This document shows, in pieces, positions 1 to 64,000 of a stretch of 64,000 nucleotides of DNA. Each line of letters starts with the position of its first letter. Position 1 is the first letter of the stretch. Below the pieces are notes generated by a model, which saw only the letters and a list, made by a program, of their open reading frames with translations, ran no database searches and had not been told where the DNA came from. The stretch spans positions 124,001-188,000 of the forward strand of contig NZ_NOIH01000008.1 of NCBI RefSeq assembly GCF_002245655.1. The letters are read 5' to 3'. Origin of the DNA: Thauera propionica (lineage in GTDB: Bacteria; Pseudomonadota; Gammaproteobacteria; Burkholderiales; Rhodocyclaceae). The position numbers and the translations under genes were made by a program.

Positions 1-1
1 G

Positions 2-595
2 CCGATCATCACCGCCACCATCTTCCTGCCGCAGGACTATGTGGGGCCGGTGATCACGCTGTGCAACCAGAAGCGCGGCGTGCAGGTCGACATGCGCTAC
101 CACGGCCGTCAGGTGCAGCTGACCTACGACATGCCGATGAACGAAGTCGTCATGGATTTCTTCGACAAGCTGAAGTCCGTTTCGCGCGGTTACGCCTCGC
201 TCGACTACGAGTTCAAGGAGTACCGCCCGGCCGACCTGGTGAAGCTCGATCTGATGGTAGGCGGCGAGAAGGTCGATGCGCTGTCGGTCATCGTGCACCG
301 CGTCAGCGCGCAGTACCGCGGCCGCGAACTGGCGGCGAAGCTGCGTGGCCTGATCCCGCGTCAGATGTTCGACGTCGCCGTGCAGGCCGCGATCGGTTCG
401 CACATCATTGCGCGCGAGACGATCAAGGCGCTGCGCAAGAACGTGCTCGCCAAGTGCTACGGCGGCGACATCACGCGCAAGAAGAAGCTGCTGGAGAAGC
501 AGAAGGAAGGCAAGAAGCGGATGAAGCAGGTCGGCAACGTCGAGATCCCGCAGGAGGCCTTCCTCGCCGTACTGCGTACCGACGAAGGCAAGTGA
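2..595 (+). CDS. lepA: Elongation factor 4 (LepA), C-terminal part
   Basis: This is the 3' end of lepA, whose 5' part lies before the window; the frame is open from base 2. LepA is a translational GTPase that acts on the ribosome and is thought to back-translocate or help ribosome biogenesis. What remains is the EF-G-like domain and the LepA-specific C-terminal domain: the [10 protein letters not shown] stretch, a [15 protein letters not shown] segment and the basic tail rich in [17 protein letters not shown] are typical of the family. The stop is followed after 10 nt by lepB, the usual lepA-lepB pair. The GTPase domain is not visible. Confidence 0.95.
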
Positions 596-605
596 CGGAC
601 AACGC

Positions 606-1394
606 ATGAACTTTGCCCTGATCCTTTTCCTGCTGCTCGTCGCTACCGGCGTGCTGTGGTTCTTCGACCGCTTTCACGCGCGCAAGCGACGCCCGTCCCA
701 CGCGCCGGCGCCGTGGTGGGTGGAGTACGGTGCGAGCTTCTTCCCGGTCATCGTGATCGTGTTCGGCCTGCGCTCCTTCGTGGTCGAGCCGTTCAAGATT
801 CCTTCGGGCTCGATGATCCCGACCCTGCTGGTGGGCGACTTCATCCTCGTCAACAAGTGGACCTACGGCATCCGGCTGCCGGTGATCAACAGGAAGGTCA
901 TCGAGGTGAACCTGCCCAGGCGCGGCGACGTGATGGTGTTCCGCTATCCTGCCGATCCGTCGCTCGATTACATCAAGCGGGTGGTGGGGCTGCCGGGCGA
1001 CCGTGTCGAGTATCGCAACAAGCGCCTTACGATCAACGGCGAGGCCGTCGCCATCGCCGAGGCCGGCACTTACCTGCACCCCGATCGCCTCTACTATTCG
1101 CCGCAGTACACCGAGAAGCTCGGCGAGGTCGAGCACGCGGTGCTGATCGAACGCGATGCGCCGGCCTTCGTGCCGCAGGTGATGAACTTCCCGTTCCGTG
1201 AAAACTGCACTTACACCAGCGCCGGCGTTGCGTGTACCGTTCCGGATGGGCATTACTTTGTCATGGGTGACAATCGTGATGCCAGCAGCGACAGCCGGGT
1301 GTGGGGTTTCGTGCCGGAAGAGAACATCGTCGGCAAGGCCTTCTTCATCTGGTTCAATTTCAACGACATGAAGCGCATCGGCAGCTTTCACTGA
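606..1394 (+). CDS. lepB: Signal peptidase I
   Basis: LepB removes signal peptides from Sec and Tat substrates at the outer face of the inner membrane. The 262-aa protein has a hydrophobic segment at residues 3-20 and a second one near 46-60. The catalytic Ser69 lies in IPSGSMIPTLLVGD and the general-base Lys124 in DYIKRVVGLPGD; the conserved box MGDNRDASSDSR follows near residue 220. All signature boxes are intact. It lies 10 nt after lepA and 17 nt before the DUF4845 gene, so it is probably cotranscribed with both. Confidence 0.97.
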   Translation: MNFALILFLLLVATGVLWFFDRFHARKRRPSHAPAPWWVEYGASFFPVIVIVFGLRSFVVEPFKIPSGSMIPTLLVGDFILVNKWTYGIRLPVINRKVIEVNLPRRGDVMVFRYPADPSLDYIKRVVGLPGDRVEYRNKRLTINGEAVAIAEAGTYLHPDRLYYSPQYTEKLGEVEHAVLIERDAPAFVPQVMNFPFRENCTYTSAGVACTVPDGHYFVMGDNRDASSDSRVWGFVPEENIVGKAFFIWFNFNDMKRIGSFH

Positions 1395-1411
1395 CGTTCG
1401 GGGGAAGATAG

Positions 1412-1774
1412 ATGAACCACAGGCAACAAAAGGGCGTGACCCTCATCAGCGTGCTCATCGTGGGCGCGTTCGCGGCAATGGCGATACTTGTGGGCTTCCG
1501 CAGCGTACCCGCGGTCACCGAGTACATGGCGTTGGAGCGCATCGTCAGTGCGCTGGCGAAGGAAGGTGATGACGGCGCGTCGGTCAGCCAGATTCGCAGC
1601 AGCTTCAGCCGCCGCGCCGATGTCGACAACGTGACTTCGGTGCAGGGTGCGGACCTCTTCATCGAGAAGGTGAGCGGTCGTACGCTGGTCGAGGTCGAGT
1701 ACGAGCGTCGCGTGCCTCTTTTCGCCAACGTCAGCCTGGTGATCGATTTCCACGCCACCAGCGAGGGGCGTTGA
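1412..1774 (+). CDS. DUF4845 family membrane protein
   Basis: A 120-aa protein with one N-terminal membrane segment (about residues 8-28, after [16 protein letters not shown], which resembles a type IV pilin-like start) and a small soluble domain ending in [10 protein letters not shown]. Genes of this DUF4845 type sit between lepB and rnc in many betaproteobacteria, which is the case here: 17 nt after lepB and 4 nt before rnc. No biochemical role is established. The N-terminus could be read as a pseudopilin-like prepilin site, but no downstream pilin features are seen. Confidence 0.8.
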
Positions 1775-1778
1775 GCCG

Positions 1779-2450
1779 ATGTCGCTTGACCGCCTGCAGG
1801 ACAGGCTCGGGCATCGGTTCCGTGATGCCGGCCTGCTCAACGAGGCGCTGACGCACCGCAGTTTCGGTCAGCCGAACAACGAACGCTTCGAGTTTCTCGG
1901 CGACAGCATCCTCAACTGCGTGATGTCGATCGCGCTGTTCGGCCGCTTCGGTCAGCTGCGTGAAGGTGAGCTGTCGCGCGTGCGGGCCTCGCTGGTCCGC
2001 CAGGATGCGCTGTACCGTATCGCGCTCGATCTTGACCTCGGCGATTCACTGCGGCTGGGCGAGGGCGAACTGAAGTCGGGCGGCGCACGCCGCCCATCGA
2101 TCCTGGCCGATGCCATGGAGGCGGTGTTCGCCGCGGTCTTCCTCGATGCGGGCTTCGATGCGGCGAAGGCCGTGATCGACCGTCTCTACGCGCAGGCCCT
2201 AGGCGACGTCGATCCCAAGCGGCCCAGCAAGGACCCCAAGACGGCCTTGCAGGAATGGCTGCAGGCGCGCAAGGTGGCGCTGCCGACATATTCGATGGTG
2301 CAGGCGCTCGGCGAGGCGCATGCGCAGGAGTTCGAGGTGGCCTGCGAGGTGCCGAAGTTCGGCATTCGCACCCTCGGACGGGGCCCCAGCCGCCGCGTGG
2401 CGGAACAGCAGTCGGCCGAGCTTGCGCTGGCAGCATTGAGGAACAAATGA
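1779..2450 (+). CDS. rnc: Ribonuclease III
   Basis: RNase III cleaves double-stranded RNA and processes rRNA precursors and some mRNAs. The 223-aa length is normal. The signature box [12 protein letters not shown] (residues 36-47, with E38 and D42) and the second acidic pair D111/E114 in [12 protein letters not shown] give the four metal-binding acids. A double-stranded RNA-binding domain fills about residues 153-222. The stop overlaps the era start in an ATGA junction, so rnc and era are translationally coupled, as is usual. Confidence 0.97.
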
Positions 2451-3376
2451 ACGAACAGCATCCGGATCAGAACGCGGCAGGCCAGGGTGAAGAGGGCGGA
2501 TTTCGCGCCGGCTTCGTCGCCATCGTAGGCCGCCCCAACGTCGGCAAGTCGACGCTGCTCAACCGCCTTATCGGACAGAAGATCAGCATCGTCTCGAGCA
2601 AGGCGCAGACGACGCGCCATCGCGTCACCGGCATCCTGACCGAGGCCGGCGCGCAGTTCGTGTTCGTCGACACGCCGGGCTTCCAGACCAAGCACCGCAA
2701 CGCGCTCAACCGCGCCATGAACCGCAGTGTGTCGCAGGCGCTGGCCGACGTCGACCTGGTGTTCTTCGTCATCGAGGCGGGACGCTTCGGCGAGGACGAC
2801 CGCAAGGTGCTGTCGGTGATTCCCGAGGCGGCGAAAGTCATCCTGGTCATCAACAAGGTCGACCAGCTCAAGGAAAAGGCGCGCCTGCTGCCCTTCATCG
2901 ACGAGGTTCGCAAGGTACGTGATTTTGCCGAGATCGTTCCGTTGTCGGCCGAGAAGGGACGCAACGTCGAGGAACTGGTCAAGGCCGCCACGCCGCTGCT
3001 TCCGCTCGGCGAGCCGATGTTCGAGGAAGACGAGATCACCGACCGCAGCGAGCGCTTCCTGGCGTCGGAATTCCTGCGCGAGAAGCTGTTCCGCCTGCTC
3101 GGCGACGAGTTGCCCTACGGTATTGCGGTCGAGATCGAGAAGTTCGAGGTCGAGGGCAACCTGCGCCGCATCCACGCCGCGGTCATTGTGGACAAGGCAG
3201 GCCATAAGTCCATCGTCATCGGCAAGGGCGGCGAGAAGCTCAAGCGCATTTCCAGCGAGGCTCGCGTCGAGCTCGAGAAGCTGTTCGACGGCAAGGTGTT
3301 CCTCGAGGTCTGGGTCAAGGTCAAGAGCGGCTGGGCCGACGACGAGCGCGCGCTGAAGAGCCTCGGCTACGAGTAA
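2447..3376 (+). CDS. era: GTPase Era
   Basis: Era is an essential GTPase that binds the 3' end of 16S rRNA and helps 30S assembly. The chosen ATG overlaps the rnc stop (ATGA) and gives 309 aa; an in-frame extension further upstream would run inside rnc and is not supported. Motifs are the P-loop GRPNVGKS (28-35), DTPGF (75-79), NKVD, and a C-terminal KH domain with [12 protein letters not shown]. The first about 20 residues form a polar extension before the G domain. recO follows after 12 nt. Confidence 0.97.
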
Positions 3377-3388
3377 GCCGGACAGCGC

Positions 3389-4141
3389 ATGGCGGGTCCG
3401 AAACAGCGCGTCGAGCAGCAGCCCGCCTGGGTGCTGCACGCCCTGCCGTGGCGCGAGACCAGCCTGATCGTCGAGGTCTTCTCGCGCGACCATGGTCGCG
3501 TCGGCCTCGTCGCAAAGGGCGCGCGGCGGCCGTATTCGCAGTTGCGCGGCGTGCTGATGGCCTTCCAGCCCTTGCTGATGGACTGGTCCGGCGGTGGAGA
3601 GGTCAAAACCCTGGTGCGCGCCGAGTGGCAGGGCGGCCAGCCCTTGCTGACCGGTCGCGCGCTGATCTGCGGCTACTACCTCAATGAACTGCTGGTCCGT
3701 CTGACGGCGCGCGAGGACCCGCATCCGCGCCTGTTCTCGGCCTATGCCGAGGCGGTGCGCGGACTGGGCCGGGGCGAGCCGGAATCGCCGATCCTGCGCC
3801 GTTTCGAGCTCGCCCTGCTGCAGGATCTGGGCTATGAGGCGGGGCTTGCCGAGGAGGCCGAGAGCGGTGAGCCGGTGCGGCCCGAGGGGCGCTACCTTTA
3901 TATAATCGAACGCGGTCCGGTGCGGCTGGAGGCCCTCGAGCATGAGGGCATCGATGTGGCTACGCTCGGCGACCAGCCGCTGCTGTCAGGGCAGACCCTG
4001 CTCGACATGGCGGCGGACGATTTTTCCCGCGCAGAGACGCTCGCCCAGTCCAAGCACCTGCTGCGCATGCTGATCAACCACACCCTGGGCGGCCAGCCGC
4101 TGCAGTCGCGCCGGGTGCTGAAGGAATTGCAGGAACTCTGA
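3389..4141 (+). CDS. recO: DNA repair protein RecO
   Basis: RecO works with RecR to load RecA on SSB-coated single-stranded DNA in the RecFOR pathway. The 250-aa protein starts with an OB-fold region (AWVLHALPWRETSLIVEVFSRD, then GLVAKGARRPYS) and continues with the helical domain containing CGYYLNELLVRLTAREDPHPRLF. The stop overlaps the pdxJ start by one base. The order rnc-era-recO-pdxJ-acpS is the conserved proteobacterial one. Near 3898-3906 a short T/A tract (ctttatataatcg) stands out from the GC-rich coding sequence but is inside the frame. Confidence 0.95.
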   Translation: MAGPKQRVEQQPAWVLHALPWRETSLIVEVFSRDHGRVGLVAKGARRPYSQLRGVLMAFQPLLMDWSGGGEVKTLVRAEWQGGQPLLTGRALICGYYLNELLVRLTAREDPHPRLFSAYAEAVRGLGRGEPESPILRRFELALLQDLGYEAGLAEEAESGEPVRPEGRYLYIIERGPVRLEALEHEGIDVATLGDQPLLSGQTLLDMAADDFSRAETLAQSKHLLRMLINHTLGGQPLQSRRVLKELQEL

Positions 4142-4893
4142 TGATCGAACTCGGCGTCAATATCGACCACGTTGCCACGCTGCGCCAGGCGCGCCGCACC
4201 TGGGAGCCCGATCCGGTGTGGGCCGCGGTGGAGGCCCATCTCGGCGGGGCGGACGGCATCACCATCCACCTGCGCGAGGATCGCCGCCACATCAACGACG
4301 AGGACGTGCGCCGCCTGGCCGAGCTCACCCAGGTCAAGCTCAACCTCGAGATGGCGGCGACTGACGAGATGGTCGCCATCGCCTGCCGCACCCAGCCGCA
4401 GATGGTGATGCTGGTGCCCGAGGGCCGCCACGAGATCACCACCGAAGGCGGCCTCGACGTGCTGGCGCAGGAGGCGCGGCTGAAGAACGTCATCGCTCGC
4501 CTGGCCGACGCCGGCATCGTCACCAGCGTGTTCATCGACGCCGAGCCCGAGCAGATCGAAGCCGCAGCCCGCATCGGCGCCCGCGTGTGCGAGATCCACA
4601 CCGGCCCCTACGCCCACGCCTTCCATGCCGCCGGCCGCGATGCCGATGCGCCGGCGGTGCTTGTCGAGATCGACAAGATCCGCGCAGCGGGCGAGGTGGT
4701 GCGTCGCCTGGGGATGCGCTTCAACGCCGGCCATGCGCTTAACTACTACAACGTACAGCCGATCGCGTGCCTGCAAGGCATCCGCGAGCTGCACATCGGC
4801 CATTCGATCGTCAGCCGCTCGGTCTTCGTCGGCCTGCGCGAGGCCGTGGCCGAGATGAAGCGCCTGATGCGCGAAGCCGCGCAGACCGCCTGA
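4141..4893 (+). CDS. pdxJ: Pyridoxine 5'-phosphate synthase
   Basis: PdxJ condenses 1-deoxyxylulose 5-phosphate with 3-amino-2-oxopropyl phosphate to pyridoxine 5'-phosphate, the ring-closing step of DXP-dependent vitamin B6 synthesis. The 250-aa TIM barrel shows ELGVNIDHVATLRQAR at the N-terminus, GADGITIHLREDRRHI, the VPEGRHEITTEGG segment, and EIHTGPYA for phosphate binding. The ATG overlaps the recO stop by one base. acpS follows after 22 nt. Confidence 0.97.
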   Translation: MIELGVNIDHVATLRQARRTWEPDPVWAAVEAHLGGADGITIHLREDRRHINDEDVRRLAELTQVKLNLEMAATDEMVAIACRTQPQMVMLVPEGRHEITTEGGLDVLAQEARLKNVIARLADAGIVTSVFIDAEPEQIEAAARIGARVCEIHTGPYAHAFHAAGRDADAPAVLVEIDKIRAAGEVVRRLGMRFNAGHALNYYNVQPIACLQGIRELHIGHSIVSRSVFVGLREAVAEMKRLMREAAQTA

Positions 4894-4915
4894 TCCGGTC
4901 CGCGACGCACCGCGC

Positions 4916-5293
4916 ATGATCCACGGCATCGGCACCGACATCGTGCGCATCGAGCGCATCCGCAAATCGCTCGAGCGCCACGGCGAGCGCTTCGCGCTGC
5001 GCATCCTCGCCGCCTCCGAGGTCGAGGCGTGGCGCGCCCACCGCGACCCGGCGCGCTTCCTCGCCAAGCGCTTCGCCGCCAAGGAAGCCTTCGGCAAGGC
5101 GCTCGGGACCGGTGTCGCCGTGCCCGCAACGCTGCACGCTGTCGCCGTCGGCCACGATGCCCTTGGCAAGCCCGATTACCGTTACGACGATCGCCTCGCC
5201 GCGCACATGCGCGAGCGTGGACTGTGCGCCCACCTGAGCATCAGCGACGAGGACGACAACGTCGTGGCGTTCGCGCTCATCGAACGTGTCTGA
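4916..5293 (+). CDS. acpS: Holo-[acyl-carrier-protein] synthase
   Basis: AcpS transfers 4'-phosphopantetheine from CoA to a serine of acyl carrier protein, activating it for fatty acid synthesis. The 125-aa protein has IGTDIVRIERI (residues 5-15, with the metal-binding Asp8) and the second signature FAAKEAFGKALGTG. Length and motifs are normal. It is the distal partner of pdxJ in the conserved pdxJ-acpS pair, and nagZ starts 18 nt downstream. Confidence 0.95.
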   Translation: MIHGIGTDIVRIERIRKSLERHGERFALRILAASEVEAWRAHRDPARFLAKRFAAKEAFGKALGTGVAVPATLHAVAVGHDALGKPDYRYDDRLAAHMRERGLCAHLSISDEDDNVVAFALIERV

Positions 5294-5311
5294 GAGCAAG
5301 GACCTGACCCC

Positions 5312-6457
5312 ATGACCCAGACCATCCACCGTCCGCGCGGCCCCGTGATGATCGACGTCGCCGGCACCGCCCTGACCGATGAGGAGCGAGAACGCCTGCT
5401 CGACCCCCTGGTCGGCGGCGTGATCCTGTTCGCGCGCAACTACACCGGTTCCGACCAACTCCGTGCGCTCACCGCCGAGATCCGCGCACTGCGCGACCCG
5501 GCGCTGATCATCGCGGTGGATCACGAAGGGGGCAGGGTGCAGCGCTTCCGCAGCGACGGCTTCACCCGCCTGCCCGCCATGCGCAGCCTCGGTGCCTTGT
5601 GGGCGCAGGACCACCTTGCAGCGCTCGACGCCGCCCGCGCCACCGGCTTCGTGCTTGCGGCGGAACTGTTGGCGCATGGCGTCGACCTCAGCTTCACCCC
5701 GGTGCTCGACCTCGACTATGGCTGCTGTAGCGCCATCGGCAACCGCGCCTTCCACCGCGACCCGCAGGCCGTCGCCGCGCTCGCGCAGGCACTGTGCGCA
5801 GGGATGGCCGAAGCCGGCATGGGCTGCGTCGGCAAGCACTTCCCCGGCCATGGATTCGTCGAGGCCGACTCGCACCACGACGTGCCGGTCGACGACCGCG
5901 ACTTCGACACCCTCTGGGCCGAGGACATCGCCCCCTACCGCCACCGCCTCGGCCGCCAGCTCGCCGGTGTGATGCCCGCCCACGTCATCTACCCCCATGC
6001 CGACCCCAGCCCCGAACCCCAACCGGCGGGCTTTTCGCCCTTCTGGCTCAGGGACGTGCTGCGTCAACGTCTCGGCTTCAAGGGCGTGATCTTCAGCGAT
6101 GATCTCAACATGGAAGGCGCCCGCGTCGCTGGCGACATCGTCGGCCGCGCCAAGGCCGCCTTTGAGGCCGGCTGCGACATGCTGCTCGTCTGCAACCGCC
6201 CGGACCTTGCGGCCGAACTGCTCGACCGCTGGGCCCCGGTCCCCGACTTAGACAACCTTGCCCGCCTCGCGGCAATCGTGCCGAACACGGTCCGGCCCGC
6301 CTGGCTCGCCGATCCCTTCGCACTCGAACTGCACGCCCCCTATGTCCAGGCTCGCGAGCACCTCGCATCCATTCCCGAAGACACGAGTGCCGCGCCGACG
6401 ATGACCGCCGCCACCATCGGCCAGCAACGTACCGAAGTCCTGCGCAAGGACGGATAA
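5312..6457 (+). CDS. nagZ: Beta-N-acetylhexosaminidase (NagZ), GH3
   Basis: NagZ removes N-acetylglucosamine from muropeptides in the cytoplasm during cell wall recycling. The family motif KHFPGHG is followed by SHHDVPVDDR, the flexible loop that carries the catalytic His/Asp dyad, and the nucleophile Asp is in FSDDLNMEGA. The protein has 381 aa, about 40 more than typical family members of about 340; the excess is a C-terminal tail of low complexity (from about residue 345) with no recognisable domain. It ends the housekeeping operon. Confidence 0.93.
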   Translation: MTQTIHRPRGPVMIDVAGTALTDEERERLLDPLVGGVILFARNYTGSDQLRALTAEIRALRDPALIIAVDHEGGRVQRFRSDGFTRLPAMRSLGALWAQDHLAALDAARATGFVLAAELLAHGVDLSFTPVLDLDYGCCSAIGNRAFHRDPQAVAALAQALCAGMAEAGMGCVGKHFPGHGFVEADSHHDVPVDDRDFDTLWAEDIAPYRHRLGRQLAGVMPAHVIYPHADPSPEPQPAGFSPFWLRDVLRQRLGFKGVIFSDDLNMEGARVAGDIVGRAKAAFEAGCDMLLVCNRPDLAAELLDRWAPVPDLDNLARLAAIVPNTVRPAWLADPFALELHAPYVQAREHLASIPEDTSAAPTMTAATIGQQRTEVLRKDG

Positions 6458-6508
6458 TCCCCGGGTAGCGCAGCGCGTCTCTCAAGCGGCCGTCGCGTAT
6501 CGACTGCG

Positions 6509-6612
6509 CTGGAGCGGATGCGGGGTGTTCCTGAAATGGGCGAGGACTGTCTGAGCGAGCAGCGCGAGCGAGTTCCGCAGACCATGGAAGGAGCACCCCG
6601 CATCCGCTCCAG
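6509..6612. repeat. 104-nt hairpin repeat element with 24-nt inverted ends
   Basis: Two arms at 6509-6532 and 6589-6612 are reverse complements at 23 of 24 positions. They enclose 56 nt that contain two GAGCGAG units separated by 6 nt. The element fills most of the 194-nt gap between nagZ and uvrC and has no coding potential. Its form fits a REP/MITE-like element; no flanking target duplication was recognised. In either strand it could fold into a long stem in nagZ-uvrC RNA. Confidence 0.6.
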
Positions 6613-6651
6613 GTCACCGATGGTTTCCAGCCCCGTTCAACACGTCCCCCC

Positions 6652-8469
6652 ATGACCGATCCGACGCCTGTTAGCGCCTTCGACCCCAAGCCCTTCCTCC
6701 GTACCCTCACCGAGGAGCCCGGCGTCTATCGCATGATCGGCGCCGACGACAAGGTGCTCTACGTCGGCAAGGCCAAGAACCTCAAGCGCCGCGTCTCCAG
6801 CTACTTCCAGAGAACCGTCTCCAGCCCGCGCATCGCCATGATGGTGGCGCAGGTGCAGCGAGTCGACATCACCGCCACCCGCTCCGAGGCCGAGGCCCTG
6901 ATCCTCGAGAACAACCTCATCAAAAGCCTGGCGCCGCGCTACAACATCCTCTTCCGCGACGACAAGACCTACCCCTACATCGAGCTCTCCGCCGACGAGT
7001 ATCCGCGCCTGGCCTACCACCGCGGCGCCTTCACCAAGGGCGCGCGCTACTTCGGCCCCTTCCCGAACGCCTGGGCGGTGCGCGAAAGCATCCACCTGCT
7101 GCAGAAGACCTTCCAGCTGCGCACCTGCGAGAACACCGTCTTCGCCAACCGCTCGCGCCCCTGCCTGCTGCACCAGATCAAGCGCTGCACCGCGCCCTGC
7201 GTCGGCCTCATCGAAGCCGAGGCCTATGCCGCCGACGTGAAACTCGCCACCCGCTTTCTCGACGGTCAGGCCAACGAGGTGATCGACGACCTGACTGCGC
7301 GCATGCAGTCCGCAGCCGAACGCCTGGCCTTCGAGGAGGCCGCTGCCTGCCGTGACCAGGTGCGCGTGCTGCAGGCGGTGCTGCACAAGCAGTTCGTCGA
7401 CAGCCGCAAGGACGAGGATGTCGACGTGCTCGCCGCGATCGAGGAGGACGGCATGACCTGCGTGAACATCGCCATGGTGCGCGGTGGCCGCCATCTCGGC
7501 GACCGGCCGCAGTTTCCCAGCGGCGCGGCGGTATCGGGCGCGGCGGACAGCCTGCTCGCCTTCGTCGAGCAGCACTACAGCCAGCACCCCATCCCCGCGC
7601 GCATTCTGGTGAATCTCCCGCCGGAGGCGGTCAAGGAGACGCTGGCCGAGATCACGGATCGCCCGCCCGGCGTGGTCTCGCCGCGTTTTGCCGCCGAGAA
7701 GGCGTGGATGGAGATGGCGGAGAAGAACGCCCGCCTCGCCATCCAGGCGCGCGCACGCGACACCGGCCGCATCGAGCAGCGCCTCGAAGCCCTGCGCGCC
7801 GCGCTCGACATGGACGAGGCGCCGCAGCGGATCGAGTGCTTCGACATCAGCCACACCATGGGCGAGGCCACGGTGGCATCCTGCGTGGTGTGCGAGGCCG
7901 GTGCGATGAAGCGCGCCGAGTACCGTCGCTACAACATCACCGGCATCACCCCGGGCGATGATTTCGCCGCGATGCGCCAGGCGCTGGAGCGCCGCTATGG
8001 CAAGGTCGCGGCGGGCGAGGGCGTGTGCCCCGACCTGATCCTGATCGACGGCGGCAAGGGCCAGGTCAGCGCCGCGCGCGAGATTCTCGCCGAGGTCGGC
8101 CTCGAGTCGGTGGCGATGGTGGGCGTGGCCAAGGGCGAGGGTCGCAAGGCGGGTCTGGAAACACTGATCTTTCCCGACGGCCGAGAGGGGCTGGCGCTCG
8201 GCGGCGAATCGGCCGCCCTGCACCTGATCGTCGAGATCCGCGACGAGGCGCACCGTTTCGCGATCACCGGCCACCGTGCCAAGCGCGGCAAGGCACGCGT
8301 CGGCTCCAAGCTCGAGGATATCCCCGGCGTCGGCCCGTCGCGCCGGCGCAACCTGCTCGCCGCCTTCGGCGGACTGGACGGCGTGCGCGACGCGACGGTG
8401 GAAGACCTGTGCCGCGTCGACGGTGTCAGTCGCAAGCTGGCCGAACAGATCTACGCCGCATTGCACTGA
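6652..8469 (+). CDS. uvrC: UvrABC system protein C
   Basis: UvrC makes the two incisions around damaged DNA in nucleotide excision repair. The 605-aa protein has the N-terminal GIY-YIG nuclease (PGVYRMIGADDKVLYVGKAKN, about 23-43), a UVR motif that binds UvrB near 205-240 (RLAFEEAAACRDQVRVL), the RNase H-like C-terminal nuclease with ECFDISHTMG and LILIDGGKGQ, and helix-hairpin-helix motifs at the end (DIPGVGPSRRRNLL). It is complete. It is separated from nagZ by the repeat element. Confidence 0.97.
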   Translation: MTDPTPVSAFDPKPFLRTLTEEPGVYRMIGADDKVLYVGKAKNLKRRVSSYFQRTVSSPRIAMMVAQVQRVDITATRSEAEALILENNLIKSLAPRYNILFRDDKTYPYIELSADEYPRLAYHRGAFTKGARYFGPFPNAWAVRESIHLLQKTFQLRTCENTVFANRSRPCLLHQIKRCTAPCVGLIEAEAYAADVKLATRFLDGQANEVIDDLTARMQSAAERLAFEEAAACRDQVRVLQAVLHKQFVDSRKDEDVDVLAAIEEDGMTCVNIAMVRGGRHLGDRPQFPSGAAVSGAADSLLAFVEQHYSQHPIPARILVNLPPEAVKETLAEITDRPPGVVSPRFAAEKAWMEMAEKNARLAIQARARDTGRIEQRLEALRAALDMDEAPQRIECFDISHTMGEATVASCVVCEAGAMKRAEYRRYNITGITPGDDFAAMRQALERRYGKVAAGEGVCPDLILIDGGKGQVSAAREILAEVGLESVAMVGVAKGEGRKAGLETLIFPDGREGLALGGESAALHLIVEIRDEAHRFAITGHRAKRGKARVGSKLEDIPGVGPSRRRNLLAAFGGLDGVRDATVEDLCRVDGVSRKLAEQIYAALH

Positions 8470-8561
8470 AGTCCGGGCGCCGTTTGCGCCGGGTCAAGGG
8501 CGGCGCGCGGTGCCCGCGGCATACTGCGCCGCCTCCGATCCGTCCAGCCGATGCCGTACCC

Positions 8562-9536
8562 ATGAATGCAGTTGCCACGCCTGCCGCCGCCGTAACCAGT
8601 TCGCCTTTCGGTGCGCGCCGCTACAACGCCTGGAACGATCACGTCAAACGCCGCTACGGCGGCCGCGTGCAGAAAGTGTCGGTGGCCGCTGGCTTCACCT
8701 GCCCGAACCGCGACGGCACGCTGGGGCAGGGCGGCTGCACCTTCTGCAACAACGCCGGTTTCACGCCCGGCTATCTCGACCGTCGCGATTCGATCCATGC
8801 CCAGATCGACACCGGGTTGCGCTTTCTCGACCGGCGTTACCCGGGCACGGCGCGCTTCATCGCCTATTTCCAGAGCTACACCAATACCTATGGCGAATTC
8901 GAGCGCCTGAAGGCGGTTTATGAAGAGGCGCTCGCGCATCCGCGTATCGGCGGGCTGGCGATCGGCACGCGGCCCGACTGCCTGCCGGATGCGGTGCTGG
9001 ACTACCTGGCGGATCTTGCGCGCGAGCACATCGTGGAACTGGAGATCGGCGTCGAGTCCTGCGACGACGAGGCGCTCCGGCGGGTCAACCGCGGCCACGA
9101 CTTCGCCTGCAGCGAGGACGCCATCCGCCGTGCGGCAGCGCGCGGACTGGAGAGCACCGCCCACCTGATCCTCGGCCTGCCCGGCGAGACCCGCGCGGGC
9201 ATGCTCGACGCAGCGCGGCGTTTGTCAGCGCTGCCGCTGGCAGCCCTGAAGCTGCACCAATTGCAGCTGGTGCGGGGCACGGCAATGGCGAGGGACTGGC
9301 AGCGGGATCCGGCATCCGTGCCGTTGCTGGACGAGGACGCCTACATCGCGCTGTTGGCCGATTTCGTGGAACGGCTGGCGCCGCATATCATGCTGCAGCG
9401 CCTGGGTAGTGAGGTGCCGCCGGCGCTGAAGCTGGCGCCGCAATGGAACATGCGCCTGGCCGAACTGGCGCCGCGGCTCAGTGCCGAACTCACGCGGCGG
9501 GGAAGCTGGCAGGGGCGCCTTTACGGGGCTGCCTGA
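8562..9536 (+). CDS. Radical SAM protein, YhcC family (TIGR01212-like)
   Basis: This 324-aa protein is a radical SAM enzyme of the YhcC type, whose substrate is not firmly known. The cluster-binding cysteines lie in FTCPNRDGTLGQGGCTFC, with the long C-x11-C-x2-C spacing characteristic of this family rather than the standard Cx3Cx2C. Other motifs are IGTRPDCLPDAVLDYL, ELEIGVES and THLILGLPGET-like AHLILGLPGE. The ATG at 8562 was chosen because the preceding open frame lies inside uvrC in another frame. Near 8470-8500 there is a weak GC-rich stem after uvrC. Confidence 0.88.
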   Translation: MNAVATPAAAVTSSPFGARRYNAWNDHVKRRYGGRVQKVSVAAGFTCPNRDGTLGQGGCTFCNNAGFTPGYLDRRDSIHAQIDTGLRFLDRRYPGTARFIAYFQSYTNTYGEFERLKAVYEEALAHPRIGGLAIGTRPDCLPDAVLDYLADLAREHIVELEIGVESCDDEALRRVNRGHDFACSEDAIRRAAARGLESTAHLILGLPGETRAGMLDAARRLSALPLAALKLHQLQLVRGTAMARDWQRDPASVPLLDEDAYIALLADFVERLAPHIMLQRLGSEVPPALKLAPQWNMRLAELAPRLSAELTRRGSWQGRLYGAA

Positions 9537-9590
9537 TCGCAGGGTGCGGTCCCCGGTGCCAGACGCGCGTGGCGCCCGCCGGCAAAGCCG

Positions 9591-10028
9591 TCAGCCCAGC
9601 GCAGCCTTGACCCAGGCGTTGGCCTGCTTGGCATCGAAGCCGCTGCCGTACTTCGCCTTCAGTGCGCCCATCACCACGCCCATCTGCTTGGGGCCGCGCT
9701 CGGCGAGGCCGGCGACGGTGTCGGCGATGAAGGCCTTCACCTCTTCCTCGGTCGCCATCGGCGGCAGGTAGGCAGTAAGGATCGCGGATTCCTGTTCCAG
9801 CACGGCGCGGCGTTCGGCATCCTTGATGACGCCGAGCGCCTCCTGGTTGTTCTTGAGGAACTTGCGGATGGTCTGCTGCACCTCGTCGTCTGTGCTCTCG
9901 CGGTTGCCCGCGTTCTTGCCGACCATCTCGGCTTCGCCGATCAGCGTGCTCAGCAGTGTGGCGCGGACACTGTCGGCCGCCTTGCGTGCGAGCATGGAAT
10001 CTTTCTTGAGTTGGGCCAGCAGGCTCAT
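9591..10028 (-). CDS. GatB/YqeY domain protein
   Basis: A 145-aa protein of the YqeY family, related to the C-terminal tRNA-binding domain of GatB. The family's exact role is unclear; it is thought to act on tRNA or aminoacyl-tRNA. Seen motifs: MSLLAQLKKDSMLARKA at the start, LSTLIGEAEMV, ESAILTAYLPP and the terminal GSGFDAKQANAWVKAAL. In many proteobacteria the gene lies next to rpsU, but no rpsU is present upstream here. It converges with the radical SAM gene. Confidence 0.9.
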   Translation of the reverse strand: MSLLAQLKKDSMLARKAADSVRATLLSTLIGEAEMVGKNAGNRESTDDEVQQTIRKFLKNNQEALGVIKDAERRAVLEQESAILTAYLPPMATEEEVKAFIADTVAGLAERGPKQMGVVMGALKAKYGSGFDAKQANAWVKAALG

Positions 10029-10112
10029 CTAGGGCTCCGGGTGCATTGAATGGATGCGCGGAAGTTTACCGCAGCGTCGGGCGCGTACGACCGTTTCCCG
10101 CATTACTCCGAG

Positions 10113-11471
10113 TCAGTGCGACGCGATAATGCCGACGAGTTCGACGGGTCGCGCGAGCCGCAGGCGGATGCAGCCGCGGGCGGGCTTGTCGATGCGGATC
10201 GCGGCGCTCTTTTCCTGCAGGCGGCGCGACAGCAGGATCAGCCGTGCCTCCAGGTTGTCGCTGAGGTCGGGCAGGCGGATGCGGGGGTCGAGCCGCAGTT
10301 CGCGGTTGGTGAAGGCGGTCCGCCCATGGTTCGCGTAGTCGTTCAGCAGCGCCCACAGGATTGCGCCGGCGACGCCCTTGATGAGGTAGTCGCCATCGAG
10401 GAAGACGCTGTCGTTCTCGGCATAGTGCCGCACCGTCAGTGGCTGCCCCTCGTTGCTGAGGGTGTCGGGCACAGCGGCGTCCGGAGTGCTGGTCCGGCCT
10501 GACTCCTCGGTGCCTTGTTGCTGCAGCAACTGAATTGCGGCCCCGAGCCCACCCGCCAGGGCGACCAGCGCGTCTTCGTCATCGTAGCCGAAGCGCTGCT
10601 CGAGGGGGCTCTCGACATAGAGCACCCCGACCAGCTGCCGGCCGGCGTGGATCGGCAGCGCGAGCTGGCTGCTCGAGCGCGCCAGCCCGGGCAGCGGAAT
10701 CTCGTGCCCGGTCGACACCAGTCCCTCGCGCGCCAGGCTGTTGCGGATGGCGCGGCCGTAGCTGTAGTCCGCCGCGAAGTGGCCGATGCGGATCGGCGTC
10801 CGCTCCCGCGCAGCGACGCCGATGACGCCGTCGCCGAGCGCGATCTCCGAGCCGATGCCCGAGACTTCGTAGCCGCGGCTGGCCACGGTGTAGAGCCGGC
10901 CAACGGCGGCGTCCAGCATCAGGATCATCGCGTGGTGGATGTCGAAGCGCAGTTCCAGACAGTCGAGCGTCTGCCCAAGCAGACCTTCGAGGTCGGTGCA
11001 GCGGCACAGTTGCTCCGCACTGGCGCGCAGCGCGGCGAGCAGGTTGTGGCGCGGCGGCGGGGCGGGCAATGTTGCGCCCGGTACGCGCTCGATGCGCAGC
11101 ACGCGGTAGATGTCTGCGCCCAGCAGCTTGAATACGCCCGTCATGCCGGCATGCGAGGCGATGCCGGCGAGCTTGGCCTTCATAGTCTCGAATAGCGGCC
11201 CCGCCGACTCGGTTCGCAGGTATTGCAGCGACAGACGATACTGAGCTGCGGTCACCGGGTCGATGACCGCCACGCGTGCAAACGGGATGTCGAGGATGTT
11301 GCGGCGGGTGCTGTTGAAGAACTGCCAGGACAGCGCGACGTGACTCGCATCCACGTACTGCACCTGCGACAGGTAGGCGACGTTGGGCGTGCCATCGGCC
11401 GCGACCGTAGCGATCTGGCCGGGAATCGCGCCCTCGAGGCAGCTACGGATCGCGTCGAGGGCGATTTTCAT
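10113..11471 (-). CDS. PNPOx-like / GAF domain regulator-like protein
   Basis: A 452-aa protein in three parts. Residues about 1-150 form a pyridoxamine phosphate oxidase-like split barrel (GQIATVAADGTPNVAYLSQVQYVDASHVALSWQ). Residues about 160-330 form a GAF domain ending in HAGRQLVGVLYVESP. The last about 110 residues (VRHYAENDSVFLDGDYLIKG through LRLDPRIRLPDLSDNLEARL) look like a winged-helix regulatory domain, which is inference. The ATG overlaps the stop of the next upstream gene by 4 nt, so the two are coupled. A flavin- or heme-binding redox sensor is plausible; no function is established. Confidence 0.8.
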   Translation of the reverse strand: MKIALDAIRSCLEGAIPGQIATVAADGTPNVAYLSQVQYVDASHVALSWQFFNSTRRNILDIPFARVAVIDPVTAAQYRLSLQYLRTESAGPLFETMKAKLAGIASHAGMTGVFKLLGADIYRVLRIERVPGATLPAPPPRHNLLAALRASAEQLCRCTDLEGLLGQTLDCLELRFDIHHAMILMLDAAVGRLYTVASRGYEVSGIGSEIALGDGVIGVAARERTPIRIGHFAADYSYGRAIRNSLAREGLVSTGHEIPLPGLARSSSQLALPIHAGRQLVGVLYVESPLEQRFGYDDEDALVALAGGLGAAIQLLQQQGTEESGRTSTPDAAVPDTLSNEGQPLTVRHYAENDSVFLDGDYLIKGVAGAILWALLNDYANHGRTAFTNRELRLDPRIRLPDLSDNLEARLILLSRRLQEKSAAIRIDKPARGCIRLRLARPVELVGIIASH

Positions 11472-11962
11472 GATGCGCTCCGCAGCGGTGTCCCAGCCTC
11501 GGGGCCGGGCGTCTGGAAGCTGCCGCGGCTGGGGGTGAAGGCCAGCGCCGCGAGATCTTCCGGCGCACAGGCGAGCAGGGTGCGCAGCACGTCGACCGGA
11601 TAACCGAGCGGTTCGAGCCGCGCAACGAAGCGGTCGACGTGATGCTGGGCGCGCGCCGGATCGCCGGGCTCCAGGCCGACCTCGCGTGCGTCCGTGCCTT
11701 TCAGCTGCAGCGTGCGATGGCTGTCGGGCTCGCTGAACACCACGGCGATGCGGCCGTTGTCGGCGACGTCCTGCAGCAGGGCGGCCGATGCAGGGCGTGA
11801 CAGGAGCAGCGTCACCGTGCAGCGATCGGTGGATACCCGGCAGCCGGTGGCGCGGGCGAGGTTGGGCAGCGCGCCGGGCTGGCAGGCGGCAGCGCTGATC
11901 GACAGGCCGCTGCTGATGAAGGCGGCCTGCTCGGCATCGAGGAGGGGCGGCGGATGGGCCAT
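11468..11962 (-). CDS. PNPOx-like (FMN-binding split barrel) protein
   Basis: A 164-aa protein resembling the pyridoxamine 5'-phosphate oxidase superfamily: FISSGLSISAAACQPGALPNLARATG at the start, then VTLLLSRPASAALLQDVADNGRIAVVFSEP and THRTLQLKG-like SHRTLQLKGTDA. These superfamily members bind FMN, heme or F420, and the ligand cannot be told here. The ATG at 11962 was preferred to an upstream in-frame extension, which has an arginine-rich, shadow-like composition. It is coupled to the downstream PNPOx-GAF gene by a 4-nt overlap and follows the cytochrome c gene after 89 nt. Confidence 0.75.
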   Translation of the reverse strand: MAHPPPLLDAEQAAFISSGLSISAAACQPGALPNLARATGCRVSTDRCTVTLLLSRPASAALLQDVADNGRIAVVFSEPDSHRTLQLKGTDAREVGLEPGDPARAQHHVDRFVARLEPLGYPVDVLRTLLACAPEDLAALAFTPSRGSFQTPGPEAGTPLRSAS

Positions 11963-12051
11963 GGTTCTGCAACTATAGCCATCCGTGCAGTCCTCCGGAA
12001 AGACGATTCGGGTGTCCGTACCATCTGACAGGCCCCTTCGTGGATCCCCGC

Positions 12052-12546
12052 TCAGCGCGACGGGGGCGGCGCGGGAAAGATGATGGCAACGCCGGCCGGT
12101 TCCTGCCCGGGCGGCAGGTAGGCCGGAGCGGGTTGTCCGGCGGGGCCGAGCGAGCGCACGAAGCGGTACAGCGCGCGCAGGTCGTCCTCTGCCATGTCGC
12201 GCAGCGCAAACCAGGGCATCGGCGGACGGGCCGTCTGCGTGCGCGCAGCCTCGAGCCATTGCTGCTCGCTCATCGCCGCCATGCTCAGGCGCAGGTTGGT
12301 CGGGTAGGTCGTGCCCCACGGGCCGCGCCAGCCGACGGCATCGCCGGTCAGCCAGTCCTGCTCGGGTACCTGGCCACCGCTCATTGCATAGCCTGCGGTG
12401 TGACAGTCGTTACAGCCGGCAATGCGGGCGATGTAGCGGCCGCGCTCGATCAGGGCGCCGTCGTCGGCGTGGGCGCTGGCGACCCCGAGCAGGACTGCGA
12501 TTGCGGAAAGCGTGGTGCGGAGGATGGACTTCATGGGGGACTTCAT
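12052..12546 (-). CDS. Periplasmic monoheme cytochrome c
   Basis: A 164-aa exported cytochrome c. Residues 1-27 are a Sec signal peptide (ILRTTLSAIAVLLGVASAHA). One heme site, CNDCH, lies near residues 45-49 in GRYIARIAGCNDCHTAGYAMSGG, and a likely Met ligand is in the PPMPWFALRDMAEDDLRALYRFVRSLG segment, which is typical of cytochromes attached to dehydrogenases. No dehydrogenase is adjacent; the next genes on the same strand are the PNPOx-like pair. It may donate or accept electrons in that locus, which is inference. Confidence 0.88.
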   Translation of the reverse strand: MKSPMKSILRTTLSAIAVLLGVASAHADDGALIERGRYIARIAGCNDCHTAGYAMSGGQVPEQDWLTGDAVGWRGPWGTTYPTNLRLSMAAMSEQQWLEAARTQTARPPMPWFALRDMAEDDLRALYRFVRSLGPAGQPAPAYLPPGQEPAGVAIIFPAPPPSR

Positions 12547-12628
12547 GGCATTCGGCTCCTTGGATGCAGTTCGACGGTGGCATGTGCCGGCGAGGAAACC
12601 AGTGTGGCGATGCCAGGGACCGATGATT

Positions 12629-12666
12629 GCTAAATTACAGCTCGGCGAATGCTAAGAATTTGCTAA
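12629..12666. promoter_or_regulatory. 11-bp-phased GCTAA direct repeats
   Basis: GCTAA occurs at 12629, 12651 and 12662, and the position between (12640) reads GCTCG, so four units start at exact 11-nt steps. Tandem repeats on one face of the helix are how OmpR/PhoB-type response regulators bind. The array lies in the 211-nt gap between the divergent cytochrome c gene and the yihY-like gene and could control either. No regulator gene is next to it. Confidence 0.4.
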
Positions 12667-12757
12667 GTGCGCCACGCCAGTCCGGGGAAGAAGGCTTGCA
12701 TGAGCCTGGTGGCGGCGGCCTAATGACGGAGGGCTGCCAAATTGCAGGAAGGGATGC

Positions 12758-13675
12758 ATGAGCAACTGGATTCGGTACTGGATCGAGGTAGCGAAGACGA
12801 CGCTGCGGGTGTGGCTGGAGGCGCAGGTGTTCGTGCATGCGGCGGCGCTGGCCTTCTTCACGGTGTTCTCGGTGGCGCCGGTGGTGATCGTGGCGGTGAG
12901 CATCGTCGGCCTGGTGCTGGGCGAGAGTGCAGCCCAGGGCGAGATCGCCCTGCAGCTCGAGTCGGCCATCGGTGCCGGGGCAGCGGCGGCGGTGCAGACT
13001 GCGGTGCAGAACAGCCGCATCGAGCACAGCGGTCTGCTGCCCACCATCGCCGGTTTCGGTGCCATGGTCTTCGGCGCGACAACGGTGTTCGCGCAGATGC
13101 AGGGGGCACTCAACGCGATCTGGAGCGTGGCGCCAAGGCCCACCCGCAGCGGCGTGCTGCTGTATCTCAAGACACGCCTGCTGTCGCTGACGGTGGTGCT
13201 GGCGATCGGTTTCGTGCTGCTGGTATCGCTGATGCTGAGCGTGGCGGTGCGGGCGCTGGTCACCTTCGCCCAGGACTGGCTGCCGGTGCCGGGCGTGCTG
13301 CTGCTCGGCCTGGACTGGGCGGTGTCGCTGGTGGTCGTGACCCTGCTGTTCGCGACCATCTTCCGCGTGCTGCCGGACGTGGTGCTGCGCTGGCGCGACG
13401 TGTGGCTGGGGGCGCTGGTCACCGCGCTGCTGTTCGCCTTCGGGCGCGCGCTGATCGCGCTCTATCTGTCGACCACGGCCACGGCATCCACTTACGGCGC
13501 TGCCGGTTCGCTGGTGCTGCTGCTGATGTGGGTGAACTACTCGTCGCTGATCCTGCTGTTCGGTGCCGCCTTCACGCGCGCAATGGTCGAGGCCGGTGGG
13601 GGGCGCATCGTTCCGCGGCCCACTGCGGTCCGCGTTGCGCGCAGTCCGGTACAGGACGTCGAGCCGGCGGGTTGA
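12758..13675 (+). CDS. YihY/UPF0761 family membrane protein
   Basis: A 305-aa inner-membrane protein of the YihY family, with about six hydrophobic segments (for example residues 25-55, 95-115, 140-165, 185-210, 220-245 and 255-275). Family marks are AAALAFFTVFSVAPVVIVAV near the start and TYGAAGSLVLLLMWVNYSSLILLFGAAFTRA near the end. The family was once called ribonuclease BN, which is not supported; its true role is unknown. It converges with the DUF294 gene. Confidence 0.9.
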   Translation: MSNWIRYWIEVAKTTLRVWLEAQVFVHAAALAFFTVFSVAPVVIVAVSIVGLVLGESAAQGEIALQLESAIGAGAAAAVQTAVQNSRIEHSGLLPTIAGFGAMVFGATTVFAQMQGALNAIWSVAPRPTRSGVLLYLKTRLLSLTVVLAIGFVLLVSLMLSVAVRALVTFAQDWLPVPGVLLLGLDWAVSLVVVTLLFATIFRVLPDVVLRWRDVWLGALVTALLFAFGRALIALYLSTTATASTYGAAGSLVLLLMWVNYSSLILLFGAAFTRAMVEAGGGRIVPRPTAVRVARSPVQDVEPAG

Positions 13676-13690
13676 GCGCCGGCTGCCGGG

Positions 13691-15142
13691 TCAGTTGCGC
13701 AGCAGGTGCAGGCGGAAATGATGCTTGATGAAGCCCTGGAACTTCGCCACCTGCTCGAGCGCCAGCCGCAGTTCGCCCTGCTGCATGACGTTGAGCATGT
13801 CCATCGACACGTAGTTGGTCGGCTCCTGGCCGGCGCGCAGCGCTTCGACGTGGCTGCGCAGGCGGGTCATGACGAGGAAGTCGAAGCTCGCGACCAGGTT
13901 CTTGGCGTCCTCGGGCTTGATGACGCCCGCTGCGGTCAGCGCCTCGATACGGTCATGGGTGGTGCCATCCAGCGCGTGGGCCTCGATCGCCAGCGCCTTG
14001 ATGCCGTCGGTGATGGCGAAGATGCCCGCCTTCTTGACATCGAGCTTGCCGTGATGCGGGCCAGATTTTTCCAGCTTGATCTTGCCGAACCAGCCCAGTG
14101 GGGGCAGGAAGTTGGTCATGTTCTGCGCCATGCGCATCAGGAAACCCTGGTCCTTGCTCAGGGTGGCGAAGGCGTGGTTCCTGAGCGCCTGGACGAGGTC
14201 GTTGCGGCCGTACAGCGCGCGCAGATCCATGAACATGCTGCCGGTCATCACGTTGTCGGGCGTGGGCGTGGATAGCCACCGGTTCAGCTCCATCTTCCAG
14301 CCCGACAGGCTGCGACGCCATGGCGGGTTCTTCGCCATGATGCCGCCGGGGCAGGGTGGTACGCCGATCGAGATCAGCGCCTCGATCAGGTCATGGGAGA
14401 AGGCTTCGAGCCGGGTGATCTCGTCGGCCGTGAGGGTGTCGGCGTAGATGATCGCGTTGTCCTGGTCGGTGGACAGGGTCTGTTCGCCACGGCCTTCGCT
14501 GCCCATGACGACGAAGGCGAAGTCGTGGGTGAGGTCGTGGTACTTGTCTGCGCGCAGCAGCGCGATGAGGCGGATCAGCACCTGGTCGTTGAGGTTGGCG
14601 ATGAGCTTGACCATGTCGCGGATCGGGATGCCCGTGCCGGACAGGTGCAGCACCAGCGCCTGGATGCGACCGTGCAGCGTGCGCAGGTCGTCGATGGAGG
14701 CCGCCTTCTCGATGTCGAGCACGAGCTGGTGCGGCGAGTGGGCCTGCAGGCGCAGGATGTCGGTGTCGGTGATGATGCCGGACAATGCGCCGGCGTCGTC
14801 GACCACCACCAGGCGATGGATCTTGAGGCGCGACATGCGATACAGCGCCTCGTACAGCACGTCGTCCTCGCCGATGGTGGCAAGGGGCGAATGCATGATG
14901 TCGCCGACCTTCAGCTCGACCGGCGAGCGCCCGGGCGCGACGACCTTGTTGCGCAGGTCGCGGTCGGTGAAGATGCCATGCGGCTTGCCGGCCTCGAGCA
15001 CTACCATGCTCGAGATGTTGCGCTCGCGCATGGTGCTCACGGCCGATACCAACGCATCGTCCGCACTGCAGGTCATGACGCTGCGCTGGCAGAAATCGCG
15101 AACGGGGCGGAAAAACTGGTTTTCTTCGGCCATGGAGGGCAT
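13691..15142 (-). CDS. CBS domain / DUF294 nucleotidyltransferase-like protein
   Basis: A 483-aa cytoplasmic protein. Two CBS repeats (about 15-135) are followed by a DUF294 putative nucleotidyltransferase domain with GSEGRGEQTLSTDQDNAII (about 233-251, GS plus DxDN metal-binding type) and a DUF294 C-terminal helical domain. Proteins of this build resemble the GlnD N-terminus and are regulatory candidates that sense adenylates through CBS. Start could also be nine bases downstream (MAEENQFF). A paralogue with an added cNMP domain is at 57178-59076. Confidence 0.88.
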   Translation of the reverse strand: MPSMAEENQFFRPVRDFCQRSVMTCSADDALVSAVSTMRERNISSMVVLEAGKPHGIFTDRDLRNKVVAPGRSPVELKVGDIMHSPLATIGEDDVLYEALYRMSRLKIHRLVVVDDAGALSGIITDTDILRLQAHSPHQLVLDIEKAASIDDLRTLHGRIQALVLHLSGTGIPIRDMVKLIANLNDQVLIRLIALLRADKYHDLTHDFAFVVMGSEGRGEQTLSTDQDNAIIYADTLTADEITRLEAFSHDLIEALISIGVPPCPGGIMAKNPPWRRSLSGWKMELNRWLSTPTPDNVMTGSMFMDLRALYGRNDLVQALRNHAFATLSKDQGFLMRMAQNMTNFLPPLGWFGKIKLEKSGPHHGKLDVKKAGIFAITDGIKALAIEAHALDGTTHDRIEALTAAGVIKPEDAKNLVASFDFLVMTRLRSHVEALRAGQEPTNYVSMDMLNVMQQGELRLALEQVAKFQGFIKHHFRLHLLRN

Positions 15143-15205
15143 CCGCAGATGTTGGGTATGAACTGCGGATTATACCCATGGCCAAAGTGCAGTTATTGCG
15201 CTGGA

Positions 15206-18034
<2,829 letters not shown>

Positions 18035-18059
18035 TCGCCTAGCCGATCATTGACCCGGA

Positions 18060-18081
18060 CCCCCGCGCCTCGGCGCGGGGG
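18060..18081 (+). other. Perfect 10-bp GC hairpin after nirS
   Basis: CCCCCGCGCC at 18060-18069 pairs with GGCGCGGGGG at 18072-18081 around a 2-nt TC loop (in practice a slightly larger loop). There is no T tract, so it is not a standard terminator. It lies between the nirS stop and the nirT ribosome-binding region and probably protects the 3' end of nirS mRNA or limits read-through into nirTB, which is inference. Confidence 0.6.
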
Positions 18082-18096
18082 CACGAGGGGACTCCC

Positions 18097-18705
18097 ATGA
18101 CAGATCGAGACAGCTCCAAACAACAAGATTCCGGCGGCCTCATGGCCCGCCTGCGCCGGCCTTCCACGAAGTATTCGCTGGGTGGCCTTTTGTCTGTCGG
18201 CATTCTGCTTGGCGTGCTTTTCTGGGGCGGTTTCAACACCGTGCTGGAGGCCACCAACACCGAGACGTTCTGCATTTCCTGCCATGAAATGGAGCAGAAC
18301 GTGTACATGGAATACAAGGAAACGATTCACTACAACAACCGCACCGGTGTGCGCGCCACCTGTCCCGACTGCCATGTGCCCAAGGACTGGACGCACAAGA
18401 TGATCCGCAAGGTCCAGGCCTCGCGCGAGGTGTGGGGCAAGCTGACCGGCACCATCGACACGCGGGAGAAGTTCGAAGCCAAGCGCCTGACACTCGCGCG
18501 CAGTGAATGGGCGCGCATGAAGGCGTCGGATTCGCGTGAATGCCGTAACTGCCACAGCTTCGAGAGCATGAAACCCGAGATGCAGAAGCAGCGCGCACGC
18601 AAGCAGCACGAGATGGCCATCGAGGACAAGATGACCTGCATCGACTGCCACAAGGGTATCGCGCACCACAAGCCGGAAGGCATGACCGAGGAAGACGAGG
18701 AGTGA
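18097..18705 (+). CDS. nirT: NapC/NirT family tetraheme cytochrome c
   Basis: A 202-aa membrane-anchored cytochrome that takes electrons from quinol and passes them to periplasmic carriers. One N-terminal membrane anchor spans about residues 27-48. Four heme sites are seen: CISCH 59-63, CPDCH 89-93, CRNCH 149-153 and CIDCH 181-185, the standard NapC/NirT set. Its place directly after nirS, as in nirST clusters of pseudomonads, supports the NirT name over NapC. The next gene's start lies 50 nt after its stop. Confidence 0.93.
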
Positions 18706-18755
18706 TTCGCACGCGTGCGACGCTTGTCCGACCCATCCACAGTGAGGAATCGACC

Positions 18756-19631
18756 ATGAAGAAAACAATGATTGCAGGCGCTGTCGGTGCCATTCTCGCC
18801 TTCGGTGCCGGTTCGGCCCTGGCTGCCGCGCCGGCCGACTGGAGCAAGGTTGCGGCCAAGGACATCACGCTGTTCTACCCGGGCGTATCGCCGCTGGAGT
18901 GGATCCAGAAGGGCACCGAGCACGGCGGCGCACGCGCGCTGAAGAAGGGCGAGACCTGTGCCGACTGCCACGACGAGGAAGCGGCAGACATGGGCAAGAA
19001 GATGGCCAGCGGCCAGAAGATCGAGCCCAGCCCGATCGCCGGCAAGGCTGCCTTCATCCCGGTGAAGGTGCAGGCCGCGCACGACGGCGCCAACCTCTAC
19101 CTGCGCTTCTCGTGGAAGCAGCCTGCGGCTTCGGGTGCGGCCAAGATGGACGACAAGAACCCGGTCAAGATCGCGTTCATGCTCGAGTCCGGCGGCAAGG
19201 TCGAGCTTGCCGACCAGGCTGGCTGCTGGGCGACCTGCCATCAGGATTCGCGCACCATGCCGGGCGCCGCCGACACCAAGACCAAATACGTCAAGGGCGC
19301 GTCGCTGGCCGAGGGCAAGTTCTACGACCTGTACCAGTGGCGCAGCGGCGAGAAGAAGGGCTTTGACGGCCACGTGGCCGAGTCGCGCGTGATGGAAGGC
19401 GGCACCGCGCTGGTCAGCGCCGAAGGCAAGCAGGACGGCGACACCTGGACCGTCGTGTTCACCCGCAAGTTCGCGGGCGGACAGGGCGATGTGGCGCTGG
19501 AAGCGGGCAAGACCTACAACTTCGGCTTCGCCATCCACGACGACAGCGCGGCCGGCCGCTTCCACCATGTCTCGTTGGGCTACAAGCTGGGCATCGATGC
19601 CCAGGCCGACGTCACCGCGGCCAAGCAGTAA
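18756..19631 (+). CDS. nirB: Cytochrome c-552-type protein with EB_dh domain (NirB-like)
   Basis: A 291-aa periplasmic protein (signal peptide 1-23, ending ALA). It resembles the cytochrome c-552 / ethylbenzene dehydrogenase heme-binding (EB_dh) family, whose nitrite-locus member is called NirB in Pseudomonas stutzeri; the symbol is by analogy. A normal heme site CADCH lies at 68-72. A second site reads C157-W-A-T-C161-H162, with three residues between the cysteines instead of two. The ATG at 18756 is preferred because of the signal peptide and GAGGA upstream; an upstream in-frame start has none. Confidence 0.8.
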   Translation: MKKTMIAGAVGAILAFGAGSALAAAPADWSKVAAKDITLFYPGVSPLEWIQKGTEHGGARALKKGETCADCHDEEAADMGKKMASGQKIEPSPIAGKAAFIPVKVQAAHDGANLYLRFSWKQPAASGAAKMDDKNPVKIAFMLESGGKVELADQAGCWATCHQDSRTMPGAADTKTKYVKGASLAEGKFYDLYQWRSGEKKGFDGHVAESRVMEGGTALVSAEGKQDGDTWTVVFTRKFAGGQGDVALEAGKTYNFGFAIHDDSAAGRFHHVSLGYKLGIDAQADVTAAKQ

Positions 19632-19672
19632 GAGGCGGTAGCGCGGCCCTGGCGCCGCGCACATGATGGACG

Positions 19673-19704
19673 ACGGGAACCCACGCGGGCGCGCGGGTTC
19701 CCGT
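19673..19704 (+). terminator. Inverted repeat after nirB
   Basis: ACGGGAACCC at 19673-19682 pairs with GGGTTCCCGT at 19695-19704, a perfect 10-bp stem with a 12-nt GC-rich loop. Only a weak T-containing tail (CATGCCTTG) follows, so it may stop transcription partly or protect the nirSTB mRNA. Confidence 0.45.
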
Positions 19705-19790
19705 CATGCCTTGTGTGTCAATCACGCCGTTTCGATGCGCCGGATCGCGGGTCACGAACTGGTGGTCGTGGGCGGCTACGGGAGAGGATC

Positions 19791-20123
19791 GTGAACACGA
19801 AGCGCATCACACGCGGCCTGTACGCCGGCCTGTTCGCCACGTCGCTGTTCGCAGGTGTGGCATGGGCGGCCGAGCACGAGATCCAGATCGTCCAATACAC
19901 CTACACACCGGCCGAACTGACGATCAAGGTGGGCGACACCGTGACCTGGATCAATGGCGAGAAGCGCGTGAGCCATTCGGTCCTGTTCAATGCCACGGGC
20001 GAGGAATCCGAACGCTTCTTTCCTGGCGAGCGCTGGTCGCGCAAGTTCGACCAGCCCGGCCGCGTCGAGTATCGCTGCGGGCCGCACCCGGAGATGCAGG
20101 GCGTCATCGTCATCGAACCCTGA
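19791..20123 (+). CDS. Small cupredoxin (plastocyanin/pseudoazurin-like)
   Basis: A 110-aa exported type 1 copper protein. The GTG at 19791 was chosen because GGAGAGGA lies just upstream and the frame then opens with a signal peptide (residues 1-27, ending AWA). Copper ligands are His62 (VSHSVLF), Cys96, His99 and Met102 (YRCGPHPEM), all present. Position between nirB and nirC suggests it carries electrons to NirS, in the place where other clusters have the cytochrome nirM. That role is inferred. No metal-binding residue is missing. Confidence 0.88.
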   Translation: MNTKRITRGLYAGLFATSLFAGVAWAAEHEIQIVQYTYTPAELTIKVGDTVTWINGEKRVSHSVLFNATGEESERFFPGERWSRKFDQPGRVEYRCGPHPEMQGVIVIEP

Positions 20124-20169
20124 GCTTGGCAAGGTCCGGTCGCGCGCCAAGACCGTGGCGTCATCAGGG

Positions 20170-20183
20170 TTGATGCGAGTCAA
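20170..20183 (+). promoter_or_regulatory. FNR/Dnr-type box for nirC
   Basis: The site reads TTGAT-GCGA-GTCAA, nine of ten bases of the TTGAT-N4-ATCAA consensus. A weak -10-like CATCCT lies at 20206-20211, 22 nt after the box. It would start a nirC-F-DL-G-H transcript separate from nirS. Confidence 0.75.
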
Positions 20184-20242
20184 GGTATCGCCCGGGCCTT
20201 GTCGCCATCCTGTCACGCACTGACCTGCCAACGGATTGCGTG

Positions 20243-20617
20243 ATGAAGATCCCACCCCTGCTAGCCCACGTTGCCGTCTTCCTCGGCGCAGCGCTGGTCG
20301 CCGCATTCGCCTCAGCTTCCGAGACGAAGGCGGTCGCCCCCGAAGAGCAGCGTGCCCGTGAGCTGATCCACATCGTCCGCCAGGACTGCGGTTCCTGTCA
20401 TGGCCTGACGCTGGCCGGCGGGCTCGGTCCCGCACTCACGCCCGACGCCCTGGCCGACAAGCCTTTCGAGGGTTTGGTCGCGACTGTCGTCAGCGGCCGA
20501 CCCGGCACGCCGATGCCACCTTTCCTCGGCATCGTCAGCGAGCCCGAGGCCGAGTGGATTGTCGACCAGCTGATGCGCGGCTTCCCGCCCGACGCCGGAC
20601 TGCCGCCTTCTCGCTGA
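20243..20617 (+). CDS. nirC: NirC-type cytochrome c
   Basis: A 124-aa periplasmic cytochrome c with a signal peptide (about residues 1-26) and a single heme site CGSCH at 49-53 in RQDCGSCHGLTLAGGLGPALTP. NirC helps heme d1 maturation and can donate electrons to NirS or the heme d1 dehydrogenase NirN. The ATG at 20243 directly follows an in-frame GTG at 20240 that could also be used. It is the first gene of nirC-F-DL-G-H with its own Dnr-type box about 60 nt upstream. Confidence 0.88.
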   Translation: MKIPPLLAHVAVFLGAALVAAFASASETKAVAPEEQRARELIHIVRQDCGSCHGLTLAGGLGPALTPDALADKPFEGLVATVVSGRPGTPMPPFLGIVSEPEAEWIVDQLMRGFPPDAGLPPSR

Positions 20618-20678
20618 TCAATCGCGCTGAGCCACACCCACGCTCCATCCGAATTCCCCTTCTGCAGCTGGAGTCTCC

Positions 20679-21893
20679 ATGTCTTCGCAAACCAAGGTGC
20701 GCCTGGCGCCGCCCGCCCTGTGGGCGGTGATCCTTCCAGCCATCGTCTGGCTGCTTGCGGCCTGTTCCAGTGTCCCTCCCGCGGCCGGGCTGCGTGGCAG
20801 CGGCGACCTGGGTGTGGTCATCGAGCGCGCTGACGGCCGTGTGAAAGTCATCGAAACCACCGGACGTTCGGTGCTCGCCACCGTCGATGGCCTGGGCGAC
20901 CTGTCGCACGCCTCGGTGGTGTTCTCGCGCGATGCGCGCTACGCCTTCGTGTTCGGCCGCGACGGCGGGTTGACCAAGGTCGATCTGCTCGAAGCGAGGA
21001 TCGTCGGCCGCGTGCTGCAGGCGGGCAATTCCATTGGCGGCTCGATCTCGCACGACGGCCGCATCGTGGTCGCGCAGAACTACGCGCCGGGCGGCGTGAA
21101 GGCGTTCGATGCCAATACGCTGGAGCTGCTCGCCGAGGTGCCGGCGATCACCGAGGACGGTCGCCGCTCGAAGGTGGTCGGCCTGGCCGACCTGTCAGGC
21201 AATCGCTTCATCTACGCGCTGTTCGAAGCGGGCGAGATCTGGATCACTGACTTCTCCGACCCGAAGAAGCCGCAGACCCAGCGCTTCGCCGGCGGCAACC
21301 AACCCTACGATGCGCTGGTGACCCCCGATGGCCGCCACTACATCGCCGGCCTGTTCGGCGAGGACGGTCTGGCCATGCTCGACCTGTGGAACCCGGAGCA
21401 GGGCAGCCGCAAGATCCTGTCGGGTTATGGCAAGGGGCAGGAGCCGCTGCCGGTGTACAAGATGCCGCACCTGCGCGGCTGGTCGGTGGCCGGTGGTCGC
21501 GCGTATCTGCCCGCAATCGGGCGCCACGAGGTCCTGGTGGTCGATACCGGCACCTGGCAGGAAGTGGGCCGCATTCCGGTCAAGAGCCAGCCGGTGTTCG
21601 CCATGGCGCGGCCCGACGGGCGGGAGATCTGGGTGAACTTCGCCTTCCCGGACAATGGCTGGGTGCAGGTCATCGACACCGTCAGCGGCAAGGTCACGCA
21701 CACGCTGCAGCCGGGACGCGGCATCCTGCACATGGAGTTCCTGTCCAAGGGCCACGAGGTCTGGATGTCGGCGCGTGACGACAACAAGGTCGTCATCTTC
21801 GACACCGCATCCAAGCAGCAGGTCGGCGGCTTCGAGTCGGCCAGCCCGAGCGGCATCTTCTTCACCACGCGCGCCGCGCGCACGGGGTTCTGA
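20679..21893 (+). CDS. nirF: NirF, heme d1 biosynthesis lipoprotein
   Basis: NirF is a periplasmic beta-propeller protein needed for a late step of heme d1 synthesis. The 404-aa precursor has a lipobox LLAACSS with Cys29, so it is probably lipid-anchored, unlike cytochrome cd1. It lacks any CxxCH heme site but has the d1-propeller repeats such as SGNRFIYALFEAGEIWI and GRDGGLTKVDLLEARIVGR. The stop overlaps the next gene's start by one base. Confidence 0.95.
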   Translation: MSSQTKVRLAPPALWAVILPAIVWLLAACSSVPPAAGLRGSGDLGVVIERADGRVKVIETTGRSVLATVDGLGDLSHASVVFSRDARYAFVFGRDGGLTKVDLLEARIVGRVLQAGNSIGGSISHDGRIVVAQNYAPGGVKAFDANTLELLAEVPAITEDGRRSKVVGLADLSGNRFIYALFEAGEIWITDFSDPKKPQTQRFAGGNQPYDALVTPDGRHYIAGLFGEDGLAMLDLWNPEQGSRKILSGYGKGQEPLPVYKMPHLRGWSVAGGRAYLPAIGRHEVLVVDTGTWQEVGRIPVKSQPVFAMARPDGREIWVNFAFPDNGWVQVIDTVSGKVTHTLQPGRGILHMEFLSKGHEVWMSARDDNKVVIFDTASKQQVGGFESASPSGIFFTTRAARTGF

Positions 21894-22942
21894 TGCCGCG
21901 CACCGTCACGCTGCCGAGTGCGGTCGATGCGACCGACTTCCGCCTGCTCAACGAATGGCAGCGCGGGTTTCCCCTTGATCCGCAGCCATTCGCCCGCGTC
22001 GGCGAGGCCGTCGGGCTGGACGAAGCGCAGGTGATTGCTGCCTACCGCCGCCTGATCGACGGCGGCCTGGTGAGCCGGGTCGGTGCCGTGTTCGCCCCGC
22101 GCCGGCTGGGTGCGAGCGCACTCGCTGCCCTGGCGGCGCCTCCTGAGCGGCTCGAGGAGATCGCGGCCCGCGTCAGCGGAGAACCCGCGATCAACCACAA
22201 TTACCAGCGCGAGCACCGTTACAACCTGTGGTTCGTGGTGACCGCGGCGTCCGAAGGCCATCTGCAGGACGTCGTGGCCGGCATCGAACGTGATACCGGC
22301 TGCGCAGTCATCGTGCTGCCGCTGGAAGAGGAGTTCCACATCGACCTCGGCTTCGACCTCGGCGCGGATCAGGGCGGACAGCGTGCTGCGTGCCACCGCA
22401 GCGCAGAACCGCGTCCCATCGCCACGGCGCAAGGCGCGGCCTGTGCGCTGCCCGGGCTCGAACGCGATCTGATCACCGTGCTGCAGGCGGGTCTGCCGCT
22501 GGTGCCGCGCCCGTATGCGGCGCTGGGCGAGCAGGCGGGCCTCACCGAGGCCATGGCGATCGAACTGATCGAGCGCTGGCAAGCCGAGGGCCTGATCCGG
22601 CGCCTCGGCGTCGTGGTTCGCCACCATGAACTGGGGCTGGAGGCCAACGCGATGTGCGTGTGGGACATTCCGGACAACAAGGTGAGCGAGTTGGGCCGTC
22701 TGCTCGCTCGCGAGCCCGCGGTGACCTTGTGCTACCGCCGGCGCCGCGTGATGCCCGGCTGGCCCTACAACCTGTTCTGCATGATCCATGGGAGCGCGCG
22801 CGACGATGTGCTGGCGGCGCGCGGCGAGATCGCGGCCCGACTGGGGCTCGATGTTGCGCCCCACGACGTGCTGTTCAGCTGCCGGCGCTTCAAGCAGACC
22901 GGCGCGCGCTATCTGTCGGCCAAGGAGGGCGCCCATGTCTGA
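21893..22942 (+). CDS. nirDL: Siroheme decarboxylase NirDL fusion
   Basis: A 349-aa protein made of two Lrp/AsnC-like halves. The first (about 1-160) has INHNYQREHRYNLWFVV, the NirD/NirG type. The second (about 180-349) has CYRRRRVMPGWPYNLF, the NirL/NirH type. Together they decarboxylate siroheme to didecarboxysiroheme on the heme d1 path. In Pseudomonas aeruginosa nirD and nirL are separate genes; here they are one. The start overlaps nirF by one base and the stop overlaps nirG by 8 nt. Confidence 0.93.
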   Translation: MPRTVTLPSAVDATDFRLLNEWQRGFPLDPQPFARVGEAVGLDEAQVIAAYRRLIDGGLVSRVGAVFAPRRLGASALAALAAPPERLEEIAARVSGEPAINHNYQREHRYNLWFVVTAASEGHLQDVVAGIERDTGCAVIVLPLEEEFHIDLGFDLGADQGGQRAACHRSAEPRPIATAQGAACALPGLERDLITVLQAGLPLVPRPYAALGEQAGLTEAMAIELIERWQAEGLIRRLGVVVRHHELGLEANAMCVWDIPDNKVSELGRLLAREPAVTLCYRRRRVMPGWPYNLFCMIHGSARDDVLAARGEIAARLGLDVAPHDVLFSCRRFKQTGARYLSAKEGAHV

Positions 22943-23450
22943 GACGTCCACGCCGGGCGTGGCGGCACCGGCGGCTAGCCGCCGCGGCCTTGCCGCTACG
23001 CGCGAACCCGATGCAACCGACCGCAAGCTGATCAACGCGCTGCAGGGTGATTTCCCGCTGACCGAAACGCCTTTTGCCGATGTTGCGGCTGCAGTCGGAC
23101 TCGACGAGGCCGAAGTGATCGCGCGGGTGCAGGCCATGCTGCGCGACCGGGTGTTGACGCGCTTCGGCCCGATGTTCCAGATCGAACGCATGGGCGGCGC
23201 CTTCTGCCTTGCGGCGATGGCGGTGCCCGAGGCGGCGTGGGGTGAGGTGGCGGAGGCGGTGAACGGCTTTCCCGAGGTGGCGCACAACTACCGCCGGGAA
23301 CACAGCCTCAACATGTGGTTCGTGCTTGCGACCGAACGTCCGGAAGGCATCGCCGATGTGGCAGGCCGCATCGAGGCGGCCACCGGGCTGCCGGTACATC
23401 TGTTCCCGAAGGAAAAGGAATACTTCGTCGAGATGAAGCTGGAGGCATGA
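22935..23450 (+). CDS. nirG: Siroheme decarboxylase subunit NirG
   Basis: A 171-aa Lrp/AsnC-like protein. After about 25 variable residues, DRKLINALQGDFPLTETPFADVAAAVGLDEAEVI forms the helix-turn-helix and VAHNYRREHSLNMWFVLAT the siroheme-binding site with its His. It is related in sequence to the first half of NirDL. The ATG overlaps the nirDL end by 8 nt. It is expected to act with NirH as a decarboxylase complex; DNA binding is not its main job in this family. Confidence 0.92.
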   Translation: MSETSTPGVAAPAASRRGLAATREPDATDRKLINALQGDFPLTETPFADVAAAVGLDEAEVIARVQAMLRDRVLTRFGPMFQIERMGGAFCLAAMAVPEAAWGEVAEAVNGFPEVAHNYRREHSLNMWFVLATERPEGIADVAGRIEAATGLPVHLFPKEKEYFVEMKLEA

Positions 23451-23965
23451 TGGCAAGCCCTGCACCTGACCATAGCGGTCTCGATGAACTCGACCGGCGT
23501 ATCGTGCTGGCCACGCAGGATGGCCTGCCGGTGGTGTCGCGACCGTATGCCGCCGTTGCCGCGCAGGTCGGCTGCACCGAGGAAGCGGTGCGCGAGCGGC
23601 TGACGCAGATGCTGGAGAGCGGGCGCATCCGTCGTATCGGCGCCGTGCCCAATCATTATGCGATTGGCTACACGGCCAACGGCATGAGCGTGTGGAATAT
23701 CGACGATGCCGTGATCGATCCCGTCGGCGAGCGCGTGGGCGCACTCGACTTCGTCACCCACTGCTACCGGCGCCCCCGGCATCTGCCGGACTGGCCGTAC
23801 AACCTGTTTGCGATGGTGCATGCGGCGTCGCGGGAGGCCGCGCTGGCGCGGGTGGACGAGATTGCGATGCTGCTCGAACGCGAGTTTCGCGGAGCCTGCA
23901 AGGGGCGGGACGTTCTGTTTTCCGCCGGTATTCTCAAGAAAACGGGACTTCGTATCGCCGGCTGA
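23450..23965 (+). CDS. nirH: Siroheme decarboxylase subunit NirH
   Basis: A 171-aa Lrp/AsnC-like protein related to the second half of NirDL, with HCYRRPRHLPDWPYNLFAMVH as its substrate segment and DELDRRIVLATQDGLPVVSRPYAAVAAQVG as the N-terminal domain. Two ATG codons lie in tandem at 23447 and 23450. The second is preferred because it leaves 4 nt after a GGAGG. It overlaps the nirG stop. It ends this nir transcript: a 700-nt gap precedes nirJ. Confidence 0.9.
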   Translation: MASPAPDHSGLDELDRRIVLATQDGLPVVSRPYAAVAAQVGCTEEAVRERLTQMLESGRIRRIGAVPNHYAIGYTANGMSVWNIDDAVIDPVGERVGALDFVTHCYRRPRHLPDWPYNLFAMVHAASREAALARVDEIAMLLEREFRGACKGRDVLFSAGILKKTGLRIAG

Positions 23966-24061
23966 GCGCGGCGGATCGACGATCAGGCCGGCCTTCGCGG
24001 CCCGCGCGGTTGTGGACTGCAGCCAGATCCGATGCCGCGTCAACCGTTGTGCGTGGACGCC

Positions 24062-24256
24062 TCAGTGCGGCAGGCTGCCGTTCGGACGTTCTTCGACCGC
24101 ACGCCGCTGCGTAGCGGTTTCGTCGTCGAACTCCCTGAGGCCGGGGGTCAGCTCGCAGATCTCCATCAGCAATTCCCAAGTCTCGTCGGAGAGCTCCGGA
24201 ATGGAGATGAAGCGGTCGTTGTGCGATTTGGGGGTAGTCATGGCGTTGGCTCGCAT
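24062..24256 (-). CDS. Small hypothetical protein (64 aa)
   Basis: An open frame of 64 codons on the minus strand between nirH and nirJ, acidic in its middle (SIPELSDETWELLMEICELTPGLREFDDE). A start at 24241 (MTTPKSHND) is also possible. It shadows no gene on the other strand. GTGAGG lies 10 nt before the ATG. It faces away from nirJ and has no recognised homologue. It may be a real small protein of the nitrite locus, but it could be chance. Confidence 0.4.
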   Translation of the reverse strand: MRANAMTTPKSHNDRFISIPELSDETWELLMEICELTPGLREFDDETATQRRAVEERPNGSLPH

Positions 24257-24601
24257 TGATAAGGCAACCTCACCGAATTAAACCGTAGAAAAACACAAAA
24301 ATGTAAAAAACGATAATCCGTGTGTGTCATTTGCACGCTTTCGGTGCATTCGCTGGCCACGGGATGCAGTATGGGGTTACGTCGTGAGGTATTCGACAGA
24401 CGCTGGCGCCCTGAAATCCCGCTTGGCCAGGTGCGTCCCGCGTGCTCGGAGACAGGTTGCGCAATTCGGGCGAAGCATAGACCAGGTACTTCTTCGCGCG
24501 CCGTGAAGCGGGTCACGAGCTGCCGGCGTCCGCAGCAGCCGGCGGAACGGGCGCTGCTGGCCAGCGGCAAGCGCCGCATCCGCTGTGTTTCGCCCGGCCC
24601 C
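24257..24601. other. Non-coding stretch upstream of nirJ
   Basis: No convincing gene is seen here. The first part (24270-24320) is unusually A/T-rich for this genome, with A runs. On the minus strand it holds TTTACA (24307-24302) and TTTAAT (24282-24277) separated by 19 nt, a weak promoter for the small minus-strand gene. The rest is GC-rich without long open frames or repeats. Confidence 0.4.
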
Positions 24602-24643
24602 TTGACCCGTGTCATTTTTCCCGCACTCCGGCTCGGCTCTAAT
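24602..24643 (+). promoter_or_regulatory. FNR/Dnr-type class II promoter of nirJ
   Basis: The box TTGAC-CCGT-GTCAT at 24602-24615 is followed after exactly 22 nt by the -10 hexamer TCTAAT at 24638-24643, the spacing of class II FNR/Dnr promoters. Transcription would start near 24650, giving a short leader that keeps the AGGAG ribosome site at 24656-24660. Confidence 0.7.
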
Positions 24644-24666
24644 GAGCTGCACTCAGGAGAGCCCTC

Positions 24667-25878
24667 ATGTTTCGCATCGCCCACTTCATCCGCGAACTCG
24701 ACCAGCCCACGCCCGCCGGACCGCGCCGCAACCCACCGGGGCCGGTCGTCATCTGGAACCTGATCCGGCGCTGCAACCTGACCTGCGAGCACTGCTACTC
24801 GATCTCGGCGGACAAGGATTTCCCCGGCGAGCTGAATACCGCCGAGGTCTTCAAGGTCATGGACGACCTGAAGGCCGCCCGGGTTCCGGTACTGATCCTG
24901 TCCGGCGGCGAGCCGCTGCTGCGCCCCGACATCTTCGACATCGCCCGCCGCGCCAAAGCGATGGGTTTCTACGTGGCGCTGTCGTCCAACGGCACACTGA
25001 TCGACGAATCCAACATCGACGCCATCGACGAGATCGGCTTCGATTACGTCGGCGTCAGCCTCGACGGCATCGGCGCCACGCATGACCACTTCCGCCGCAA
25101 GCAGGGCGCCTTCGAGGCCTCGATGCACGGTATCCGCCTGTGTCTGGCGCGCGACATCAAGGTGGGCGTGCGCTACACGATGACCGAAGGCAACGCCCAC
25201 GACCTGCCGGCGTTGCTGAAGCTGGTGGAAGACGAGGGCATCGACAAGTTCTACTTCTCGCACCTGAACTATGCCGGGCGCGGGAACAAGAACCGCGCCG
25301 GCGACGCCCGCCACCGCACCACGCGCGAGGCGATGGAGCTGCTGTTCGAGACCTGCCTCGATCTGCACCGCCGCGGCATCGAAAAGGACTTCGTCACCGG
25401 CAACAACGATGCGGACGGCCCCTTCCTGTTGCAGTGGGTGCAGCGCCGCTTTCCCGAGCGTGCCGCGCATATCGAGGCCAAGCTACGGCAGTGGGGCGGC
25501 AACGCCAGCGGCGTCAATGTGGCCAACATCGACAACCTGGGCATCGTGCATCCGGACACCATGTGGTGGCACGTGCCGCTGGGCGACGTGCGCAAGCGCG
25601 CCTTCGGCGACATCTGGAACGATCTTTCCAACCCGCTGCTGGCCGGGCTCAAGCAGCACCCGCGCACGCTCGAGGGGCGTTGCGGCGCCTGCAAGTACCT
25701 GGACATCTGCAACGGCAGTTCGCGCGTGCGCGCCTCGCAGGTCACCGGCAATCATTGGGCGGAAGACCCGGGCTGCTATCTGGACGATGAGGAGATCGGC
25801 GTCACCGCCGCCAGCTACGAAGGTGGCGAGCGTGTCGTGACGACCCCGTGGGTCCGCATTGCAAAGGTGTCGGCATGA
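24667..25878 (+). CDS. nirJ: Heme d1 biosynthesis radical SAM protein NirJ
   Basis: NirJ removes propionate side chains from didecarboxysiroheme and replaces them with oxo groups on the route to heme d1. The 403-aa protein has the radical SAM site CNLTCEHC (Cys36, Cys40, Cys43), the GGEP-like SGGEPLLRPD, and a C-terminal cysteine-rich part (CGACKYLDICNG, then DPGCYLDD) for an auxiliary iron-sulfur cluster, as in SPASM/twitch enzymes. A Dnr-type promoter lies 52 nt upstream. Its stop overlaps nirN. Confidence 0.96.
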   Translation: MFRIAHFIRELDQPTPAGPRRNPPGPVVIWNLIRRCNLTCEHCYSISADKDFPGELNTAEVFKVMDDLKAARVPVLILSGGEPLLRPDIFDIARRAKAMGFYVALSSNGTLIDESNIDAIDEIGFDYVGVSLDGIGATHDHFRRKQGAFEASMHGIRLCLARDIKVGVRYTMTEGNAHDLPALLKLVEDEGIDKFYFSHLNYAGRGNKNRAGDARHRTTREAMELLFETCLDLHRRGIEKDFVTGNNDADGPFLLQWVQRRFPERAAHIEAKLRQWGGNASGVNVANIDNLGIVHPDTMWWHVPLGDVRKRAFGDIWNDLSNPLLAGLKQHPRTLEGRCGACKYLDICNGSSRVRASQVTGNHWAEDPGCYLDDEEIGVTAASYEGGERVVTTPWVRIAKVSA

Positions 25879-27470
25879 TGATCCGTCACTCCATCCTGTT
25901 CGCCGGTTTGGCGCTGGCCGCGGTGGGCGCTGCGACAGCCACCCAGGCCCATGCGGCCGACGACGGCGTGGCGAAGGTTGCCGCGAACTACGCCCAGCAC
26001 TGCGCTAGCTGCCATGCGGCCGACCGGCTCGGTGGGATGGGCCCGGCGCTGCTGCCGGACAACCTGGCGCGCCTGCGCAAGCCCGAGGCGCTGAAGGTGG
26101 TGGCCGAAGGCCGCACCGCCACGCAGATGGCCGGCTTCGCCGCGCAGCTCTCGAAGGACGAGATCGCCGCGCTGGTCGACTGGATCTACAGCCCGGTCGA
26201 ACCGCCGCCGCGCTGGACCGACGAGGACATCCGCGCCTCGCGCATCCAGCATGTCGATCCGGCGACGCTGTCCGATACGCCGGTGTTCGATGCCGATCCG
26301 ATGAATCTCTTCCTCGTCGTCGAAGGCGGAGATCACCACGTCAGCGTGCTCGACGGCGACAAGCTCGAGCCCATCCACCGCTTCCAGTCGCGCTTCGCGC
26401 TGCACGGCGGGCCCAAGTTCGCCGCCAACGGGCGCTACGTGTTCTTCGGCTCGCGCGATGGCTGGATCACCAAGTTCGACCTGTGGAACCTGAAGGTGGT
26501 GGCCGAGGTGAGGGCGGGCATCAACACCCGCAACGTCGCTGCGTCGCCCGATGGCAAGCACGTCGCAGTGGCCAACTACCTGCCCAACAGCCTGGTGCTG
26601 CTCGACGGTGACCTCAATCTGGTCAAGACCCTCGCCGCTACCGACCGCGACGGCAAGCATAGCTCGCGTGTATCGGCGGTGTACGACGCCACGCCACGCC
26701 AGTCCTTCATCGCCGCGCTGAAGGACGTACCCGAGGTGTGGGAGATCAGTTACACCAAGGCGGTCGAGGACATTCCCACCGGCTTCATCCATGACTACGC
26801 GCAGAAGGAAGGCAGCTTCATCCCCGGCTACCTCAACCCGCGCCGCACCATCCTCGACGAAGTGCTCGACGACTTCTTCTTCACCCAGGACTACGCCGAA
26901 CTGATGGGTGCCTCGCGCGAAGGCGTGGGGCAGGTGGTGAATCTCGACATCCGGCGCAAGATCGCCAACCTGCCGCTGGACGGCATGCCGCATCTGGGGT
27001 CGGGTATCACCTGGGAGTGGATAGACACCAGCGGCAAGGCGCGCACCGTGATGGCCAGCACCAACCTCAAGGCGGGCGAGGTCACGGTCATCGACATGAA
27101 GACCTGGGAGGTCATCAAGCGCATCGCCACGCGTGGCCCCGGCTTCTTCCTGCGCAGCCACGCCAACAGCCGCTACGCCTTCGTCGACTCGATGATGAGC
27201 CCGCAGGCCAAGCACATCCTGCAGGTCATCGACAAGCAGACCCTCGAGGTCGTGCGCGAAATCACCGGCGAACCGGGTAAGACGCTGGCGCACATCGAGT
27301 TCACCCGCGACGGTCGTTATGCGCTGGCCAGCCTGTGGGAAGACGACGGCGCCGTCATCGTCTATGACGCCCGGACCCTGGAAGAAGTGAAACGCCTGCC
27401 GATGAGAAAGCCGGTGGGCAAGTACAACGTGTGGAACAAGATCACACGCGAAGAAGGCACCAGTCACTGA
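25875..27470 (+). CDS. nirN: Cytochrome cd1-like heme d1 dehydrogenase NirN
   Basis: NirN oxidises dihydro-heme d1 to heme d1 and hands it to NirS in the periplasm. The 531-aa precursor has a signal peptide ending at AHA (about residue 27), one heme c site CASCH at 43-47, and a d1-type propeller (for example LGSGITWEWIDTSGKARTVMASTNLKAGEVTV). The close relation to NirS but shorter c domain supports NirN. The ATG at 25875 overlaps the nirJ stop by 4 nt; a second in-frame ATG is at 25878. Confidence 0.93.
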   Translation: MMIRHSILFAGLALAAVGAATATQAHAADDGVAKVAANYAQHCASCHAADRLGGMGPALLPDNLARLRKPEALKVVAEGRTATQMAGFAAQLSKDEIAALVDWIYSPVEPPPRWTDEDIRASRIQHVDPATLSDTPVFDADPMNLFLVVEGGDHHVSVLDGDKLEPIHRFQSRFALHGGPKFAANGRYVFFGSRDGWITKFDLWNLKVVAEVRAGINTRNVAASPDGKHVAVANYLPNSLVLLDGDLNLVKTLAATDRDGKHSSRVSAVYDATPRQSFIAALKDVPEVWEISYTKAVEDIPTGFIHDYAQKEGSFIPGYLNPRRTILDEVLDDFFFTQDYAELMGASREGVGQVVNLDIRRKIANLPLDGMPHLGSGITWEWIDTSGKARTVMASTNLKAGEVTVIDMKTWEVIKRIATRGPGFFLRSHANSRYAFVDSMMSPQAKHILQVIDKQTLEVVREITGEPGKTLAHIEFTRDGRYALASLWEDDGAVIVYDARTLEEVKRLPMRKPVGKYNVWNKITREEGTSH

Positions 27471-27517
27471 GTCCAGTGGCCGAGTGTCCCGGCAATACCC
27501 CATAGAGAAAAAGCAAC

Positions 27518-28705
27518 ATGGCCCTGATTCCCCTCGAAGAACCGACTACCAAACGCATTCCGCCCGACACATTTTCGCTCTGGGCACTGGCCTTCCGGCC
27601 CTTCTACCTGCTGGCTGCAGCGCTGGCCGTCATCGCCATACCAGTGTGGGCGGTGGCTTTTTCCGGCGGCCTGCAACTACCCATCCCGGGCATGTGGTGG
27701 CACGCGCACGAGATGATCTTCGGCTTTGCGGCCGCGGTCATCATCGGCTTCCTGTTCACCGCGGGGCGCAACTGGACCGGGCTGGATACGCCCTCGGGCG
27801 CGCCGCTGGCGCTGCTCGCCGGGCTTTGGCTGGCCGGGCGGCTGGCGATGGCCTTCGGCAGCGGCGCATGGGTGGCGGTGATCGACATCGCCTTCCTGCC
27901 GGTCGCGGCGGTGCTGCTGCTGCGCGTGCTGGTCAAGGCCAAGAGCAAGCGCAACTACTTCGTCGGCGTGCTGCCCGGCCTGCTGGCGCTGGCCAACCTG
28001 GTGTTCCACCTCGCGGTGCTGCAGGTCATCGACGCCGATCCGCTGATGGCGATGCATCTGGCACTGGGGCTGATTGTGGTGCTGGAGACCATCATCGGCG
28101 GTCGCGTGATCCCGATGTTCACCTTCAACGGGATCCGCGGCATCAAGCAGTGGCGGGACAAGCGCGTGGATTGGGCGGCGGCCATCGCCACCGGCGTCGC
28201 ACTGCTGCTGTGGGCGACCGGCGCGGGGACCTGGGCGGCACCGGTGTCGATCATCGCCGCGCTTCTGCAGGCGGTGCGGGTGGGCGGCTGGAACCCGTGG
28301 GCGACGCGCAAGGTGTCGCTGCTGTGGATCCTGCACCTGTCCTACATGTGGATCCCGATCGGCCTCGCGCTGATCGGCCTCGCCCAGCTCGGCGTGCTGC
28401 CGCGCACGGCCGGCATCCACGCGCTGGCCATCGGCGCCACGGGCGGGCTCATCATCGGCATGATCACCCGCACCGCGCTCGGCCACACCGGCCGCATGCT
28501 GGTGGCCGGGCCGATGGAGACCGCGGCCTATGTGCTGGTGCAACTGGCGGTGCTGATCCGGGTGCTGACCGTCGTGGCGATTCCGGCCGCGGCGGTCGGC
28601 GGCATTCACGCCGCCGCAACGGTGTGGTCGCTGGGCTTCCTGCTCTACCTGTGGCGCTACACGCCCTTCCTGCTGCGGGCGCGGGTCGACGGCAAGGAAG
28701 GCTGA
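27518..28705 (+). CDS. nnrS: NnrS family membrane protein
   Basis: A 395-aa integral membrane protein with about twelve hydrophobic segments. NnrS proteins bind heme and copper and are linked to nitric oxide stress or denitrification, though the reaction is unknown. Family marks are FRPFYLLAAALAV and WWHAHEMIFGFAAAVIIGFLFTAGRNWTG, then GGRVIPMFTFNGIRG and TRTALGHTGR. It follows nirN by 47 nt and probably shares its transcript. Confidence 0.94.
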   Translation: MALIPLEEPTTKRIPPDTFSLWALAFRPFYLLAAALAVIAIPVWAVAFSGGLQLPIPGMWWHAHEMIFGFAAAVIIGFLFTAGRNWTGLDTPSGAPLALLAGLWLAGRLAMAFGSGAWVAVIDIAFLPVAAVLLLRVLVKAKSKRNYFVGVLPGLLALANLVFHLAVLQVIDADPLMAMHLALGLIVVLETIIGGRVIPMFTFNGIRGIKQWRDKRVDWAAAIATGVALLLWATGAGTWAAPVSIIAALLQAVRVGGWNPWATRKVSLLWILHLSYMWIPIGLALIGLAQLGVLPRTAGIHALAIGATGGLIIGMITRTALGHTGRMLVAGPMETAAYVLVQLAVLIRVLTVVAIPAAAVGGIHAAATVWSLGFLLYLWRYTPFLLRARVDGKEG

Positions 28706-28749
28706 GGAGGGATTCGCCGGGGCTGCTGTGGCGCCCCGGATGGCCTAAA

Positions 28750-28781
28750 GGCGGGCTGGCGCGGCGAGCGTTCAGCCCGCC
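28750..28781 (+). terminator. Hairpin after nnrS
   Basis: GGCGGGCTG at 28750-28758 pairs with CAGCCCGCC at 28773-28781, a 9-bp stem with a 14-nt loop, followed by TTCACCTTTTCC. It overlaps the last codons of the convergent EAL gene and is a plausible end for the nirJ-nirN-nnrS transcript. Confidence 0.4.
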
Positions 28782-29614
28782 TTCACCTTTTCCAGCATTG
28801 CCATGTCGGGCTGCGGCAGGCTCTCGAAGCCCGGTCGCGCGTACGCATAGCCCTGGTGCAGCGTGATGCCCAGGTCGGCCAGGCAGCGTGCCTCGTCAGG
28901 CGTCTCGATGCCTTCGGCGATCAGCGTGCAGGGCAGCTCGCCGGCCAGCTGCACCAGGTTGCGTACGATCAGCCGGCGGGTGCGGTCCTGGTCGATGCCG
29001 CGTACGAGGTTCATGTCGATCTTCAGCACATCGGGCTGGAAGTGCGTCAGCAGGTTCAGGCCGGCGTAGCCCGCGCCGAAGTCGTCGATCGCGGTGCCGA
29101 AACCGATGGCGCGGTACTCCTCGACGATGCGGCGCAAATGGCCGTCGTTGCGCACTTCCTCGACTTCGGTGATCTCGAACTGCAGCCGCTCCAGCGGGAA
29201 GCCCACGCGGTTGGCGGCCTCGATGGTCGCGCGGATGCAGGCGCGCGGCTCATACACGGCATTGGGCAGGAAGTTGATGCTCAGCCGCGCCGGGATACCC
29301 AGCCCGTGGGCCAGCTCGATGGCGCGGATGCGGCAGTGCTGGTCGAACTGGTAGCGGTTGTCCTCGGTGATGCGCGACAGGATGCTGCCCGCGCCTTCGC
29401 CTTGCGGGCCACGCACCAGCGCTTCCCACGCCCACACCACGTCGCTGCGGACATCGACGATGGGCTGGAAGGCCATGCTGAAGTCGAAATCGAGCGGCGC
29501 GAGGCCGCGACAGCGATTGCAGCCGCCGACCGGCGTCTCGCCGTCGCGGCTGCAGGGAGAGGGTGCGGGGGCTTGCGTGTTCGATATCAAGTCGGCATCC
29601 AGAATTGAGGGCAA
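28772..29614 (-). CDS. EAL domain c-di-GMP phosphodiesterase
   Basis: A 280-aa soluble EAL protein. The N-terminus holds a Cys pair CNRC (32-35), then the EAL domain from about residue 45. Catalytic marks are present: EAL (64-66), SINFLPNAVY, FEITEVEE, DDFGAGYAGLNLL, LKIDMNLVRG and AEGIET, so hydrolysis of c-di-GMP is likely. Only a TTG start fits the full length; the first ATG is at Met47, inside the domain. The Cys pair could bind a metal or sense redox state, which is inference. It lies between the nir genes and a chemoreceptor. Confidence 0.82.
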   Translation of the reverse strand: MPSILDADLISNTQAPAPSPCSRDGETPVGGCNRCRGLAPLDFDFSMAFQPIVDVRSDVVWAWEALVRGPQGEGAGSILSRITEDNRYQFDQHCRIRAIELAHGLGIPARLSINFLPNAVYEPRACIRATIEAANRVGFPLERLQFEITEVEEVRNDGHLRRIVEEYRAIGFGTAIDDFGAGYAGLNLLTHFQPDVLKIDMNLVRGIDQDRTRRLIVRNLVQLAGELPCTLIAEGIETPDEARCLADLGITLHQGYAYARPGFESLPQPDMAMLEKVKAG

Positions 29615-29783
29615 GGCCTGTGTGTTGCCTTGCTTCGTTGCGAGTGTTCCACGTTTCCGTGTTCGCGGGTGCGTTCAGTTGGCGCGAAAGCGTGCAGTTT
29701 TTCGCGAGCGATGGTCTGAATGCGCTTGCGGCTGGCGTCTCGGCTGTCCATCGTGACGCGGCGTGATGGGCTCCCCTCTGCGC

Positions 29784-29810
29784 TCAAGCCTGCGGTTTTG
29801 CGGCCGTTAC
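29784..29810 (+). promoter_or_regulatory. Sigma-28 (FliA)-like promoter of the PAS chemoreceptor
   Basis: TCAA at 29784-29787, 15 nt of spacer and GCCGTTAC at 29803-29810 match the FliA pattern TAAA-N15-GCCGATAA. The gene's ATG is 42 nt downstream. This puts the receptor under the flagellar/chemotaxis sigma factor. Confidence 0.6.
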
Positions 29811-29852
29811 TGTCTGATCGAAACGCCTGACCAGCACCAAGGAAACCCTCTG

Positions 29853-31616
29853 ATGTTCAATCTCTTTCGCACCAAGCGCGCGCTGGATGTCATCGATGCG
29901 ATCGAGCAGACCCAGGCCGTCATCGAGTTTGACCTGCAGGGCAACATCGTCCGCGCCAACAAGCGCTTCCTCGACCTGCTGGGCTATTCCCTCGAGGAAG
30001 TCCGTGGGCGGCCGCATCGCATGTTCGTGCATCCGAGCGATGCCGAAACCGACGCGTACCGCGCCTTCTGGCAGGCGCTGCGCGCGGGGAAACCGCAGAC
30101 AGGCGAGTTCCGCAGGATCACGAAGAGCGGTCAGCCCGTGTGGATTCAGGCGACCTACACGCCCATCGTGCGCGGGAGCAAGGTTGTCCGCGTGATCAAG
30201 TTCGCGACCGATGTGACCGCGCAGGTCGTTTCGCGCGCGCGGGTCGAATCCCAACTCGCGGCGATCAACCGCGCGCAGGCAGTCATCGAGTTCAGCCCCG
30301 ACGCCACCATCCTTGACGCGAACGAGAACTTCCTCAGGCTGATGGGCTATTCCATTGCAGAGATCCGGGGGCAGAAGCACCAGATCTTCGTACCCGAGCA
30401 GGAGCGCGGATCGCGGGCGTACGCCGATTTCTGGCAGAAGCTGCGCGCAGGCCAGTTCCAGACCGCTGAGTTCGAGCGGGTCGCCAAGGGTGGGCGCTCC
30501 GTATGGATCCACGCCACCTACAATCCGATCCTCGGGGCGGGGGGCGAGGTCGTCAGGGTGGTCAAGTTTGCCAGTGACATCACGCCCCAGATGCTGCGCA
30601 ACAGGGAGTTCAAGCTGCTGTCGCTGGTGGCGAACGAGACCGACAACTCCATCGTCATCACGGGCAAGGACGGCCTGATCCAGTATGTGAACCGCGGGTT
30701 CGAGAAGCTGACCGGCTACACCTTGGACGAAGTCCGGGGCAAGAAGCCCGGCCCGCTGCTGCAGGGCCCGGCGACCGATCCGAAAACGATCGAGCGGATC
30801 AGGGACGCTCTGCAGCATCGCCGCCCGATCTATGACGAGATCCTGAACTACCGCAAATCGGGCGAGCACTACTGGATTTCGCTCGCCATCAATCCCGTGC
30901 TCAACGATGACGGCGAGCTGGAACAGTTCATCTCCATCCAGGCGAACATCACCGCCACCAAGGAGCTGTCGCTCGAATCCGAGAAGCGCTTTGCGGCCAT
31001 CAGTGTCAGCAACGGCGTGGCCGAATGGGAAACCACTGGCCAGATGATGTCGGCGAACGAGTACATGGCCCGGCATCTGGGCTACAAGACCGCCGCCGAG
31101 TTGCTCGCGCGCAAGCGCAACCTGCGCGACATCCTCGGCGAGGAGCGGTTCGGCATGCTGCTCAAGGGCGAACAGATCACGGGTGAATTCGACGTCCGCG
31201 ACAAGGATGACCGGCCCGTCCGCTTCGACGGCGCCTTGTGCCCGATCACCGATTCGATCGGCAAAATCAAGCGTATCGTCAGCTACGGGGTGGATGAGCA
31301 GGCGAAGCTGGAGGCCGCCGAGGTGACCGATCGCGAAATGCGCCTGGTGCAGGAGTCCAGCCGCCATATCGCGAGCATCATCGGCAGCATCAACGACATT
31401 ACCGACAAGACCAACCTGCTGGCGCTAAACGCCGCGATCGAGGCCGCACGGGCGGGCGAATCCGGGCGGGGCTTTGCCGTCGTCGCCGACGAGGTCCGCA
31501 AGCTCGCGCAGCAGTCGGCCGTGTCGGCGAGCGAAATCACCCAGCTGGTGCGCGAGAGCAACGAGCGCATCGACCGTTTGAGCGCTTCGCTCAATAAGCT
31601 GCTGTCCTCGTCCTGA
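29853..31616 (+). CDS. Soluble chemoreceptor with four PAS domains
   Basis: A 587-aa protein without membrane segments. PAS domains lie at about 12-125, 133-250, 255-370 and 378-485; the third has LLQGPATDP, a LOV-like FLQG motif, but the flavin-binding Cys is replaced, so blue-light chemistry is unlikely. The signalling domain (about 490-587) holds the receptor tip [35 protein letters not shown] but is only about 95 residues and lacks the usual long methylation helices. A BdlA-like redox or oxygen sensor is the likeliest reading. AAGGAA precedes the ATG. Confidence 0.88.
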
Positions 31617-31649
31617 GCCCGCCTGCGCTTTGAGGCGGCCAACTGGCCC

Positions 31650-32420
31650 TTATTCCAGGCTGCCGCGCAGCTTTTCGATGTCTGGAATGTGGATGGTCCG
31701 TCCTTCTACCTCGATCAGGCCCGAGTCCGTCAGCTCGTGCAGGATGCGTGAGAAGTGTTCCTGCGTGAGGTTGAGGCGCGAGGCGATGGTGCCCTTGCTC
31801 GTGGGCAGGCGGATCGAGACGCGGCCGGTGCCGACGCCTTCTCCGCTCATCTCTTCCTCGCGCAGCAGGTAGCCGATGATGCGTTCGCGCCCGGAACGCA
31901 GCGAGTAGCTTTCGACGTCGCCCATCAGGCGGTGCAGGCGCTGGGCGAGGCCGGCGATGATCTTGCGGCAGAACAGCGGGTCGCCGTTCATTTCCTCGAA
32001 GAAGACCTGCTTGCCGATGTGCAGCAGCGTGCTGTCGGTAAGCGCTTGGGCCATCACGACGTAGGGCTTGTCCATGAACATGACCGCCTCGCCGAAGCTC
32101 TGGCCGGGACGCAGGATGTCGACCACCTTCTCGTTGCCTTCGGAAGACGTGAACGCGAGCTTGATCTGGCCCGACAGGATCAGGTGGAAGCCGGTGCAGG
32201 CGTCGCCGCGGTGGAACAGGATGTCGCCCTTGGGGGCCTTGATCTCGCGCACGCCGCGGGCGAAACGGGCGATCTCGTCGCAGCCCAGGCCCTGGAACAT
32301 GGCCGCGTGGCGCAGCAGGCGGCACAGGCGCTCGACCTCTGGCGGCAGGGAGGGAGTTTCCGAGGGGGCGGGCGCCTCGCGCAGCGCCTCCTGGCACGGG
32401 ATCTCGCAATAATCGTTCAT
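31650..32420 (-). CDS. dnr: Crp/Fnr family regulator, Dnr/NnrR type
   Basis: A 256-aa regulator of denitrification genes. A cNMP-like sensor domain (about 45-160) is followed by a helix-turn-helix with TSKGTIASRLNLTQEHFSRILHEL, whose E..SR residues are those that read TTGAT half-sites in FNR. The FNR iron-sulfur cysteine pattern is absent (Cys at 5, 9, 33 and 47 only), so it fits the NO-responsive heme type Dnr. GAGG 8 nt before the ATG at 32420 decides the start. It is the last gene of the nor operon and probably acts on the five boxes in this window. Confidence 0.85.
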   Translation of the reverse strand: MNDYCEIPCQEALREAPAPSETPSLPPEVERLCRLLRHAAMFQGLGCDEIARFARGVREIKAPKGDILFHRGDACTGFHLILSGQIKLAFTSSEGNEKVVDILRPGQSFGEAVMFMDKPYVVMAQALTDSTLLHIGKQVFFEEMNGDPLFCRKIIAGLAQRLHRLMGDVESYSLRSGRERIIGYLLREEEMSGEGVGTGRVSIRLPTSKGTIASRLNLTQEHFSRILHELTDSGLIEVEGRTIHIPDIEKLRGSLE

Positions 32421-32437
32421 GGCGTTCGCCTCATGCA

Positions 32438-34375
32438 TCAGCGGGTGAGTTGGGCGTAGAACATCGGCAGGCGGGCGGGCAACTCGTCGGGCTCGCGGAT
32501 CACGGCGTAGCCGCCCGGGCCGAACAGGTGGGGCAGGTAGCTGGCGCCTTCGCGGTCGATGGTGACGCAGAAAGGCACGACGCCCCGGGAGCGCGCCTCG
32601 ATGACCGCGACGCGGGTGTCCTCGATGCCATAGCGGCCGTCGTAGAGGTCGAGGTCGTTGGGCTTGCCGTCGGACAGGATCAGCAGGATGCGGCGTGCGG
32701 CGGTCTGCTTCTCGAGCACACTGGTGGCGTGGCGGATGGCGGCCCCAAGGCGGGTGTAGTAGCCGGGCTTGATCGCCATGATGCGGCCACGCGCGGCGTC
32801 GTCGAAGCGCTGCGAGAAGTCCTTCAGACGATGGAAGCGCACGTTGCTGCGCTTGACCGAGGAGAAGCCGCACAGCGCGAAGCGGTCGCCGGTGGCGGAC
32901 AGGGCTTCGCCGAACAGCAGCAGCGAGTCGCGGATGACGTCGATGACACGCGCCTCGGACGAGATCCAGGCGTCGGTGGACAAGGAGAGGTCGGCCAGCG
33001 CAAGGCAGGCGAGATCGCGTTCGCGCTTTTCGAGCGACAGATAGAGCTGGTCGGAAGGATGGTGGCCGATGGCGCGGTCGGTGGCGGCGCGCACCACGGC
33101 GTCGAGGTCGAGTTCGCTGCCGTCGACCTGGCCCTTGAGCCAGCGCCGGCCGGGCTGCAGCGCGGCGAACTGGCGGTGCAGGTGGCGTGCGGTGCGGCGC
33201 AGGTGCTGCGGCAGCGGTACCGGGGCGGCGCGCGGGTCCCGGGGTGAAGCGGCGAGCTCCTGCAGGCGCACATGGTCCTCGCGCAGCAGGCCCTTGCGGT
33301 AGTCCCATTCCGGCAGCGGGATGCCGTCGCCGAGCACGACGTCGTCCTCGGCCGCAGAGGGCAGGTCGAGGTCGAAGCGCACCTTGGAGGCGACGCGTTC
33401 CTCGTCGCGCGACAGGGCGAGCTGCTCGAGGTTGGCAGCGGCGTCGGCGGCGTTGTCGTCCGGGTCGTCGTCGGTGCTGCGCTTGACCTTGAGGAACTCG
33501 GCCACCGACAGCAGGCTCTCGGCGCGGAAGATGATCATCAGGCCGTGCTTTTCCTGCGGCTGCTCGACGCGCTCGACGCGGTGGGCCTGACGCTCGGTCT
33601 CGCGTTCGTCCCGCTTGCTCTGTGCGTTGGCGCTGGCCTCGGCGCCCTGGCTGTTGCGTTTCTCGGCCGCAGCGCTGGTGACGAGGTCGCCCAGCCACAG
33701 CAGCACCGGCTGGTGCGGCATGCCCTTGGGCGGCATGGCGGGCAGGGCAGCGACGCTGCCGGGCTGTTGCAAGGCCTGGCGGATCAGTTGCTCGCGTTCA
33801 GCCTCTCCGGGCGGCAGGCGGGCGGGATCGGGACGCTGCTTCAGCACGGCAGCAACGAGGCGGTCGTAGCGCGCCTTGAGGCCTGGCCAGCGCAGCAGGG
33901 CGCGCAGCGTGGCGAGCTGGTTCAGGCGCAGCTCCAGGGTCGCCGGGTCGGCGCTGGCGCCTTCGGGCAGGGGCGCGAGCCGCGCCTGGGCTTCGGCCAG
34001 GGCGGCCTCGTCCTCGGGACCGATCGGGGTGCCCTGCGCAGCCGCGAGCGCCGCCAGCCACAGGTAGAGGTCGCGGTTGAGACTGCGCTCGGGCAGGGCG
34101 TCCAGTTCAATTGGCAGGCGCAGCGTACTTGCGTCCATGCGTGCGCGGGCGATGCGCTCGTCACTGCCGGCGATGCGCGACAGCAGGCTGCGGCGCGCGC
34201 CATGCACGTCGGCGGTCGCAGCCGCGACGCGCAGGCCGGGGTCGCCGCCGAGGGCGCGGAAGAACACGCCCGTCATGCGTTCGATCTCCTTCAGTTTCAC
34301 CACGGCCTCGGGGTAGTGTCCGCCCGCTGCGCGGGTGATGAAACGGTGCCAGAGCTTGCCGACGACTTCTTCCAT
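32438..34375 (-). CDS. norD: NorD, nitric oxide reductase activation protein
   Basis: A 645-aa cytoplasmic protein with a C-terminal von Willebrand factor A domain. The metal site DLSLSTDAW (DxSxS) lies around residues 478-486. With the AAA ATPase NorQ it is needed to make active NorCB, probably by metal insertion. The N-terminal about 250 residues are helical and poorly conserved; a charged middle part follows. The stop lies 17 nt before the dnr start. Confidence 0.94.
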   Translation of the reverse strand: MEEVVGKLWHRFITRAAGGHYPEAVVKLKEIERMTGVFFRALGGDPGLRVAAATADVHGARRSLLSRIAGSDERIARARMDASTLRLPIELDALPERSLNRDLYLWLAALAAAQGTPIGPEDEAALAEAQARLAPLPEGASADPATLELRLNQLATLRALLRWPGLKARYDRLVAAVLKQRPDPARLPPGEAEREQLIRQALQQPGSVAALPAMPPKGMPHQPVLLWLGDLVTSAAAEKRNSQGAEASANAQSKRDERETERQAHRVERVEQPQEKHGLMIIFRAESLLSVAEFLKVKRSTDDDPDDNAADAAANLEQLALSRDEERVASKVRFDLDLPSAAEDDVVLGDGIPLPEWDYRKGLLREDHVRLQELAASPRDPRAAPVPLPQHLRRTARHLHRQFAALQPGRRWLKGQVDGSELDLDAVVRAATDRAIGHHPSDQLYLSLEKRERDLACLALADLSLSTDAWISSEARVIDVIRDSLLLFGEALSATGDRFALCGFSSVKRSNVRFHRLKDFSQRFDDAARGRIMAIKPGYYTRLGAAIRHATSVLEKQTAARRILLILSDGKPNDLDLYDGRYGIEDTRVAVIEARSRGVVPFCVTIDREGASYLPHLFGPGGYAVIREPDELPARLPMFYAQLTR

Positions 34376-34378
34376 GCT

Positions 34379-35398
34379 TCAACGCTCCCGGATTGCACGG
34401 AAGCCGGCTTCGTTCTGCCGCGCGGCCTCGCCCGACACCCAGGCCAGCAACGGGCCGTCCGGGTTGTCGCGTTGGGTCTCGCCGCAGGCATCGACGCACT
34501 GGGCGCATTGCGTGCAGGTGAACATGTGGCGCTTGATGTTGCGCGGCTTGAGCCGCATCGGGCACACCGCGTCGCAGGCCGACTGGCGTTCGGGCAGGCA
34601 GCTTGCACAGTCGCTGGCGCGGTCGCGCTTGAAACCGACCACCATCGCGTCCTTGTTGCTCATCCACGCCAGGCTCTGGAACAGGCCGACGGCGCACACG
34701 AAGCGGCAGAACAGGTGGCGGGCGAAGAGGAATTCCAGGCTCAGCACCACGGTGGCGGCGGTGATGAAAATGAACTGGTTGCGGGTGAGACTGCCGCTGA
34801 ACAGGTTGCCGTAGACCTCGGCCGGCGGCAGCAGGTAGGTGAGCAGCACCACTGCCCACAGGAAGGCGAAGGCCACGGCTGCCGGCACGACCACCGCCCA
34901 CCAGCGCGCATCCACGCGGCGCGGGCTGCCATCGCTGTTCCAGCGCGGCAGCGGGAACTTCTCCCACACGCTGGGCTTGCCCGAGGCGCGCGCCATCAGC
35001 TTGTTGATCGTCTCGACGACAGAGAAGTGCGGGCACAGCCAGCCGCAGTACAGCCGGCCCCACTTCCACGCCGCCCAGATGAAGAGCCCGGCGCCGGCGA
35101 ACAGGGGCACGAACAGGCGCAGCATGATGTTGCCGGCCGCTTCCAGCGCAGTGGCCTTGCCGGCGAGGAAGTCGTCCAGCCCCAGCCGCCATTCCATGCC
35201 CAGCAGCCAGGCGTGGTCGGCGTTGAGGTCGTAGCGCAGCAGGTCGAATACCGGTGCGAGCACGAACAGCACGAAGAAGCCGACCTGGAAGGCGAGGCGC
35301 TTGCCTTGGCGGCTGCGCGGCGCGGCGGCGCCGGCCACGGCGATGGGGATGAAGCGCTGCGGCCGTGGCGTGCTGCTAGGGGAGCTCAATTCAGTCAT
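34379..35398 (-). CDS. Membrane-bound 4Fe-4S protein, NapH/CcoG-like
   Basis: A 339-aa protein with about four membrane segments. Two CxxxCP-type motifs face the cytoplasm (RLYCGWLCPH and HLFCRFVCAVG). The C-terminal part binds iron-sulfur clusters (CASCLPERQSACDAVCP and CTQCAQCVDACGETQ). This layout resembles NapH, CcoG and the NosR C-terminus. In this nor operon it could feed electrons from quinol for NorCB assembly or copper/iron reduction, which is inference. It overlaps the next gene by 8 nt and precedes norD by 3 nt. Confidence 0.83.
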   Translation of the reverse strand: MTELSSPSSTPRPQRFIPIAVAGAAAPRSRQGKRLAFQVGFFVLFVLAPVFDLLRYDLNADHAWLLGMEWRLGLDDFLAGKATALEAAGNIMLRLFVPLFAGAGLFIWAAWKWGRLYCGWLCPHFSVVETINKLMARASGKPSVWEKFPLPRWNSDGSPRRVDARWWAVVVPAAVAFAFLWAVVLLTYLLPPAEVYGNLFSGSLTRNQFIFITAATVVLSLEFLFARHLFCRFVCAVGLFQSLAWMSNKDAMVVGFKRDRASDCASCLPERQSACDAVCPMRLKPRNIKRHMFTCTQCAQCVDACGETQRDNPDGPLLAWVSGEAARQNEAGFRAIRER

Positions 35399-35813
35399 GC
35401 TCGCGCGGCCCGAAGATGGGATAACGCCAGCTGCGGCCGTTGATTGCGCGCGACAGACCCAGCACGCCGAGCAGGATCAGCCCGGCGTGGACGAGCGTGA
35501 AGTACAGCACGCCGATGACCCACGACCAGGGGTTGTCGAAACCGCCGAGGGCGAAGATGGCGACGCTCAGGCTCACCAGCAGGGTGCCGCCCCAGATGCA
35601 GGTCCAGCCGGTCTGGCGCAGGTGGTTGCGTACCAGCGGGTCAGGATTGTTGTGGTGCTTCGCCCACAACACCATCAGCACCAGGAAGGCGAGCCCCGGC
35701 GCCAGCATCAGGTTGATGAGGAAAAGGGCCTCGGCCACCACCGCGAGGCGGGGGCCTGGCATCACATGACGCAGTGGGTCCGGGCGCAGTGGGTCGGGGC
35801 GTTCGATCGGCAT
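35391..35813 (-). CDS. Small membrane protein of the nor operon
   Basis: A 140-aa protein with three hydrophobic segments (about 26-48, 72-91 and 98-122) and a polar linker WAKHHNNPDPLVRNHLRQTGW between the first two. It vaguely resembles DUF4870-type membrane proteins. No cofactor motif is seen apart from scattered histidines. It lies 28 nt after norQ and overlaps the Fe-S protein gene, so it is part of the operon. A role in NorCB assembly is only suggested by position. A start at 35762 is possible. Confidence 0.7.
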   Translation of the reverse strand: MPIERPDPLRPDPLRHVMPGPRLAVVAEALFLINLMLAPGLAFLVLMVLWAKHHNNPDPLVRNHLRQTGWTCIWGGTLLVSLSVAIFALGGFDNPWSWVIGVLYFTLVHAGLILLGVLGLSRAINGRSWRYPIFGPREHD

Positions 35814-35841
35814 GGTCGGCGGCTCGGGTCGGCGGCGAGCG

Positions 35842-36654
35842 TCAGCGGCCGAAGGTGGCAGAGACCACCTCCATCAGTGCCTCGGCCACTTCGGCGTCAT
35901 CGGTCAGGCTCTCGATGATGCCGACGCGGCAGGCGGCCACCGGATCCATGCCGTCCTTGACCAGCAGTGCGGCGTAGATCAGCAGGCGGGTGCTGGCGGC
36001 TTCCTCGAGGTCGCGGTCCTTGAGCGCACGCAGCGCGCCTGCGATGGTGACCAGTCGGCGGGCAAGGTCGGGCGCGCAGCCGGTCTCGCCGAGCAGGATG
36101 GCTTCTTCCTGTTCCGCGCGCGGGAAATCGAAGCGGATGCTGACGAAGCGCTGGCGCGTGGAAGGCTTCATGCCCTTGAGCAGGTTCTGGTAGCCCGGGT
36201 TGTAGGACACGACCAGCATGAAGCTGGGTGGTGCCTCGAGCAGTTCTCCGGTGCGGTCGATGGGCAGGATGCGGCGGTCGTCGGCCAGCGGATGCAGCAC
36301 CACCGTGGTGTCCTTGCGTGCCTCCACGACTTCGTCGAGGTAGCAGATGCCACCTTCGCGTACGGCGCGGGTCAGCGGGCCGTCGCACCATACGGTCTTG
36401 CCGTCGCCGATGAGATGGCGGCCGACCAGATCGGCGGCGGTGAGGTCGTCGTGGCAGGCCACGGTGTACAGCGGAAGGCCGAGGCGAGCCGCCATGTGGG
36501 CGACGAAGCGGGTCTTGCCGCAGCCGGTGGGGCCCTTGATCAACAGCGGCAGGCGGTTCTTCCACGCGTGCTCGAACACCGCGATTTCGTCTCCGGCGGC
36601 CTGATAGTAGGGCAGGTCGAGTTGTGCGGCGCCTGCGAGGTTTTCCATTTTCAT
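35842..36654 (-). CDS. norQ: NorQ, AAA ATPase for nitric oxide reductase activation
   Basis: A 270-aa MoxR-type AAA+ ATPase. The Walker A site is KGPTGCGKTRF (about 40-50), Walker B is CYLDEV with sensor SYNPGYQ. It works with NorD to activate NorCB. The ATG at 36654 overlaps the norF stop (ATGA), and a second start is at 36648. Confidence 0.95.
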   Translation of the reverse strand: MKMENLAGAAQLDLPYYQAAGDEIAVFEHAWKNRLPLLIKGPTGCGKTRFVAHMAARLGLPLYTVACHDDLTAADLVGRHLIGDGKTVWCDGPLTRAVREGGICYLDEVVEARKDTTVVLHPLADDRRILPIDRTGELLEAPPSFMLVVSYNPGYQNLLKGMKPSTRQRFVSIRFDFPRAEQEEAILLGETGCAPDLARRLVTIAGALRALKDRDLEEAASTRLLIYAALLVKDGMDPVAACRVGIIESLTDDAEVAEALMEVVSATFGR

Positions 36655-36938
36655 TGCGGCAGTCCCTTGATGTATGCGATGGCGATGATGGCCCAGACGA
36701 GGATCATCCAGCCCAGCGTCAGCGCGCGCCAAAGCAGCGGCGCGTGGCGTAGCGCCATGAAGTCGAGGATGATCACGGCGCCCTTCCAGAACGAGATCAG
36801 GGCCAGGATGGCGATGGCGCCCTTGCCGGTGGCGCCCAGGGCGCCCATGCCCCAGGTGAGCAGCGTGGCGACGATCAGCGTCGCCCACAGCAGGGTAGCG
36901 CGGCGCGGGGTGCCATGGACGTCGGAACTGGAATGCAT
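36651..36938 (-). CDS. norF: NorF-like small membrane protein
   Basis: A 95-aa protein with three hydrophobic segments of the cytochrome oxidase subunit IV-like NorF type, seen in nor clusters as a partner of NorE. The start at 36938 was chosen because GAGGG lies 7 nt upstream; a start at 36962 would overlap norE by 14 nt. It is followed by norQ with a 4-nt overlap. NorF is needed for full NO reductase activity in Paracoccus but its chemistry is unknown. Confidence 0.85.
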   Translation of the reverse strand: MHSSSDVHGTPRRATLLWATLIVATLLTWGMGALGATGKGAIAILALISFWKGAVIILDFMALRHAPLLWRALTLGWMILVWAIIAIAYIKGLPQ

Positions 36939-36948
36939 GCCTGTGCCC

Positions 36949-37560
36949 TCAGTGGATGACATAGACCAGCGGGAACAGGATCAGCCACACCAGATCCACC
37001 ATGTGCCAGTACGCGGCGCCGGTCTCGAGGCCGTTCATGTCGCCTGGGCCATATCGTCCCGCCCGTGCGCCATTCCACATCGCGACCAGGATCACCATGC
37101 CCAGAATGACGTGCATGAAGTGGAAGAAGGTCAGCGACAGGTAGAACATGTGGAAGGGGCTGCTGGACAGACTGATGTTGTGCTCGAATGCCGCTGCGTA
37201 CTCGAACATCTTCACCATCAGGAAACCGCCACCGCAGGCGATGGCTGCGAGCAGCCAGCGTGCGCACGATTGCGACAGGCGGTGTTCGGCAGCCTGCACG
37301 GCACGGACCACGAAGTAGCTGGCGGTGAGCAGAAGGATGGTGTTCAGCGCGCCGGCGTTGCGGTTGAGCGCCGCCTGCTCGGCATCGAACAACTCGATGT
37401 TGTTCGCGCGGGTGAAGGCATAAGCGGCGAAGAAGACGCCGAAGGCGAGCAACTCGGCGAGGATGAAGAACCAGATCGCGAGATCGCCTGCCAGGCGTGG
37501 ACCGGCGGACGTCTGCTCGGGCGCCGCGACGGGCGACGCGGAAAGGGTGTGCTGTTCCAT
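36949..37560 (-). CDS. norE: NorE, cytochrome oxidase subunit III-like
   Basis: A 203-aa protein with five hydrophobic segments of the heme-copper oxidase subunit III family, the NorE subtype (FFILAELLAFGVFFAAYAF near the start, LTFFHFMHVILGMVILVAMW in the middle, and YWHMVDLVWLILFPLVYVI at the end). It heads the norEFQ-norD-dnr operon. Its ATG lies directly at the predicted transcription start of the Dnr-type promoter, and no ribosome-binding sequence precedes it. Confidence 0.93.
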   Translation of the reverse strand: MEQHTLSASPVAAPEQTSAGPRLAGDLAIWFFILAELLAFGVFFAAYAFTRANNIELFDAEQAALNRNAGALNTILLLTASYFVVRAVQAAEHRLSQSCARWLLAAIACGGGFLMVKMFEYAAAFEHNISLSSSPFHMFYLSLTFFHFMHVILGMVILVAMWNGARAGRYGPGDMNGLETGAAYWHMVDLVWLILFPLVYVIH

Positions 37561-37567
37561 GCGGCGC

Positions 37568-37609
37568 AGTCTAGGCAGGGGCGCGGCAAATTAAATTGAT
37601 CGCGGTTAA
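37568..37609 (-). promoter_or_regulatory. FNR/Dnr-type class II promoter of norE
   Basis: On the minus strand the box reads TTAAC-CGCG-ATCAA (37609-37596), the same half-sites as the nirS box. Exactly 22 nt later comes TAGACT (37573-37568), a -10-like hexamer. Transcription would start at 37561 or 37560, at the A of the norE ATG. Confidence 0.75.
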
Positions 37610-37747
37610 CCGGGGCCGCGCGATGTGCTGACTGCGGGCCTTCCGGCAGTCGGGGGGCGGTTGCAGGGGCTCATGTTGCGGTCGTTTGGGGTCGGGGCTA
37701 TCGTTTCGTCGACAAGCCTTGGGGCCGGCATCTGCAGGGAGGTGGCG

Positions 37748-39046
37748 ATGGTTCAGGGTGTGCAGGATCTGGAGTTGCTGCAGAAGCTGCACGTGGGTGT
37801 CGTCGTGCATGCGGCCGATGCACGCGTCATTTTCCTGAACGACCGTGCCTGCGACCTGTTGGGTATTTCGAAGCGCGACATGCTTGGCGCACTGGATCTG
37901 ATGCCGGGCTGGTCATTGCAGGATGAGAAGGGTCACTGGCTTTCGCCCGAGGATTACCCCGTCAATCGCGTGATTTCCACCCGCCTTCCGCTGGCGGAGC
38001 AGGTACTGGGTGTGGTGCGGCCCGGGATCGAGGGGGTGGCTTGGGCCATGGTCAGCGCTTTCCCTGTCTTCGATCCGCGTGGTGCCCTCGAGAAGATCGT
38101 CATCAGCTTCTACGATGTCTCGCAGCTCAAGCGTACGGAGGCCGTGCTCAAGGAGCGCGCCGAGCAGTTGCGCTTCGTCCTCGAGGGCGCGGATCTCGGG
38201 CTGTGGGACTGGAGCATCCTCACCGGCGAGGTGATGCGCAACGAACGCTGGGCAACGATGCTTGGCTATACCTACGAGGAAATCGAACATACGACGATGC
38301 AGTGGTCCGACTTCGTCCATCCGGATGACCGTGAGCGGGCGTGGGCTTCGATCAATGCGGTGCTCGCCGGGCGGGCGCCGACCCACAAGCTCGAGTACCG
38401 GATGCAGCACAAGGACGGTTCCTACCGCTGGATTCTCGATCAGGCCAACGTCACGCAGCGCGACGAGCAGGGCAGGCCGACCCGGATGTGCGGCATCCAT
38501 GCCGACGTGACCGAGCGCAAGCTGCTCGAGGAAGAAGTCGCGCGGCAGGCGCGGACGGATTACCTGACCGGCGTCTTCAACCGCAGACATTTCATGGCCC
38601 TGGGCGGCGCCGAGATCGAACGCGCCAGGCGCTACGTAAGTGAGCTATCCATCCTCATGCTGGACGTCGATGCCTTCAAACGCATCAACGACCGGTATGG
38701 ACACCACGTCGGCGACGCCGTGCTCCGCAAGCTCGCCGATGGTTGCCACAGCGCGTTGCGATCGCTTGACGTATTCGGCCGGCTCGGCGGGGAGGAGTTC
38801 GCAATCCTGCTGCCGGAAACGGGCCTTGCGGCGGCGGCGGAAGTCGCCGAGCGCCTGAGACTGCTGCTTGCCGAAGCGCAGGTGCCTATCGAGGGCGGGC
38901 AGGTCGTCCGGTTCACCGTTTCAATCGGGGTTGCCTCGATGTCCTCGCCCGAGGACAGCATCGACACCCTGCTCAATACCGCGGACCGAGCGCTCTACGC
39001 GGCAAAGCATGCGGGGCGGAACAGGGTGCATACCCTGAGCAGCTAG
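37748..39046 (+). CDS. PAS-PAS-GGDEF diguanylate cyclase
   Basis: A 432-aa soluble protein. Two PAS domains (about 5-115 and 145-265) precede a GGDEF domain (about 280-430) with the active site GGEEF and the product-inhibition site RSLD five residues before it, so it should make c-di-GMP and be feedback-regulated. GGGAGGTG just before 37748 decides the start; an upstream in-frame extension is less likely. It is divergent from norE and shares its 187-nt intergenic region. Confidence 0.88.
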   Translation: MVQGVQDLELLQKLHVGVVVHAADARVIFLNDRACDLLGISKRDMLGALDLMPGWSLQDEKGHWLSPEDYPVNRVISTRLPLAEQVLGVVRPGIEGVAWAMVSAFPVFDPRGALEKIVISFYDVSQLKRTEAVLKERAEQLRFVLEGADLGLWDWSILTGEVMRNERWATMLGYTYEEIEHTTMQWSDFVHPDDRERAWASINAVLAGRAPTHKLEYRMQHKDGSYRWILDQANVTQRDEQGRPTRMCGIHADVTERKLLEEEVARQARTDYLTGVFNRRHFMALGGAEIERARRYVSELSILMLDVDAFKRINDRYGHHVGDAVLRKLADGCHSALRSLDVFGRLGGEEFAILLPETGLAAAAEVAERLRLLLAEAQVPIEGGQVVRFTVSIGVASMSSPEDSIDTLLNTADRALYAAKHAGRNRVHTLSS

Positions 39047-39083
39047 GGTCGCGTCTGCGATCCGCACGGGCTCCGGCGCCGGG

Positions 39084-40154
39084 TCAGGGGCGTTCGGTCG
39101 TCAGGACGGTTCCAAGCCAGTGCCGCGTCACATCTAGCATGCGGCTGGCGAAGCCCCATTCGTTGTCAAACCACACCACCAGGTTGAGCAGCCTTGGCCC
39201 GATCATGCGCGTCTGGCCGCCATCGACGATGGCCGAATGCGGGTCGTGGTTGAAATCGATGGAGGCGTGGGGGTCGTCCGACCAGGCGATGAGCCGGCGA
39301 TAGGCGCCCTCGCTGGCGGCGCGCAGCAGCGCGTTGATGCGTGCGGCGTCGGCATCCTCCGCCAGTTGCAGCACCATGTCGATCGCCGAGACGTTGTGCG
39401 TGGGCACGCGTATGGCCTTGGCCTGCACTTTGCCGGCCAGTTCCGGCAGCAGGCGCTCGACGCCGCGCGCGAGGCCGGTGGACACCGGAATGATCGACTG
39501 CATGGCCGAGCGCGTGCGGCGCAGGTCGGCGTGGTGGTAGCCGTCGATCAGGGGCTGGTCGTTCATTGCCGAGTGCAGCGTCGTCAGCAGCACGTTCTCC
39601 AGGCCGAGCTCGCGCTGCAACAGCGCCAGCACCGGGATGACGGCGTTGGTGGTGCAGGAAGCGTTCGACACCAGGCGAGCATCGGCGCCCAGGCCGGATT
39701 CGTTGATGCCGTAAACGATGGTCGCGTCGACGTCCTCGGCGCTGTTGCCTGGGTGCGACAGCAGCAGGCGCGGGCAGCCGGCATCGAGAAAGCGCTTGAG
39801 CGCGCTGCGGCTGCTGTACTGCCCGGAGCATTCGACGACGAGGTCGACCTCGTGGGCCGACCAGTTGACCGCCTCGGGCGTCGTGGCGTGGCTCACCTCG
39901 ATCGCATGGCCGTCGATGACCAGCCTGCCTTCGGCCGCTGCCACTTCGCCGGGGAAGCGGCCATGCGTGGAGTCGAAGCGGGTCAGGTAGGCGATGCTGG
40001 CAAGGTCCGCCGGCTCGTTGATGGCGACGACCTGGAACTGCCCGGCCAGCCCGGACTCGTGCAGCGCGCGCAGATAGCAGCGGCCGATGCGACCATAGCC
40101 GTTGATCGCAATACGGTGGGGGCGGGGCAGGGCAGGCTGGCTGGGGCGGGACAC
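39084..40154 (-). CDS. Erythrose-4-phosphate / glyceraldehyde-3-phosphate dehydrogenase-like
   Basis: A 356-aa GAPDH-fold dehydrogenase. NAD-binding INGYGRIGRCYLRA at the start, catalytic Cys in SNASCTTN, and INEPADLASIAYLTRFDSTHGRF, which resembles Epd (erythrose-4-phosphate dehydrogenase of vitamin B6 synthesis) more than glycolytic GAPDH. Since PdxJ is encoded at 4141, an Epd role in the DXP-dependent B6 route would fit. It is transcribed on the same strand as norB but lies downstream of the norB terminator. Confidence 0.82.
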   Translation of the reverse strand: MSRPSQPALPRPHRIAINGYGRIGRCYLRALHESGLAGQFQVVAINEPADLASIAYLTRFDSTHGRFPGEVAAAEGRLVIDGHAIEVSHATTPEAVNWSAHEVDLVVECSGQYSSRSALKRFLDAGCPRLLLSHPGNSAEDVDATIVYGINESGLGADARLVSNASCTTNAVIPVLALLQRELGLENVLLTTLHSAMNDQPLIDGYHHADLRRTRSAMQSIIPVSTGLARGVERLLPELAGKVQAKAIRVPTHNVSAIDMVLQLAEDADAARINALLRAASEGAYRRLIAWSDDPHASIDFNHDPHSAIVDGGQTRMIGPRLLNLVVWFDNEWGFASRMLDVTRHWLGTVLTTERP

Positions 40155-40254
40155 GTCGGATTCCGGGGGTGTTGCGGAAAGGGGAAACGGGATTCTAACG
40201 GCTGCCAGGGGGCTTCCCGCGTGGGGGACGCAAAAAGCACGCGGAGCGTGGACG

Positions 40255-40280
40255 AAAAAAGGGGCGGCCTAAGCCGCCCC
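40255..40280 (-). terminator. Rho-independent terminator of norCB
   Basis: On the minus strand GGGGCGGC pairs with GCCGCCCC (40261-40280, 4-nt loop), followed by TTTTTT at 40260-40255. It lies 55 nt after the norB stop and separates norCB from the Epd-like gene. Confidence 0.85.
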
Positions 40281-40335
40281 AACCCCTTCCCCTGGTCGCC
40301 CAGGAGTTACTGCGGAGAGACACCGGTTATCGTCG

Positions 40336-41751
<1,416 letters not shown>

Positions 41752-42177
41752 TTAGCCTTCGATGTTCGGCGGCCAGTTGGCCGTGTTGATCTCGGACGTG
41801 TACTTCAGGAAGGCGACGAGGTCGTCGAGCTCCTGGTCGGTCAGGTGGAAGTTGGGCATCTGGCGACGGCCCGGCGCACCGGTGGGCTGGCTCTGCATCC
41901 AAGCCTTGATGAATTCCGGTCCGCGGCGGGTGTAGACGTTGCCGAGTTCCGGAGCGAAGTAGGCGCCTTCACCCAGCAGGGTGTGGCAGCCCAGACAGTT
42001 GCGGGTTTCCCAGATGTGCTTGCCGGCAGCGACCTGGGGCGTGATGTTGGCCGAGTTGTCCCGCGATGGCAGTTCGCGTTCGGTGTCGAAGGTCAGCGCA
42101 AGGAACAGGAGGAAGAAGAAAACCGTTCCCCCGTAGAAGATGTTCCGCGCCATTGATTTGGTGAAAATGCCGCTCAT
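41752..42177 (-). CDS. norC: Nitric oxide reductase subunit C (cytochrome c)
   Basis: A 141-aa membrane-anchored cytochrome c, the electron-accepting subunit of cNor. One N-terminal segment (about 13-30) is followed by a periplasmic domain with CLGCH (about 61-65) in NCLGCHTLLGEGAYFAPELG and a Met ligand in RRQMPNFHLTDQE. All are typical of NorC. norB follows 36 nt after its stop. Its promoter carries a Dnr-type box. Confidence 0.96.
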   Translation of the reverse strand: MSGIFTKSMARNIFYGGTVFFFLLFLALTFDTERELPSRDNSANITPQVAAGKHIWETRNCLGCHTLLGEGAYFAPELGNVYTRRGPEFIKAWMQSQPTGAPGRRQMPNFHLTDQELDDLVAFLKYTSEINTANWPPNIEG

Positions 42178-42279
42178 CGCGCACTCCTCATCATTGGTCT
42201 CGTTTTCAGGATTGGTGTCAGTGGTCAGGGGTACAACTGAAGGGATACTGCATCCCACGGCAATGCCGATGGTGAGCGC

Positions 42280-42321
42280 ATGGTAGGGAGGGGGGGCAGC
42301 CCCCTCCATGATTTGCATCAA
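42280..42321 (-). promoter_or_regulatory. FNR/Dnr-type class II promoter of norC
   Basis: The box ATGAT-TTGC-ATCAA (42308-42321) matches TTGAT-N4-ATCAA at nine of ten bases. On the minus strand a -10-like TACCAT lies at 42285-42280, exactly 22 nt after it. The transcript would begin near 42273 with a leader of about 96 nt before norC. The same region also precedes the divergent amidase gene. Confidence 0.75.
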
Positions 42322-42402
42322 GATTGGCCAGGCGCCTGCGAGACGCGGCGGATGCCTGCGTGCAGGTGCAGAACCGCGGCACAGGCCGGGTTGGAGGGCA
42401 GC

Positions 42403-43158
42403 ATGGCAATGACGGGATGGTGGCATGGGGCGCGACGGTGGCTCGGTATGGCGGCAGTGGGACTGTGCGTCGCATCGCCTCCCAGTGCGGCAGAGATTGC
42501 CGTGGACGTCGGTCATACGCTGGTCGCGCCGGGCGCGACGAGTGCGCGCGGGCGTAGCGAGTTCGAGTTCAACCTGGATCTGGCTCGGGCATTGGTGGAG
42601 GCGCTGGAGGGACGTGGTCTTCCGGTGCGGCTGATCAACGAGGATGGCCGGATCCCGAGCCTGCAGGCTCGCCCGCAGGCCGCGTCGGGCAGCGACTTCC
42701 TGATCTCCGTGCATCACGACTCGGTCGGGGAGCACGAGCTGCGCCCCTGGGTGTGGGAAGGGCAGGCGCTGAACTACAACGATGACTTTGCCGGCCACTC
42801 GCTCTTTGTTTCACGCGATAATCCCGATACCGCGCGCAGCATCCTGTGCGCGCGAATCATCGGTGCCCGTCTGCAGCGCATGGGTTTCGTCCCGACGCAC
42901 AAGAACGGCCGCAGACGCGCCTATGCCGATACCCAGCATGCCGTGCATTACTACGATGGCCTGGCGGTGCTGCGTCATGCGCGGATGCCGGCGGTGCTGT
43001 TCGAGGCCGGGGTCATCAAGAACCGCGACGAGGAGCTGCTGCTACGCGACGAAGCGCGCATTCGCCTGATGGCCGACGGCATCGCCACCGGTCTGGCGGC
43101 CTGCCTGAGAAATGGCGTGCCGGCTGACGGCGAGGCCGAGGCGGATGCGCTGTCCTGA
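42403..43158 (+). CDS. N-acetylmuramoyl-L-alanine amidase, Amidase_3 type
   Basis: A 251-aa exported amidase that cuts the bond between muramic acid and the peptide stem. A signal peptide covers about residues 1-27. Zinc-binding and catalytic residues are visible: His in VDVGHT, Glu in ARGRSEFEFN, His in VHHDS and Glu in VLFEAGVIKNRDEE. No SPOR or AMIN domain is attached. The start at 42403 has GGAGGG upstream; an upstream in-frame extension lacks a signal peptide. It is divergent from norC. Confidence 0.88.
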   Translation: MAMTGWWHGARRWLGMAAVGLCVASPPSAAEIAVDVGHTLVAPGATSARGRSEFEFNLDLARALVEALEGRGLPVRLINEDGRIPSLQARPQAASGSDFLISVHHDSVGEHELRPWVWEGQALNYNDDFAGHSLFVSRDNPDTARSILCARIIGARLQRMGFVPTHKNGRRRAYADTQHAVHYYDGLAVLRHARMPAVLFEAGVIKNRDEELLLRDEARIRLMADGIATGLAACLRNGVPADGEAEADALS

Positions 43159-43177
43159 AGCCGCCCACGCGCGGGGC

Positions 43178-43204
43178 TAAAGATTCGCCGTTTGAGGCCG
43201 TGAG
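43178..43204 (+). promoter_or_regulatory. Sigma-28 (FliA)-like promoter of the split Aer operon
   Basis: TAAA at 43178-43181, 15 nt of spacer and GCCGTGAG at 43197-43204 fit the FliA pattern TAAA-N15-GCCGATAA. The chosen TTG start of the PAS gene lies 93 nt downstream. Confidence 0.6.
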
Positions 43205-43296
43205 TGACATTGTTGGCGGACAGTGTGGCGGCCGGGGCTCGGCATGCGCCGGAGGCCCGACAACGGGAAGGAAATCCCGAATCTGGAGAAAGACAA

Positions 43297-43824
43297 TTGA
43301 AGCCCAAGATCGCCCCGACACAGCATGAGGTGCGACTGCAGGACAGCGACCTCATCGTGTCCAAGACCGACCTTACCGGTCGCATCACCTACGTCAACCG
43401 CACCTTCATGCGCATCTCGAACTATTCGGAGTCCGAGGTGCTGGGCAAGCAGCACAACGTGGTGCGCCACCCCGACATGCCGCGCGGCGTCTATCGATTG
43501 ATGTGGGAGACGCTGAAGGACGAGCGCGAGTTCTTCGGCGTGGTCAAGAACATGACGGCCGATGGTGATTTCTACTGGGTGCTCGCCAACGTCACGCTCG
43601 ACCGTCTGCCGGATGGCGAGGTCGTGGGCTACTACTCGGTGCGGCGCAGTGTTTCGGCAGAGGCGATCGGCATCGCATCCGAGCTTTACGCCCAGATGAT
43701 GCGGATCGAGCGCGATGCGGGCGCGGCGAGCGCCCCCGAGGCCTCGCTCGCCTGGCTGCGCAGGACGCTGGCAGAGAAGACCACCGATTATGACCAGTTC
43801 GTGCTTGCGAACTGCCTCGGGTAA
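43297..43824 (+). CDS. Aer-type PAS sensor protein (PAS only)
   Basis: A 175-aa soluble protein with one PAS domain closely like the FAD-binding PAS of the energy-taxis receptor Aer: [24 protein letters not shown], then NVVRHPDMP and [17 protein letters not shown]. No membrane segment or signalling domain follows; those are in the next gene, 14 nt downstream. The TTG at 43297 is preceded by GGAGA and lies after the sigma-28 promoter, while a GTG at 43204 would overlap the promoter. It probably docks on the downstream receptor. Confidence 0.85.
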
Positions 43825-43838
43825 GGACGGAGTCCACC

Positions 43839-45323
43839 ATGCCCCCCAGCTACAAAGTGTCCCGCAGCAAGGCGACGCCGTTTCTCGACCGCCAGTTCCT
43901 GATCCTCTGCGTCGTGTTTGTTCTTCTGAATATCGGCCTGTCGATCTGGGCCGTGTGGACACACGGCATGTCCGTGCCTGTCGTGATAGTGCCTCTCCTG
44001 GCGCTGGCCTTCGGCGTCTATGCCTGGCACCGCTTCCAGCGTCCGCTGAAGACGCTCAACCGTATGGAAGAGGTGATCCTGGCCGGCAGAGGCGGAAACC
44101 TGCATTATCGTGTCACCAACACCAAGGGGCTTGGGGAGATCGGCAAGGTTGCGTGGGAGCTCAATGAGTTCCTTGACATCGTCGAGTCGTATTTCAAGGA
44201 GATCAGCACCTGCTTCGAGATGGTGTCGCAGGGCAAGTACTACCGCCATGCGCTGGTGAAGGGCTTGCCCGGCCAGTTCGCGAAGTCGCTGACTGACGTG
44301 AACCGGGCGATCGTCGCCATGGAGGAGAACACCCGCTACGTCATCCGTAACCGCCTGAGCTCGCAGATGCATGCGCTGAACACCGGGAACCTGATGGGCA
44401 ACCTGAAGGGCAACCAGAGCGACCTGATCAAGATCGCCAGCGAGATGGATTCGGTGCTGAAGATCGCAGAGGACAACCGCGAAGGTGCGGGCCGGTCGAG
44501 CCAGGATGTGGTACGGATCGGCGATTCGCTAGAACGCATCAACCATCGCATGCAGGACATGACCGGTGCAGCGAACGAGCTGGGTGAGGCCAGCCGTTCG
44601 ATCGACCGTGCGGTGCACATCATTGCCGAGATCACCGACCAGACCAACCTGCTTGCCCTGAATGCGGCCATCGAGGCGGCGCGCGCTGGCGAGGTTGGCC
44701 GGGGCTTTGCCGTCGTGGCCGACGAGGTGCGCAAGCTGGCGGAGCGCACCAAGGGCGCGACCGCCGAGATCAGCCAGTTGATCGGCGGCTTCCGCGACCG
44801 GGTGGGGGCGATGGTGGAGCAGACCGCTGCCGTGGGTGAGCAGAGTGCGGCGGTAAGCGGTGAGGTTGCGGCCTTCCGCGAGCAGTTCGCCAGCGTGGCG
44901 CGCTCGTCGGAGGAGACCATCGTGCAGCTGAACCGCGCGAAGGACCTGTCCTTCGCCTCACTGGTCAAGATGGATCACATCCTCTACATGCAGAACGCCT
45001 ACGTGGCGGTCGAGACCAGGGGTGAGGGCGCGGAAGCCAGGATGGTCGAGGTGCAGCATCGCGACTGCCGTCTCGGCAAGTGGTACTACAGCGGCGAGGG
45101 CAAGGTGCAGTTCGGCGGCACGCGGTCTTATGCGGCCCTGGAACGTCCGCATCAACTGGTGCACGGCTCGGTGCACAAGGCACTGGAGGTCATCAATCAG
45201 GGGGCCGCCAATGCCGATGCGGTGCGCGAGGACATCGTGTCGGCGCTGCGCGGTGCGGAGGAAGCGAGCCGCGACGTGCTGCGGCTGATCGACGAAATGG
45301 TGACCGAGAAGCACGGCATCTGA
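43839..45323 (+). CDS. Methyl-accepting chemotaxis protein with CZB domain
   Basis: A 494-aa membrane receptor. Two membrane segments (about 20-42 and 45-65) leave almost no periplasmic loop, so the ligand is not sensed outside. After a HAMP-like region comes the receptor tip (about 262-302, [34 protein letters not shown]) and a C-terminal CZB zinc-binding domain with His380, Cys410 (HRDC), His438 and His442. The PAS sensor it needs is supplied by the previous gene. A strong terminator follows. Confidence 0.92.
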
Positions 45324-45342
45324 TCGAGACTCGAGCGGCCAA

Positions 45343-45384
45343 AAGAAGAAGCCCGCGCTCCTTGCAGAGCGCGGGCTTCTTCTT
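45343..45384. terminator. Strong bidirectional terminator
   Basis: An 18-bp perfect stem (45343-45360 with 45367-45384) with loop CTTGCA. The stem starts with AAGAAGAA and ends with TTCTTCTT, giving T-rich ends on both strands. It closes the plus-strand chemoreceptor transcript and the minus-strand gene that ends at 45399. Confidence 0.88.
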
Positions 45385-45398
45385 TCCGGAGAGGCCGA

Positions 45399-46487
45399 TT
45401 ACTTCGCCGTCGGCAGACGCGAGGACACGCCCTGCACGAAATAGTCCATCTTGCCGAGCGTTTCGTCGTCCATCACCGCGCCCTTGGCGAGACGCTCCTT
45501 GCCGGCCTGGTCGACGACCGGGCCGGTGAAGGGGTGGAAGCTGCCCGCCTTCATGCGCGCTTCCAGGTCCCTGGCCATCGCCTGCACGTCGGCCGGGATC
45601 GCCGGGTTGAGCGGGGCAAGGCGGATCATGCCGTCCTTGAAGCCGCCCCAGACGCGCTCGGGCTTCCAGGTGCCGGCCAGCACGTCGTTGACGGTCCTGG
45701 TGTAGAACTCGCCCCAATGGTGGGTGGTGGCGGTGAGCTGGGCCTTGGGACCGTACTTCGACATGTCCGAGTGGTAGCCGAAGGCATACATGCCCTTTTC
45801 CTCGGCAGCCTGCACGGTCGCAGTGGAATCGGTATGGTGGGTCAGCATGTCGGCGCCCTGCGAGATCAGCGTCATCGCGGCCTCGCGCTCCCTGCCCGGG
45901 TCGTACCAGCTGTTGGCCCAGATCACGCGGACCTCGACGTTGGGGTTGACGCTGCGCGCACCCATCGTGAATGCGTTGATGCCCTGCAGCACCTCGGGAA
46001 TGGGGAAGGCGCCGACGTACCCGAGCACGTTCGACTTGGTCATCTTGCCCGCGATGACGCCGTTGATGTAACGGCCTTCGTAGAAGCGGGCGTTGTAGTT
46101 GGTGAAGTTCTTGCCCGACTTGTAGCCGGTGGCATGCAGGAAGGTGACGTTGGGGAACTGCCTGGCCACGCGCTCGACGTAGTTCATGTAGCCGAAGCTC
46201 GTGGCGAACACGATCTTGCTGCCGCTGGCGGCGAACTCGCGAATCACGCGCTCGGCATCGGCACCTTCGGCCACGCTCTCGACGAAGCGGCTCTGCACCT
46301 TGTTGCCGAGAGCCTTCTCCATTTCCTTGCGGCCTTCGTCGTGCTGGAAGGTCCATCCGGCGTCGCCGATCGGGCTGACATACACGAAACCGAGCTTGGC
46401 CGGCTCCTGGGCGAAGGCGGACAGCGGCAGGCTGGCCGCAACCGCGAGGGCGGCACTGGACAGGATGAACTGGCGACGTTGCGTCAT
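45399..46487 (-). CDS. BMP family ABC-type substrate-binding protein
   Basis: A 362-aa periplasmic binding protein of the basic membrane protein (BMP/Med) family, which mostly binds nucleosides or purines. A signal peptide (about 1-27, ending AFA) precedes KLGFVYVSPIGDAGWTFQHDEGRKEMEKAL and DMLTHHTDSTATVQAAEEKG. No permease or ATPase gene is nearby, so its transporter is elsewhere or it serves sensing. The start at 46487 fits the signal peptide. Confidence 0.88.
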   Translation of the reverse strand: MTQRRQFILSSAALAVAASLPLSAFAQEPAKLGFVYVSPIGDAGWTFQHDEGRKEMEKALGNKVQSRFVESVAEGADAERVIREFAASGSKIVFATSFGYMNYVERVARQFPNVTFLHATGYKSGKNFTNYNARFYEGRYINGVIAGKMTKSNVLGYVGAFPIPEVLQGINAFTMGARSVNPNVEVRVIWANSWYDPGREREAAMTLISQGADMLTHHTDSTATVQAAEEKGMYAFGYHSDMSKYGPKAQLTATTHHWGEFYTRTVNDVLAGTWKPERVWGGFKDGMIRLAPLNPAIPADVQAMARDLEARMKAGSFHPFTGPVVDQAGKERLAKGAVMDDETLGKMDYFVQGVSSRLPTAK

Positions 46488-46568
46488 GCGGGGTCTCCGG
46501 GAGCGGGTGAAGGGGACGAACTCGGCGATTCTAACCACTTGGCGCGGCGCTGCCGCACCGTGTTTTCC

Positions 46569-47594
46569 TCAATACGCCGACGGCGACCAGTCCCGGGTGG
46601 CGCGCACGCACTCGCGCACCAGTCCGGGGCCGCGGTAGATGAGCCCGCTGTACACCTGGACCAGCGCCGCGCCGGCGTCGAGCTTGGCGCAGGCGCCGCG
46701 CCCGTCGAGAACGCCGCCGGCGGCGATGATCGGCAACTCGCCTGCGAGTGCCTGGCTCAGCTGGCGCACGACGGCCGTCGAGGCCTCGAACACCGGCGCA
46801 CCGGACAGGCCGCCCTGCTGGTCGCCGTAGCGGATGCCCTGCACCTTGTCGCGCGCAATCGTGGTGTTGGTGGCGATGACGCCGTCGATGCGGTGGCGGC
46901 GCAGCGCGTCGGCGATGTTGACCACCTGTGCCTCGTCCAGATCCGGGGCGATCTTCAGCGTCAGCGGCACGTATCGGCCGTGGGTGTCGGCCAGGCGGGT
47001 CTGCGCGGCCTTCAGGCGGCCGAGCAGGTCGTCGAGCTCCGATTCGCCCTGCAGCTGGCGCAGGTTCTTGGTGTTGGGCGAGGAGATGTTGACCGTGACG
47101 TAGCTCGCCAGCGCATAGACCTTGTCCAGGCAGGCGAGGTAGTCGTCGGCGGCGTTCTCGATCGGCGTGTCGAAGTTCTTGCCGATGTTGATGCCGAGGA
47201 TGCCCGTGAACCTGGCAGCCTTGACGTTGGCGACCAGCACGTCAACGCCGTGATTGTTGAAGCCCATGCGGTTGATGATGCCGCGCACCTCGGGCAGGCG
47301 GAACATGCGGGGCCGCGGGTTGCCGGGCTGCGGGCGGGGCGTGATGGTGCCGATCTCGATGAAGCCGAAGCCCATGCGGGCTAGGCCGTCGATGGCTTCG
47401 CCGTTCTTGTCGAGGCCGGCGGCGAGGCCGATGCGGTTGGGGAAGCGCAATCCCATCACCTCGACCGGCTTGGCGGGCTCAGGCTTGCCGGCGGGCAGCA
47501 TTCGGCCGGCGAGGTTCAGCGAGTGGATGGCGAATTCGTGGGCGGTTTCCGCGTCTAGCGAAAACAGCAGAGGGCGGGCGATGTCGTAGAGCAT
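46569..47594 (-). CDS. pyrD: Dihydroorotate dehydrogenase (quinone), class 2
   Basis: PyrD oxidises dihydroorotate to orotate and passes electrons to quinones, linking pyrimidine synthesis to the respiratory chain. The 341-aa protein has the class 2 N-terminal helical region, the [26 protein letters not shown] segment, [15 protein letters not shown] and [10 protein letters not shown], with the class 2 catalytic Ser in NISSPNT. It is the last gene of fbpC-aat-bpt-pyrD on this strand. Confidence 0.96.
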
Positions 47595-47621
47595 CGCGCG
47601 ATTGTAGCGATTCGGCCCGTG

Positions 47622-48365
47622 TCAGGCGACGTCGGGGGTGCGAGCCTCGGGCTCGAGCGGTTGCCAGCGCCCGTCCTGCAGGGCCTCGAGCGGGTGGAAG
47701 CGCTCCTTGTAGGCCATCTTGGGACTTTCGGCGATCCAGTAGCCCAGATACACGTAGGGCAGTCCGAGCCGCCGACAGGTCTCGACCTGCCACAGGATGC
47801 CGTAGGTGCCGAAGGCCGTGCCGGGCAGGTCGGGGTCGTAGAAGGTATAGACGCTGGACAGCCCGTCTTCGAGCCGGTCGATGACGCTGACCATGCGCAG
47901 CGCGGTGTCGTCGCGGAACTCGATCAGGCGCGTGTCGACGTGGCTCTGCAGCAGGAAGTGGGTGTATTGCTCTCGGTTATCGAGGTCCATGCCGCCGCCC
48001 GAATGGCGCGCGCCCTGGTAGCGCTGGTAGAGGCGGTAGTGCTCCTCGATGAAGGCCAGCGGACGCTCGACGGTGCTCAGCGTGGCGTGACGCTTCCAGG
48101 CGCGCCGCTGGCTGCGGTCGGGGTGGAACTGTTGCACCGGGATGCGGACGGGCACGCAGGCGTTGCAACTGTCGCAGTAGGGGCGGTAGGTGAATACGCC
48201 GCTGCGGCGGAAACCGCGTCGCACCAGTTCGCCGTAGATCTGGGTGTCGATCAGGTGCCCCGGGGTCGCGACCTGCGAGCGCGCGCTGCGTCCGGCAAGA
48301 TACGAGCATGCGTAGGGCGCCGTCGCATAGAACTGGATCAGGGCGTAGGGATAGTCCTTCTGCAT
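47622..48365 (-). CDS. bpt: Arginyl-tRNA--protein transferase family protein (Bpt)
   Basis: A 247-aa protein of the bacterial aspartate/glutamate leucyltransferase type, which adds leucine to N-terminal Asp or Glu and so marks proteins for ClpAP. The zinc/iron-like site [15 protein letters not shown] and the fold mark [17 protein letters not shown] are present. The start has GGAGACA upstream. It is 27 nt before pyrD and 28 nt after aat, so the two N-end-rule transferases are together. Confidence 0.92.
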
Positions 48366-48393
48366 TGTCTCCTGCCTGCGACCATGATTCTTG

Positions 48394-49101
48394 TCAGCGC
48401 CAGTCGAGGCTCCTTGCGGCGTCTGCCGGCCATTTACCGGGCAGGCTGCCGCCCGGTGTGTGGATGGCAAGTGCCGCGCAGAAGTCGCTGCGGGGCATTT
48501 CACGCGCGCCCATCGACTGAAGATGTGCCGTGGTCATCTGGCAGTCGATCATGACATAGCCGCGAGTGCGGAGGAAACGGGCAAGGTGCGCCAGCGCAAC
48601 CTTGGACGCGTCTGACTCGCGAGAGAACATCGACTCGCCGAAGAAGACGCTCCCCAGCGCCATGCCGTACAAGCCGCCCACCAGCTTGCCATCACGCCAG
48701 CTTTCGACACTGTGTGCGACGCCCAGTTCGTGCATGCGGCAATAGGCGCGGCGCATCTCGGCGGTGATCCAGGTCCCCAGTCCGGGTTCGCGTGGCGCGG
48801 CGCAGGCGTCGATGACCTCGGCGAAGGCGGTGTCGAAACGCACCTCGAAGTGGCCGCGGCGCAAGGTCTTGCGCAGCGAGTGGCTGATGCGGATCGCGTC
48901 GGGGATCAGGACCAGGCGCGGGTGCGGACTCCACCACAGGATGGGTTCGCCCGGGTTGAACCACGGGAAGATGCCGTGCCGATAGGCCTCGATCAGCCAT
49001 TCGGGGGTCAGGGCGCCGCCGGCGGCAAGCAGGCCGTTGGGTTCGTTGAGCGCCGCGCTGACCGGCGGAAAGGCCGGTGCGCCTTCAAGCCAGGGAATCA
49101 A
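48394..49101 (-). CDS. aat: Leucyl/phenylalanyl-tRNA--protein transferase
   Basis: Aat adds Leu or Phe to N-terminal Arg or Lys of proteins, making N-degrons for ClpS-ClpAP. The 235-aa protein has the family marks [47 protein letters not shown] and [26 protein letters not shown]. It lies 7 nt after fbpC and 28 nt before bpt. Confidence 0.96.
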
Positions 49102-49108
49102 GAGCGCC

Positions 49109-50188
49109 TCAGGCCGCCGCGGCCGGCTCGTCCTGGAAGGTGATCACATGGTCGACATCCAGCCGGATGCCGATCCGCTCGCCGATCGCGTGGTTGTGGT
49201 GGCTCGGCACCAGCGACAGCACACGCGCGCCACTCGCCAGGCGCAGCGTGTACAGGATGTCGGCGCCGCGAAAGGCCTTGTGCAGCACTTCGGCCTTCAG
49301 GGGGCTGCGGTCGTCGTGCACGATGTCGTCGGGACGCAGCAGCACGTCCACCGTGCTGTCGAGGCGGCAGGTCTTGCTGCCTTCGCCGCAGAACAGCGGA
49401 CCGCTGCCGTCGAGCACGCCAAGCTCGATCTGCACCCTGCGCTCGTCGAGCATGTGACCTTCGACGAACACGCCCTGGCCGATGAAATCAGCGACGAAGC
49501 GGTTGGCCGGCTCATGGTAGAGGTTGTAGGGCGTGTCCCATTGCTGGATGCGGCCCTCGTGCATGATGCCGATCTCGTCCGCGACCGCGAAGGCTTCGTG
49601 CTGGTCGTGGGTGACGAGGATGGCGGTGGTGTCGGTGGCCTTGATGATGTCGCGCACCTCGTACGACAGGCGTTCTCGCAGGTCGACATCGAGGTTGGAG
49701 AAGGGCTCGTCGAGCAGCAGCAGGCTTGGGCGAGGCGCCAGCGCGCGCGCCAGGGCCACGCGCTGCTGCTGCCCGCCTGACATCTCGTGCGGGTACTTGT
49801 TGCCCTGCGATGACAGTCCGACGAGGCTCAGCAACTCGTCAACGCGCGCCTGGCGCACCCCTGCGCCCTCGCGGCGCAGGCCGAAGGCGATGTTGTCGGC
49901 GACCGTCAGGTGTGGGAACAGCGCGTAGTCCTGGAACACCATGCCGATGCGGCGGCGTTCGGGCGGCAGATGGGTGTTCGCATCGCTGACGACCTGCCCG
50001 CCGAGGCGGATCTCGCCCGCGGCGACGCGCTCGAAGCCGGCGATGCAGCGCAGCACGGTGGTCTTGCCGCAACCCGAGGGGCCGAGCAGGCAGCCGATCC
50101 GGCCTTTCTCGAGACCGAAGGAGAGGGCACGGACGATCCGATGCGCGCCGAAGGCGAGATCGATGTCGATGAGTTGAAGATGTGGCAT
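49109..50188 (-). CDS. fbpC: Ferric iron ABC transporter, ATP-binding protein
   Basis: A 359-aa ATPase of the FbpC/HitC type. Walker A GPSGCGKTT, signature MSGGQQQRVALARA, Walker B LLLLDEPFSNLD and the switch His in LVTHDQHEAF are present, with a C-terminal TOBE-type regulatory region (from about 240). It drives uptake of Fe3+ with the divergent permease fbpB and the binding protein fbpA. It is cotranscribed with aat, bpt and pyrD. Confidence 0.93.
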   Translation of the reverse strand: MPHLQLIDIDLAFGAHRIVRALSFGLEKGRIGCLLGPSGCGKTTVLRCIAGFERVAAGEIRLGGQVVSDANTHLPPERRRIGMVFQDYALFPHLTVADNIAFGLRREGAGVRQARVDELLSLVGLSSQGNKYPHEMSGGQQQRVALARALAPRPSLLLLDEPFSNLDVDLRERLSYEVRDIIKATDTTAILVTHDQHEAFAVADEIGIMHEGRIQQWDTPYNLYHEPANRFVADFIGQGVFVEGHMLDERRVQIELGVLDGSGPLFCGEGSKTCRLDSTVDVLLRPDDIVHDDRSPLKAEVLHKAFRGADILYTLRLASGARVLSLVPSHHNHAIGERIGIRLDVDHVITFQDEPAAAA

Positions 50189-50315
50189 CGTGGGGGCCTG
50201 TCCGGGGACTGCGCGAATTATTGCACCGCGGCGTTCCAAATGCGATCAATTATAATTCCCGGCTCAACAGGCGGCCGAGCCATCAGAAGCCAGGCCCGAA
50301 AGACACGGAATCCGA

Positions 50316-51983
50316 ATGGAACACAAGGGAGGGCAGGCCGCATCGGGCCTGCGCTGGTCGTCGCTGACCGTCATCGCGGTCCTCATCGCAATCCTGATCG
50401 CCGCGCCGGTGCTGTCGGTGTTCTCGAACGTGTTCGCCGGCGGTACCAGCGAGACCTGGGCGCACCTGAGCGAGACGGTACTGGGCGAGTTCGTCCTCAA
50501 CACCGTGGTGCTGTGCATTGGCGTCGGGTTGGGCGTGGCGTCGATCGGGATTACGACCGCGTGGCTGACGACGATGCTGGATTTTCCCGGCCGGCGCTTC
50601 TTCGAATGGGCGCTGGTGCTGCCGATGGCGATGCCGGCCTACGTGATGGCCTACGTCTACACCGACTTCCTGCAGTTCGTCGGGCCGGTGCAGACGGGCT
50701 TGCGCGAGTTCTTCGGCTGGCGCGCGGGCGATTACTGGTTTCCCGACGTGCGCACGGTGGGCGGCGCGGTGGCGATGTTCATGTTCGTGCTCTATCCCTA
50801 TGCCTACATGCTGGTGCGTGCGGCTTTCCTCGAGCGCGCGGGCGGCATGCTCGAAGCGGGGCGCTCGCTGGGGCTCGGTCCGTGGGGCTGCTTTTTCCGC
50901 GTGTCGCTGCCGCTCGCCCGTCCGGCGGTGGTGGGTGGCACGGCGCTGGCGCTGATGGAGACGTTGGCCGATTTCGGTACGGTGTCCTACTTCGGCGTGC
51001 AGACCTTTACCACAGGCATCTATCGTGCGTGGTTCTCGCTTGGCGACCGCATCGCGGCGGCGCAGTTGTCCGCGGCGCTGCTGGCCTTCGTCGTCATCGT
51101 GCTCAGTCTCGAGCATGCGACACGCGGGCGCGCGCGCTTCAACAACACCTCGCGCCAGCAGGCCGCGCCGGCGCGTCGGCGCCTGTCGCCGACGATGGGG
51201 CTGCTGGCCGCCTTCGCATGTTTCATGCCGCTGCTGCTCGGTTTCCTGCTGCCGGCCGGCCTGCTGCTGCAGATGGCGTTCGCCGATGGCGATGCCCAGT
51301 TCGGTCCGCGTTTCTTCCAGCTGGCGCGTAACAGCTTCGTGCTCGCCGCAGTGACTGCGGTGCTCGCCGTGGTGCTGGCGGTGGTGCTGGCCTATGCGGC
51401 GCGGCTCGCGCGTACGTCGGTGCCGCGTGCCCTGAACCGAGTCGTCGGGCTGGGTTACGCCGTGCCGGGCTCGGTGATCGCGGTGGGCGTGCTGATCCCG
51501 GTCACGCGGCTGGATGCCTGGCTGGCGCAGACCTGGCAGGCGCTGTTCGACGTCAACCCCGGTCTGATCCTCACCGGCGGCATCGCCGCGCTGGTGTATG
51601 CGTATCTGGCGCGCTTCCTCGCCGTTGCCTTGCATACGGTGGATGCCAGCCTCGGAAAGATCACGCCGAACATGGACGATGCGGCGCGCAGCCTGGGTTT
51701 CGGCAAGTGGTCCACTCTGCGCCGGGTGCATGTTCCGATCCTGCGCGGCAGCTTGCTGTCCGCGGCCTTGCTGGTGTTCGTGGATGTGATGAAGGAGCTG
51801 CCGGCCACGCTGGTTATCCGTCCGTTCAACTTCGACACGCTGGCCACGCAGGCGCACACGCTGGCTGCCGACGAGCGATTGACCGAGGCATCGACCGCCG
51901 CGCTGATGATCGTTGCCGTGGGCCTGCTGCCGATGATCCTGATCTCGCGGCAGATCCTCAAGTCCGGCAGACGCAGCAACTGA
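50316..51983 (+). CDS. fbpB: Ferric iron ABC transporter, permease
   Basis: A 555-aa permease of the FbpB/HitB type, a fused dimer of two ABC permease halves with about twelve membrane segments. Each half has an EAA-type loop, AGRSLGLGPWGCFFRVSLPLARPA in the first and AARSLGFGKWSTLRRVHVPILRGS in the second. It is divergent from fbpC across 127 nt. A TATAAT at 50254-50259 lies in this gap, but no clear -35 or Fur site was placed there. Confidence 0.93.
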   Translation: MEHKGGQAASGLRWSSLTVIAVLIAILIAAPVLSVFSNVFAGGTSETWAHLSETVLGEFVLNTVVLCIGVGLGVASIGITTAWLTTMLDFPGRRFFEWALVLPMAMPAYVMAYVYTDFLQFVGPVQTGLREFFGWRAGDYWFPDVRTVGGAVAMFMFVLYPYAYMLVRAAFLERAGGMLEAGRSLGLGPWGCFFRVSLPLARPAVVGGTALALMETLADFGTVSYFGVQTFTTGIYRAWFSLGDRIAAAQLSAALLAFVVIVLSLEHATRGRARFNNTSRQQAAPARRRLSPTMGLLAAFACFMPLLLGFLLPAGLLLQMAFADGDAQFGPRFFQLARNSFVLAAVTAVLAVVLAVVLAYAARLARTSVPRALNRVVGLGYAVPGSVIAVGVLIPVTRLDAWLAQTWQALFDVNPGLILTGGIAALVYAYLARFLAVALHTVDASLGKITPNMDDAARSLGFGKWSTLRRVHVPILRGSLLSAALLVFVDVMKELPATLVIRPFNFDTLATQAHTLAADERLTEASTAALMIVAVGLLPMILISRQILKSGRRSN

Positions 51984-52093
51984 CTTGCATCAGACCCCGC
52001 GGGCAACGCAGGGGGGCGTGACGCCGTTCTCGCGAGACACGATTCCGCGCGGGTCGGCACTGGATTCTCACGAACGCTGGCCATATCCTTGCA

Positions 52094-54301
52094 GTGATTC
52101 GGGTTTTTCCCAGAACGTCTTACTGCGCTACTGCCCCGGGATCGCCCCCCTTGACGTCTCATTCGCTTCCTCTTCAGGCTGCGCCGCGTTCGCTTCGCGA
52201 GGCCTTCGCACATGGGCCCCTGCGCTGGGCGGCGTTGTTCACCGCGCTCTTTGCCGGCGCCAGTCTCCTGCCGCACTGGAAGATGTTTTCCGCGCTTGAG
52301 GACTATCTCGCACTGCATACCACGCTGGAGTTCTTCTCGATCGCCGTGTCGGCGATGGTGTTTGCGCTGGGCTGGAATCTGAGGCGCTCGGCCAGTGGCG
52401 GTGCTTTCACGTGGCTGGCGGTGGTTGCACTGGCTGTTGCGCTGATCGACCTGCTTCACCTGCTGTCGTATGAGGGCATGCCCACGCTGGTGACGCCGAG
52501 CGGCCCCGAGAAGGCAATCAACTTCTGGCTGGCGGGGCGTCTGCTGACGGCACTCGGGCTGCTGGGACTGGTCGTCGTGCGGCCACAGCCATGGCGTGCC
52601 GCGAGCGCCGTCACGGCCTTGCTGCTCGCGCTGGTGCTGAGCGCCGCGGTGGCATGGCTGGGGCTCTTTCATGCCGACCGGTTGCCTCGTACCTTCGTCC
52701 CCGGCGAAGGCGTGACCGGATTCAAGGTCGCTGTTGAATATGGCATCACCCTGCTGTACGCAGTTGCCGCTGTGCTGCTGCTCCGCACGGCCATCCGGCA
52801 GGGGCGGGGGGCGCTGGTTTGGCTTGCCGCAGCCGCGTGGGTGCTGGGGCTGACCGGATTGTTCTTCACGCTTTACATGTCGGTCACCGACGTCCATAAC
52901 CTGCTGGGCCACGTGTTCAAGGTCGTGGCTTCGGTGATGTTCTACAAGGCGGTGTTCGCTGCGGGTGTGCGCGAACCGAATGCCGCGCTCGAGCGTGAGC
53001 GGGCGCTGTTGCGGACGATGATCGACGCCGTCCCCGACCTGATTGCCTTCAAGGACGCACGGGGTGCCTACCTCGGCTGTAACCGGGCCTTCAGCGCCTG
53101 CTACAACCTGCCCGAGGAGCGCCTGGTCGGAAAGACCGATGCGGAGCTGTTCGGCGCCGGCATGCGCCTGCCGGCGGAGCCGGAGGACGCACCGGTCGTG
53201 ACGCGGCTCGAGCGCCACGAGGAATGGGTGGAAGGGGCGGATGGCAGTATGCGCCTGCTCGATACCCTGCGCATTCCGTTCCGCGCATCGGACGGCGAAC
53301 TGCTGGGCGAAATCGGCGTGAGCCGGGATTTCACCGAGCGGCGGCGCGTGCGCGACCAGATCGCCGAGCGCGAGAAGCGGCTCATGATGGCCTTGCAGGG
53401 GGCGTCGCTTGGCGTCTGGGACTGGGACATTCCGTCCGGCCGCATGCTGTTCAGTCCGTTGTGGGCCAGCATGCTCGGGCGGCGCGTCGAGGATCTGCCG
53501 CCGGACATCGCGACCTGGGAGGCGCTGGTGCATCCCGACGACTGGGGCGATATCCAGGCCGCACTCGAGCCGCACCTGCGCGGCGAGACCGACTCCTACA
53601 CCGCGGAGTACCGCCTGCGACATGCCGGTGGGCACTGGGTGTGGGTGATGGATGCCGGGCGTGTGCTCGAGCGCGACGACGATGGCAAGCCGCTGCGCGC
53701 GGTGGGCGTGCATCAGGACATTTCCGAGCGCAAGTCCATGGAGGCGAGCCTGCTGCACCTTGCGACCAGCGATCCGCTCACCGGACTATGGAACCGGCGC
53801 CATTTCACCGAAGTGGTCAATGGCGAACTGGGCCGGGTGCGGCGCCACGGTGTGCAGGCCGGACTGATGCTGCTCGATCTCGACCATTTCAAGCGCATCA
53901 ACGACACGCGCGGCCATGCCGCTGGCGACGAGGTCCTGCGCCACTTCGCGGGAATCGTGAGCCGGCATCTGCGCGAGGCGGACGTGTTCGCCCGCCTGGG
54001 GGGCGAGGAGTTCGCGGTGCTGTTGCCCTGTGTGGACGATGCGGCGGGAGCTGTGCGTGCAGCGGAACGCGTGCGGGACCTGATCGCGAGTACGCCGGCG
54101 ATTGTCGATGACGTCCCGCTGCCGTTCTCGGTCAGCATCGGGGTGGCGATGCTGGACGCTGACGATGCCGGCTTTGATGCGGTATTCACCCGCGCGGACG
54201 AAGCGCTTTACGAGGCAAAGCGCGGCGGGCGCAACCGGACCGTGTTGTCAGCGCCCAAAGAAGAAGCGGGTTCCGCCCTCGAAAGCACGGAACCCGCCTG
54301 A
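52094..54301 (+). CDS. MASE3-PAS-PAS-GGDEF diguanylate cyclase
   Basis: A 735-aa inner-membrane protein. A MASE3-type sensor with about seven hydrophobic segments (about 45-300, with LLHLLSYEGMP and FWLAGRLLTAL) is followed by two PAS domains (about 315-415 and 430-550) and a GGDEF domain with GGEEF preceded by the inhibition site READ. It should make c-di-GMP in response to a membrane-perceived signal. The start is a GTG at 52094 or a TTG at 52151; neither is certain. Its last codons contain the terminator of the convergent fbpA gene. Confidence 0.87.
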   Translation: MIRVFPRTSYCATAPGSPPLTSHSLPLQAAPRSLREAFAHGPLRWAALFTALFAGASLLPHWKMFSALEDYLALHTTLEFFSIAVSAMVFALGWNLRRSASGGAFTWLAVVALAVALIDLLHLLSYEGMPTLVTPSGPEKAINFWLAGRLLTALGLLGLVVVRPQPWRAASAVTALLLALVLSAAVAWLGLFHADRLPRTFVPGEGVTGFKVAVEYGITLLYAVAAVLLLRTAIRQGRGALVWLAAAAWVLGLTGLFFTLYMSVTDVHNLLGHVFKVVASVMFYKAVFAAGVREPNAALERERALLRTMIDAVPDLIAFKDARGAYLGCNRAFSACYNLPEERLVGKTDAELFGAGMRLPAEPEDAPVVTRLERHEEWVEGADGSMRLLDTLRIPFRASDGELLGEIGVSRDFTERRRVRDQIAEREKRLMMALQGASLGVWDWDIPSGRMLFSPLWASMLGRRVEDLPPDIATWEALVHPDDWGDIQAALEPHLRGETDSYTAEYRLRHAGGHWVWVMDAGRVLERDDDGKPLRAVGVHQDISERKSMEASLLHLATSDPLTGLWNRRHFTEVVNGELGRVRRHGVQAGLMLLDLDHFKRINDTRGHAAGDEVLRHFAGIVSRHLREADVFARLGGEEFAVLLPCVDDAAGAVRAAERVRDLIASTPAIVDDVPLPFSVSIGVAMLDADDAGFDAVFTRADEALYEAKRGGRNRTVLSAPKEEAGSALESTEPA
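54266..54297 (-). terminator. Terminator of fbpA inside the GGDEF gene end
   Basis: GCGGGTTCCG at 54266-54275 pairs with CGGAACCCGC at 54288-54297 (10 bp, 12-nt loop). On the minus strand the stem is followed by TTCTTCTTT. It lies 36 nt after the fbpA stop and within the last dozen codons of the convergent cyclase gene. Confidence 0.7.
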
Positions 54302-54332
54302 TGCCGGGCGCTGCGCGCCCGCAATGTGACGA

Positions 54333-55358
54333 TCAGCGATAGCCGGCGCGGTCGTAGATCCGCTGGGCTTGGCCGACGGTCTTGCCGATGTCGCCGATCG
54401 GCATGCCATCGGCCTTGAACTCGCCGAGCTTGTCGAGTGCGGCGTTGTCCACCTTCACCGAGGCGACCACCGGCCACTCGTTGTTGCCGTTCGCGAAATA
54501 GGCCTGCGCCTCGTCCGAGGCGAGGTACTCCAGGAACTTCACGGCTGCGCCCTTGTTCGGCGCGTGCTTCAGCATGCCGGCGCCCGAGACGTTGATGTGG
54601 GTGCCCCAGGTCTGCTGGTTGGGCCACACCGCCTTGATCTTGGCGACCACCGCCTGATCCTCGGGTTTGGCCGAGTTCATCAGGCGGGCGAGGTAGTAGC
54701 TGTTGGCGATCGCCACGCCGCATTCACCGGCCGCCACGGCCTTGATCTGGTCGGTGTCGCCACCCTTGGGCGCGCGCGCGAAGTTCTCGACGATGCCGCT
54801 GGCCCACTTGACGGTGTCGTCCGCGCCGTTGTGCTTGATCATCGCAGCACCCAGCGACAGGTTGTAGGGGTGGCTGCCCGAACGCGTGCACACCTTGCCC
54901 TTGAGCGCCGGGTCGGCCAGCTGTTCGTAGGTCTGGACCTGCTCGCCCTGCACCAGCTCCGGGTTGTATACGATGATGCGGGCGCGCTTGGAGAACGAGA
55001 ACCAGCGCTCGGTGCGCAGGTTGTCGGGAATGCGCTGCTCCAGCACCTCGGATTTCACCGGCGCGAAGATGCCCATCTCGTCAGCATAGGCCAGGCGCGA
55101 GACGTCGACCGTCACGAAAACGTCCGCAGGGCTGTTGACGCCCTCGTTGCGGATGCGCTCGAGCAATTCGTCTTCCTTCGCTTCGATGCGGTTGACCTTG
55201 ATGCCCGTCTGCTTGGTGAAGTTGCCGTACAGGGCTTCGTCCGTCTGGTAATGGCGGGCGGAGTAGACGTTCAGCTCGGTGTCGGCAGCGTGGGCCGGGA
55301 TTGCGGCAGCGCCGAGGGTGGAGAGCAGGGCGGCGAGAGCGGCTTTCTTCATCATCAT
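54333..55358 (-). CDS. fbpA: Ferric iron-binding periplasmic protein FbpA
   Basis: A 341-aa periplasmic binding protein for Fe3+. The signal peptide covers about residues 1-24 (ending AHA), then ELNVYSARHYQTDEALYGNFTKQTGIKVN. The tandem tyrosines of the FbpA iron site are seen in IANSYYLARLMN. Several in-frame ATG codons stand at 55358, 55355 and 55352 and one at 55376; the AAAGG upstream favours 55358. It is separated from fbpB by the cyclase gene and has a Fur-like site over its -35. Confidence 0.92.
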   Translation of the reverse strand: MMMKKAALAALLSTLGAAAIPAHAADTELNVYSARHYQTDEALYGNFTKQTGIKVNRIEAKEDELLERIRNEGVNSPADVFVTVDVSRLAYADEMGIFAPVKSEVLEQRIPDNLRTERWFSFSKRARIIVYNPELVQGEQVQTYEQLADPALKGKVCTRSGSHPYNLSLGAAMIKHNGADDTVKWASGIVENFARAPKGGDTDQIKAVAAGECGVAIANSYYLARLMNSAKPEDQAVVAKIKAVWPNQQTWGTHINVSGAGMLKHAPNKGAAVKFLEYLASDEAQAYFANGNNEWPVVASVKVDNAALDKLGEFKADGMPIGDIGKTVGQAQRIYDRAGYR

Positions 55359-55394
55359 GTTGCAGCGGCCTTTCATGAGGTCAGTGAGGCCTCG

Positions 55395-55433
55395 ATAATA
55401 ACGAGAAGAGTTTGCAGTTGCAAATAGTTCGCA
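55395..55433 (-). promoter_or_regulatory. fbpA promoter with Fur-like site
   Basis: On the minus strand TTGCAA (55423-55418), 17 nt of spacer and TATTAT (55400-55395) form a good sigma-70 promoter. TGCAAATAGTTCGCA (55419-55433) matches the Fur 7-1-7 pattern imperfectly and covers the -35. Iron repression of fbpA is likely but not shown. Confidence 0.6.
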
Positions 55434-55448
55434 TTCGATGTATTAATG

Positions 55449-55465
55449 TTGAGAATAATTCTCAA
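55449..55465 (+). promoter_or_regulatory. Palindromic Fur-type box
   Basis: TTGAGAATAATTCTCAA is a perfect 8-1-8 palindrome of the Fur type (TGAGAAT-N-ATTCTCA). It ends 17 nt before the ATG of the DUF2325 gene and about 75 nt from fbpA. It would block transcription of the DUF2325 gene under iron-rich conditions. Confidence 0.7.
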
Positions 55466-55482
55466 CAACAGGAATAACGACC

Positions 55483-55812
55483 ATGGATGCACTTCTCGTT
55501 GGCGCCGATCGTCTGGGCAACATTCCCGACATCCTGGACGATTTCGGCATTCGTATCGCCGCTCACGTTAGCGGACGCGACACCAGCCACCAGCGCCGCA
55601 GCAGTGCGCTACCGGCGGGGATCGGGATGGTGATCCTGTTCACGGATTTCCTCGGCCACAACGTCATGCAGCGTTTCCGCGAAGCCGCAAACCGCGAAGG
55701 CGTGATGTTCGTGTGCTGCCGGCGTTCGACGTGTGCGCTGCAGAAGGCGCTGGGGCAACGCATCGGCGACAAGTGCAGGAACTGCCCGGATGCAGCCAAA
55801 TGCCGCAAGTGA
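55483..55812 (+). CDS. DUF2325 domain protein
   Basis: A 109-aa protein of the DUF2325 type: MDALLVGADRLGNIPDILDDFGI at the start and VILFTDFLGHNVMQRFREAANREGVMFVCCRRSTCAL in the middle. The tail is cysteine-rich (CRNCPDAAKC). The role of DUF2325 is unknown. A Fur-type box just upstream and fbpA next door suggest an iron-linked role. Confidence 0.78.
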   Translation: MDALLVGADRLGNIPDILDDFGIRIAAHVSGRDTSHQRRSSALPAGIGMVILFTDFLGHNVMQRFREAANREGVMFVCCRRSTCALQKALGQRIGDKCRNCPDAAKCRK

Positions 55813-55901
55813 GACAGGCTATCCTGGCATGCGCGCCCTGAGTGGCGGCTTTGCCGGGCCGTGAAGCAGTGTGGTGGAGAAGTGCGGGTGCAGCGGGAGG
55901 G

Positions 55902-56447
55902 TCAGCGCAGCGCGGTCAGCGGCGCCGTTGAGGCCTCCGCTGCGTCATCGACCAGGCGGCGCGCGCCATTGAAGCGCTTGGACCAGTAACTGCTCGAGAT
56001 CGTCTCGATGCGGACCTTGCCGCCACGCGACGGCGCATGAACGAACTTGCCGTCGCCCAGATAGATGCCGACGTGCGAGAAAGTGCGACGCATGGTGTTG
56101 AAGAACACGAGGTCGCCGGGTTTCAGTTCCTGCCGGCCGATCTTGTCGCCCAGCTTTGCCATCTCGGAAGCCGTGCGGGGCAAATCCAGGCCGATGGCGT
56201 TACGGAACACATTCAGCACGAGGCCACTGCAGTCCAGGCCGGTGGTGGGCGAGGTGCCGCCGAAGCGGTAACGCACGCCGAGGTATTCCAGTGCCTGATC
56301 GACGAGCTGCTCGGCTGCCGAACCGTACTCCGACAGCATGGAGGTCTCGGCAGCAGCAGGCTCCACCTTGGCCGGCTCGTCCGCGTGGGCGGAGTGCCCC
56401 ATCGACAGGGCGAGCGTCAGCGCGAGGAGGAGGCGGCGAATTTGCAT
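55902..56447 (-). CDS. NlpC/P60 family peptidase, exported
   Basis: A 181-aa cell wall endopeptidase candidate with a signal peptide (about 1-22, ending AHA). The NlpC/P60 catalytic Cys is in GLDCSGLVLNVF, the His in FSHVGIYLGDGKFVHAPS, and the region YLGVRYRFGGTSPTTG is typical. No SH3 or LysM domain is attached. A start at 56495 (MKIPFTSR) is possible but less likely given the signal peptide. Confidence 0.87.
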   Translation of the reverse strand: MQIRRLLLALTLALSMGHSAHADEPAKVEPAAAETSMLSEYGSAAEQLVDQALEYLGVRYRFGGTSPTTGLDCSGLVLNVFRNAIGLDLPRTASEMAKLGDKIGRQELKPGDLVFFNTMRRTFSHVGIYLGDGKFVHAPSRGGKVRIETISSSYWSKRFNGARRLVDDAAEASTAPLTALR

Positions 56448-56533
56448 TGCGCGGAATATACGCACGCTCGGCCGGCTTGTAAACGGGATCTTCATTCGCC
56501 CGAGAAGCTCATCACGATGTCCTGAGATTGGGC

Positions 56534-57181
56534 TCAGACCTTGCGCCGGTACTGGCGGTAGCTGCGCTCCAATTCCGCGAGTCCGCGCGGGCTGAGCGCC
56601 GACTGCGCCAGCGCACGGGCCTGCGCCGCAAGAAAGAGCTGGGCAATCGCCCAGCCGTCGCCCAGGGCATGATGACGCTGGAAGGTCTCGATACCGAAGC
56701 TGCTCATCCAGTCCGCGAGGCGGGCGGGGCGCTCGATGCGCTCCGGAAACAGGGCGGGCAGGATGAAGTAGAGGTCGATCCACAGCCAGTCGGCATTCAG
56801 GCCGAGGTGCTCCTCCAGTGCGCGCTCGAGCATCGTGCGGTTGAAGGCGCTGTTGAACACGACCAGCGGCGCTTTGCCGGCGGCTTGCAGCAGGCCGGTC
56901 AGGGCAGACACCGGCTGCTCGCCGAGCACCGCGTAGTAGCTGTCCTGCGGCGCGACGATGCCACCATCCACCCCCACTGCCGAGACCGCAAGCACACGAT
57001 CCTTGTCCAGGTCGAGCCCCGACGCCTCGGTATTGATGACGACGTAGCGGGTCTCGAAATGCGCGCGGCCGAGGTCGGCGTCGGGCAGGGCCGCCCACTG
57101 TGCAAGCGTCCGCCGGGCCTGTTCCGACAGGGGTTCGCTACTGGCGCTCGAAGTGAGGAGACGCGAGAGCCAGTTGTTCAC
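56534..57181 (-). CDS. DnaQ-like exonuclease domain protein, degenerate
   Basis: A 215-aa protein with the DnaQ-type fold. The usual acids are changed: DTE is N50-T-E52, and the Asp of the second motif is Asn114 in FNSAFNRTML; His170/171 and Asp175 of HHALGD remain. Nuclease activity is therefore doubtful. It starts with GTG at 57181, overlapping the stop of the upstream cNMP-CBS-DUF294 gene by 4 nt, so the two are coupled. A regulatory or scaffolding role with that partner is likely. Confidence 0.83.
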   Translation of the reverse strand: MNNWLSRLLTSSASSEPLSEQARRTLAQWAALPDADLGRAHFETRYVVINTEASGLDLDKDRVLAVSAVGVDGGIVAPQDSYYAVLGEQPVSALTGLLQAAGKAPLVVFNSAFNRTMLERALEEHLGLNADWLWIDLYFILPALFPERIERPARLADWMSSFGIETFQRHHALGDGWAIAQLFLAAQARALAQSALSPRGLAELERSYRQYRRKV

Positions 57182-59076
57182 AACTGGTAGTCCAGCTTGA
57201 GGCGCAACTGGAGCTTGCGCGCCTGGCGGAAGGATTCCTTCAGGATGCGGCGGTCGAGTTCGTTCAACGAGTCGGGATCGACACGGTTGTCGGTTTGGCC
57301 ATCGTGTTCGCTCTCGAGATGCTGGGCGCGCAGGCGTAGCAGCTGCACGAAGTGGAAGCCGTCGATGATCGCGGCGACTTCGTCGGCGGTCACGCCCATC
57401 TTGACGCTCGCCTGGCGCAGGCGCTGCGCCGTGCTGCTGGAGTCGACGCCGGTGCGCAACGCGAGGATGCGCGCGACATCGACAAACAACCTGGCGCCCG
57501 ATTTCTTCAGGTCGATGGTGCCGTCGTCCTCGACGACGAAGTCGCGCAGGCGCCCAAGCGGCGGCGCGACCTGCAGGGCATTTCCCGCCATCATGCGCAG
57601 GAAGGCGGAGTTACCCTTGACGATCTTGTTGAGCCAGGCGCGCAACTGGTCGCCGAGGCGCTCGTTGCCGTACAGCACGCGGAAGTCGAAGAAGATCGAG
57701 GCGTTCAGCAGCGCCTCGGGCACCGGCTCGCGGATCCACGAGCCGAAGCGCGACCTCCATTCGTCCAGCGTCAGGCACAGCTCGGGATTGCCCGCCATGA
57801 TGTTGCCCTTGCACAGCGGGAAGCCGCATCCGGCGAGGCCGGCATTCACATCCCGGGCAAACGCGATGAGGCGCTGGCGAATCGGTTCGGCTGCCTCCAT
57901 CTCGGGACAGCGCCAGATGATGCCGTTGTCCTGGTCGGTGGACAGGGTCTGTTCGTGACGGCCTTCCGAGCCGAAGGACATCCAGCCGAAGTCAATGCCG
58001 ACCAGGTCGTGACGCTCGAGGGCGAGCTGGATGACGCGCCGGGTGAGGGCGTCGTTGAGGGCCGAGATGAACTGGGTGAGCTGCTCCGCACCGATGCCTT
58101 GGGCGATGAGGTTGAGCGCGAGCTGGCGGATGTCCTTGCTTGCGCGCTTGAGTGCGCCGACGTCGGCAGCGTTCTCGATGCCCGCGCGGATCTGCCGCAG
58201 GCTGATGCGCTGGAGCGAGAAGAGGTCGCGCTCGGACACCACGCCCTTGATCCGCCCTTCGGCATCGACCACCAGCAGGTGCCGCACGCCATGCGTCGCC
58301 ATTTCCAGCGCTGCATCGTAGGCGGATGCAGTGGCGGCCAGCTGATGCGGGTTCGCGGTCATCAGCTCGCCGATCGGGCGCTCGAGGTCGAAGCCGGCGA
58401 GGATGACGCGCGGCAGCAGGTCGCTCTGCGTGAGCACGCCCACCGGATGCTTCTCGTCGTCGACGACCACCATGCAGCCGATGTGTTCGGCGTTCATCTG
58501 TTCCAGCGCCGCGCGTGTCGGCGTGTAGGGGCCGACGCACACCGGCTCGCGCTTGATGAGCTGGCCGAGCGGGGTGGTCATGGTCTGCTGTTCGGCGGCG
58601 CGCTGCGAGAAGGTTGTCTGCAACTGCTGGCGCGACTGGTTCAGCAGGCTGGCGATGTACTGTGTGCAGAACAGATGGAACACCGGGCTCATCTGCATCA
58701 GCTGCAGGAATTCCTCGTCGGTGATCTGGAAGCAGAAACTGTCCTCGACCGCCACGTAGGCATTGGTCGATGGCCGCTGCGCCGAGATGGCGCCGATCGG
58801 GAAGCACTCGCCGGGCCCGAGGCTCAGGCTGGCGTACTCGGTGACCGCGGTCGCTCCTGTCTGCCGGGCCTGCACCTTGCCGCGCTGCACGATGTAGAAG
58901 TGGCGCGGTACGCCCATCTCGGTCGTGAGGATGTCGCTGCCGCGCGGATGGAAGGCAAGGACCGCGCGTTCCGCCACGAAGGCGAGCGCCTCGGGCTCCA
59001 TGCGGTTGAACGGGGAGAAGTTGCGCAGGAAGTCCGTGCTGGCTCCCACCAGCAGGTCGGCGGCGATGGCGGTCAT
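57178..59076 (-). CDS. cNMP-CBS-DUF294 putative nucleotidyltransferase
   Basis: A 632-aa cytoplasmic protein: a cyclic nucleotide-binding domain (about 15-140), two CBS repeats (about 165-290), a DUF294 nucleotidyltransferase with GSEGRHEQTLSTDQDNGII, and the DUF294 C-terminal domain. Its DUF294 core is a paralogue of the protein at 13691-15142. The start at 59076 is preferred to 59130 because the longer N-terminus looks unstructured. It is coupled to the degenerate exonuclease. Confidence 0.88.
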   Translation of the reverse strand: MTAIAADLLVGASTDFLRNFSPFNRMEPEALAFVAERAVLAFHPRGSDILTTEMGVPRHFYIVQRGKVQARQTGATAVTEYASLSLGPGECFPIGAISAQRPSTNAYVAVEDSFCFQITDEEFLQLMQMSPVFHLFCTQYIASLLNQSRQQLQTTFSQRAAEQQTMTTPLGQLIKREPVCVGPYTPTRAALEQMNAEHIGCMVVVDDEKHPVGVLTQSDLLPRVILAGFDLERPIGELMTANPHQLAATASAYDAALEMATHGVRHLLVVDAEGRIKGVVSERDLFSLQRISLRQIRAGIENAADVGALKRASKDIRQLALNLIAQGIGAEQLTQFISALNDALTRRVIQLALERHDLVGIDFGWMSFGSEGRHEQTLSTDQDNGIIWRCPEMEAAEPIRQRLIAFARDVNAGLAGCGFPLCKGNIMAGNPELCLTLDEWRSRFGSWIREPVPEALLNASIFFDFRVLYGNERLGDQLRAWLNKIVKGNSAFLRMMAGNALQVAPPLGRLRDFVVEDDGTIDLKKSGARLFVDVARILALRTGVDSSSTAQRLRQASVKMGVTADEVAAIIDGFHFVQLLRLRAQHLESEHDGQTDNRVDPDSLNELDRRILKESFRQARKLQLRLKLDYQL

Positions 59077-59137
59077 GACGGGCAGTCGTCGATTGGATCC
59101 GCCGATTATAGGGGAGCCGCCCGTTGGCACGCTTATC

Positions 59138-59175
59138 CGCCTCGAAGCCGGCTTAATGCGCCGGACCTCGAGGCG
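59138..59175 (-). other. Two-part hairpin between phoH and DUF294 gene
   Basis: CGCCTCGA (59138-59145) pairs with TCGAGGCG (59168-59175), and inside it CCGGC pairs with GCCGG around a 7-nt loop. No T tract follows in either direction. It may weaken read-through from phoH into the next gene. Confidence 0.3.
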
Positions 59176-59187
59176 AATCGTGCCCGC

Positions 59188-60657
59188 TCAGAGGATGTCG
59201 GCGGCGTAGTCGGCCAGGCGAGAGCGCTCGCCGCGCTGCAGCGTGATGTGCCCCGAGTGCGCCCAGCCCTTGAAGCGGTCGACGACAAAGGTCAGACCGG
59301 ACGAGCCCTCGGTGAGGTAGGGCGTGTCGATCTGCGCGATGTTGCCCATGCAGATCACCTTGGTGCCGGGGCCGGCGCGGGTGATCAGGGTCTTCATCTG
59401 CTTGGGCGTCAGGTTCTGCGCCTCGTCGATGATCAGGAACTTGTTGAGGAAGGTACGCCCGCGCATGAAGTTCAGGCTCTTGATCTTGATGCGGCTGCGG
59501 ATCAGGTCGCGGGTCGCCGCTCGACCCCAGTCGCCGCCTTCGCCCGCGGTGCCGTTGAGCACGTCGAGGTTGTCCTCGAGTGCGCCCATCCACGGCGCCA
59601 TCTTCTCCTCCTCCGTTCCAGGCAGGAAGCCGATGTCCTCGCCCACCGGCACAGTGACGCGGGTCATGATGATCTCGCTGTAGCGCTTCGTCTCCAGCAC
59701 CTGTGTAAGTCCGGCGGCCAGCGTCAGCAGCGTCTTGCCGGTGCCGGCCTGGCCGAGCAGGGTGACGAAATCGATCTCCGGGTTCATCAGCAGGTTCAAC
59801 GCGAAGTTCTGTTCGCGGTTGCGAGCGGTGATGCCCCACACGTTGTTCTTCTGATGCGCGTAGTCGACCAGGGTCTCGAGCACGACGTTGCGGCCTTCCC
59901 GCTCCTTGACCCAGGCCTGCAGCGGATTGTCACCACTTCCCTCGTAGACGAACTCATTGACCAGCATCTCGGGCGCCAGCGGCCCGGACAGGCGGTAATA
60001 GGTATGGCCTTCTTCCTTCCACGACTGCATGCCCTTGCCGTGCGTATCCCAGAAGTCGGACGGCAGTTCGCGCGTGCCGGTGTACAGCAGGTCGCTGTCT
60101 TCGAGCACCTTGTCGTTGAAGTAGTCCTGCGCCGCCAGCCCGAGCGCGCGGGCCTTGATGCGCATGTTGATGTCCTTGGACACCAGGATGACGTCGCGGT
60201 CGGGGTGGCGTTCGGCCAGATGCATGACGACAGCCAGAATCTGGTTGTCGCCACGCGCGGTGGGCAGGGCGGCTGGCAGCGTGACGTTGATCGCTTCGGT
60301 CTGCAGGAACAGGCGACCGGTCGCCAGACCGCGCGAGGGTTCCTCAAGCCCGATGCCCTCGTCGATGCCTTCCAGCGCACCGCTGACGATCTCGTCGAGC
60401 AAGCGACTGGCCTGGCGCGTGTTGCGCGCGATTTCGGTTGTGCCCTTCTTGTTGTTGTCCAGTTCCTCCAGCGTCATGATCGGCACGAACAAGTCGTGCT
60501 CCTCGAAGCGGAAGAGGCTGGTCGGGTCGTGCATCAGCACGTTGGTGTCGAGCACGAAGAGCTTGCGGGCGCTCTTCTTCGCGGCCTTGCGACGGCTGGT
60601 CGAGGTAGAGGACTTGGATGCGGCGGACTTCGTCTTGGTCTTGGCGGTCGCGGGCAT
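59188..60657 (-). CDS. PhoH family protein (PIN-PhoH)
   Basis: A 489-aa cytoplasmic protein with an N-terminal PIN nuclease-like domain (FVLDTNVLMHD, then MTLEELDNNK, about 33-150) and a C-terminal PhoH ATPase (Walker A GQAGTGKTLL, Walker B LIIDEAQNLTP). The combination resembles PhoH2-type RNA helicase/RNase proteins. A lysine- and serine-rich start precedes the PIN domain. It is upstream of the DUF294 gene and downstream of bcp. Confidence 0.9.
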   Translation of the reverse strand: MPATAKTKTKSAASKSSTSTSRRKAAKKSARKLFVLDTNVLMHDPTSLFRFEEHDLFVPIMTLEELDNNKKGTTEIARNTRQASRLLDEIVSGALEGIDEGIGLEEPSRGLATGRLFLQTEAINVTLPAALPTARGDNQILAVVMHLAERHPDRDVILVSKDINMRIKARALGLAAQDYFNDKVLEDSDLLYTGTRELPSDFWDTHGKGMQSWKEEGHTYYRLSGPLAPEMLVNEFVYEGSGDNPLQAWVKEREGRNVVLETLVDYAHQKNNVWGITARNREQNFALNLLMNPEIDFVTLLGQAGTGKTLLTLAAGLTQVLETKRYSEIIMTRVTVPVGEDIGFLPGTEEEKMAPWMGALEDNLDVLNGTAGEGGDWGRAATRDLIRSRIKIKSLNFMRGRTFLNKFLIIDEAQNLTPKQMKTLITRAGPGTKVICMGNIAQIDTPYLTEGSSGLTFVVDRFKGWAHSGHITLQRGERSRLADYAADIL

Positions 60658-60700
60658 GGTCAGTGGGCAGGCAGGGTTGTGGTGGCGGGCGGGGAGCGGG

Positions 60701-61150
60701 TCAGAGTGCCTTCACGGCGGCGAGGACCTCGGCGGCGTGGCCGGGCACCTTCACCCCGCGCCACTCGCGGGCGATCACGCCGTTCGCGTCGATGACGAAG
60801 GTGCTGCGCTCGATGCCGCGTACCTGCTTGCCGTACATGTTCTTGAGCTTCATGACGCCGAAGGCTTCGCAGGCGATTTCGTCCGGGTCCGAGATCAGGT
60901 CGAAGGGCAGCTCGAGCTTGGCCTTGAAATTCTCGTGGCTCTTGATGCTGTCGCGGCTGACGCCGAACACCTCGCAGCCGGCCGCTGAAAACTCGCCGTG
61001 CAGGGCGCCGAAGTCCTTGGTTTCGTTGGTGCAGCCGGGCGTGTTGTCCTTCGGGTAGAAGTAGATCACGAGCTTGCGGCCGCGCAGGGCCGACAGGGTC
61101 ACGGTCCGGGCGCCAGTGGCGGGCAGGCTGAAGTCGGGAGCGAGGCTCAT
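60701..61150 (-). CDS. bcp: Bcp-type peroxiredoxin
   Basis: A 149-aa thiol peroxidase of the AhpC/TSA Bcp (PrxQ) type, which reduces peroxides using thioredoxin. The peroxidatic Cys lies in YFYPKDNTPGCTNETKDF, with the usual T-x-x-C setting; no second conserved Cys is seen at the +5 position, so it looks 1-Cys-like or uses another Cys such as that in GCEVF. It ends 44 nt before phoH. Confidence 0.92.
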   Translation of the reverse strand: MSLAPDFSLPATGARTVTLSALRGRKLVIYFYPKDNTPGCTNETKDFGALHGEFSAAGCEVFGVSRDSIKSHENFKAKLELPFDLISDPDEIACEAFGVMKLKNMYGKQVRGIERSTFVIDANGVIAREWRGVKVPGHAAEVLAAVKAL

Positions 61151-61337
61151 GGGGTCTCCGGTGATGAATCTGTCTTGGGCGGACGTGCCGCACGGTGGGG
61201 TCGCGCGCCGCACGCTTGTTCTGGGTTCAGGGTAGCGGAGCACCGTTTCCGCCGCAATCGCAGTGCATGTTTCGCCCTGTGCCGGAGATGCGGCACATGA
61301 GATCTGGCGCCGGAGCGGTTGAGATCGCGCAGCCCGT

Positions 61338-61727
61338 TCAGGCGGCAGCGTCGAACAACAGGGCGACAGCCACCGAGCGGCCTTCGCCGACGAGGATGTT
61401 GTAGGTGCGGCAGGCCGCCGGCAGGTCCATGAACTCGAAGCCGATCCGCGCCTCGATGAGCGGGCGCAGCAGCGCGGGCGCGGGGAAGCGCTGGCGCCGG
61501 CCGGTGCCGACGATGACGATCTCGGGGCGCAGTTCGGCGACCGCGGCCAGGTCCTCGACGCGCAGGGCGCCGAGGTCGCCGCGCGCATCGGGTGCCCAGC
61601 CGGTGCGGATCTGGCCGGCGGTGAGGATCAGGTTGCCGTCGTGGCGCACCTTGTTGACCATCACGTGGTCGTCGCCGTAGCCGGTGACGACGTTGAGATT
61701 CGCGTTGTTGTCCTGATAGAGCTTCAT
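61338..61727 (-). CDS. Mth938-like domain protein
   Basis: A 129-aa protein of the Mth938/NDUFAF3-like fold (DUF498). Motifs are EIVIVGTGRRQRFPAP and FMDLPAACRTYNILVGEGRSVAVAL. Its bacterial function is unknown; mitochondrial relatives help complex I assembly. It is divergent from the aminotransferase gene. Such a pair is common in betaproteobacteria. Confidence 0.87.
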   Translation of the reverse strand: MKLYQDNNANLNVVTGYGDDHVMVNKVRHDGNLILTAGQIRTGWAPDARGDLGALRVEDLAAVAELRPEIVIVGTGRRQRFPAPALLRPLIEARIGFEFMDLPAACRTYNILVGEGRSVAVALLFDAAA

Positions 61728-61844
61728 CGTGTCGGATCGGGGCTGGACGGAAAGGGGGAGATCAGGAGCTTCGGGTGCGGGCGTCGTTGTTCAAGGCGCG
61801 AAGGTGCCCGAATCGGGGCCCCGGATGCCTGCCGCGTGCCGAAA

Positions 61845-61873
61845 TTGCCGCAGTGCGGCAGCGGGGCTAAGAT
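61845..61873 (+). promoter_or_regulatory. Sigma-70 promoter with palindromic operator, aminotransferase
   Basis: TTGCCG (61845-61850), 17 nt and TAAGAT (61868-61873) form a sigma-70 promoter. The perfect 7-1-7 palindrome TGCCGCA-G-TGCGGCA (61846-61860) covers the -35, a position for repression. The aminotransferase gene starts at 61939. Confidence 0.55.
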
Positions 61874-61938
61874 AACAATCTTTTGCGGCAAGGGGTAAGC
61901 CCCCGCCGTCCGTTCCCCCTCCTGCAGGAAAGGCCATC

Positions 61939-63243
61939 ATGAAAGCGGTGAAGACACTCGAACTCGCAACGGCAAACCCGGATCCGGTCGTCAAGACCGA
62001 GGCGGGTGCAGCCGCAGCGCGTCCGATCCGCAAGTCGGCCAAGCTGGCCGAGGTGTGCTACGACATCCGCGGTCCGGTGCTCGTGCGCGCCAAGCAGATG
62101 GAGGACGAGGGCCACAAGATCATCAAGCTCAACATCGGCAACCTCGCCGCATTCGGCTTCGATTCGCCCGAAGAGATCCAGATGGACATGATCCGCAACC
62201 TGCCCAACGCGGCGGGTTATTCGGACTCCAAGGGCATCTTCGCGGCGCGCAAGGCCGTGATGCACTATACGCAGCAAAAGGGCATCAAGGGCGTCACCAT
62301 CGAGGACATCTACATCGGTAACGGCGTGTCCGAGCTGATCGTGATGGCGATGAACGCGCTGCTCGATGCGGGCGACGAAGTGCTGGTGCCGGCGCCGGAC
62401 TATCCGCTGTGGACCGCCGCCGTGAGCCTGTCGGGCGGCAGGCCGGTGCATTACCTCTGCGACGAGAGCAAGGGCTGGCTGCCGGACATCGAGGACATGC
62501 GCGCGAAGATCAACGCCAATACGCGCGCAATCGTGGTCATCAACCCGAACAACCCGACCGGCGCGGTGTATCCGGACGAGACGCTCAAGCAGATCATCGA
62601 ACTCGCACGTGAGCACGACCTGATCCTGTATGCCGACGAGGTCTACGACAAGGTGCTTTACGACGGCGTCAAGCACACCTCGATGGCGGCGCTGTCCGAG
62701 GACGTGCTGACCATCATCTTCAACGGCCTGTCGAAGAACTACCGCTCCTGCGGTTATCGCGCCGGCTGGATGGTGGTGTGCGGCGACAAGCGCCGTGCGG
62801 GCGACTACATCGAGGGGCTCAACATGCTGGCCTCGATGCGCCTGTGCGCCAACGTGCCCGGCCAGTACGCGATCCAGACCGCGCTCGGCGGTTACCAGAG
62901 CATCGACGACCTGGTCGCCGAGGGTGGGCGCATGCGCCGCCAGCGGGACCTGGCGTGGGAGCTGATCACCCAGATCCCGGGCGTGAGCTGCGTCAAGCCG
63001 CAGGCCACGCTGTACATGTTCCCGAAGCTGGATCCAAGGATCTATCCGATCGAGGACGACCAGGCCTTCATCGCCGAACTGCTCGAGGAAGAGCGCGTGC
63101 TGCTGGTGCAGGGCTCGGGCTTCAACTGGCCTCAGCCTGATCACTTCCGCCTGGTCTTTCTGCCGCACGAGGACGACCTGCGCGATGCGATCGGCCGCGT
63201 GGCGCGCTTCCTCGAGAACTACCGCAAGCGCCACGGCACCTGA
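61939..63243 (+). CDS. Alanine-type aminotransferase (class I/II, PLP)
   Basis: A 434-aa PLP enzyme of the AlaA/AlaC type, interconverting pyruvate plus glutamate with alanine. The PLP lysine is in FNGLSKNYRSCGYRAGWM; NPNNPTGAVYP and VPAPDYPLW mark the fold. The first about 30 residues are a variable extension. It precedes hom by 66 nt, an order often seen in betaproteobacteria for threonine/alanine metabolism. Confidence 0.93.
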   Translation: MKAVKTLELATANPDPVVKTEAGAAAARPIRKSAKLAEVCYDIRGPVLVRAKQMEDEGHKIIKLNIGNLAAFGFDSPEEIQMDMIRNLPNAAGYSDSKGIFAARKAVMHYTQQKGIKGVTIEDIYIGNGVSELIVMAMNALLDAGDEVLVPAPDYPLWTAAVSLSGGRPVHYLCDESKGWLPDIEDMRAKINANTRAIVVINPNNPTGAVYPDETLKQIIELAREHDLILYADEVYDKVLYDGVKHTSMAALSEDVLTIIFNGLSKNYRSCGYRAGWMVVCGDKRRAGDYIEGLNMLASMRLCANVPGQYAIQTALGGYQSIDDLVAEGGRMRRQRDLAWELITQIPGVSCVKPQATLYMFPKLDPRIYPIEDDQAFIAELLEEERVLLVQGSGFNWPQPDHFRLVFLPHEDDLRDAIGRVARFLENYRKRHGT

Positions 63244-63309
63244 GCCGGGCGACCGCGATCATCTGACACGACGCATCTGTCACCACTCACTCACCACGGA
63301 ACACACTGC

Positions 63310-64000
63310 ATGAAACCGATCAATGTTGGCCTGCTGGGCATCGGTACCGTCGGCGGCGGCACCTTCACCGTTCTGAAGCGCAACGCCGAGGAAATCACCC
63401 GTCGCGCTGGTCGTCCGATCTGCATCACCACCGTGGCCGACAAGAACCTGGAGCTCGCGCGCAAGGTCACCGGTGGCGACGCCAAGCTGACCGATGACGC
63501 CTTCGCCGTGGTGACCGATCCCGAAATCGACATCGTGGTCGAGCTGATCGGTGGCTACGGCGTGGCCAAGGAACTGGTGCTGAAGGCGATCGAGAACGGC
63601 AAGCATGTCGTCACCGCCAACAAGGCGCTGCTGGCCGTGCATGGCAACGAGATCTTCGCCGCGGCGCAGAAGAAGGGCGTGATGGTGGCCTTCGAGGCCG
63701 CGGTCGCCGGTGGCATCCCCATCATCAAGGCGCTGCGCGAGGGCCTCACCGCCAATCGCATCGAGTGGCTGGCCGGCATCATCAACGGCACGACCAACTT
63801 CATCCTGTCCGAGATGCGCGACAAGGGCCTGCCCTTTGCCGACGTGCTGAAGGAGGCGCAGGCGCTGGGCTACGCAGAAGCCGACCCCACCTTCGACATC
63901 GAGGGCGTGGACGCCGCGCACAAGGCGACGATCATGAGCGCGATCGCCTTCGGTATCCCGATGCAGTTCGACAAGGCCTACGTCGAAGGCATCAGCAAGC
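63310..64000 (+). CDS. hom: Homoserine dehydrogenase, N-terminal part
   Basis: This gene runs off the right end of the window. The visible 230 residues show the NAD(P)-binding GLLGIGTVGGGTF, the region VVELIGGYGVAKELVLKAIENGKHVVTANKALLAVHG and the catalytic domain AGIINGTTNFILSEM, typical of Hom. The C-terminal ACT domain is not visible. It follows the aminotransferase gene after 66 nt and probably shares its transcript. Confidence 0.96.
   Translation, partial: MKPINVGLLGIGTVGGGTFTVLKRNAEEITRRAGRPICITTVADKNLELARKVTGGDAKLTDDAFAVVTDPEIDIVVELIGGYGVAKELVLKAIENGKHVVTANKALLAVHGNEIFAAAQKKGVMVAFEAAVAGGIPIIKALREGLTANRIEWLAGIINGTTNFILSEMRDKGLPFADVLKEAQALGYAEADPTFDIEGVDAAHKATIMSAIAFGIPMQFDKAYVEGISK

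Follow-up and report, generated by a model that had tools for sequence, protein, structure and literature searches.

Leaderless messages form a known minority class in the mapped transcriptomes of proteobacteria. In Cupriavidus metallidurans, 4.67% of the primary transcription start sites (TSSs) are reported as leaderless (PMC7563307), and the figure given for Magnetospirillum is 5% of the 5'-UTRs (PMC9549626). In Burkholderia cenocepacia, the TSS lies at the start codon in 72 genes and within 10 nt of it in 42 more, 24 being tRNAs (PMC4603805). The leaderless sets of the two Betaproteobacteria are described as enriched in transcription functions, to which replication and repair are added in Cupriavidus, and not in denitrification accessory genes (PMC7563307, PMC4603805). 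Genome-wide classes of leaderless genes, marked by a TANNNT some 12 bp ahead of the start codon, have been described by Zheng et al. 2011 (PMC3160421). In gonococcus, an anaerobic RNA starts with AUG, yet a fusion is reported to have given no translation (PMC3032703), which we regard as the main caution for the case presented below. In denitrifying beta-proteobacteria, the DNR regulon (Rodionov et al. 2005, PMC1274295) features an FNR-like box near nor genes and a clustered Crp/Fnr regulator. The sites named in its accessible text are those of nirS, nirK, norB, and nosZ, and norE and leaderless starts are absent from that text.

The norE gene analysed here belongs to a 64,000-nt stretch of Thauera propionica DNA (the window). 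It shares with the genes of Zheng et al. the TAnnnT, the lack of an SD, and the AUG; those are classes drawn from whole genomes, whereas norE is one gene followed across a family, its start locked to an activator site (PMC3160421). As in the Betaproteobacterial leaderless mRNAs, the TSS would be at or near the AUG, a position measured in those species and predicted at norE (PMC7563307, PMC4603805). The box near a nor gene and the clustered Crp/Fnr gene recall the DNR regulon. We consider it very probable, from comparative sequence analysis, that norE is served by a class II promoter of FNR/Dnr type, with a +1 within one base of the start-codon A, and yields a leaderless mRNA, an arrangement retained family-wide with losses. 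The parts of the norE junction are as follows.

37596..37609, minus strand: FNR/Dnr-type box TTAACCGCGATCAA, TTAAC-CGCG-ATCAA, matching TTGAT-N4-ATCAA at 8/10
37568..37573, minus strand: -10 hexamer TAGACT, starting 22 nt past the box
37561..37567, minus strand: 7-nt discriminator GCGCCGC, without ribosome-binding sequence
37560 (37561 possible), minus strand: putative +1 (by class II geometry and the YR initiator), coinciding with the A of the norE start codon

In class II promoters, a 14-bp box centred at -41.5 leaves 22 nt to the -10 hexamer. Applied to this box, of which the promoter-proximal half is a perfect match, the rule places +1 at 37561 (C), or at 37560 (A) by purine preference. 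The earlier note had described this minus-strand box, the exact 22-nt gap, and TAGACT, and had derived a start at 37561 or 37560; every coordinate and spacing checks out, and the arithmetic, which predicts a leader of 0-1 nt, is correct. The hexamer starts 13 nt before the start codon, which is AUG. No SD-like sequence was found before this ATG in the window, as the earlier note had also claimed. The norE ATG thus stands where the promoter should begin the RNA, and the message probably begins with AUG, without a ribosome-binding site. In the proposed sequence of events, the box would drive transcription from 37560/37561, the 5' end of the RNA would be the start-codon A, and ribosomes would begin norE on the 5'-terminal AUG of this putative leaderless mRNA.

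A start at a later internal codon with a good ribosome site, the observation that would have displaced this reading, is highly improbable. Further in-frame ATGs do occur in some relatives; in the window, the interval from the upstream stop to the conserved GDLAIWFF motif holds no in-frame ATG, GTG, or TTG besides the ATG at 37560.

The norE gene opens a run of accessory genes, all on the minus strand, that the gene order and spacing suggest to be one operon down to the Crp/Fnr regulator.

36949..37560, minus strand: norE, COX3-like (PF00510), 203 aa, first of the run
36651..36938, minus strand: norF-like, COX4_pro (PF03626), 95 aa
35842..36654, minus strand: norQ, AAA_5 and CbbQ_C
35391..35813, minus strand: protein of 140 aa, no Pfam match, looks hydrophobic by eye
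34379..35398, minus strand: NapH/CcoG-like ferredoxin-type protein, Fer4_5 (Pfam), under NCBIfam curated cut-offs
32438..34375, minus strand: norD, VWA domain
31650..32408, minus strand (start approximate): Crp/Fnr-family regulator, candidate Dnr (PF00027, PF13545)

The type of site and the Crp/Fnr gene within the cluster make Dnr the candidate regulator, and Dnr rather than another FNR-type protein may bind the norE box. Of the idea of a leaderless norE served by a Dnr-type class II promoter, the predicted start is strongly supported by the comparison described below, and the name of the regulator is left as Dnr or Fnr/Anr. The nearest named NorE relative found, from Thauera sp. Sel9, is 90% identical. 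A plasmid norE paralogue of Azoarcus sp. KH32C has no box scoring 7 or more in the preceding 300 nt.

The box by itself carries little information: 23 boxes scoring 8/10 occur in the window against a mean of 9.3 per 64-kb Markov shuffle, and the box score was not accepted as evidence on its own. A composite pattern (box, 21-23 nt, TAnnnT, 5-8 nt, ATG) gave one match in the window and none in 30 shuffled 64-kb sequences. Across 29 Thauera genomes, the exact pattern matched 27 times in 26 genomes, 26 of these matches being directly before norE and the only stray one lying elsewhere in the window's own genome; a reversed control pattern gave none. A looser junction search of genome G000 was rejected (7 matches versus 6 in the control), and a still looser pattern was left unused: it matched 358 times versus 23 for the control, for the most part apparently inside coding sequence by eye. 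Besides norE, only one of the seven looser-search matches resembled a real gene start by eye. At this locus (L150, G000:C23:771856-771897), TAAAGT and six nt precede the ATG of a 151-aa protein, presumably NfeD-like; with a box score of 6, it is a possible leaderless start without FNR box.

Two sets of relatives were compared. The first comprised 108 norE loci, 28 usable ones from 29 genus genomes and 80 others, or 98 after removal of 10 duplicates; a truncated locus (L033), a 38% paralogue (L034), and further matches at 28-40% identity were left out. In 66/98 of its loci, the distance from box start to an in-frame ATG is 48-50 nt; a box stands at another distance in 10, and 22 have no box. 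All 28 genus members have a score-8 box upstream of norE, and in 27 the distance from box start to ATG is exactly 49 nt. The second set covers the window's GTDB family, in which a close NorE was found for 177 of 395 genomes. Among the matches listed, it holds 156 norE genes (28 from the genus, 9 from an order-wide draw, and 119 from the family search), without the weakest family-search matches except three that were retrieved through the order-wide draw. Here 117/156 genes, again among the matches listed, and 18/35 genera have the ATG at a box-start distance of 48-50 nt (80 at 49, 30 at 48, and 7 at 50). The remainder consist of one gene at 51 nt, 22 boxed genes with another distance, and 16 without a box in reach, a count that includes L326, although a contig end removes its upstream DNA. 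The comparison of upstream regions proposed in the earlier note therefore finds the junction recurring, in 27/28 genus members and 117/156 family genes, and points to a norE start codon kept at the promoter +1 across the family, with several losses. Beyond the family, the order-wide draw of 300 genomes yielded a NorE match in 43, and the arrangement occurs in 0/34 genes.

It is scarcely credible that the spacing reflects chance or the common descent of an unchanged stretch. The whole region is indeed similar within the genus, and the 48-50 matches in single-member, sparsely sampled genera may be due to chance; against this, spacer identity between the genus and the other loci averages 0.40, and norC lacks an equal fixity of box-to-ATG distance (see below). 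The N-terminal stretch of NorE before the conserved motif ranges in length from 13 to 31 codons, and in the 117-gene class the ATG-to-motif distance has an SD (standard deviation) of 11.8 nt, compared with 0.53 nt for the box-to-ATG distance, in a class that is itself defined as 48-50. A fixed distance to the box combined with a variable N-terminus means that the norE start codon tracks the promoter and not the protein. Because this class was preselected by distance, a permutation was needed as an unselected test: the in-frame ATG nearest downstream of the box was taken, and N-terminal lengths were shuffled among loci in 10,000 rounds. The first ATG falls at 48-50 nt in 101/137 loci, against a permutation mean of 10.3 and a maximum of 24; with one locus per genus, the observed 15/26 compares with a mean of 2.0 and a maximum of 8.

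The promoter elements show the same regularity. In the 66 loci, the best hexamer stands 6 nt before the ATG in 13 cases, 7 nt in 49, and 8 nt in 4, within a searched range of 4-9 nt, and its gap from the box is 22 nt in 60/66. The 35-nt spacing between box and ATG is partly set by the promoter, and leaderlessness is tested only by the stretch of 6-8 nt that separates the -10 from the ATG. A NAnnnT is found 21-23 nt past the box in all 117 members of the 48-50 class, and it is TAnnnT in 87 of them. The base at -1 of the ATG is C in 107/117, which fits the expectation of a YR transcription start; the AUG start of these 117 relatives was a selection criterion and gives no independent count. Among 14 box-less family members having an ATG and upstream DNA, none has TAnnnT 6-8 nt before the ATG.

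Ribosome-binding sequences are poor throughout the class. SD pairing before norE averages -1.41 in the 117 genes, weaker than the -2.04 of shuffled sequences, and values of -4.5 or below occur in 0/27 genus members and in 7/117 family genes, compared with 12.8% of shuffles. The 5' structure of the class is weak (mean -3.9 versus -5.8 when shuffled); the window's own norE departs from it, the predicted fold of its first 40 nt, -13.9, being stronger than the class mean.

Two other boxes of the window served as controls.

42308..42321, minus strand: norC box TTGATGCAAATCAT, followed after exactly 22 nt by TACCAT; norC ATG at 42177 with SD GAGGAG, distance from box start 144 nt
16262..16275, no strand assigned: nirS control box TTAAC-N4-ATCAA, between nirS (+) and a divergent gene, both named by eye

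Across 26 genus genomes, the norC box-to-ATG distance takes 11 different values within 126-146 nt, and all 26 show strong SD pairing (mean -7.3); this set results from 29 genomes minus two without a norC match and minus one genome's norC fragments (L178, L179). A TAnnnT stands 22 nt past the norC box in 6/26, 23 nt in 7, and nowhere at 21-23 nt in 13. The norC promoter match is thus looser than that of norE, so that the norC leader length is also a prediction (about 96 nt in the window, should its +1 obey the same rule) and this control is imperfectly matched. The nirS ATG at 16352 lies 90 nt from its box start, with the strong SD AAGGAGAG ahead. On the minus strand, TACAGT is found exactly 22 nt downstream of the same box. 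We take the divergent gene to encode a uroporphyrinogen methyltransferase.

Among the exceptions, twenty-two boxed family norE genes have no ATG at 48-51 nt; the next ATG is at 53-85 nt in 20, and two have none. Good SD pairing precedes only 3 of the 20 displaced ATGs. Since these are mostly SD-less, a missing SD alone is no proof of leaderlessness. In genus g187, eight of ten members (L276, L279, L306, L313, L317, L319, L321, L327) keep the promoter and carry, by eye, ATC at 48, the place of the ATG in other genera; norE begins in all eight at 72-79, some 24-31 nt further on, and good SD pairing is lacking there. Also by eye, L022, a Thauera member, has lost the ATG, and its norE begins 24 nt downstream, whereas in L301 it begins about 23 nt later with a clear AGGAGAG ahead. 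In L239 and L242 (g174), the ATG at 49 starts a frame of 10 codons, and the TGA that closes it overlaps the norE ATG (ATGA; by eye), suggesting coupled translation. In the same two loci, an apparent tandem duplication of about 29 bp, read by eye, put the promoter-locked ATG out of frame. In L316 / L083, a frame of six codons starts from an ATG at 47, and norE then begins behind its own ribosome site, GAGG (by eye).

These displaced starts are what speaks for a leadered message, produced by a further promoter upstream that went unseen, with SD-less translation (via S1, for example) and with the box promoter as secondary: in relatives such as the eight of g187, leadered and SD-less initiation may be in use. 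As an account of the window's norE, it is improbable. It leaves the locking of the ATG to the box unexplained while the N-terminus changes length, and the consensus scan shows no other promoter (no sigma-70-like promoters in 37300-39100), the next gene upstream being on the opposite strand. No Rfam family was found in 35000-43000 at gathering thresholds. That upstream gene, of PAS-GGDEF type (37745-39046, plus strand), lies between norE and a glyceraldehyde-phosphate-dehydrogenase-like gene (39084-40154, minus strand; named by eye). In L022, a reading frame of the glyceraldehyde-phosphate-dehydrogenase-like kind stops shortly ahead of the norE box, and in view of this frame end the PAS-GGDEF gene of the window may be a lineage-specific insertion.

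Given a leaderless norE, it may be asked what retains the start codon at +1. Leaderless initiation, by 70S ribosomes on a terminal AUG, might keep NorE and the downstream genes translated under NO or energy stress; we hold this idea, which goes further than the earlier note's suggestion of a tie between translation and ribosome state under NO stress, to be unlikely. The loss of the arrangement in several lineages shows it to be dispensable and counts against an essential role. A reasonably probable alternative to the stress idea, though not to leaderlessness, is a compact promoter-gene junction, frozen and without regulatory meaning. It agrees with at least 14 state changes over the 156 rows of a FastTree NorE tree, 9 of them among boxed rows, gain and loss being counted alike, and with the share of about 5% leaderless genes reported for some mapped proteobacteria (PMC7563307, PMC9549626). 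A high share of CA-rich codons early in the gene, tried and rejected as a mark of the class, also fails to separate it from 36 other norE genes (0.725 versus 0.705). Retention in 117/156 genes despite a diverged spacer suggests some constraint; the overlap of promoter and ATG could itself supply it.

A leaderless start had been called unusual in a proteobacterium, which is too strong, as this minority class accounts for about 5% of the mRNA starts mapped in some relatives. The norE gene is probably a well-conserved case of a known, uncommon type of gene start. In a literature search that covered few subscription journals, no paper naming both "leaderless" and "norE" and no report of a leaderless norE was found, and no mapping of norE transcript starts in the window's GTDB family appeared among the matches listed (titles and abstract starts). 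The natural exceptions, in which AUG has become AUC, a ribosome site has been regained, or short upstream frames have arisen, offer ready comparisons for the conserved, putatively leaderless start. In environmental, non-pathogenic denitrifiers, norE would thereby provide a defined test of whether leaderless translation matters under the stress expected to induce the gene. Should the stress reading prove true, the start codon of an NO-reductase accessory operon would be held at the first base of its message by that need.
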